DNA of 33,318 nt, from assembly GCA_020346745.1 (NCBI GenBank), contig CP070787.1:1222589-1255906 (forward strand), written 5' to 3'. Below the pieces are notes generated by a model. It saw only the letters and a list, made by a program, of their open reading frames with translations, was not told where the DNA came from and made no database searches. The translations under genes and the position numbers were made by a program. This DNA is from Fidelibacterota bacterium (lineage in GTDB: Bacteria > Fidelibacterota > Marinisomatia > SCGC-AAA003-L08 > TS1B11). Below are positions 1 to 33,318 of this stretch, piece after piece; the stretch's first letter is position 1, and every line of letters starts with the position of its first letter.

Positions 1-16
1 TTGCTGAGGATGGGGC

Positions 17-1039
17 GTGATTATTAACGGCCGACCATATCGCACCGTATGGATGGAGGGTACGGTCATCAAGACAATCGATCAGACGTTGCTACCCGGC
101 AGGTTTGAAATTGTGTCCTTGCGGGACCACCACGAGGTTGCCGAATCGATCAGGTCCATGATTGTTCGCGGGGCGCCGGCCATTGGCGCCATGGGTGCGT
201 ATGGTTTAGCCCAGGCCGTCAGCCAGCTGGATAGGGGCGATCTTAACGAGATTGAGAGATTGAAACAATTCTTGCACGCCACGCGGCCTACCGCATATGA
301 TCTCACCCATGCCCTGAATACCATTTTCGAAAAAATTGCCCGGGAATCTGATCTTCCGGCGATGCAACAAGCCGCCATAAATGCCGCGGAAGCCTACGCT
401 GACCAAAGCGTGGAGGCCTGTCGATTGATCGGGGAACACGGGAACCGGCTGATCCGCGACGGGGATGTCATCCTAACTCACTGCAACGCCGGTGCTTTGG
501 CAACCGTGGATTACGGCACCGCTCTGGCGGTCGTCCGCATTGCGCATTATGAGGGGAAAGACCTTCTGGTTTACGTGGACGAAACCCGTCCTCGATTGCA
601 GGGGGCCAGACTTACGGCCTGGGAACTCTCGCAGGAGAATATCAAGCACCTGATCATCGCGGATAATGCTGCGGGATATTATATGCAGCAAGGGGAAATC
701 GATATCGTCATCACCGGCGCTGACCGTATCGCCGCCAACGGTGATGCCGCCAACAAAATAGGGACCTACGAGAAGGCCGTGCTGGCGAAGGCGAACAACA
801 TTCCGTTCTACGTTGCGGCCCCAATTACCACGATCGATTTTCAGTGTGATTCGGGTGAGCACATCCCGATCGAAATGAGGGATGAAAGTGAGATTCTCAG
901 CATTGCCGGGAAGAGAGTCGCGCCTCTGACCAGCCACGCTTCAAACCCCGCTTTTGATATCACGCCCGCTGAGTATATCGAGGGTATCATCACGGAAAAA
1001 GGCATTATCGACCCTGCCGGAATCGGTAGATTGGCATAA
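17..1039 (+). CDS. mtnA: S-methyl-5-thioribose-1-phosphate isomerase
   Basis: This enzyme isomerises methylthioribose-1-phosphate to methylthioribulose-1-phosphate in the cytoplasmic methionine salvage pathway. The 340-residue protein has the usual family length. It shows RGAPAIG at 51-57, the THCNAGALAT segment with the expected catalytic Cys156, DETRPRLQGARLTAWEL at 188-204, and TGADRIAANGD with the expected catalytic Asp236. The spacing of 80 residues between Cys and Asp is the same as in characterised MtnA proteins. The start is GTG at 17, preceded by GAGGA at 6-10; an in-frame stop at 5-7 rules out a longer protein. A related eIF-2B-like or ribose-1,5-bisphosphate isomerase is less likely because the MtnA motifs are intact. 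No other salvage gene is visible, and about 500 bp separate it from the next operon. Confidence 0.95.
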   Translation: MIINGRPYRTVWMEGTVIKTIDQTLLPGRFEIVSLRDHHEVAESIRSMIVRGAPAIGAMGAYGLAQAVSQLDRGDLNEIERLKQFLHATRPTAYDLTHALNTIFEKIARESDLPAMQQAAINAAEAYADQSVEACRLIGEHGNRLIRDGDVILTHCNAGALATVDYGTALAVVRIAHYEGKDLLVYVDETRPRLQGARLTAWELSQENIKHLIIADNAAGYYMQQGEIDIVITGADRIAANGDAANKIGTYEKAVLAKANNIPFYVAAPITTIDFQCDSGEHIPIEMRDESEILSIAGKRVAPLTSHASNPAFDITPAEYIEGIITEKGIIDPAGIGRLA

Positions 1040-1187
1040 GGAAATGTCTGAGTTCTACCGGGTAGTGAAGTTTCGAACAGTTTTTACGTTGAGGCAGATA
1101 CCCGCGGTTAAAGAATGGAATGCGGGGACCGATAGCAGAAAGAAAGAATGGATTGACGCCAGGGTACCGGGAGGCGCAAAAATATAC
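1040..1187. other. Non-coding stretch after mtnA
   Basis: This is the first part of the roughly 500-bp gap between mtnA and ilvD. No convincing hairpin terminator for mtnA was found. A reading frame (954-1214) overlaps the end of mtnA and runs into this stretch, but it has no ribosome binding site and no recognisable domain, so it is not called as a gene. Confidence 0.4.
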
Positions 1188-1217
1188 TTGCAAATACCGG
1201 AGGGACTGCCGTAGAAT
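1188..1217 (+). promoter_or_regulatory. Candidate sigma-70 promoter of the ilv-leu operon
   Basis: TTGCAA at 1188-1193 (4 of 6 matches to the -35 consensus) and TAGAAT at 1212-1217 (5 of 6 matches to the -10) are separated by 18 bp. Transcription would start near 1224 and give a leader of about 330 nt before ilvD. This fits the leader reading frame and inverted repeats downstream. The call rests on consensus matching only. Confidence 0.45.
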
Positions 1218-1230
1218 CGGCCGTGACAAT

Positions 1231-1244
1231 AGGTGAGATCACCT
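1231..1244. promoter_or_regulatory. Short dyad, possible operator
   Basis: AGGTGA and TCACCT form a perfect 6-bp inverted repeat with a 2-bp spacer, lying a few bases after the predicted transcription start. It could be a repressor operator or the foot of a small leader hairpin. No family-specific operator consensus is recognised. Confidence 0.3.
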
Positions 1245-1257
1245 GGCGTTAGGTATC

Positions 1258-1413
1258 GTGAGTAAGCAGCCTGCATATCAGCATTCTTTCTGGAGCCCTC
1301 CGGGTTCACGGGGGAATTGCGCGCAGGCGCTGCTACCGATCGGCGACCTGCAGAACGTCGCTGTAATTATTGGGATTATCGTACTGCCCATAAACCTGGC
1401 TCTGTCGGGCTAG
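1258..1413 (+). CDS. Candidate branched-chain amino acid leader peptide (ilv leader)
   Basis: This is a 51-codon frame from GTG 1258 to TAG 1411-1413. Its C-terminal part reads AVIIGIIVLPINLALSG. Ten of the 14 codons from 1363 to 1404 encode Ile, Val or Leu, and 15 of the last 28 residues are branched-chain. It lies just upstream of ilvD, and its control codons overlap the first of three mutually complementary RNA segments. That is the layout expected of a translation-dependent attenuator leader. The start is uncertain: the GTG has only a weak TAGGT upstream, and a shorter frame from a non-standard codon is possible. A chance hydrophobic frame is the main alternative, but position and the downstream pairing argue against it. 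Confidence 0.58.
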   Translation: MSKQPAYQHSFWSPPGSRGNCAQALLPIGDLQNVAVIIGIIVLPINLALSG

Positions 1414-1493
1414 TTCTAAGGGCAGTTAATCCCAATCGCATCATCACTTTAGACTCCCTAACCAGCCCCAAAAAAGATCGGGATTAACTGCCT
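1372..1493 (+). promoter_or_regulatory. Candidate three-segment attenuator in the ilvD leader
   Basis: Segment 1 (1372-1389, GGGATTATCGTACTGCCC) lies inside the Ile/Val/Leu codons. Segment 2 (1420-1433, GGGCAGTTAATCCC) begins 7 nt after the leader stop codon. Segment 3 is GGGATTAACTGCCT at 1480-1493. Segment 2 can pair with segment 1 in two perfect 7-bp blocks around a 4-nt bulge, or with segment 3 over 13 Watson-Crick pairs plus one G-U pair. The two pairings exclude each other. No T-tract follows segment 3, so an intrinsic terminator is not evident. Control could instead act through Rho or through ilvD translation. A protein-binding set of repeated half-sites is the alternative. Confidence 0.6.
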
Positions 1494-1556
1494 GGGGAAA
1501 GCTATGCCTTTAGCCGAGGCACAGTACGAACAGGACAGTTGAACAAGGAATCATGT

Positions 1557-3233
1557 ATGCGTTCGGACACCATCAAACTCGGATTTGAGCGGGCCCCCCA
1601 CCGCAGCCTCTTAAAAGCCACCGGGATGATTCGCAGCGAGGACGATTTCCAGAGGCCATTCATCGGTATAGCCAACTCGTATACCGACCTGATCCCGGGC
1701 CACGTACATTTGCATGATTTAGGCAAGGTAGTGAAAGATTCGGTGCGTGAGGCCGGCGGCGTCCCCTTCGAGTTCAATACTATCGGGGTGGATGACGGCC
1801 TGGCCATGGGACATCTGGGGATGCGTTACTCCCTCCCCAGCCGGGAACTAATCGCCGACAGCGTTGAGACGGTAGCAGCAGCTCACTGCCTGGACGGTCT
1901 GGTCTGTATTCCTAACTGCGATAAAATTATCCCCGGCATGCTCATGGCCGCCGTCCGGCTCAATATTCCCGCTATCTTCATTTCCGGTGGGCCCATGAAG
2001 GCCGGGCGGACTCCCGCAGGAGATAAGGTTGACGTCATTACCGTTTTTGAGGGAGTGGGTCAATACAAGGCCGGCACGATCGACGATGCCCGCCTCCAGG
2101 AGCTAGAAGATTATGCCTGTCCTTCCTGTGGTTCATGTGCAGGCCTGTTCACCGCCAATTCAATGAACTGCCTCATGGAAGCCCTGGGCATGGCCCTGCC
2201 GGGCAACGGCACCGTGCTGGCCATCGATGAGCGCCGCCAGGATCTGGCCCGGCAAGCAGGTACCCGCATCATGGACCTGGTGAACCAGGACCTTAAACCC
2301 AGGGATATCATCACCAATGGGTCGCTCCGCAACGCCTTCGCGTTGGACATGGCCATGGGCGGTAGTACCAATACCGTATTACATACCCTTGCTATTGCCC
2401 ATGAGGCCGATGTGGATTTCGATCTGGAGGAGCTGAACCGGCTGTCCAAACGGGTTCCGAACATCTGCCGGGTGAGTCCGGCAAACAGAGCGGTACACAT
2501 GGAAGATGTGGACCGCGCCGGCGGCGTCTCAGCCATTCTGAATGAACTATCCGGGATTGATCGTGCCTTAGAGCTGTCCTGTATAACCGTCACCGGGAAG
2601 ACTCTGGGGGAGAACATCGCCGACGTGCTGATCGAAGATTCAGACGTGATTCGCTCGGTGGCGGATCCCTATTCCAAGGAAGGCGGTCTGGCGATATTGT
2701 TCGGAAACCTGGCTCCCCTGGGTGCGGTGGTGAAGACTGCGGCGGTCGAGGCGGCTATGATGGTCCATACGGGTCCGGCGCGGATTTACGAATCTCAGGA
2801 AGAAGCGGTAAGGGGTATTCTGAATAGCGAGGTGCAGCCCGGCGAGGTGGTGGTCATCCGCTATGAGGGCCCCAAGGGCGGTCCCGGGATGCCCGAGATG
2901 CTGGCTCCTACCAGTGCAATCATGGGCCTGGGGCTGGGTGATAAAGTAGCCCTCATCACCGACGGCCGCTTCTCCGGAGGCACCCGCGGAGCCTGCATCG
3001 GCCACGTTTCCCCGGAAGCGGCTGAAAGAGGACCCCTGGCGATACTGCGCAACGGAGATATCATCCATATTGATATCCCAGGCCATCGTTTATCGGTGGA
3101 ACTTAGCGATCAAGAACTTGAAGCCCGCTTGAGTGAGCTGCCCCCCTTTGAATTAAAGATCAAGAGTGGGTATCTGAGCCGGTATGCCCGTATGGTAACA
3201 TCGGCAAATACCGGAGCTGTAACGGCGATTTAG
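1557..3233 (+). CDS. ilvD: Dihydroxy-acid dehydratase
   Basis: IlvD dehydrates 2,3-dihydroxy-isovalerate and 2,3-dihydroxy-3-methylvalerate to the 2-oxo acids, the step before transamination in valine and isoleucine synthesis. The 558-residue protein carries the IlvD/Edd signatures: [10 protein letters not shown] with Cys121, CPSCGSCAG with Cys194, Asp80 in the Mg site, and [14 protein letters not shown] near 465-478. The segment PGHVHL around 47-52 has no cysteine; from memory this resembles the E. coli-type enzyme rather than the plant-type [2Fe-2S] enzymes, which have Cys there. ATG 1557 is chosen because AAGGAA at 1545-1550 sits 6 nt upstream and MRSDTIK is a typical IlvD N-terminus; an in-frame TTG at 1539 lacks such a site. 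It is the first gene of the operon. Confidence 0.96.
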
Positions 3234-3259
3234 TATGATATCAATAGTGAGGCGAAACC

Positions 3260-4990
3260 ATGGGTAATAACCAACGAACTCTAACCGGTGCCGAGATCCT
3301 CTGGGAGTGTCTGGTGCGTGAAGGGGTGGAGGTTGTCTTCGGCTACCCCGGCGGGGCCACCCTGCCCATATACGATGCGATGAGCGGGCACAGCGATAAA
3401 GTACGCCACGTTCTGGTACGACATGAGCAGGGCGCTGCTCATATGGCTGATGGCTATGCCCGGGTCAGTGGGAAGGTAGGGGTTGCCATGGCCACCTCGG
3501 GCCCCGGTGCCACCAACCTGGTTACCGGTATCGCCACGGCCATGATGGACTCCTCCCCCATCGTATGCCTCACGGGGCAGGTGGCTACCACCGCGCTGGG
3601 CGGCGACGCTTTTCAGGAGACCGATATCACCGGCGCCACTCTGCCCCTGACCAAGCATAGCTACCTGGTCATGCAGGTGGAGGAGCTGGCTTATTCCATT
3701 CGGGAGGCTTTTTATATTGCCCGCACCGGGCGGCCCGGTCCGGTGCTGATCGATATCCCCAAGGATGTACAAACGGCCTCGACGGAATTTGTTTATCCCG
3801 ATGACCCCATTGATCTGCCCGGATACAACCCGCCGGAAAGAGCCACCGATCAGCAGGTCAACAACGCCCTGGAACTGATCAACGGAGCTGAAAAACCGGT
3901 GATCCTTGCCGGACAGGGAGTCCTCATGTCCGGGGCCATGAGCGAACTGAACCAGCTAGTCGAAAAAGCTACCATCCCGGTGGCAACCACCCTTCTGGGC
4001 CTCGGCAGCATCCCGGCCAGCCATCCCTGTAACCTGGGGATGATGGGGATGCACGGGACCGCCATGGCTAACCACGCCATCCAGGAGGCCGATCTGCTCA
4101 TCGCCTGCGGCATGCGCTTCGACGACCGGGTGACGGGGAAACTCCAGACCTATTCTCCCAACTCCCGGAAAATTCACATCGACATCGACGCCTCCGAGCT
4201 GAACAAGAATGTGCGTGTCGACCTGGCGATCAACGCTGACCTGGCCACCGTGCTGCGCCAGATTCTTCCGGGAGTGAAGAAGCGCAAACGCTCCGAGTGG
4301 ACGAGCCAGATCCAGGAATGGCGGGAGGACGCCGACCAGCGGGATGTGCTGCGAACCGACTCGCCGGTATTGATGGGCGCGCAGGTGATCCGCACGATCC
4401 GGGAAGGCACCTCCGATGACGCAGTCATTGTAACCGATGTGGGTCAGCACCAGATGCTGGAAGCCCAGTACTATACCCATGAGCAGCCGCTCACGCTGAT
4501 CACGTCCGGGGGATTGGGTACCATGGGCTTCAGTCTCCCGGCGGCCATTGGGGCCAGTTTCGCAGTACAAGAGCGGGAGATCTGGGTCATCGTTGGAGAC
4601 GGCGGTTTCCAGATGAACATGCAGGAGCTGGGCACAGCCATGCAGGAAGGGGCGAACGTGAATATAGCCATCATTAACAACGGCTACCTGGGCATGGTCC
4701 GACAGTGGCAGCAGCTATTCTACGAGGCGCGCTACACGGAGACACCCATCTCCAGCCCCGATTACGTCAAGATAGCCGAGGCCTACGGGATGCCTGGCTA
4801 TCGGGTTGAGCGGCAGGAGGATATCCGGCCCAGCATGGAGTGCGCCCGGAATCACCCGGGGCCAGCGCTAATCGACTTTATCGTCGAGAAGCACGATATG
4901 GTGTATCCCATGGTGCCTGCCGGGGCCGGCCTACACGAGATGATCCGCCGGCCGCATCCCAGCCAAGTAGATGCGGTCAAGGTAGAATAA
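3260..4990 (+). CDS. ilvB: Acetolactate (acetohydroxyacid) synthase large subunit
   Basis: This ThDP-dependent catalytic subunit condenses pyruvate with pyruvate to give acetolactate, or with 2-oxobutyrate to give acetohydroxybutyrate, committing carbon to valine/leucine or isoleucine. The 576-residue protein has the N-terminal ThDP pyrimidine domain with the activating Glu56 in VRHEQGAAHMADGYARV, a central FAD-binding-type domain, and the C-terminal diphosphate motif starting GDGGFQMN at 446 and closing with NN at 473-474. The length matches FAD-containing AHAS large subunits, and the adjacent small subunit separates it from catabolic acetolactate synthase. It lies 26 bp after ilvD with GAGGCG before the ATG. 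Confidence 0.96.
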   Translation: MGNNQRTLTGAEILWECLVREGVEVVFGYPGGATLPIYDAMSGHSDKVRHVLVRHEQGAAHMADGYARVSGKVGVAMATSGPGATNLVTGIATAMMDSSPIVCLTGQVATTALGGDAFQETDITGATLPLTKHSYLVMQVEELAYSIREAFYIARTGRPGPVLIDIPKDVQTASTEFVYPDDPIDLPGYNPPERATDQQVNNALELINGAEKPVILAGQGVLMSGAMSELNQLVEKATIPVATTLLGLGSIPASHPCNLGMMGMHGTAMANHAIQEADLLIACGMRFDDRVTGKLQTYSPNSRKIHIDIDASELNKNVRVDLAINADLATVLRQILPGVKKRKRSEWTSQIQEWREDADQRDVLRTDSPVLMGAQVIRTIREGTSDDAVIVTDVGQHQMLEAQYYTHEQPLTLITSGGLGTMGFSLPAAIGASFAVQEREIWVIVGDGGFQMNMQELGTAMQEGANVNIAIINNGYLGMVRQWQQLFYEARYTETPISSPDYVKIAEAYGMPGYRVERQEDIRPSMECARNHPGPALIDFIVEKHDMVYPMVPAGAGLHEMIRRPHPSQVDAVKVE

Positions 4991-5002
4991 GGAAAGCAAG
5001 TC

Positions 5003-5575
5003 ATGAAACAGATTCTGATAGCATTGGTCGAAGACAAGCCGGGCGTGTTGAACCGAATTGCCAGCCTGTTCCGCCGCCGGAATTTCAATATCGAGAGTAT
5101 CGTGGCGGGACACAGCGAGGTTCCGGGTGCTACCCGGCTCACCATCGTCACCGATGAAGAGGAGCGGCTGCGGCGCAACGTCATCCGGCAAAATCTGCTG
5201 AAGTTGATCAACGTGATCGATGTGGTGGATGTTACAGACCAGCCCTGCATCATTCGCGAGCATGCCCTCATCAAGATCAAGTCGGATGGTGCCACCCGTG
5301 GAGAGGTCGGCGCGCTGGTGGAGATGTACCGCGGCCGGATAGTGGACGTGGGCACCCGCTCGTTGGTGGTCGAGGTCACGGGCGAACCCCGCAAGCTGGA
5401 CTCCATCATCGAGGTGCTGTCCACCTACGGTATCATCGAGATCATGCGGGCAGGCAAGGTTGCCATCACCCGGGGTGCCGAAAATCCAACGGACAATGGT
5501 GATTTGCATCTCTGGAAGAATTCCCGAGGCAAAGCCTCAGCTGCCAAAGCCACTAACAAAGGAGGGGTCTTATGA
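5003..5575 (+). CDS. ilvN: Acetolactate synthase small (regulatory) subunit
   Basis: This is the regulatory partner of IlvB, which in this family raises activity and confers valine feedback inhibition. The N-terminal ACT domain is clear ([23 protein letters not shown], about residues 1-75), followed by the usual C-terminal domain ([25 protein letters not shown]). At 190 residues it is somewhat longer than common IlvN/IlvH proteins of 160-175 residues. The surplus is a charged Lys/Ala-rich tail after the conserved end. The gene starts 12 bp after ilvB behind AAGGAAAG and overlaps ilvC by 4 bp (ATGA). ilvH would be an equally valid symbol. Confidence 0.95.
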
Positions 5576-6591
5576 CCAGCATGTATTACGATAAAGATGC
5601 GGATCTCTCGGTGTTACAGCCGAAAAAAATCGCCGTTCTGGGTTACGGCAGCCAGGGACACGCCCACGCGTTGAACCTGAGCGATAGCGGCATGAATGTC
5701 CGTGTAGCTGATCGTAAGGGCAGCAAAGCCTGGGAACAAGCAAAGAATGACGGTCTTGAGCTTGGCACCGTAGATGAGGTCTCGCAGTGGGCAGACGTGA
5801 TCATGGTACTGCTGCCGGACCAATATCAGAAGGAGGTTTACGACAGCCAGATCGCGCCGCACCTGAAGCCCGGGGACACCCTGGCCTTCGCCCATGGATT
5901 CAACATTCATTTCAAGCAGATCGTACCGCCGTCCGAAGTGAACGTGATGATGATCGCTCCCAAGGGTCCCGGTCATTTGGTGCGACGCACCTACCAGGAT
6001 GGCAAGGGTGTGCCCTGTCTCTTTGCGGTTCACCAGGATCCCAGTGGTGAGACCAAAGCGCTGGCGTTGGCCTGGGCGCGGGGCATCGGCGGCACCCGTG
6101 CCGGCGTCATCGAGACCACTTTCAAGGACGAGACCGAGACGGACCTGTTCGGTGAGCAGGCGGTGCTCTGCGGCGGATCGGCCGAACTGATCAAAGCCGG
6201 ATTCGAGACACTGGTGGAGGCCGGATACCCGCCGGAGCTGGCGTACTTCGAGTGCCTCCACGAGATGAAGCTGATCGTGGACCTCTATTACGAAGGTGGA
6301 CTGTCGCTCATGAACTACTCGGTCAGTGACACGGCGGAATACGGCGGCATGACCCGCGGCAGCCGGATCATCACCGATGAGACCAGAGCCGAGATGAAAA
6401 AAATGCTCGAGGATGTCCAGTCGGGCGCCTTCGCCAGGGAATGGATCGAGGAGAACGCCCAGGGACAGCCGCGGATGCAGCAGCTGCGCGCCGCCACCCG
6501 GTCACACGGCATTGAGGAAGTCGGGGCGCGGCTGAGGCCCATGATGAGCTGGCTCAACCGGCCAGAAGAACCGCGCGAGGACGAGGAATGA
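5572..6591 (+). CDS. ilvC: Ketol-acid reductoisomerase
   Basis: IlvC converts acetohydroxy acids to dihydroxy acids through an Mg-dependent alkyl shift and NAD(P)H reduction. The 339-residue protein is the short class I form. It shows the Rossmann motif [13 protein letters not shown] (24-36), the cofactor-specificity loop RKGSKAW (48-54), His108 and Lys131, the metal ligands Asp191 and Glu195 in ETDLFGEQ, Glu227 and Glu231 in FECLHEMK, and the SVSDTAEYG segment. The Ser/Arg-containing loop is of the usual NADPH-preferring kind, though specificity cannot be settled here. The start overlaps ilvN and is preceded by a very strong AAAGGAGGGG site. Confidence 0.97.
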
Positions 6592-7685
6592 AATTCAAGG
6601 TGGCCATTCTGCCGGGTGACGGCATCGGCCCCGAGGTCATGGACGCCGCCGTTGCCATCATGGAGACGCTGGCACAGGAATACCAGGTAGCCCTTGAGGT
6701 TTCATCCCACCTGGTGGGTGGTGCATCCATTGACGAGTACGATTCGCCGCTTATAGATGACACGCTACAGGCCTGTTATGATTCCGACGCCGTGCTGCTG
6801 GGCTCAATTGGTGGTCCCCGGTGGGAGGGTCTGCCCCATGATAAGAAACCGGAGCGAGCTCTGCTGGGTCTGCGCGAAGCGCTGGGACTGTATTCCAATC
6901 TCCGGCCAGCCAAGGTGTATCCGGCCATGGTGGAGGCCTCTTCCCTCAAGCCGGAGTTCGTCCGTGACACCGATCTGGTGGTCGTCCGGGAGCTCACCGG
7001 CGGCATTTACTTCGGCGAGCCCCGCGGGTACGATGCACAGCAGGGTTGGAATACACTGATCTACAATCGGGAAGAGGTGGAGCGCATAGCCCGGGTGGCT
7101 TTCGACCTGGCAGGCAGGCGAAGGGGACAGGTGACTTCGGTGGACAAGGCCAACGTCCTGGAGAGTTCTCAATTCTGGCGGGAGGTCGTGCATGAAGTAC
7201 AGGGGGATTATCCCGATGTCACGCTGAAGGATTTATACGTTGACAATGCCACCATGCAGCTGGTGCGGCAGCCATCCCAGTTCGACGTGATCCTCACGCA
7301 GAACATGTTCGGGGACATCCTCAGTGATGCCGCGGCCATGGTGACCGGCAGCCTGGGGATGCTGCCCTCCGCCTCCCTGGGTGAGCATTACGCCTTATAC
7401 GAACCGGTTCACGGCAGCGCACCGGACATTGCCGGTCAAAATATGGCTAATCCCCTGGCGATGATCGCATCGGTGGGAATGATGTTCGGTACCACCTGTA
7501 ATCTCCCGCAGGCGGAACAGATCCTGGACAAGGCTATCGAAATAACCTTGGCAGACGGTTTCCGTACGGCGGACATCGTAGCTGAACAGGGTGAGCCCGT
7601 TTCCACCACGGAGATGAGGGACCGGATCGCAGAGTCTCTCCGGCGGCTGATGGAAGAGAAAAGAATTACGGCTTCCCCGGCATAA
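6588..7685 (+). CDS. leuB: 3-isopropylmalate dehydrogenase
   Basis: LeuB oxidatively decarboxylates 3-isopropylmalate to 2-oxoisocaproate with NAD. With the CimA/LeuCD route it would also convert the methylmalate intermediate to 2-oxobutyrate. The 365-residue protein shows GDGIGPEVM near the N-terminus, [42 protein letters not shown] with the catalytic Lys, the metal-binding DNATMQLV and [11 protein letters not shown] segments, and the NAD-binding [15 protein letters not shown]. These are LeuB rather than isocitrate dehydrogenase features. ATG overlaps the ilvC stop codon by 4 bp. Confidence 0.96.
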
Positions 7686-7704
7686 AGGAAGGTTGACGAT
7701 CAGC

Positions 7705-9270
7705 ATGAGTGAAAAAATCATCATTTTCGACACCACGCTCCGCGACGGCGAGCAGTCGCCCGGCGCTTCGCTGAACGTGCAAGAGAAGGTAGAGATCGCC
7801 CGCCAGCTGGCCAGGCTGGGTGTGGATGTCATCGAGGCGGGTTTTCCCATCTCCTCCCCGGTCCAATTCGAGGCGGTGGAGCGGATCGCTGACAGTGTCC
7901 CGGTTGTGGTGGCGGGGCTAGCCCGTGCCGTAGAGCCGGACGTCAAGGCAGTTTACGACGCCCTGCGGCAGACCGAAAAATTCCGGATCCATACGTTCAT
8001 CGGGACCTCGGACATTCACATCAAGGAGAAATTCCGGGCTGACCGGTACGGCAAGTCGTTGAAAGAGAAGCGAAACACCATTATCAAGATGGCTCGGGAT
8101 GCGGTGGCCTATGCGAAGACCTTCACCGATGACGTGGAGTTTTCCGCCGAGGATGCCGGCCGTACCGATACCCCGTACCTGGCGGAAGTGCTGGAAGCGG
8201 CTATTGATGCGGGTGCGACCACGGTGAACATCCCGGATACCACCGGCTACACCATGCCGGCCGAATTCGGTGCCAAAATCGCGGCGCTGAGGGAGACGGT
8301 GGGCAGAATCGATCAGGCCGTCATCAGTGCCCATTGTCATAACGACCTGGGCCTGGCGGTGGCCAATTCTCTCAGCGCCATTCAGAACGGTGCCCGGCAG
8401 GTGGAGTGCACCATCAACGGGATCGGCGAACGGGCCGGAAACGCATCCCTGGAAGAGATCATCATGGCTCTGCGAGTGCGGGGGGACTACTGGAATGTGC
8501 ATACGGATATCCGGATCGAGGAGCTGTTCAACACCAGCCGGATGGTCTCAGCTTTCACCGGCCTGGTGGTACAGCCGAACAAGGCAGTTGTGGGAGACAA
8601 CGCCTTCTCGCACGAGTCAGGCATCCACCAGGATGGCGTGTTGAAGAACAGCCACACCTACGAGATCATCACCCCGGAGGCCATTGGTGCAACCAGGACC
8701 AAGATCGTCCTGGGGCGCCATTCGGGGCGGCACGGCCTTGCAGTACGGCTGCGAGATCTGGGGTACCGACCCACCAAGGATGAATTGCAGCACATCTACC
8801 AGAAATTCCTGGACCTGGCGGACAAGAAGAAGGAAGTGTTCGACGACGATCTCCGCGTGCTGATGGGTGATGAGATGCACCGGCAGCAGGAATACTACGA
8901 ACTGGAGTCCTTCCATGTGAGCGCTGGCACGAATGCGCTGGCCACTGGAACCGTGAGTATCAAGGCCGGCGAGGAGGTGCTGCGTGAGTCGGCCATTGGT
9001 GATGGTCCGGTGGATGCCTGTTTCAAAGCGATCGATCGGGCTCTGGACACCGATTCCACCATTGAATCGTACCAGGTCCGATCGGTGACGGCCGGGCGGG
9101 AAGCCCAGGGGGAAGTTATTGTCCGAGTCCGCAGCGGTGACAGCGTATGCACCGGGCGAGGAGTATCCACGGATATCCTCGAGGCGAGCGTCAAAGCCTA
9201 TCTGCAGGCGCTGAACGAGACCAACACAATACAACGGGAAACCGAACCGACCGCGACCGTGGCGGAATAG
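7705..9270 (+). CDS. leuA: 2-isopropylmalate synthase
   Basis: LeuA condenses acetyl-CoA with 2-oxoisovalerate, the committed step of leucine synthesis. The 521-residue protein begins [16 protein letters not shown] (about 5-20), the DRE-TIM metallolyase signature, and has the metal ligands His210 and His212 in [12 protein letters not shown] [13 protein letters not shown] segment follows, and a C-terminal region from about 390 has the LeuA allosteric-domain pattern ([18 protein letters not shown]), consistent with leucine feedback inhibition. ATG 7705 is preferred; an in-frame TTG at 7693 lies immediately against the AAAGGAAGG site and would leave no spacing. It is distinguished from the second DRE-TIM enzyme downstream (cimA) by the DGEQSPG motif. 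Confidence 0.95.
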
Positions 9271-9299
9271 GAGGTGAACAAGAGGAAGGTCGAACAGTC

Positions 9300-10586
9300 A
9301 TGGGAATGACGCTGACAGAAAAGATTCTAGCGGACCATTATGCTGGAGGGAGCATACAGCCCGGTGACCTGATCCAGGTGGGCATCGATCTGATCATGTG
9401 CCACGAGGTTACTACGCCACCGGCCATCCAAATGCTTCTGGAACACGGGCTGAGCGGTGTTTTTGACCCGGACCGGGTGGTGGTCACACCGGACCATTTT
9501 GTACCCAACAAGGACATCAAGAGCGCGGAACTGGTGAGAGAGTTACGGGAATGGGTGACCGCAAACGGTATCAAGAATTATTACGAACTGGGCCGACATG
9601 GTATCTGTCACGCGCTGCTGCCCGAGCAGGGGCATATTCTTCCCGGCCAGACGGTGGTTGGCGGTGACTCCCACACCTGCACCTACGGCGCCTTCGGGAC
9701 TTTTGCCACCGGGATCGGCTCAACGGACCTGGCCGCTGCCCTGTATTCGGGCGAGCTGTGGTTCAAGGTCCCGGAATCCATCAAGGTCAACCTGACAGGC
9801 AAGCTCCCGCCGGGCGTATACAGCAAGGACATCGTCCTGGAGCTGATCCGGCGCATCGGTGTGGACGGTGCCCGATACCAAGCCCTGGAGTACCACGGCG
9901 AGACCCTCGAGGAGCTCTCCATGGAGGCCAGGATGACCATCACCAACATGGCAATCGAGGCGGGGGCCAAGTGCGCTATCATGGAAGCCGACGACCTCAC
10001 GTCGGCCTACCTGGACGGCCGGGCAAAGGGCGGAGACTGGACCGTGCACAGGGCGGACCAGGATGCAAGATACGCGCAGGAGCTGACAATCAAGGTCGAC
10101 GATCTGGAACCCCTCGTGGCTTTTCCCAGCCTGCCCGCCAACGGCCGGGAGATAGCCTCTCTCACCAGCGAAGAAAAAGAGAGCGTGGACCAGGTTTACA
10201 TAGGGTCATGTACGAACGGTCGGATAGAGGATCTGCGCATTGCGGCCAGCATCATGAAAGGGCACCAGGTGGCGGCAGGAGTGCGAGCGATTATCGTTCC
10301 CAGTACCAGCACCACCTGGAAGCAGGCGCATGATGAGGGGCTGCTCGCGATATTCCACGAGGCGGGATGTGCTATCTCCACGCCCACCTGCGGCGCGTGC
10401 CTGGGGGGGCATATGGGCGTGTTGGGCGAAGGGGAAGTGTGTGTTTCAACCACCAACCGCAATTTTACCGGCCGCATGGGTCATCCCAGCTCACGGGTCT
10501 ACCTGGCGAGTCCCGCCACGGCAGCCGCCACGGCCTTGAGGGGATGCATCACCGATCCCAGGGAATACCTGCAGGAGGAGAGATAA
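9300..10586 (+). CDS. leuC: 3-isopropylmalate dehydratase large subunit
   Basis: LeuC is the catalytic [4Fe-4S] half of isopropylmalate isomerase, acting with LeuD. With CimA present it probably also handles citramalate. At 428 residues it belongs to the short, archaeal-like LeuC/HacA subgroup rather than the roughly 470-residue E. coli form. The cluster ligands are Cys304 in GSCTNGR and Cys364 and Cys367 in PTCGACLGG. The [18 protein letters not shown] segment is also conserved. ATG 9300 follows AGAGGAAGG at 9281-9289 with a 10-nt spacing. An open frame extends further upstream inside leuA but has no conserved sequence. The stop codon shares one base with the leuD start. Confidence 0.95.
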
Positions 10587-11098
10587 TGCAAGGCCGAGTG
10601 CAGTTGTACCAGCGAAGTCATATCAACACGGACGAGATCATTCCGGCCCGGTACCTGAACGTACACGACAAGGCTGCGCTCGCCCGGCATGCCATGGAAG
10701 ATATTGATCCCGGGTTTGTCGATAGAGTCCAGGCGGGTGATTTTATCGTGGCGGAGGAGGATTTCGGTTGTGGGTCCAGCCGGGAGCATGCCGTGTGGGC
10801 ACTGCAGGGTGCCGGTGTGCAGGCCGTGCTGGCCGATTCCTTCGCGCGCATTTTCTACCGCAACGCAATCAACAACGGCTTCTATCCGATCGAGATCGCA
10901 GGCATCAGCACCAGGGTGGGGCAGGGAGACGAGCTGAACATCGACCTGGCGAAAGGCCGGGTGATCAACATGACAAAGGATGAGGTGTATGACTTTCCAC
11001 CGTTCACATCCTTCATTCAGGCGGTCATCGACGCGGGGGGACTATTGAGTTATCTGGGAAAGCAGAAAAGTGGAGCAGGGATTTCTGATGGCACTTGA
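10586..11098 (+). CDS. leuD: 3-isopropylmalate dehydratase small subunit
   Basis: LeuD is the swivelling-domain partner of LeuC. The 170-residue protein is the short form that matches the short LeuC. It opens with HINTDEIIPARYLN, carries the substrate-recognition segment EEDFGCGSSREHAVWAL, and continues ADSFARIFYRNAINNGFYPIE, all typical of the family. Translation starts at ATG 10586 behind GGAGGAG in a TAATG junction with leuC, so the two subunits are probably translationally coupled. Its end overlaps the cimA start by 11 bp. Confidence 0.95.
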   Translation: MQGRVQLYQRSHINTDEIIPARYLNVHDKAALARHAMEDIDPGFVDRVQAGDFIVAEEDFGCGSSREHAVWALQGAGVQAVLADSFARIFYRNAINNGFYPIEIAGISTRVGQGDELNIDLAKGRVINMTKDEVYDFPPFTSFIQAVIDAGGLLSYLGKQKSGAGISDGT

Positions 11099-12710
11099 AC
11101 TGTTTGACACGACACTACGCGACGGCACCCAGGCAGAGGGTATCAATCTGTCCGTTGGGGACAAGCTGCGGATCGTCCAGCTGCTGGATGACTTCGGCAT
11201 GGATATCATTGAGGGCGGCTGGCCGGGCAGCAATCCCCGGGATCAGGAATTCTTCGCAGCGGCCAAGGACTTGAGCCTTAAACATGCCCTGATTTGCGCC
11301 TTTGGATCCACCGCCCGGAAACCTGACGATGTGGCAACCGACCCCAATCTGAATGCACTCCTGGAAGCCGGGACGCCAGTGGTTTCCCTGGTGGGTAAAA
11401 CCTGGCGCTTCCACTCCCGTACCGGGCTGCGTGTCAGCGATGAGGAGAACGAGGCGCTCATTCGCCATTCGGTGGCTTACATGCGTCAGCATGGACGACG
11501 GGTGATCTTCGATGCGGAGCATTTTTTCGACGGCTACAAGGACGATCCGGCATTCTCTCTGGCCATGATCAGAGCGGCCGAAGAGGGGGGCGCGGATACC
11601 ATCGTCCTGTGTGATACTAACGGAGGATCACTGCCACACGAGGTCGCTGCGATCACCGGAGAGGTCAAGACGCATATCAAGGCGGGACTGGGCATCCATG
11701 CCCATAATGACGGTGATCTGGCGGTCGCCAACACGATTGCCGCCGTCCAGGAGGGAGTGACCCAGCTCCAGGGGACGATCAACGGTGTCGGGGAGCGCTG
11801 CGGCAACGCCAACCTGTGCAGTGTCATTCCCAACCTCCTGCTCAAACTGAATAAGCAGACCAGGGGGGATATCGATCTCCAACGGCTTACCGAGCTGTCG
11901 AGGACGGTGGCGGAGATCATGAACCTTGCGCCGCCCCAGCGGGCACCTTTTGTGGGGCAGTCGGCCTTCGCTCACAAGGGCGGGATCCACGTCAGCGCGG
12001 TCATGAAGGATACCGCCATGTACGAACACATCCCTCCCGAATCAGTCGGCGCGCGCCGGAGGGTGCTGGTGTCCGACCTGTCCGGGCAGAGCAATATCCG
12101 CTACAAGGCGCGGGAGTTCGGCATTGACTGGGATGGAGAGAACGGCCGACAATATGCTACCGAGGTGGCCCAGTGGGTGAAATCCCTGGAATATGAGGGG
12201 TACCAGTTCGATGGAGCGGAGGCATCGTTCGAGCTGCTTCTGCGCCAACACACGGGCGAATTCTCTCCATTCTTCGACATCCTCGATTCACGGGTTTTCG
12301 TACGCTTTGGCGAGGAGGGACCTCCAACGGCCGAGGCAGTCATGAAGGTCCGTGTAGACGGAGAGGTGGAGCACACCGTTGCCGAAGGCGTGGGGCCGGT
12401 GAACGCCCTGGACGTGGCTTTGAGGAAAGCACTGGTCCGGTTTTACCCGGTAATTGCGGAAGTCAAGCTGGTGGACTACAAGGTACGGGTGCTGGATGAG
12501 AAGGATGGGACCTCGGCAAAAGTGCGCGTCCTGGTTGAAACCAGCGACGGGAAGAAGAGCTGGTCAACGGTAGGGGTCTCGGAGAATATCATCGAGGCCA
12601 GCTGGCAGGCTCTCCGGGACAGCCTGAATTTCGTTCTTTTCAAGACAGCGGCGGAAGTCCCGACACACGCAAGCAGCATGAACAAGAAGACGATGTGGAG
12701 CGAGAAATGA
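11088..12710 (+). CDS. cimA: (R)-citramalate synthase
   Basis: CimA condenses pyruvate and acetyl-CoA to citramalate, opening the threonine-independent route to 2-oxobutyrate and isoleucine that reuses LeuC, LeuD and LeuB. The 540-residue protein starts [19 protein letters not shown], with the TQAEG variant of the DRE-TIM signature that marks the long CimA family. It continues with WPGSNPRD, VGKTWRFH and the metal-binding GIHAHNDGDLAV, and ends with a C-terminal LeuA-like allosteric domain from about 410. ATG 11088 is chosen because GGAGCAGGG lies 7 nt upstream; an in-frame GTG at 11070 overlaps that site. Homocitrate synthase is less likely given the operon. The stop overlaps ilvE by 4 bp. 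Confidence 0.93.
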   Translation: MALELFDTTLRDGTQAEGINLSVGDKLRIVQLLDDFGMDIIEGGWPGSNPRDQEFFAAAKDLSLKHALICAFGSTARKPDDVATDPNLNALLEAGTPVVSLVGKTWRFHSRTGLRVSDEENEALIRHSVAYMRQHGRRVIFDAEHFFDGYKDDPAFSLAMIRAAEEGGADTIVLCDTNGGSLPHEVAAITGEVKTHIKAGLGIHAHNDGDLAVANTIAAVQEGVTQLQGTINGVGERCGNANLCSVIPNLLLKLNKQTRGDIDLQRLTELSRTVAEIMNLAPPQRAPFVGQSAFAHKGGIHVSAVMKDTAMYEHIPPESVGARRRVLVSDLSGQSNIRYKAREFGIDWDGENGRQYATEVAQWVKSLEYEGYQFDGAEASFELLLRQHTGEFSPFFDILDSRVFVRFGEEGPPTAEAVMKVRVDGEVEHTVAEGVGPVNALDVALRKALVRFYPVIAEVKLVDYKVRVLDEKDGTSAKVRVLVETSDGKKSWSTVGVSENIIEASWQALRDSLNFVLFKTAAEVPTHASSMNKKTMWSEK

Positions 12711-13657
12711 GTACGAAGCATACACCCTATATCTGGATGGACGGCAAGGTCAGAGCGTGGTCGGAGGGCTACATCCATGTCATGTCCCATGCACTCCATT
12801 ACGGCAGCGGATGCTTCGAGGGCATCAAGTGCTACGCCACTGACGGCGGACCGGCCATTTTCAGACTCGAGGATCATATCCAGCGCCTGGTGAAGTCGGC
12901 AGCCCTGTACCGGATAGACGTTCCGTATCCGGTTGAGGAACTGGTAACCGCCTGCGCAGAGCTGGTGCGAGTCAATGAGTTGGAGGGCTGCTACATCCGG
13001 CCCATCGTATTCTACGGATTCGACACGCTGGGTGTGCACCCCAACCATTGTCCGGTGCATGTGGCCATTGCCTGTTTCAACTGGGGTGCTTACCTGGGTG
13101 AGGACGGGCTGAATCACGGTGTGCGCATTACCGTTTCCCCTTGGCGGAAATTCCATTATACCAACTTCCATACCGTCGCCAAGGGCAACGGGCAGTACAT
13201 GAACTCCATGCTGGCGGTTCAAGAGGCGAAAGCGAAGGGATTCGATGAAGCGCTGCTGCTCAATATGGAGGGGAACATCGCCGAGGGGTCTGGTCAGAAC
13301 CTTTTCATTGTGAAGGATGGTACGCTGTATACCAATGGGGAAAAGTCGTCAATATTAATGGGTATCACCCGAGACACCATCATCAAGGTGTCACAGGATC
13401 AGGGGCTGGAGGTAGTGATCCAGGACCTGACGCTGGACCAGTTGACGGCGGCGGACGAAGCCTTTTTCACCGGGACGGCCTCGGAAGTGACTCCTATCCG
13501 CGAGGTGGATGGCCAGACCATCGGAAGTGGCAGCCCAGGCGAGGTAACCACGCTCCTTCGGGGACTCTATTTTGATATAGTCCAGGGCCGACAGCCGGAA
13601 TACGGGGAGTGGCTTTACCGGGTACAGGAAGAGCTGGTCCCAGTGGAGGTAACCTAA
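12707..13657 (+). CDS. ilvE: Branched-chain amino acid aminotransferase
   Basis: IlvE is the PLP enzyme that makes valine, leucine and isoleucine from their 2-oxo acids with glutamate as donor. The 316-residue fold-type IV protein has GYIHVMSHALHYGSGCFEGI (21-40), the Schiff-base Lys159 in TVAKGNGQY, the EGSGQN segment near 193-198, and the phosphate-binding TGTASEVTPI. ATG 12707 overlaps the cimA stop codon (ATGA) and has GGAG 6 nt upstream; an in-frame GTG at 12695 is less well placed. D-amino-acid aminotransferase is the only close alternative, and the operon makes BCAT much more likely. The next gene supplies glutamate. Confidence 0.95.
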   Translation: MSTKHTPYIWMDGKVRAWSEGYIHVMSHALHYGSGCFEGIKCYATDGGPAIFRLEDHIQRLVKSAALYRIDVPYPVEELVTACAELVRVNELEGCYIRPIVFYGFDTLGVHPNHCPVHVAIACFNWGAYLGEDGLNHGVRITVSPWRKFHYTNFHTVAKGNGQYMNSMLAVQEAKAKGFDEALLLNMEGNIAEGSGQNLFIVKDGTLYTNGEKSSILMGITRDTIIKVSQDQGLEVVIQDLTLDQLTAADEAFFTGTASEVTPIREVDGQTIGSGSPGEVTTLLRGLYFDIVQGRQPEYGEWLYRVQEELVPVEVT

Positions 13658-13661
13658 ACTG
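13645..13661 (+). promoter_or_regulatory. Strong ribosome binding site before a CTG start (gltB)
   Basis: GGAGGT at 13645-13650 lies inside the end of ilvE. It is followed 8 nt later by CTG at 13659, the only plausible start codon between the in-frame stop at 13650-13652 and the catalytic Cys codon at 13710. The nearest ATG codons (13702, 13705) are out of frame, and the first in-frame TTG (13773) lies after the catalytic Cys. Confidence 0.65.
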
Positions 13662-16600
13662 TCCGAATCCGGTTATCCACTCTTCAACCCCCACGAGATT
13701 CATGATGCGTGTGGTACCGGCTTCATCGCCGAGGTCTCCGGCGAGCCCGGCCGACGGGTAGTCACGCTGGCATTGCAGGCTCTCAAGCGCCTCAAGCACC
13801 GGGGCGCACTGGGGGCCGACACCCAGACGGGTGACGGCAGCGGGCTGCTCACTGACCTGCCCGAGCCACTGTTCAGCCGTATCCTGGAGCGGGAGTACGG
13901 TGTCCAGCTGCAACCCGGTGAAGAGCTGGCCATTGCCATGGTCTTCACGCTGCCGGGGGAAGAACCGAGATTTGAAAAGAACCTGCGGACACTGGCGTCC
14001 AGGCATGAGCTGACCTACATCGGTAAAAGGAAGGTGCCCATCGACGACCAGGTTCTTGGGGAGGTTGCCCGAGCCAGCTGTCCGCTGATCTTCCAATACC
14101 TGTTTGCGTGCCCCAGCGAGAGTGCACGCCCCGTCGAGAGCCGACTCTATCTCGTGCGCAAGGCTATGGAGCAGGTCATTGCTGAAAGCGGCGGCGCCAG
14201 CTTCATCTGTTCCTTCTCCTCCAAGACGATTGTCTACAAGGGGCTCATGGTCGCGGACCAACTCGACCGCTTCTACCTGGATCTACAGGATCCGGAGTAC
14301 ATCGCGAAGGTAGCCCTGTTTCACGAGCGCTATTCCACCAACACCTCGCCGATCTGGTCCCTGGCTCAGCCGTTCAGGCTGGTGGCGCACAACGGCGAGA
14401 TCAACACGATCAAGGGCAACCGTCTCTGGATGTGGGCCCGTGAGCGGGAGCTGGGGTCGGATTTCTGGCGGGATGACCTGGACACCCTGAAGCCCATCGT
14501 CACGGCCGAGGCCAGTGACTCCTTCAGTCTGGACAATACGCTCGAATTCCTGGTCCGCAGCGGGCGCACTCTCTCGCAAGGCCTGATGATGATGATCCCG
14601 GATCCCTATGCCAACGGCCTGGAGATGGACCGGGCGCTCAAGGACTTTTACGTCTACCATGAAAATGTGATCGAACCCTGGGATGGTCCGGCAGCGCTGG
14701 TCTTCACTGACGGCCATCAGGTAGGCGCAAAGCTGGACCGCAACGGGCTGCGGCCATTACGCTATACCATTACCCGAGACGGTCTGGTCATCATGGCGTC
14801 GGAGGCGGGGGTGATCGAGGTGGAGGCGGAAAACCTCAGGCATCACCGCCATATGTCTGCCGGTGAGATCTTTGTATTGGATCTGGATGGCAGTGGCATT
14901 TCGACCAATGATGAGATCAAGGCCCAGGTGGCATCCGAAGTCTCGTATTCAAGGTTGCTGGGCGACCACATAAGAGTAATCAAACGCGGCAGCAGCCAAG
15001 AAGAGTTTGGCGAGCTGGGCCTGCCACCAGGGGGCCTAAATCCCAGGCTTCAATTGGCACTCGGCTGGGACCAAGAAGACCTAAGCCGTTATGTGATCCC
15101 CATGGCCCGCAGTGGACGGGAACCGATGGGTTCCATGGGGGATGATACGCCCCCGGCCTTTCTTTCCCCTCGTCCCCGGCGTTTCTACGACTATTGCAAG
15201 CACAGTTTCGCCCAGGTCACCAACCCACCCATCGATCCCCTGAGAGAGAGTTTCACCACCAGTCTCTACCAATACCTGGGAAGCGAAACCAACCTGCTGG
15301 CCACAAAGCCACGGTTTGACGGTGCGGTGCGCATTGAGAGTCCAATCTTGTCTCCAAGGGAGGTGAGGCAACTCGAGGGGTACCATTCCTGGCTTCCCCA
15401 TACGAAAATTACATGTCACGTTCGCAATGACGGTAATCTGAAAGCTCGCCTCGCTGAAATCAAGCAGGCCAGCGAAGAGGCTGTTCTGGATGGCCACAAG
15501 CTCCTGCTGGTAAGTGACGAGGGACTTACACCCGAAATGTTACCTATTCCCATGCCCCTGGTGGTATCTGCGCTTCACCACCATCTCATCGGGAAAAAGA
15601 TCAGAAGCAAGGTCTCCATCATTTGCATTACCGGAGACATGGTTGAGGATCATCATCTGGCCTGCCTGGTGACATTGGGAGCTACAGCAGTATACCCATA
15701 CATGGCTTACGAACTGATCCGTGAGCACTTCGCCGATGAGGACTGGCCTGAACGTATGAGCAGTTACCGATACGCCCTGGAAAAAGGTTTACTCAAGATC
15801 ATGACAAAGTCGGGGATTTCCACCTGCACCAGCTACCACGGCAGCATGCTGCTTCACGGGATCGGCTTTTCCCAATCACTATTGGATCAGTACTTCCCAT
15901 CGATTACCAGCTCAACGGGCGGCATAGGTCTGGATCAGATTATGCAAGACTTATTAACCCGGAACACTCAGGCCTATGCCGCCACCCAACCACGACTAAG
16001 GGAATCGGGCCGGTTCCGTTATCGTAAGGATGGTGAGCCGCACGGTTTCGCGCCGGCAGTTTTCCGCGCGATCACGGATTCGGCAAAGTCGGAATCAGCG
16101 CTGGAATCACGCAACGGAACGGCGCCCGTCTATCTCCGTGATCTGCTGGACGTCAAGACGGGGCACCCGTTCCCCATCGACCAGGTTGATCGCGCTGAGG
16201 GTATCCTCAGCCGTTTCGGGTCAGGGGCCATCTCATTTGGCGCGATCTCCGAGGAGGCGCACCGGACACTGGCCCGGGGGTTCAATCTGGCGGGGGGCCG
16301 GAGCAACACGGGCGAGGGGGGCGAGCAAGCAGACCGCTACGCACCAACAAATCCGGACAAGCTGGTGAACTGTTACGTCAAGCAGATCGCCAGCGGCCGT
16401 TTTGGCGTCACGACGGACTACCTGGCGGCCGCCAAGGAAATCCAGATCAAGATCGCTCAAGGAGCGAAGCCGGGTGAAGGGGGTCAGCTGCCCGGCTCCA
16501 AGGTGTCCCTCTCCATCGCCGCAGTGCGCAACTCCACCCCGGGAGTGCCACTGATATCACCACCTCCGCACCACGACATCTACAGCATCGAAGATATCGC

Positions 16601-18128
16601 CCAGCTGATCTACGATCTCAAGCAGGTGAATCCCTGGGCGGATGTATCGGTGAAGCTGGTCTCCCAACCTGGAGTGGGGACGATTGCTTCCGGGGTGGTT
16701 AAGGGCGGTGCGGACATCGTCTTGATCTCCGGCGGCGACGGCGGTACGGGTGCCAGCCCACTGGGTTCACTCAAGCATGCCGGGCTGCCCTGGGAGTTAG
16801 GTCTGGCGGAGACCCACCAAGTGCTGACCGCCAATGGGCTTCGTCCCCGGGTCACTCTGCGAGTAGACGGCGGCCTGAAGGACGGCCGGGACATAGTGAT
16901 CGCCGCCCTGCTGGGAGCTGAGGAGTTCGACTTCGGTACGGCCGCCCTGGTAGCCCTGGGATGTGTCATGGCCCGGCAGTGCCATCTCAACACCTGCCCG
17001 GCCGGGATTGCAACCCACGATGCAGCCCTCAAGCGCCGATTCAAAGGGACGCCGGAGCAGTTAGCAAAGTATCTGCGGCAGGTAGCAAGCCATGTGCGTC
17101 AGCTGCTCTCGGAGATGGGTTTTCGCTCGCTGGACGAGATCATCGGCCGGTCGGACCTCCTGGCAGCGAACGAGGTCGGGCGCGCGCTGACTGAGAAAGA
17201 GCAGATCAATCTCAAGCCGATCCTGAATCCGGAGGCCCATCACGGCCTGCCACTAAGGGAAAAGGTGAAGGGGCAGCAGACGGCCAAGGCAGTAAGCAGC
17301 GGCCATTTTGACGATGATGTCATCCCGGAGGCTCGCAAGGCGATTCTAACCCACCGGCACGTGGTGATCCGCCGTGATATCCGGAATACGGACCGCGCGG
17401 TGGGGACCAAGCTCTCGGGCCAGTTAGCTTTCATGTATGGCCGGGGCAGCTTCAGCGGTGATATCCAGCTGCGGCTCAAGGGCATCGCCGGGCAGAGTTT
17501 CGGCGCTTTTCTGGTGAACGGCGTGGAACTGCGTCTGCGCGGAATCGCCAACGACTACGTCGGCAAGGGGATGTCCGGCGGCCTGATCAGCATTCGCTTT
17601 GAGAAGGCCATCCGGGAAATGGACCCCTCCCAGACCATCATCGGAAATGTGGCCTTGTACGGTGCCACGGCGGGAACGCTACTGGTGGCCGGCAAAGCGG
17701 GTGAGCGATTTGCTGTCAGGAACAGCGGTGCGGCGGCGGTGGTGGAAGGCGTGGGCAATCACTGCTGTGAGTACATGACCCGGGGGACAGTGATGGTCCT
17801 CGGGAATTTCGGTTGGAACTTCGGTGCCGGAATGTCTGGGGGGGTAGCCTATGTTTACATTACCGACGAGGAAGAGCTGGATGCGCTCAACCGGGATTTC
17901 GTGCGGCCGACGACGCTAAAAACCAGGGATGTAAATCTGATCCAGAAACTACTGCGGAACCACCGGTTCCACACGGGATCGGTGATCGCCCACCGGATCC
18001 TGAGCAACTGGGAAAGCGAGAAGGTTCACCTAGTGAAGGTGGTCTCCCTGGCCCAGGACGTGCTCGACTTCGAAGAGATCTACAACCAGCAGGTGGCTGC
18101 GCGCCTGGGGGTCATGCTCAGCGAATGA
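13659..18128 (+). CDS. gltB: Glutamate synthase large subunit, CTG start
   Basis: GltB hydrolyses glutamine and transfers the ammonia to 2-oxoglutarate, giving two glutamates. From CTG 13659 it is 1489 residues, full length for the family. A 17-residue propeptide precedes the N-terminal nucleophile Cys18 in HDACGTGFIAEV. The glutaminase domain is followed by the central domain, the FMN barrel (AKPGEGGQLPGSKVS, GGDGGTGASPLGS), the [3Fe-4S] ligands Cys1102, Cys1108 and Cys1113, and the C-terminal GxGxG beta-helix (GQSFGAF to NFGAGMSGG). It starts 1 bp after ilvE, so ammonia assimilation seems coupled to branched-chain transamination. No gltD is present in the window; the electron partner is either encoded elsewhere or is a ferredoxin. 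A canonical start would delete the catalytic Cys. Confidence 0.93.
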   Translation: MSESGYPLFNPHEIHDACGTGFIAEVSGEPGRRVVTLALQALKRLKHRGALGADTQTGDGSGLLTDLPEPLFSRILEREYGVQLQPGEELAIAMVFTLPGEEPRFEKNLRTLASRHELTYIGKRKVPIDDQVLGEVARASCPLIFQYLFACPSESARPVESRLYLVRKAMEQVIAESGGASFICSFSSKTIVYKGLMVADQLDRFYLDLQDPEYIAKVALFHERYSTNTSPIWSLAQPFRLVAHNGEINTIKGNRLWMWARERELGSDFWRDDLDTLKPIVTAEASDSFSLDNTLEFLVRSGRTLSQGLMMMIPDPYANGLEMDRALKDFYVYHENVIEPWDGPAALVFTDGHQVGAKLDRNGLRPLRYTITRDGLVIMASEAGVIEVEAENLRHHRHMSAGEIFVLDLDGSGISTNDEIKAQVASEVSYSRLLGDHIRVIKRGSSQEEFGELGLPPGGLNPRLQLALGWDQEDLSRYVIPMARSGREPMGSMGDDTPPAFLSPRPRRFYDYCKHSFAQVTNPPIDPLRESFTTSLYQYLGSETNLLATKPRFDGAVRIESPILSPREVRQLEGYHSWLPHTKITCHVRNDGNLKARLAEIKQASEEAVLDGHKLLLVSDEGLTPEMLPIPMPLVVSALHHHLIGKKIRSKVSIICITGDMVEDHHLACLVTLGATAVYPYMAYELIREHFADEDWPERMSSYRYALEKGLLKIMTKSGISTCTSYHGSMLLHGIGFSQSLLDQYFPSITSSTGGIGLDQIMQDLLTRNTQAYAATQPRLRESGRFRYRKDGEPHGFAPAVFRAITDSAKSESALESRNGTAPVYLRDLLDVKTGHPFPIDQVDRAEGILSRFGSGAISFGAISEEAHRTLARGFNLAGGRSNTGEGGEQADRYAPTNPDKLVNCYVKQIASGRFGVTTDYLAAAKEIQIKIAQGAKPGEGGQLPGSKVSLSIAAVRNSTPGVPLISPPPHHDIYSIEDIAQLIYDLKQVNPWADVSVKLVSQPGVGTIASGVVKGGADIVLISGGDGGTGASPLGSLKHAGLPWELGLAETHQVLTANGLRPRVTLRVDGGLKDGRDIVIAALLGAEEFDFGTAALVALGCVMARQCHLNTCPAGIATHDAALKRRFKGTPEQLAKYLRQVASHVRQLLSEMGFRSLDEIIGRSDLLAANEVGRALTEKEQINLKPILNPEAHHGLPLREKVKGQQTAKAVSSGHFDDDVIPEARKAILTHRHVVIRRDIRNTDRAVGTKLSGQLAFMYGRGSFSGDIQLRLKGIAGQSFGAFLVNGVELRLRGIANDYVGKGMSGGLISIRFEKAIREMDPSQTIIGNVALYGATAGTLLVAGKAGERFAVRNSGAAAVVEGVGNHCCEYMTRGTVMVLGNFGWNFGAGMSGGVAYVYITDEEELDALNRDFVRPTTLKTRDVNLIQKLLRNHRFHTGSVIAHRILSNWESEKVHLVKVVSLAQDVLDFEEIYNQQVAARLGVMLSE

Positions 18129-18133
18129 GCCCA

Positions 18134-18148
18134 GCCGCCGGGGGCGGC
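18134..18148. terminator. Weak hairpin between convergent gltB and proA
   Basis: GCCGCC and GGCGGC form a 6-bp GC-only stem with a 3-nt loop in the 48-bp gap between the convergent genes. No T-tract follows on either strand, so it is at best a weak or Rho-assisted terminator. Confidence 0.3.
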
Positions 18149-18176
18149 AAGGACCTGGCGACCGTAAGCCCCGCTG

Positions 18177-19436
18177 CTATTCCCGTATCTGTCCTTCACC
18201 ATAAGCGATATATTTTTCAATGGTCAATTCGCGCAGTCCCATGGGACCATAGGCATGGAGCCGGGTGGTGCTGATACCGATCTCAGCCCCCAGGCCCAGC
18301 TGACCACCATCGTTGAACCGCGTGCTGGCGTTAACCAGCACCAGTGAACTCGGTACCGACCGGATAAAATCCTGGGCTGTTGAGTAATTCTCAGTAATAA
18401 TGGCCTCGGTATGATCCGAGCCGTAGAGCCGGATATGGTCCAGCGCTTCGTCATAGGCTGCAACTACCTTCACCGACAGGATCAGATCCAGATATTCGGT
18501 ACCCCAATCGGCATCGGTGGCTGGCTGGATCCTGGCAGAATCGAACCGTACCGTTTCCGGGCAGCCCCGCAGCTCAACCGCGTGAGCCGCGCAGGCATCG
18601 ATGAAGGGCGGTAGAAAATCGGCGGCCACACTGCGGTGAACAAGCAGGGTCTCGGCAGCATTGCATACCCCGGGACGCTGCACCTTGCTGTTCAACGCGA
18701 TGGACAATGCCATTTCCACGTCGGCTGATTCATCGACGTAGACGTGGCAGACACCCTGGTAGTGCTTGATGACGGGAATCCGGGAGTTTTCCGCCACATG
18801 GCGGATCAGTCCTTCGCCGCCCCGGGGGATGAGCAGGTCAATATACTCGTCCAGTGCCAGCAGTTCCTGCACCACCGTCCGATCGGGGGTGTTGACCACC
18901 TGCACGGCATTCGTCGGCAAACCCGCAGATTCCAGCGCCTCGGCAATCAGCCCGGCAAAGGCCAGGTTGCTGGCGAGGGCTTCCTTCCCGCCCCGCAGGA
19001 TAACGGCGTTGCCACTTTTCAGGCACAGGGCGGCCGCATCGATGGTCACGTTCGGCCGCGATTCGAAGATGAAGGCCAGCACACCCAGTGGAATACGCAT
19101 CCTCCCCACCTGCAATCCGTTGGGACGCAGGGACAGGCCGTTGATCTCACCCACCGGATCGGGGAGGGCAACGATCTCCTCTACACCGGCGGCGAGACCG
19201 TTGAGTCTTTCCGGGGTGAGGGTGAGACGGTCGATGATCGCGTCGGAGAGACCCTGCCCCTTCGCCGCTTCTAGATCCTGCCGGTTGGCCGCCAGGACGG
19301 CCGCCGTATTTTCACGGAGAAGGCCAGCAAGATGGAGAAGTGCGTCATTTTTGGTAGCGGTGGGCGTTGTGCCCAATACGGCCGCCGCCACTTTGGCCCG
19401 GTGACCGAGTGTCCGGACATAGGATGTGCTGTTCAT
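18177..19436 (-). CDS. proA: Gamma-glutamyl phosphate reductase
   Basis: ProA reduces gamma-glutamyl phosphate to glutamate-5-semialdehyde with NADPH, the second step of proline synthesis. The 419-residue protein has the aldehyde-dehydrogenase fold with IFESRPNVTIDAAALCLKSGN (about 123-143), the LIPRGGEGLI segment, and the catalytic Cys258 in KVQRPGVCNAAETLL. The gene overlaps proB by 4 bp on the minus strand and has GGAGG 4 nt before its ATG, so the two subunits of the channelling ProB-ProA pair are probably translated together. It is convergent with gltB, whose product glutamate is the pathway substrate. Confidence 0.96.
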   Translation of the reverse strand: MNSTSYVRTLGHRAKVAAAVLGTTPTATKNDALLHLAGLLRENTAAVLAANRQDLEAAKGQGLSDAIIDRLTLTPERLNGLAAGVEEIVALPDPVGEINGLSLRPNGLQVGRMRIPLGVLAFIFESRPNVTIDAAALCLKSGNAVILRGGKEALASNLAFAGLIAEALESAGLPTNAVQVVNTPDRTVVQELLALDEYIDLLIPRGGEGLIRHVAENSRIPVIKHYQGVCHVYVDESADVEMALSIALNSKVQRPGVCNAAETLLVHRSVAADFLPPFIDACAAHAVELRGCPETVRFDSARIQPATDADWGTEYLDLILSVKVVAAYDEALDHIRLYGSDHTEAIITENYSTAQDFIRSVPSSLVLVNASTRFNDGGQLGLGAEIGISTTRLHAYGPMGLRELTIEKYIAYGEGQIRE

Positions 19437-20587
19437 GATACCTCCATTCTGGTCACAGGTAACAGGACCATATCGTCGCGATGGATGACTTCGCTGAAAT
19501 ATCTCACTCCCAGTGAGCGGGTGATCTCTGCATTCGACATCCCGGCCACTTCCTCGAGGTTACTTGAGTCATACTTGGTGATGCCCCTGGCGATCTCCCG
19601 TCCCTCTCTTGTGACAATAGAGATCACATCCTGGGCTTCGAATTTGCCCTGGACCTCGACCACGCCAGAACTCAGGAGACTGGAGTTATTGGCCAGCAGC
19701 GCGGTGCAGGCGCCGTCATCGATCACGACGTTGCCCTTGGCCCGGGTGGAATAGGCCAGCCACCGCTTTCGCAGCGGCATACGTTTCACATCCGGGAGGA
19801 AAAGGGTGCCGATCTCCTCGCCGCCTAGAATCCGCCGGATGACGTCAGTCTCACGCCCATTAGCCAGCACCACCGGTACCCCGATATGGTTTGCCTTCCG
19901 GATGGCGTTCAGCTTGGCCATCATGCCGCCCGTTGAGAGCAGCTGCCCCTTTGTCCTGGCATCGGCCAGCATTCTCGGGGTGATAGAGTTGACGGTGGGT
20001 ATCACCCGGCTGCTCGGCCGGGCGGGATCACCATCGTACAGACCATCCACCGTGCTCAGCAGGACCAGCAGATCGGCATCCAGCATGCCGGCCAGCTGGG
20101 CGGACAGATTATCGTTGTCCCCGAACGCGGTGTCCTCGGTGCCGATACAGTCATTCTCGTTCAGGATAGGCAGTACGTTGAGCTTGAACAGACCCTGGAT
20201 GGTCTGCTTGATATTCAGGTAGCGTTTGCGGTCGTGAAAATCCTCCAAGTTGATAAGGATCTGGGCCACAGGCTGCTGGAACTCCTCGAAAATCCGGTTA
20301 TACTCGGACATGAGGGCCACCTGCCCGATAGCCGCCAGGGACTGCTTGAGACTTTTGGGGTAATGACTCAGGTTCAGTCCCAGCATGTTGCGGCCCATGA
20401 GCACCGCGCCACTGGTTACCAGCAGCAGGTCGTGTCCCATACCGGGCAGCTCCACCAGCTGGTCCGCCATGTGACGCACATCGGCGCTGGTGAATCTATT
20501 GCCGGCACTGAGTACATGGCTGCCGACCTTGACGATGATACGCCTGATCTTCGATCTGTCGATGTCTCTCATACGGTTTTCATCCAT
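19433..20587 (-). CDS. proB: Glutamate 5-kinase
   Basis: ProB phosphorylates glutamate to gamma-glutamyl phosphate, the feedback-controlled first step of proline synthesis. The 384-residue protein has an N-terminal amino-acid-kinase domain (RIIVKVGSHVLS, LLVTSGAVLMGRNMLG, NENDCIGTEDTAFGDNDNLSAQLA) and a C-terminal PUA domain from about 285, as in the E. coli-type enzyme. The annotated ATG at 20587 follows directly on the T-tract of a terminator hairpin and lacks a clear ribosome binding site. A second in-frame ATG at 20572 (MRDIDRSKIRR) is an alternative start that would fit the usual N-terminus equally well. Confidence 0.94.
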   Translation of the reverse strand: MDENRMRDIDRSKIRRIIVKVGSHVLSAGNRFTSADVRHMADQLVELPGMGHDLLLVTSGAVLMGRNMLGLNLSHYPKSLKQSLAAIGQVALMSEYNRIFEEFQQPVAQILINLEDFHDRKRYLNIKQTIQGLFKLNVLPILNENDCIGTEDTAFGDNDNLSAQLAGMLDADLLVLLSTVDGLYDGDPARPSSRVIPTVNSITPRMLADARTKGQLLSTGGMMAKLNAIRKANHIGVPVVLANGRETDVIRRILGGEEIGTLFLPDVKRMPLRKRWLAYSTRAKGNVVIDDGACTALLANNSSLLSSGVVEVQGKFEAQDVISIVTREGREIARGITKYDSSNLEEVAGMSNAEITRSLGVRYFSEVIHRDDMVLLPVTRMEVS

Positions 20588-20625
20588 AAAAGAAAAAAGC
20601 CCCGGGCAATGCGCTCAGGGCTTTT
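20588..20625 (-). terminator. Intrinsic terminator or attenuator abutting proB
   Basis: On the minus strand AAAAGCCC (plus 20618-20625) pairs with GGGCTTTT (plus 20595-20602) across a 15-nt loop, and the T-rich run TTTTTTCTTTT follows (plus 20588-20598). The T-tract ends exactly at the proB ATG. It may end the proC transcript, but no space remains for a separate proB promoter after it. Transcripts reaching proB must therefore read through it or start inside it, which makes attenuation plausible. Confidence 0.65.
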
Positions 20626-20650
20626 CAGTTCTATCGTGTTGCTCAATCAG

Positions 20651-20752
20651 CTAGACATAAATCCCCGGTGAGCGATTACCTTGACGGTCAGCTCGGTTCG
20701 GTCGGCGATTATGTCGTCGCAATGTTTGCATGAAGCGCAAGTTTAAGGTCAT
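20651..20752 (-). other. Arg-rich 33-codon frame in the proC-proB gap
   Basis: In the 197-bp gap upstream of proB, a minus-strand frame of 33 codons starts at ATG 20752-20750 and contains eight arginine codons, including LRRHNRRPNR. It ends about 25 nt before the terminator hairpin. It could be a leader peptide for that hairpin, but it lacks a good ribosome binding site, has only two proline codons, and no antiterminator pairing was found. It may be a chance frame. Confidence 0.2.
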
Positions 20753-20785
20753 AGTCCCGCAGATCAAACAGGATACTTGCCTGCC

Positions 20786-21619
20786 TTAATTTTCACGTGC
20801 GAACAAGCCGGCGACTTTACCGGCGGAGGTGACGATCCCCTTAATCAGGGCGGAGCTGAGGCCTTCGTGCTCCATGTTGTTGAGCCCGGCGATGGTGGCG
20901 CCCCGGGGCGTGGTGACCACGTCGATGGCCGCTTCCGGGTGTTCCCCCTGCTCCAGGACCAGTGACGCCGCCCCTCTGGCGGTCTGAGCGGCGATTAACA
21001 GGGCCTCGTGAGGGTGGAAGCCGATCTCAATGCCGCCCTGGGAGGCAGCCCGGATGCACCGCAGGAAAAAGGCCACCCCGCAGGCGCCCAGGGCAGTGGC
21101 GGGGACCATGAGCTCCTCGGTGATGATCATGGTATTGCCCACCGATCCGAATAGCGCCAGGGCCATATCAAGGGCCTGGCCATGCTCCGGCAGGGCCGCG
21201 AGGCAGGTGATGGACTCGCCGATCTCGATGGCAGTATTGGGCATCACCCGGATAACGGGGACTGCTTGTCCCAGGCATTGAATTACCTCCGCGATGCTTA
21301 CGCCAGAAACAATGGAGAAGATTACATGATCCTGGCGGATATCGGGGACGATCTCGGACAAGACTTCCACCATCTGCTGAGGCTGCACGGCAAGCATAAC
21401 AATATCGGATTGCCGCACGGCATCGCGGTTATCGGCCTGGACGGTGAAGCCCGCCTGGGCCAGTTCACCGAGCGGTTCCACCTGCCGGCGAGTAAGGATG
21501 AGCTGCCCGGGATCATACACCCCGGCCGACACCAGGCCACGGGCAATGGCCGTGCCGATGTTGCCGCAGCCGATGATAGCTATTCTGCCATCGGATTTCG
21601 TTACACTTCTCTTCGCCAT
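20786..21619 (-). CDS. proC: Pyrroline-5-carboxylate reductase
   Basis: ProC reduces pyrroline-5-carboxylate to proline with NAD(P)H, the last step of the pathway. The 277-residue protein has an N-terminal Rossmann fold (IAIIGCGNIGTAIARGL), MPNTAIEIGESIT in the middle, and the diagnostic C-terminal block ALGACGVAFF followed by TTPRGATIAGLNNME. ATG 21619 is chosen because GGAG lies 9 nt upstream; an in-frame GTG at 21634 would add five residues without conservation. The gene is upstream of proBA on the same strand, separated by a gap with a terminator, and divergent from thrC. Confidence 0.95.
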   Translation of the reverse strand: MAKRSVTKSDGRIAIIGCGNIGTAIARGLVSAGVYDPGQLILTRRQVEPLGELAQAGFTVQADNRDAVRQSDIVMLAVQPQQMVEVLSEIVPDIRQDHVIFSIVSGVSIAEVIQCLGQAVPVIRVMPNTAIEIGESITCLAALPEHGQALDMALALFGSVGNTMIITEELMVPATALGACGVAFFLRCIRAASQGGIEIGFHPHEALLIAAQTARGAASLVLEQGEHPEAAIDVVTTPRGATIAGLNNMEHEGLSSALIKGIVTSAGKVAGLFAREN

Positions 21620-21634
21620 AAGATCTGACTCCAC

Positions 21635-21831
21635 ATGATTGAGCTGGCTATACTTCTGTCCCGCCGATGCAGGGTGCTTTTCCCTGCTGCCTGAAGATTA
21701 ACTTCCTACCTCGGGGGTACACAATCGCAAACCCTTGTATACCCCTTATGTGCAGGTCTATCTTGGTGCCAGTGATCCGGCTGAGAAGCCGGAAGAACAT
21801 CGTCCTCACGGCCGAGAAATGAACGCTGACC
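21635..21831. promoter_or_regulatory. Divergent proC-thrC control region with three dyads
   Basis: This 197-bp region holds three inverted repeats. GCAGGG (21669-21674) pairs with CCCTGC (21682-21687). GGGGTACACAA (21714-21724) is repeated inverted as TTGTATACCCC (21735-21745) with one mismatch. CCGGCT (21777-21782) pairs with AGCCGG (21787-21792) around a GAGA tetraloop in the thrC leader. A 24-codon frame (21748-21822) with many Ile/Val/Leu codons spans the last hairpin and ends 9 nt before thrC, but has no ribosome binding site. Only poor promoter matches were seen. Confidence 0.4.
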
Positions 21832-22887
21832 ATGTCCCCAGCACTTATTGAACGCTACCGGGAATTCCTGCCGGTGACCGCTGATACTCCTATTGTCACC
21901 TTGTCGGAGGGGAATACCCCGCTGTTACCGGCGCCGGTATTGTCCGCGCAGGTGGGTGCGGAGGTCCATCTCAAGTTCGAGGGCTGCAATCCCACGGGAT
22001 CGTTCAAGGATCGGGGCATGACCCTGGCGGTATCGAAGGCCAAGGAGTCAGGCGTGGAGGCGGTGGTGTGCGCATCCACGGGCAATACGGCGGCATCGGC
22101 CGCAGCTTACGCCGCCCGGGCTAGGCTGCGGTGCATCGTGCTGCTGCCGGAAGGGAAGGTGGCCCTGGGTAAACTGGCCCACGTCTCCATGTGCGGCGCC
22201 GAGGTGGTGGCCGTGAAGGGCAATTTCGACGAAGCTCTGGAGATCGTGCGCTACCTGGCCAATACTTACCCCGTGGAGATGGTGAATTCCCTTAATCCCT
22301 ACCGGATAGACGGCCAGATGACGGGTGCGTTCGAGATCGTGGACGTTCTGGGTGATGGGCCCGTGTACCAGGCCATGCCAGTGGGCAACGCCGGGAACAT
22401 CACGGCCTACTGGAAGGGGTATAAACGGTACCAGGAAGCAGGCCGGTTGCAGCGGTTGCCGCGCATGCTGGGCTTCCAGGCGGCGGGAGCCGCGCCTATC
22501 GTACTAGGCAAACCGGTATCGAATCCTGAAACCGTAGCCAGCGCCATCCGCATCGGCAATCCCGCCAGCTGGAAAGACGCCGAGGCCGCCCGGGATGAGT
22601 CCGGGGGGCTCATTGATGCCGTGACCGACGAGGAGATACTGGCGGCTTACCAGCTACTGGGATCGAAGGAGGGGGTATTCTGTGAGCCGGCCTCGGCGGC
22701 GGGGGTGGCGGGTATTCTCAAGCTTGCCAAGGAAGGATTCTTCAAGCCAAGCGATCAGGTGGTGTGCATCATCACCGGGCACGGGTTGAAGGATCCGGAC
22801 ACGGCTATTGCGTCCGCGCCGACGCCGACCAGCCTGCCAGCGGAGAAGGGAGCGGTGGCAAGTGCATTGGGCCTGGAGAGCCAATGA
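21832..22887 (+). CDS. thrC: Threonine synthase (conventional paralog)
   Basis: ThrC converts O-phosphohomoserine to threonine and phosphate with PLP. The 351-residue protein has the compact form without a zinc ribbon, with LSEGNTPLLPAP, the Schiff-base Lys59 in NPTGSFKDRGMT, and the phosphate-binding CASTGNTAASAAAYAARA, all canonical for threonine synthase. It also has NPYRIDGQMTGAFEI and a serine-rich C-terminal phosphate pocket region. No good ribosome binding site lies before ATG 21832. It is followed by a separate promoter and leader, so it is likely transcribed apart from the second thrC-like gene. This copy is the better candidate for the real threonine-forming enzyme. Confidence 0.93.
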   Translation: MSPALIERYREFLPVTADTPIVTLSEGNTPLLPAPVLSAQVGAEVHLKFEGCNPTGSFKDRGMTLAVSKAKESGVEAVVCASTGNTAASAAAYAARARLRCIVLLPEGKVALGKLAHVSMCGAEVVAVKGNFDEALEIVRYLANTYPVEMVNSLNPYRIDGQMTGAFEIVDVLGDGPVYQAMPVGNAGNITAYWKGYKRYQEAGRLQRLPRMLGFQAAGAAPIVLGKPVSNPETVASAIRIGNPASWKDAEAARDESGGLIDAVTDEEILAAYQLLGSKEGVFCEPASAAGVAGILKLAKEGFFKPSDQVVCIITGHGLKDPDTAIASAPTPTSLPAEKGAVASALGLESQ

Positions 22888-22907
22888 CATTCGACTCACA
22901 TTTCTGC

Positions 22908-22935
22908 TTGCCTACCCCCCAAGTGGTCGTATAAA
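22908..22935 (+). promoter_or_regulatory. Candidate promoter of the methionine-leader operon
   Basis: TTGCCT at 22908-22913 (4 of 6 matches) and TATAAA at 22930-22935 (5 of 6 matches) are separated by 16 bp, placing transcription start near 22942. This is about 30 nt upstream of the leader peptide start and about 220 nt upstream of the first structural gene. Confidence 0.55.
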
Positions 22936-22972
22936 ATAGCCGCTACAGTTGGAAGAAGTGGAATTTAGACTG

Positions 22973-23077
22973 ATGATTACAGCAACCGCCCATAGCCAGC
23001 ACTGTCAGGGCATGATGATGATGGCCATGATGATGATGCATCCCAGGCATCGTGCGGGCGTGGAGCGGACGTTGTAA
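22973..23077 (+). CDS. Methionine-rich leader peptide
   Basis: A 34-residue frame runs from ATG 22973 to TAA 23075-23077 and begins MITATAHSQHCQG. The block MMMMAMMMM is encoded by eight ATG codons at 23012-23023 and 23027-23038. The only ribosome binding site is a weak GTGGA about 10 nt upstream. The frame lies between a promoter and a strong intrinsic terminator. Its 3' codons (23054-23068) form the 5' arm of an antiterminator. This is the classical design of an amino-acid attenuator, here reading charged tRNA-Met. It was not on any long-frame list because of its size. A purely repetitive GAT tract is the alternative explanation for the ATG run. Confidence 0.75.
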   Translation: MITATAHSQHCQGMMMMAMMMMHPRHRAGVERTL

Positions 23078-23119
23078 CCAGACCGAAAAACCAGAATTTT
23101 AAAACCCCCTCTACCCCGC
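23054..23119 (+). promoter_or_regulatory. Antiterminator of the methionine attenuator
   Basis: The RNA at 23054-23068 (GCGGGCGTGGAGCGG) can pair with 23107-23119, which contains most of the 5' arm of the terminator. The helix has G54-G58 with C115-C119 (GCGGG with CCCGC), then GTGGAG with CTCTAC (one G-U pair), then GG with CC, with two single-base bulges. The arm begins 15 nt after the last Met codon. A ribosome stalled on the Met run would leave it free, while a ribosome at the leader stop codon would cover most of it. Confidence 0.65.
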
Positions 23120-23141
23120 CGGTAGAGGGGGTTTTTCTTTT
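23101..23141 (+). terminator. Attenuator terminator before thrC2
   Basis: CCCCCTCTACC (23105-23115) pairs perfectly with GGTAGAGGGGG (23121-23131) around a 5-nt loop. Four flanking A-T pairs extend the stem, and TTTTTCTTTT follows. It is a textbook intrinsic terminator, placed 20 nt before the start codon of the next gene and 24 nt after the leader stop. Confidence 0.9.
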
Positions 23142-23160
23142 ACAGGCGAAAAGGAGCGTT

Positions 23161-24408
23161 ATGAGCCAGGCATTAACATGCAACACGTGCGGTGAGCGGA
23201 CGGAGCTCAAGCCGGATACGGTGTGCCCGTCGTGCTTTAACCCGCTGGAGATCACCTACGACTACGACACGATCGGCGGCCAACTGGACGCGGAGCAGAT
23301 CGCTGGTCGCTCCGCCAGCATGTGGCGCTACGCGGAGCTGCTGCCGGAAGTAAATGGGGGCGCTCCGGACACGCCAGTAGGCTGGACGCCGCTAATCCGG
23401 GCCAGGCGGCTGGGGAAGGCCCTGAACATGCCCAACCTGTACATCAAGAACGACGCGGTGAACTTCCCCAGTCTGTCCTTCAAGGACCGGGTGGTGTCGG
23501 TGGCGCTGGCCAAGGCGGTGGATTTCGGCTTCCGCACAGTGGGCTGCGCCTCCACCGGCAACCTGGCCAACGCCCTGGGAGCCCAGGCCACCATGCTGGG
23601 ACTGCGGAGCGTGATCCTCATCCCCCACGACCTGGAGCAGCAGAAGATCTCGGCCTCGGCCTGTTACAACACCCAGGTAGTGAAGGTCAACGGCACGTAC
23701 GATGACGTGAACCGCCTGTGCACCGAGCTGACCTACCGGGAGAATATGGGCATCGTGAACGTGAACCTGCGGCCGTTCTACTCGGAGGGATCGAAGACGG
23801 TGGGCTTCGAGATCGCGGAGCAGCTAGGCTGGAGGCTGCCGGACCAAGTGGTGGTACCCATGGCCGGGGGATCGCTGATCTCCAAGGTGGGCAAAGCCTT
23901 CGGGGAGCTGGTGCAGGTAGGCCTGGTGCGTGAGAAGCAGGCAGCTATCTTCGGTGCCCAGGCTACGGGCTGCGCGCCCATCGCCGCGCTGGTGAAAAGC
24001 CGCGGGGAGGAACTGACGCCCGTCAAGCCGGATACGGTGGTGAAGTCGCTGTCCATCGGTGCGCCGGCGGACGGCCACCGGGCAGCCCGGACCATCCGAA
24101 GTTCCGGCGGCTGGGCGGAAGATGTAAGCGACGAAGAGGCCGTGGCGGCCATCTCGCTGCTGGCCGAGACGGAAGGCATTTTCACCGAAGCCGCCGGTGG
24201 TGTGACCGTGGCCGTCACACAAAAACTGCTGAAGCTGGGCAAGCTCGATCAGGAAGCGGTTACGGTGATATGCATCACCGGCAACGGCCTGAAGACCGCA
24301 GACCTGGTGGCTCACCGGACGGAGCGGCTGCCCGTAATCGAACCCAAGTATTCATCGTATACAACCCTTGTGAACCAGAAGGAGACAGCGTATGCCGGCA
24401 CGGTTTGA
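23161..24408 (+). CDS. Zinc-ribbon threonine synthase paralog, candidate O-phosphohomoserine sulfhydrylase
   Basis: This is a fold-type II PLP enzyme of 415 residues in the threonine synthase superfamily. An N-terminal zinc ribbon (Cys7, Cys10, Cys22, Cys25) precedes the catalytic domain, with the Schiff-base Lys108 in PSLSFKDRVVS and the phosphate loop ASTGNLANALGAQA. These differ from the neighbouring conventional ThrC (NPTGSFKDRGM, ASTGNTAASAAAY). The gene follows the methionine attenuator at ATG 23161 behind AAGGAG and overlaps the CysO-like carrier gene by 17 bp. By family it should bind O-phosphohomoserine or a similar phosphoester. The context suggests replacing the phosphate by sulfur from a carrier thiocarboxylate to give homocysteine. 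A second true threonine synthase is the conservative alternative. Confidence 0.85.
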   Translation: MSQALTCNTCGERTELKPDTVCPSCFNPLEITYDYDTIGGQLDAEQIAGRSASMWRYAELLPEVNGGAPDTPVGWTPLIRARRLGKALNMPNLYIKNDAVNFPSLSFKDRVVSVALAKAVDFGFRTVGCASTGNLANALGAQATMLGLRSVILIPHDLEQQKISASACYNTQVVKVNGTYDDVNRLCTELTYRENMGIVNVNLRPFYSEGSKTVGFEIAEQLGWRLPDQVVVPMAGGSLISKVGKAFGELVQVGLVREKQAAIFGAQATGCAPIAALVKSRGEELTPVKPDTVVKSLSIGAPADGHRAARTIRSSGGWAEDVSDEEAVAAISLLAETEGIFTEAAGGVTVAVTQKLLKLGKLDQEAVTVICITGNGLKTADLVAHRTERLPVIEPKYSSYTTLVNQKETAYAGTV

Positions 24409-24667
24409 ATTTCTCGGCCCTTTGAAGCAGCTCGTTGAAGGCCAGGATGTAGTAGAGGTGGAGGCCACCAGCGTTGGAGGTGCCCTGGAGGAACTGCAGC
24501 AGCGGTATAGCGAGCTGTCAAAGCGGCTGCTGGCGGAGGACGGCACCCTGCACCGCCACATCAACATTTTCGTGAACGAGGAGGATATCCGTTTCAGGGA
24601 GAACCTCCAGACGGCATTAACAGCCGGTGACCAGATCACTGTCATTTCGGCTATTGCGGGAGGATGA
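24392..24667 (+). CDS. CysO/MoaD-like sulfur carrier protein ending in Gly-Gly
   Basis: This 91-residue ubiquitin-fold protein belongs to the ThiS/MoaD superfamily. Its second half, HINIFVNEEDIRFRENL to the terminal VISAIAGG, closely resembles the mycobacterial cysteine-biosynthesis carrier CysO (remembered ending LPAVAGG), more than typical MoaD or ThiS. The chain ends exactly at Gly90-Gly91, so it can be adenylated and thiocarboxylated without proteolytic trimming. ATG 24392 has GGAG 7 nt upstream and lies inside the end of the thrC2 gene, and the activating enzyme follows 1 bp after its stop. The tight coupling implies that the three proteins work together as carrier, PLP acceptor enzyme and E1. 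No molybdopterin gene is near. Confidence 0.88.
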   Translation: MPARFEFLGPLKQLVEGQDVVEVEATSVGGALEELQQRYSELSKRLLAEDGTLHRHINIFVNEEDIRFRENLQTALTAGDQITVISAIAGG

Positions 24668-24668
24668 G

Positions 24669-25577
24669 ATGACGACGTCCGCGCGAACGGCCGATAGACC
24701 GCTGGACTGGTACAACCGCTATGCCCGGCACATCGCCCTGGAGGAGGTGGGCGAATCGGGGCAGCTGGCCCTTAACGCCGCCTCGGTGCTGGTGATCGGC
24801 ACCGGCGGCCTGGGCTCACCGGTAGCGTATTACCTGACAGCCGCTGGCGTCGGTACCCTGGGACTGGTGGACTTCGACACCGTCTCGCTGAACAACCTTC
24901 AGCGCCAGATCCTCCACGGTACATCCGATGAAGGCCGGCCCAAGGTCCAATCGGCGTGGGAAACGCTGCGGGAGATCAATCCCGAGGTGACGGTACGTCT
25001 TTACCAGGAAAAGCTCACGACAGCGAACGCCCTCGACCTGGTGAAGGAGTATGACCTAGTGGTGGATGCCAGCGATAATTTCAATACCCGGTTCCTGATC
25101 AACGATGTGTGCGTCCAGGCGAAGAAGCCGCTGGTGTTCGGCGCGGTGCTCCAGTTCGCCGGACAGGTGACGGTTTTTACCCAAGAAGAGGACTGCGGCT
25201 GCTACCGCTGCCTGTTCCCGGAAGCCCCACCCCCCGAGCTGGTTCCCACCTGCGCGGAGGCGGGCATCTTCGGGGTAACGCCGGGGGTCATAGGCAGTTT
25301 ACAGGCATCACAGGTACTGATACTGATCCTCAGCCGCAGCGGCCACCAGGCGGGAAAAATCCTCAAGAACCGCCTGCTGGTCTATGACGGGAAGGAAGCC
25401 GCTTTCCGCACCATTCAGCTGGCCCGGAACCCCGAGTGTCCAGTCTGCTCGCAGCCCGATTTCGACTTTCGCCAGGTGGAGTATCTCGATACATGCGTCA
25501 TTCCAAGCTCGTCGGAGACTGCGAAGAGAACCAAGGTCCAACAGGTTGATCTCGACATTGCCATGGTTGAATCTTAA
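24669..25577 (+). CDS. MoeB/ThiF-type carrier-activating enzyme (E1-like)
   Basis: The enzyme adenylates the C-terminal glycine of the carrier so that sulfur can be added. The 302-residue protein has GTGGLGSP (44-51), VDFDTVSLNNLQRQ (67-80), VDASDNFNTR (132-141), the zinc cysteines Cys178, Cys181, Cys257 and Cys260, and the conserved Cys195 in PTCAEAGIFGVTPG. It has no C-terminal rhodanese domain, so it is like MoeB rather than MoeZ/MOCS3. Sulfur must then come from another protein; TusA and a DsrE-like protein are encoded at the end of the operon. ATG 24669 with GGGAGGA just upstream is preferred to an open-frame start inside the carrier gene. Confidence 0.9.
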   Translation: MTTSARTADRPLDWYNRYARHIALEEVGESGQLALNAASVLVIGTGGLGSPVAYYLTAAGVGTLGLVDFDTVSLNNLQRQILHGTSDEGRPKVQSAWETLREINPEVTVRLYQEKLTTANALDLVKEYDLVVDASDNFNTRFLINDVCVQAKKPLVFGAVLQFAGQVTVFTQEEDCGCYRCLFPEAPPPELVPTCAEAGIFGVTPGVIGSLQASQVLILILSRSGHQAGKILKNRLLVYDGKEAAFRTIQLARNPECPVCSQPDFDFRQVEYLDTCVIPSSSETAKRTKVQQVDLDIAMVES

Positions 25578-25616
25578 CATAGTGAGTTCTGTGGAATTGA
25601 ACGTATCAGGTATAAC

Positions 25617-26528
25617 ATGAGCATTCAGTACCGTACGTCCGTGCCGGCCACCACGGCCAACCTGGGTCCCGGGTACGATATCCTCGGCCTGGCGCTGGAC
25701 CTGCGTCTCACGGCCCTGGCGGTTCCTGCCGATGAGTGGATTGTCGAGCCCCAGGGCGAAGGGAGCCATCTGCTGGACACATGCGGCTACAATCTCATCG
25801 CCCAGGCTTTCGAGGAGGCCTGCAAACGGCATGGGTGGGACGTCTACCCTCTGAGGATCGAAAGCGACAATCAGATCCCCATAGCCCGGGGACTGGGGAG
25901 CAGTGCGGCGGCGATTGTCACCGGCATGGCACTGGCCCAGTTGGTGAAACTGGGCCGCCTTGACCGCGACGCCCTGTTCCGGGATGCCGCCGATATGGAG
26001 GGCCATCCCGACAACGTGGCAGCCGCGGTATACGGCGGCTTGCAGGAGGTCAGCAAACAGGGCCCAGGCTGCCAGGTTCGTACCAAGGATCTATCGGATA
26101 GCGTGAAGGTTATGCTGGTGATCCCCGATCAGATGAAATCCACGAAAGAGCTGCGGGAGATCGTGCCGGAGAGGCTATCCGCTGAGGACCAGGCCGCCAA
26201 TGAAGGGGCGTTAAAGCATGTCCTGCAAGGCCTGGCCGAGGGCGATGCGGTTCACCTGCGGTTTTCCGAGTCGGATCGCCGCCACCAGCCCTATCGCCTG
26301 GCCGTGCAGCCAACCTCGGCAGCCATTTTCAGACTGCTGCAGGAGCACCCGGCAATAGCCGGTGTCTTTCTCAGCGGGGCAGGTACTACCGTGGGTGGCT
26401 GGATCGCCGGTGAGGCCGATCCCCGCACAGAGATCAGGGAGGCACTCCGGGAGCAGTCCATCACCGCGGCCGTTATGTTAACCGAGCCTGACAGGGAAGG
26501 CACTCAAGGCGAGGTTATCCGTGGCTAA
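25617..26528 (+). CDS. thrB: Homoserine kinase
   Basis: ThrB phosphorylates homoserine to O-phosphohomoserine, the branch metabolite used by threonine synthase and, in plants, by cystathionine gamma-synthase. The 303-residue GHMP kinase has the N-terminal VPATTANLGPGYDILGLAL, the ATP loop PIARGLGSSAAAIVTG (88-103), and GHPDNVAAAVYGG in the middle. The C-terminal GVFLSGAGTTVGGW is also typical. It lies 39 bp after the E1-like gene and overlaps lysC by 8 bp. Its presence behind a methionine leader rather than beside the conventional thrC is notable. Confidence 0.95.
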   Translation: MSIQYRTSVPATTANLGPGYDILGLALDLRLTALAVPADEWIVEPQGEGSHLLDTCGYNLIAQAFEEACKRHGWDVYPLRIESDNQIPIARGLGSSAAAIVTGMALAQLVKLGRLDRDALFRDAADMEGHPDNVAAAVYGGLQEVSKQGPGCQVRTKDLSDSVKVMLVIPDQMKSTKELREIVPERLSAEDQAANEGALKHVLQGLAEGDAVHLRFSESDRRHQPYRLAVQPTSAAIFRLLQEHPAIAGVFLSGAGTTVGGWIAGEADPRTEIREALREQSITAAVMLTEPDREGTQGEVIRG

Positions 26529-27897
26529 GCCATACATTTTCAAATTCGGCGGTAGCTCTCTGAAGACGGCGACTTGCATAGCGGGTGTAGTTGATATCAT
26601 CGCGGGCTTCGAAAAGCCGCTGGCGGTGGTGACCTCCGCTCTGGCCGGGATCACGGACCTGCTGGTAGAGGCTGGCGATGAGCGAGGACGGGTCGCCGAG
26701 ATCAGGGATACTATTCAGCAACGCCACCTGGAGACCGGGCGGGAACTGGGATTGAGGTCCGAGACTCTGAATGACTTTGAGGCCTACCTGGACACCACGC
26801 TTGACGACCTGGCAGCGGCGGCCACCGGAAACGGCAGGACGCGGGACCTGGTGCTCTCCATCGGTGAGCGGCTCTCGACCAACCTGTTGGCAGCCGCCCT
26901 GGAGGCGAGGGGTATCGGGAGCAGATATGTAGACAGCCGTCCGGTCATACGGACAGACAGCCACTGGAGCGAAGCGCGCATCGATCTGTCCGCTACTCAC
27001 CGTCAGATAACCGAGACCTTGGCACCGATCCTAGATGAGGGAGATATCCCGGTCGTAACCGGATTCCTGGGCAGCAACGAAGCGGGTGAAACGACCACCA
27101 TCGGCCGCAACGGTTCCGATCTGACGGCGACACTGCTGGGGCGCTGCCTCGATGCGAATGAGGTCTGGATCTGGACGGACGTGGATGGGATCTATACCGC
27201 TGACCCGCGCTACCATGAGGGGGCTAAGGTCCTGCCCGAGATCTCGTTCCGGGAGGCGGCCGAGGCGGCCTACTTCGGCGCCACTGTCATTCACCCACAT
27301 ACCCTATGGCCAGTATTGGAAACGGAAGTAGCTGTGAGAATCAAGAACACGTTCAAGCCACAGAATGGGGGCACACTGATCTGCGCCGAGCCGAAGCAGC
27401 GGGGCAAGATACTCATCACCACCTCGGTTGAAGGTGTTGCGGTCATTACCGTTGGGGGCTACGGGATGGTTGGTGTTCCGGGCGTGGCCGCGACCATTTT
27501 TACCGCCGTGAAAGAGACGGGCACCAACGTGCTGATGATCAGCCAGAGCTCAGCAGAACACAACATTACCTTTGTGATCCGGGACCAGGAGGTGCACGAA
27601 ACAGTGGCCTCTCTGGAGCGCGCGCTGTCAGAATGGATCGAGAAGGACCATCTCATCGACCGCATCCGGGTGGTGACCGACGTGGCGGTCATCACAGTGG
27701 TAGGCGAGAACATGCGGGGACGCTACGGCATTGCGGGCAAGATCTTCTCCGCCCTGGGCCGCAGCCGGATCAACGTGATCGCCATTGCCCAGGGATCGTC
27801 GGAATACTCCATTTCCATGGTTCTAAAAGAGGCGGACATGCGCCGGGCAATAGACGCCATACACGGGGAACTGGATGAGGAGAACCATGGCAACTAG
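26521..27897 (+). CDS. lysC: Aspartokinase
   Basis: LysC phosphorylates aspartate, the first step towards lysine, threonine and methionine. The 458-residue protein is a monofunctional enzyme with FKFGGSSL (7-14), [12 protein letters not shown], the [15 protein letters not shown] loop and [13 protein letters not shown]. Two C-terminal ACT units follow from about 310 ([15 protein letters not shown] and [15 protein letters not shown]), so feedback control by an end product is expected. The start is GTG 26521 with GAGG 6 nt upstream, overlapping thrB. No homoserine dehydrogenase domain is fused. Confidence 0.95.
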
Positions 27898-28936
27898 GCT
27901 GCGAGCGGGGATCCTGGGAGCCACCGGTGCTGTCGGCCAGCGGTTCGTGCAGCTGCTGGAGAACCACCCCTGGTTCGAAGTGGCTGCCCTTTACGCATCC
28001 GAGCGCTCGGCGGGCAAGCCCTACGGGGAGGCAGCGGACTGGCGGGTACCGGTGCCGCGTCCCACCTACGCGGAGGAGATGATCATTCGCGCCATGGAGC
28101 CAAACGACGACGTGGACCTGGTCTTTTCGGCCCTGCCCCGCGATTCAGCCGAAACGGTAGAGGCGGATTTCGCCCAGGCAGGAATCCCGGTTATCTCCAA
28201 TGCCAGCGCCTACCGGGCAGCTGCCGATGTCCCTCTCGTCATTCCAGAGGTTAATCCTGACCACACGGAGCTCATCAATGTGCAACGCAGGAACCGGGGC
28301 TGGGGCGGTTACATTGTCACTAATCCCAATTGCTCGGTTATCGGGCTCGTCCTGCCGCTCAAGCCGCTGCATGATGTTTTCGGGCTGCGCCTGATCCAGG
28401 TGGTAACCATGCAGGCCCGGTCCGGGGCGGGGTATCCCGGTCCCCCACCGGAGGTAATCGACGATAACGTGCTGCCGTTCATCCGCGGTGAGGAGGATAA
28501 AGTGGAAGCCGAGCCGCGCAAGCTGCTGGGCACACTGGAAGGAGACAGCATCCGCGAAGCCGACATCATCATCTCGGCGCAGTGCAACCGGGTGAATGTC
28601 CTGGACGGTCACCTGGAAGCGGTGAGCCTGGGATTCGAGAACCGGCCTGATCCCGAGGCGGTCATCCGGGCACTGCGTGATTTCCGGGGGTTACCCCAAG
28701 AGGCACGACTGCCCTCCGCACCCGCGCGGCCCATCCTGATCACAGACCAGGAGGATCGTCCCCAACCCAAGCTGGACCGGGACGCTGGCGACGGGATGGC
28801 GGTCACGGTGGGCCGCATCCGGCCGGACAGCCTGCTGGACATTAAATTTACCGTACTCTCGCACAACACGATCCGCGGTGCCGCCGGTGCCGCGATCCTG
28901 AACGCGGAACTGCTTAAAAATCAGGGGTACCTATGA
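27887..28936 (+). CDS. asd: Aspartate-semialdehyde dehydrogenase
   Basis: Asd reduces aspartyl phosphate to aspartate-4-semialdehyde with NADPH. The 349-residue protein resembles the archaeal/fungal-type family, with GATGAVGQRF (11-20), SNASAYR, the nucleophile Cys149 in TNPNCSVIG, and QARSGAGYPG, a segment typical of that branch. ATG 27887 is chosen over an in-frame ATG at 27875, which lies before the GAGGAG ribosome binding site. It overlaps lysC by 11 bp and the following dehydrogenase gene by 4 bp, so the aspartate-family genes are translated as one coupled block. Confidence 0.94.
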   Translation: MATRLRAGILGATGAVGQRFVQLLENHPWFEVAALYASERSAGKPYGEAADWRVPVPRPTYAEEMIIRAMEPNDDVDLVFSALPRDSAETVEADFAQAGIPVISNASAYRAAADVPLVIPEVNPDHTELINVQRRNRGWGGYIVTNPNCSVIGLVLPLKPLHDVFGLRLIQVVTMQARSGAGYPGPPPEVIDDNVLPFIRGEEDKVEAEPRKLLGTLEGDSIREADIIISAQCNRVNVLDGHLEAVSLGFENRPDPEAVIRALRDFRGLPQEARLPSAPARPILITDQEDRPQPKLDRDAGDGMAVTVGRIRPDSLLDIKFTVLSHNTIRGAAGAAILNAELLKNQGYL

Positions 28937-29688
28937 TCGATTTGACTGACCAGGTAGCGCTCATTACTGGAGGTTCGCGGGGCATCGGCGCGGCCTGTGC
29001 CGTCCTGTTTGCCCAGGCCGGCGCGGATATAGGATTGGCCTATCATTCCCGCGACGATGAAGCCCGGGTTGTAAAGGAGAAGATTGAACAGCGGGGCCGC
29101 CAAGCCCTGCTACTCAAGGGAGATGTCTCCGAATACGCTACCGCCAGGAATCACGTCAAGCAGCTGGTCGAGGCTTTCGGGCGGGTGGACGTGCTGGTGA
29201 ACAATGCCGGTATCTGGACCTACCTGGAGACCGGCGGCGGCCAGGAGTCGGAATGGGACCGCACGATGGCGGTGAATCTGAAATCAGCATTCAATTATAC
29301 GGACGCCGTGGTGCCCGTGATGAAGAAGGCGGGACGGGGCAATATCATTCACATATCATCCACTGCCGGGCAGCGGGGCGAGGCTTTACACTCCCATTAT
29401 GCTGCCAGCAAGGGGGGCATCATCGCTTACACCAAGTCCCTGGCGGTGGAACTGGCCCCGGCGATCCGAGTTAATTCAGTGGCACCCGGTTGGGTGGATA
29501 CGGACATGAGTGACGAGGTCCTGAGTGATCCTCAGCAACGGGCGGAGGTTCTGCGAGGTATCCCACTCAACCGGGTGCCGACAGCGGAGGACCTGGCCGG
29601 ACCGGTGCTCTTCCTGGCCAGCGATCTGGCACGCCATATCACCGGCGAGATCCTGAACGTAAACGGGGGAGCCGTCCTGTGCGGATAA
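28933..29688 (+). CDS. Short-chain dehydrogenase/reductase, FabG-like
   Basis: This classical SDR of 251 residues has the cofactor motif TGGSRGIG (12-19), NNAG (90-93), Asn115, and the catalytic Ser/Tyr/Lys (Ser142 or Ser143, Tyr156 in HYAASKGG, Lys160). By sequence it would usually be annotated as 3-oxoacyl-ACP reductase-like, but no fatty-acid gene is near. It is translationally coupled to asd (ATGA overlap). The operon makes aspartate semialdehyde and consumes homoserine but has no recognisable homoserine dehydrogenase, so this gene occupies the place where that activity is missing. A role as semialdehyde reductase is only a hypothesis; unrelated ketone reduction is equally possible. Confidence 0.88.
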   Translation: MIDLTDQVALITGGSRGIGAACAVLFAQAGADIGLAYHSRDDEARVVKEKIEQRGRQALLLKGDVSEYATARNHVKQLVEAFGRVDVLVNNAGIWTYLETGGGQESEWDRTMAVNLKSAFNYTDAVVPVMKKAGRGNIIHISSTAGQRGEALHSHYAASKGGIIAYTKSLAVELAPAIRVNSVAPGWVDTDMSDEVLSDPQQRAEVLRGIPLNRVPTAEDLAGPVLFLASDLARHITGEILNVNGGAVLCG

Positions 29689-29713
29689 GCCCCAGGGAAG
29701 AAAGGCAAATGAC

Positions 29714-29950
29714 ATGAGCGAACCGTTCTTTGACCAGGAGCTGGACTGCCAGGGATTGCTCTGCCCCCTGCCGGTCCTCAAGACTAAACAGGTCCTGGAT
29801 AGTATGGGCACCGGAAAGGTTTTGCGTCTGCTGGCCACCGATCCGGGATCAGTCAGCGACATGGAGGCCTGGACCCGCCAGACGGGCAATGAGCTCCTGG
29901 ACCACCGTGAAGGGGACGGGGTATATACCTACTACGTGCGGAAAGTGTAG
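29714..29950 (+). CDS. TusA-family sulfurtransferase
   Basis: This 78-residue protein has the TusA/SirA/YeeD fold signature DCQGLLCPLPVLKTKQ (11-26). Cys17 in the CPLP motif is the expected persulfide-carrying residue, with a second Cys at 12. TusA proteins pass persulfide sulfur between donors such as cysteine desulfurase or rhodanese and acceptors such as DsrE-type proteins. The gene follows the SDR by 25 bp and precedes a DsrE-like gene by 24 bp. In an operon with a CysO-like carrier that has no rhodanese partner, it is a natural candidate for supplying the sulfur. Confidence 0.9.
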   Translation: MSEPFFDQELDCQGLLCPLPVLKTKQVLDSMGTGKVLRLLATDPGSVSDMEAWTRQTGNELLDHREGDGVYTYYVRKV

Positions 29951-29974
29951 CGGAGCTGAATGGGAGCAGGTAGT

Positions 29975-30487
29975 ATGGCAGATGATAGACGACGATTGGC
30001 AATCATCGCCTCGAAAGGAACCCTGGACTGGGCCTATCCACCCTTCATCCTGGCCTCCACCGCCGCGGCCATGGGCTGGGAGGTGGGTGTCTTCTTCACC
30101 TTCTACGGCCTGACCCTGCTGAAAAAGAAGATCACGGCCAAAGTGGCGCCCCACGCCAATCCCGCCATGCCCATGAAGATGCCCTTCGGACCGCAGGGAT
30201 TTCAGAATATCGAATGGCCGATGCCCAATATCCTGACGGCCAACCTGCCCGGTTTCGATCACGCGGCCACGGCCTTGATGCGCAGGACGTTCAAGAAGAA
30301 GGGGGTGGCCACCATCGAGGAACTGCGGCAGCTGTCCCTGGAGGCCGGCGCCCGGCTGATCAGCTGCCAGATGACTGCTGAGGTCTTCGGCTTCCGGCAC
30401 GAAGATTTCATCGATGGAGTGGAGAAGGGCGGGGCCGCCACCTTCCTGGAGTTCGCCGCCGAGGCGGATGTGAGCCTGTTTATCTGA
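29975..30487 (+). CDS. DsrE/DsrF-like (DsrE2-type) sulfur-transfer protein
   Basis: This 170-residue protein of the DsrE/F/DrsH-like superfamily opens LAIIASKGTLDWAYPP and has a hydrophobic stretch near 21-48, where DsrE2 proteins are often membrane associated. The conserved Cys131 in LISCQMTAEVFGF is the likely persulfide carrier. In sulfur-oxidising microbes DsrE2 is commonly encoded with TusA and rhodanese; here it is paired with TusA at the end of an amino-acid operon. ATG 29975 has GGAG 8 nt upstream; an in-frame ATG at 29960 is possible. A hairpin directly follows the stop codon. Confidence 0.83.
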   Translation: MADDRRRLAIIASKGTLDWAYPPFILASTAAAMGWEVGVFFTFYGLTLLKKKITAKVAPHANPAMPMKMPFGPQGFQNIEWPMPNILTANLPGFDHAATALMRRTFKKKGVATIEELRQLSLEAGARLISCQMTAEVFGFRHEDFIDGVEKGGAATFLEFAAEADVSLFI

Positions 30488-30510
30488 AATCCCTGAATGG
30501 GCCAGGGATT
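30488..30510. terminator. Hairpin at the end of the methionine-leader operon
   Basis: AATCCCTG (30488-30495) pairs perfectly with CAGGGATT (30503-30510) around a 7-nt loop, immediately after the stop codon of the DsrE-like gene and before the convergent response-regulator gene. A run of T is absent, so termination strength is uncertain on both strands. Confidence 0.5.
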
Positions 30511-30544
30511 GTAATAATCCCTCCTAAATGAGGAATAGTACCGC

Positions 30545-31720
30545 TCAGCTCGCGGGCGGGGTTTTGATCCAGATCGGTTCCAGCACGCCGACGCCCTCCG
30601 CATAGGTGTGCAGCCGCCGCAGCATGGGCAATGTGATCTCCTGATCTTTGGTAGCCAGCAGGGTGCCGTCACCGGTGAACACATCCTCACTGAACTCCAT
30701 CCCGACCTTCAAGTCACGGACACCCACGCTTTTCACCTTCAGGTCTTTCACATCAAGCTTGAGGCTTCCGAGCGCCGCGAACAGCTCGGGATCGTAGGTC
30801 ACCTGCCGGAGGCGCAGCTGCTCCAGGATCGCCTCCATATCCATGCCCTGCTCCACCAGGCGGTCGAACTCGATGGCCACGTTCAAGATGTGACCGCCTA
30901 AAACCGCCGTATCCCCGCTGCGGATCATCTCGTTCACCGTCTCCCCGTGATAGGGCTGCTGAACGGCCTCGATGATTTGGGCAATGGACTCCAGCCGCGG
31001 GATCCTGGAGATGAGGGTACTGGCAATACCTGGTGGGGTCTCGAGCATGCGCAGCTCGGCTTCCGAGAGCTGGCTGCCTTCGTAGGATCTCGTCAGTAGA
31101 TCGGGTGGGATCAGGACGAATCCGATCTGGGAGAGGATGGCCGCCAGTTCAAACTGCCAGGAATCCGGCAGTTCCAGGTGGGTGGCCATCAGGTGAACAT
31201 AGCGCTTGATCCGCGCGGCGCGCGTCAACGCAATGGGATTGACCAGTCCGAGGATATCGATGAGCGTGGTTACGGCACCGATGAGGGTTTTCTCCAGAAG
31301 TTCCCGCTCGGCCTGCTCGCGCTTCTGTTCGGATTTTCTGAGGGCGACAGCGCTGCGGATGGTGCGTGAAATGGCGTCTCCGGTGAGATCTTGCTTCGGG
31401 AGATAGTCCGACGCGCCCGCTTTCATGAGTTCAACGGCGATCTGTTCATCACCTGCTCCGGTCATGATGATGATCGGGACCTCGATGCCCGCTTCCCGAG
31501 CCTCCGTGAGCACCTGCAATCCGTTCTTGTGGGGCATCTTGTAATCCAGAATGACACAGTCGAAGGACTCGGTCTTCATCGCCTCCAGGCCTTCAGCTCC
31601 GTTGGAAGTCTCAGCGATCCTCACTTGTGGGAGATTCCGTTCCAGCAGATCGAACATCAAGCCGCGGAACTTTTCCTCATCATCGATCACCAGGATGGAT
31701 AATTCAGCGTCGTTATTCAT
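30545..31720 (-). CDS. Response regulator with degenerate HD-GYP-like output domain
   Basis: This 391-residue cytoplasmic regulator has an N-terminal receiver domain (1-125) with acidic Asp13 and Asp14, phospho-acceptor Asp59, Thr87 and Lys109, all intact. A Glu/Arg-rich linker that looks coiled coil (about 128-145) leads to an all-helical domain resembling HD-GYP phosphodiesterases. The position of the catalytic HD pair reads AAILSQIGFVLIPPDLL, so His-Asp is replaced by Ser-Gln, and the later HHE motif reads QQPYHGE. It is probably catalytically dead and may bind c-di-GMP or a partner. The family assignment of this half is by pattern only; an HDOD-like domain is an alternative. GGGAGATGAG precedes the ATG. 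No histidine kinase is adjacent. Confidence 0.82.
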   Translation of the reverse strand: MNNDAELSILVIDDEEKFRGLMFDLLERNLPQVRIAETSNGAEGLEAMKTESFDCVILDYKMPHKNGLQVLTEAREAGIEVPIIIMTGAGDEQIAVELMKAGASDYLPKQDLTGDAISRTIRSAVALRKSEQKREQAERELLEKTLIGAVTTLIDILGLVNPIALTRAARIKRYVHLMATHLELPDSWQFELAAILSQIGFVLIPPDLLTRSYEGSQLSEAELRMLETPPGIASTLISRIPRLESIAQIIEAVQQPYHGETVNEMIRSGDTAVLGGHILNVAIEFDRLVEQGMDMEAILEQLRLRQVTYDPELFAALGSLKLDVKDLKVKSVGVRDLKVGMEFSEDVFTGDGTLLATKDQEITLPMLRRLHTYAEGVGVLEPIWIKTPPAS

Positions 31721-31781
31721 GGCTCATCTCCCGTGCTTACCGTGGGCAATGTCCCTGCATGAAAATCTCTCTCTTACAATT

Positions 31782-31810
31782 ATTATAGTCTGATCACGGC
31801 TATGCCTGAA
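31782..31810 (-). promoter_or_regulatory. Candidate promoter of the response regulator
   Basis: On the minus strand a perfect TATAAT (plus 31782-31787) is preceded at 17 bp by TTCAGG (plus 31805-31810), a poor -35 match. It lies about 60 bp upstream of the response-regulator start codon. Confidence 0.4.
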
Positions 31811-32253
31811 AGGGCACAGATCACACTTTCACAGCTTGCCTTTTCTCTGTGAATACCTCTCCCGACATCCACGTTATTCGGCTACACTTCGTCGGACATT
31901 CCCGAGTGGTGACGCCGAAATATAACAAGGTTATCAAGATGATACTACTGGAGTAGCACCGGTACCTTTTTTCGCCGCCGAGGTGCATATGTTGCTGTTC
32001 ATTCAGCTAATCTGTCTAATTGCATTATAAAGTTGAAAAACAACAGGAGGAAATTGGGAATCTCTTCTCCTGGTGTAAGGCCCTAAGTGAGCTTCGGACC
32101 CACGTGATACAAGTGCAGCTGACCTCATCGAGCCATCATATAATCAATCCTTCTGGCTTAATCGTAACAAAATACTTGTCGTGGTGCCAGATACCATATA
32201 TCTTGCATCAACGGACAGTTGAATCTTACATGCCGAGGTGAGGATATCTAGCC
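31811..32253. other. Non-coding gap with no recognised gene
   Basis: This AT-richer stretch lies between the divergent response regulator and the exported protein. A 73-codon frame from TTG 32020 has no recognisable domain and no ribosome binding site, so it is not called. A good AGGAGG at 32045-32050 leads only to a 10-codon frame. TATAAA at 32026-32031 could be part of a promoter for the downstream gene, but no matching -35 element was found. Confidence 0.4.
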
Positions 32254-33318
32254 ATGCATAATATCCGTGAACGCGTCATTTCAGGGTGGACTATTTTCTT
32301 TGGGATTCCCCTACCAGTCGCCCTCTTGGTGCTAACCATAGCAGCTCCACTACTTCATGGACAGAATGATGGTCCGCAGGAAACGATCCATGGCGGGTCT
32401 CGATCCAACCGCACCCGTTACAGTGATATATCCCATGCAGGTCACTCTGGGACCGGAGCTCTGGTCATAACTGAGATCATGCAGAATCCTCTGACCGTCG
32501 CGGACACAGACGGTGAGTGGGTAGAGCTCCACAATGCCGGTACGGATACGGCCGACCTGCAGGGATGGACCCTCAAGGATGACGGCACGGATTCCCATAT
32601 AATCATAGACGTGGTGATCATTGCCCCCGGAGCATATATCGTCCTGGGAAATAACAGTGATTCCCTCCTCAACGGTGGCGTTGACCTGGAGTACCAGTAC
32701 TCCAATATCTACCTGGGTAACAGTGAGGATGAGTTGCTGCTGATCAATCCGTCTGGTGACACCGTGGATGTGGTGCGCTGGGACAACGGCTTGACCTTTC
32801 CCGATCCGGACGGCGCCTCGATGGCATTGCTCGATCCTGCCCTGGATAACAGCATCGGTACTAACTGGGAACCATCAACGATCATATTCGGGGCCGGGGA
32901 CTACGGTACCCCTGGTGCCCCCAATTTCATCAGTATCATTGATACCGATCCTTCGCAAGTGTTCTTTGATACTACCGCGGTAGGTACCAGCTCGGTTCTC
33001 CCCGTGACGATTACCAATGCAGGGAACATTGACCTGATTGTGGACAACGCCACCACACTCACTCCCTACTTCGAGCCTCTGTTCACGACATTGCTGACCA
33101 TTCCCAGCGGAAATTCTGCGCTGCTGGACATTTCCTTCACCCCGGATAGCTACGGTGATCATTTCGATACCCTTCTGATCCACTCCAATGCCTTCGAGAA
33201 TGAACTCGCCGCAGTGCCATTAAGTGGATTCGGATACCTCCCGGTCGCACATATCACCGTAAGTACCACGACTCTGGCATTCCCGGAAACCATGGTGGGT
33301 ATGTCCTCCACCATGGAC
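32254..33318 (+). CDS. Exported lamin-tail-domain protein, 3' end cut by window
   Basis: An open frame of 355 codons runs off the right edge. The N-terminus has a charged MHNIRER segment and a long hydrophobic stretch (about 11-36), consistent with a signal peptide or anchor. Residues about 68-225 match a lamin-tail domain: GALVITEIMQNP, GEWVELHNAGTDTADLQGW, APGAYIVLGN and the closing GDYGTPGAPN. A beta-sandwich of the choice-of-anchor-D / Hydin-like type follows (about 228-330), and a second copy begins before the cut. Such proteins in FCB-group bacteria are secreted and often cell-surface or type IX cargo. A sorting domain cannot be checked because the end is missing. GAGGTGAGGA lies upstream of the ATG. 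Confidence 0.8.
   Translation, partial: MHNIRERVISGWTIFFGIPLPVALLVLTIAAPLLHGQNDGPQETIHGGSRSNRTRYSDISHAGHSGTGALVITEIMQNPLTVADTDGEWVELHNAGTDTADLQGWTLKDDGTDSHIIIDVVIIAPGAYIVLGNNSDSLLNGGVDLEYQYSNIYLGNSEDELLLINPSGDTVDVVRWDNGLTFPDPDGASMALLDPALDNSIGTNWEPSTIIFGAGDYGTPGAPNFISIIDTDPSQVFFDTTAVGTSSVLPVTITNAGNIDLIVDNATTLTPYFEPLFTTLLTIPSGNSALLDISFTPDSYGDHFDTLLIHSNAFENELAAVPLSGFGYLPVAHITVSTTTLAFPETMVGMSSTMD

Follow-up and report, generated by a model that had tools for sequence, protein, structure and literature searches.

The window, by which we mean the whole analysed stretch of 33,318 nucleotides, comes from a 3.11 Mb genome of the Marinimicrobia (Candidatus Neomarinimicrobiota) and carries on its plus strand an operon of amino acid and sulfur-carrier genes preceded by a short Met-rich reading frame. 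The first structural gene (23161..24408) encodes a metM-like protein, a threonine-synthase-like PLP enzyme (PALP) identified by Pfam and NCBIfam profiles. It is followed on the same strand by a ThiS/SAMP1/MoaD-like sulfur carrier with a terminal AIAGG, that is, a Gly-Gly ending (24392..24667), a MoeB/ThiF-like activating enzyme (24627..25577, likely start ATG 24669), the homoserine kinase gene thrB, whose product supplies O-phosphohomoserine (25617..26528, TIGR00191 above cut-off), the aspartate kinase gene lysC (26521..27897, profile match) and the aspartate-semialdehyde dehydrogenase gene asd (27875..28936, TIGR00978 above cut-off). An SDR gene lies between asd and two plus-strand downstream neighbours: a TusA-like small protein (29714..29950), read from the sequence and resembling the TusA-like gene of locus L132, and the sulfur carrier protein DsrE2 (29960..30487, NF047629 above cut-off). 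Directly upstream lies a separate, genuine threonine synthase gene, thrC (21832-22887), whose product is 34% identical to the metM-like protein over the aligned part.

The plus-strand leader ORF (22973..23077) consists of 34 codons and a TAA stop, encodes the peptide MITATAHSQHCQGMMMMAMMMMHPRHRAGVERTL* and has homologous leaders in six relatives. Codons 14-22 read MMMMAMMMM: four ATG codons, one GCC and four further ATG codons at 23012-23038, so that a preliminary description of a 34-codon frame with eight ATG in nine codons is borne out. The peptide has eight internal Met in 34 codons, and its sole Cys is located upstream of the Met run. Eight in-frame ATGs were attained in 7 of 5000 dinucleotide shuffles of the leader ORF. 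Short ORFs with at least five internal Met number three in the real window versus 0.34 per shuffled window, and among the three a T-run follows downstream only for the leader ORF. About 35 nt 5' of the leader ORF, a consensus scan finds a plus-strand promoter-like site (22908..22937; TTGCCT, 18 nt, TAAAAT, in TATAAAATA) that scores 9/12, a weak indication when taken alone.

Elsewhere in the window, positions 1258-1413 and 1418-1505 hold a candidate branched-chain leader 5' of ilvD, ending in NVAVIIGIIVLPINLALSG*. It is followed by the inverted repeats GGGCAGTTAATCCC and GGGATTAACTGCC, no T-tract terminator was seen there, and the arrangement possibly reflects translational control.

Terminator and competing helices of the leader

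An intrinsic terminator hairpin (23101..23135, plus strand; segments 3 and 4) is located between the leader ORF and the first structural gene. Positions 23101-23115 pair with 23121-23135 in a 15-bp stem of 11 mostly G-C and four A-U pairs around the 5-nt loop CCGCC (-26.9 kcal/mol), and the T-tract TTTTTCTTTT is read from the sequence at 23132..23141; the GC-rich 11-bp stem with A-T extension and T-tract reported earlier is recovered here in full. Segment 2 (23054..23068), within the leader ORF, is the 5' arm of a predicted antiterminator; its 3' arm, segment 3 (23107..23119), overlaps both the 5' arm and the loop of the terminator. The predicted helix comprises 13 pairs, one of them G-U, with two single-base bulges and an energy of -22.7 kcal/mol, in agreement with the 13-bp alternative helix proposed before, and of 500 shuffled versions of the upstream segment just one pairs equally well with the terminator arm. 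If formed, this helix would break the terminator. The antiterminator arm begins 15 nt past the last Met codon, exactly as first described; the placement of the stop codon just beyond the arm also holds, but six nucleotides lie between them, the earlier count of seven being an offset of one. A candidate protector arm (segment 1, 22985..23002) is predicted to pair with 23054-23068 in the untranslated leader at -21.7 kcal/mol, a value matched by 32 of 500 shuffles.

We propose, at a probability of roughly 88%, that these elements form a ribosome-mediated Met-codon transcription attenuator that reads charged elongator Met-tRNA ahead of a likely homocysteine operon. From the layout we infer the course of stalling, termination and methionine response. 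RNA polymerase would transcribe the leader with a ribosome behind it. Under scarce Met-tRNA the ribosome would stall within the Met run at 23012-23038, its leading edge halting just before segment 2 (23054-23068); the free segment 2 would then pair with segment 3 (23107-23119), no terminator would form, and the operon would be transcribed. Under ample Met-tRNA the ribosome would reach the stop codon at 23075 and cover segment 2, leaving segment 3 to pair with segment 4 in the terminator at 23101-23135, and transcription would end near 23141. In an untranslated leader, segment 1 would pair with segment 2 and enforce termination.

Conservation of the leader in relatives

Seven leaders are readable: those of the window (G000), of the genomes G003, G006, G007, G008 and G010, and of contig JACZYG010000001 (L038). 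The leader of G001 (CP070656.1) was left out as uninformative, being covered by 100 N (L033, about 4842-4941); G001 is otherwise a single-contig genome, and its run of 100 N falls exactly on the leader. From the start codon, the seven peptides are MITATAHSQHCQGMMMMAMMMMHPRHRAGVERTL, MLTIDHNTRDMYMPMMSMMMDSSSLAGVEWEL, MYHNTQISTCMYMAMMGIMMPRPTLAGNEW, MSGHEIFGIGTGMRRMPMIAKIMCARRWGQERME, MSGYEIFGIETGMRRMPMMAMIMCARRWGQERMG, MAYNNQNNTRCVDMGIMMCLMCMYSSDTVGVEWLL and VYHNCPMCMAMDTPMMGPEGAL, the last with a GTG start or, in a longer form, an ATG. Though the peptides otherwise align poorly, each of the seven leaders contains 5-8 internal Met codons. Summed over the seven, 43 ATGs are in frame versus 1 out of frame, a bias with p near 1e-19 for random frames and independent sites, which is overstated given that the sequences are related. 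The stop codon is separated from the T-tract by 54-61 nt in all seven, behind a hairpin of like kind, and the terminator is also kept in the partly gapped G001. An arm at the ORF end able to pair with the 5' arm of the terminator is present in 7/7 leaders, with predicted energies of -17.6 to -28.2 kcal/mol. We searched for relatives that keep the terminator while losing the Met run or its frame, the outcome that the preliminary description had named as contrary to its reading, and found none; every readable leader keeps all three. The terminator, the frame and the Met codons kept in 7/7 leaders support that reading of a Met-codon transcription attenuator, made before the operon was identified and the Cys and Asn leaders described below were found.

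A ribosome stalled at the last Met codon should extend at its front to about 17 nt from the codon's first base. The arm starts 17 nt from this base in four of the seven leaders; in G006, G010 and G007 it partly overlaps the last Met codon or sits closer to it, and the antiterminator is predicted to be more stable than the terminator. These tighter arms and stronger antiterminators indicate that the exact geometry is not uniform. Pairing is best at the proposed register for both helices: 89.6% of cells versus at most 67.7% when slid for the terminator, and 81.1% versus at most 64.4% for the antiterminator. Aligning the leaders, a check suggested at the outset, confirms the conserved Met runs, but the compensatory stem changes expected alongside them are scarce and not significant: with little variation among the seven leaders, each helix displays one two-sided pair change, not above shuffles. 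Covariation as proof of the helices was dropped because these counts are not significant, and pairing capacity and register were used instead. A universal 1:2 protector helix was likewise dropped, being predicted in just four of the seven leaders.

The position of the hairpin between thrC and the next operon would also suit a plain thrC terminator with a chance Met-rich ORF or ATG microsatellite ahead of it, and in the window the run is indeed an ATG repeat and the stem is nearly palindromic, matching the minus strand too. This explanation is contradicted already by conservation, and we give it hardly any credence. The gene upstream of the leader varies among relatives (thrC in the window and L039, others in L034, L035 and L038), while leader and terminator stay; the Met codons of the relatives are not tandem repeats (M-C-M-A-M, M-Y-M-A-M-M-G-I-M-M); and the frame bias stands at 43 to 1. 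The leader element travels with the metM-like gene, not with the upstream gene, and no full-length match to a leader model at E<=0.01 was found in four same-family relatives lacking the metM-like gene. Leader, Met run, terminator, competing helix, conservation and linkage to the metM-like gene can all be read from the genomes themselves, and the cross-genome conservation is stronger evidence than the shuffle statistics.

The same pattern of conservation bears on two other explanations. An uncharacterised SAM- or Met-binding riboswitch might use the terminator, the ORF being incidental, and SAM riboswitches do control like genes elsewhere (L043; PMC12172450). No Rfam family, SAM riboswitch families included, matches anywhere in the window, and L038 has no Rfam match either; moreover, the conserved nucleotides of the leaders lie only in the arms, and conservation of the frame and of the Met codons is seen at the codon level, which makes such a riboswitch very improbable. 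We regard as equally improbable a Met-rich peptide that acts as a functional small protein or as a copper-like metal-sensing uORF, in which arrest by peptide and metal, not tRNA supply, would modulate the terminator. Copper can be bound by Met, His and Cys, and the window peptide has HCQGMMMMAMMMMHPRH, but the seven peptides do not share conserved His or Cys positions, the linked downstream genes are amino acid and sulfur-carrier genes with no copper genes among them, and leaders of the same layout with Cys or Asn runs precede sulfur and Asn genes.

The metM-like operon and its proposed role in homocysteine synthesis

Orthologs of the metM-like gene are found in six other same-family genomes and one further Marinimicrobia contig, and the closest named relatives of its product are all from Marinimicrobia, at 72-82% identity. 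Among 171 genomes of the class, close orthologs occur in the family alone, apart from one truncated match. No good MetX or MetA match was found in 11 family genomes; the curated MetX cut-off was missed in control genomes too, and the absence of MetX is therefore read from the lack of strong matches. With a separate thrC present and neither MetX nor MetA found, the operon fits the O-phosphohomoserine route to homocysteine (MetM). PF01053 enzymes (Cys/Met-family PLP enzymes) are present and may provide a second route to homocysteine.

We propose that the metM-like product is an O-phosphohomoserine-dependent homocysteine synthase, judging by gene content and homology, and we infer its reaction as follows: the MoeB-like enzyme would load sulfur onto the ThiS-like carrier, which the ThrC-like enzyme would then use to convert O-phosphohomoserine, made by ThrB, into homocysteine. 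The sulfur carrier reportedly has a role in the MetM route of Streptomyces, and in the window a sulfur-carrier gene is linked to the metM-like gene. Feeding of a PLP enzyme by a protein thiocarboxylate from a ThiF/MoeB-type enzyme is familiar from CysM-CysO-Mec of Mycobacterium tuberculosis and HcyS/HcyD/HcyF-MetY of Wolinella. Unlike in these systems, the PLP enzyme of the window is ThrC-like and the operon has no JAB hydrolase; none was found in G000, G001 or G003. MetM is a homocysteine synthase in Streptomyces (Hasebe et al. 2024, doi 10.1128/aem.01247-24, as reported in PMC12172450), and the S. albulus route likewise employs a threonine-synthase-like enzyme, to which the window protein is likened by description.

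Clusters of metM, thiS and moeB recur in Nitrospinota contigs. Upstream of the metM-like ortholog of FCPU426 we find a SAM-I riboswitch (RF00162, 87.3 bits, L043:43-160), and S. albulus metM also has a SAM riboswitch upstream, according to PMC12172450. Two independent methionine sensors on like genes make a methionine role for the metM-like gene likely; most likely, to judge from these associations, the controlled operon makes homocysteine and hence methionine.

The Nitrospinota-type loci L040, L041 and L044 have a common promoter region TTGACAAAAATACTAGGGTACTTTAA and then a GGATGGCGCTCCTTTCC-like sequence 5' of the metM-like gene. Their upstream regions have no Rfam match, and the shared sequence is possibly another regulatory element.

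Met, Cys and Asn leaders and their relation to known systems

The 171 class genomes were searched with a covariance model built from the seven leaders; a Met-run pattern search of G000, G001 and G003 gave other ATG clusters, of which those recovered by the RNA model were kept. G003 has a second Met/Cys leader, MRATAHTSPDKYIEMMCMMMLCPGSAGVEWEL, with a terminator (L131:1348-1446; G003:C1, about 1645847-1645945). Over its distal half it is almost the same as the metM leader of G003, and it is followed by a cysK-like PALP gene, a hexapeptide transferase gene, probably serine acetyltransferase, and a cysteine-desulfurase-like gene. At weaker model scores, Cys-run leaders with terminators and up to seven consecutive Cys appear in other Marinimicrobia families (L132, L133, L134, L135, L140, L141, L120). 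The downstream gene of L120 aside, they lie 5' of tusA-dsrE2 (AYCCCCCCCM), sulfite reductase (CCSCCCC) and cysM-JAB-ThiS/ThiF genes (FCCCC). Also at weaker scores, Asn-run leaders with terminators (L136, L137, L138 and L119, with NNNNNN, NNTNN, NNNNN and NNNNNNN) lie 5' of the asparagine synthetase gene asnB. In those Cys-run and Asn-run leaders for which the distance was measured, the terminator is similarly placed. These leaders provide independent support for ribosome-mediated attenuation in Marinimicrobia.

Cys codons within or beside the Met run of most leaders (L038 CVDMGIMMCLMCMY, L039 NCPMCMAM, L035 TCMYMAMM), the second G003 leader (EMMCMMMLC) ahead of cysK, and the pure Cys leaders of other Marinimicrobia raise the question of whether the attenuator senses sulfur amino acids generally, Met and Cys together. 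Such sensing would be a variant of the Met-codon attenuator rather than a true alternative to it, and we consider it doubtful: each metM leader has more Met than Cys (5-8 versus 0-3), the G003 metM leader is devoid of Cys, and the only Cys of the window peptide precedes the run. The Cys codons of several leaders suggest that Cys may contribute.

The Met-codon attenuator resembles the classical trp, his, leu, thr and ilv attenuators in its short leader ORF containing cognate codons in tandem, in the pairing of an ORF-internal arm with the 5' side of the terminator, with the stop codon just beyond the arm, and in the biosynthetic operon downstream. It differs from them in its cognate amino acid, Met, in its phylum, Marinimicrobia, and in a 1:2 protector helix predicted in just 4/7 leaders. 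The mechanism is classical, and the Met specificity is nearly unreported. Methionine genes are usually controlled by SAM riboswitches, T-boxes or MetJ. The SAM-I riboswitches 5' of metM in S. albulus (PMC12172450) and FCPU426 (L043, with a T-rich hairpin after the aptamer) are alike in gene type and response to methionine status, but there SAM is sensed by the aptamer without translation of a leader.

The rarity of Met-codon attenuators asserted in the preliminary description is supported within the open-access literature. For methionine operons, a systematic survey of Actinobacteria turned up no RNA element (Seliverstov et al. 2005, PMC1262725), and a single Met leader, metL, has been proposed: that of Streptomyces lividans, 5' of metNIQ, annotated from RNA-seq only and with no clear terminator (PMC8079986). 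Compared by description, metL is likewise a proposed Met-codon leader peptide 5' of a methionine gene; it differs in having two internal Met and three Cys, in being leaderless, in its lack of a typical terminator and in preceding transporter genes. Leader peptides were known in Proteobacteria and Actinobacteria only until Firmicutes were added (Naville and Gautheret 2010, PMC2965389). In the open-access literature we found nothing closer on Met leaders, Asn leaders or attenuation in Marinimicrobia.

Methionine has so far been a near-blank among the amino acids sensed by leader-peptide attenuation. Methionine starvation also affects initiation via fMet-tRNA, and this effect is one conceivable reason for the rarity of such leaders. 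A shortage of fMet-tRNA hits initiation, so a Met-codon leader would be a natural test of the competition between initiation and elongation. The leader also serves as a functional label, linking what is annotated as another threonine synthase gene, together with a carrier and an activator, to methionine supply, and this label agrees with the SAM riboswitch on the distant FCPU426 ortholog. With the Cys and Asn leaders, the range of classical attenuation widens to include Marinimicrobia, a phylum without a report of it in the open-access literature. It appears likely that leader attenuation is in this phylum a general, switchable amino acid sensor with one layout, reading Met ahead of metM and cysK, Cys ahead of sulfite reductase, tusA-dsrE2 and cysM-JAB-ThiS/ThiF genes, and Asn ahead of asnB, and that its Met version marks the ThrC-like/ThiS/MoeB operon as a methionine pathway.
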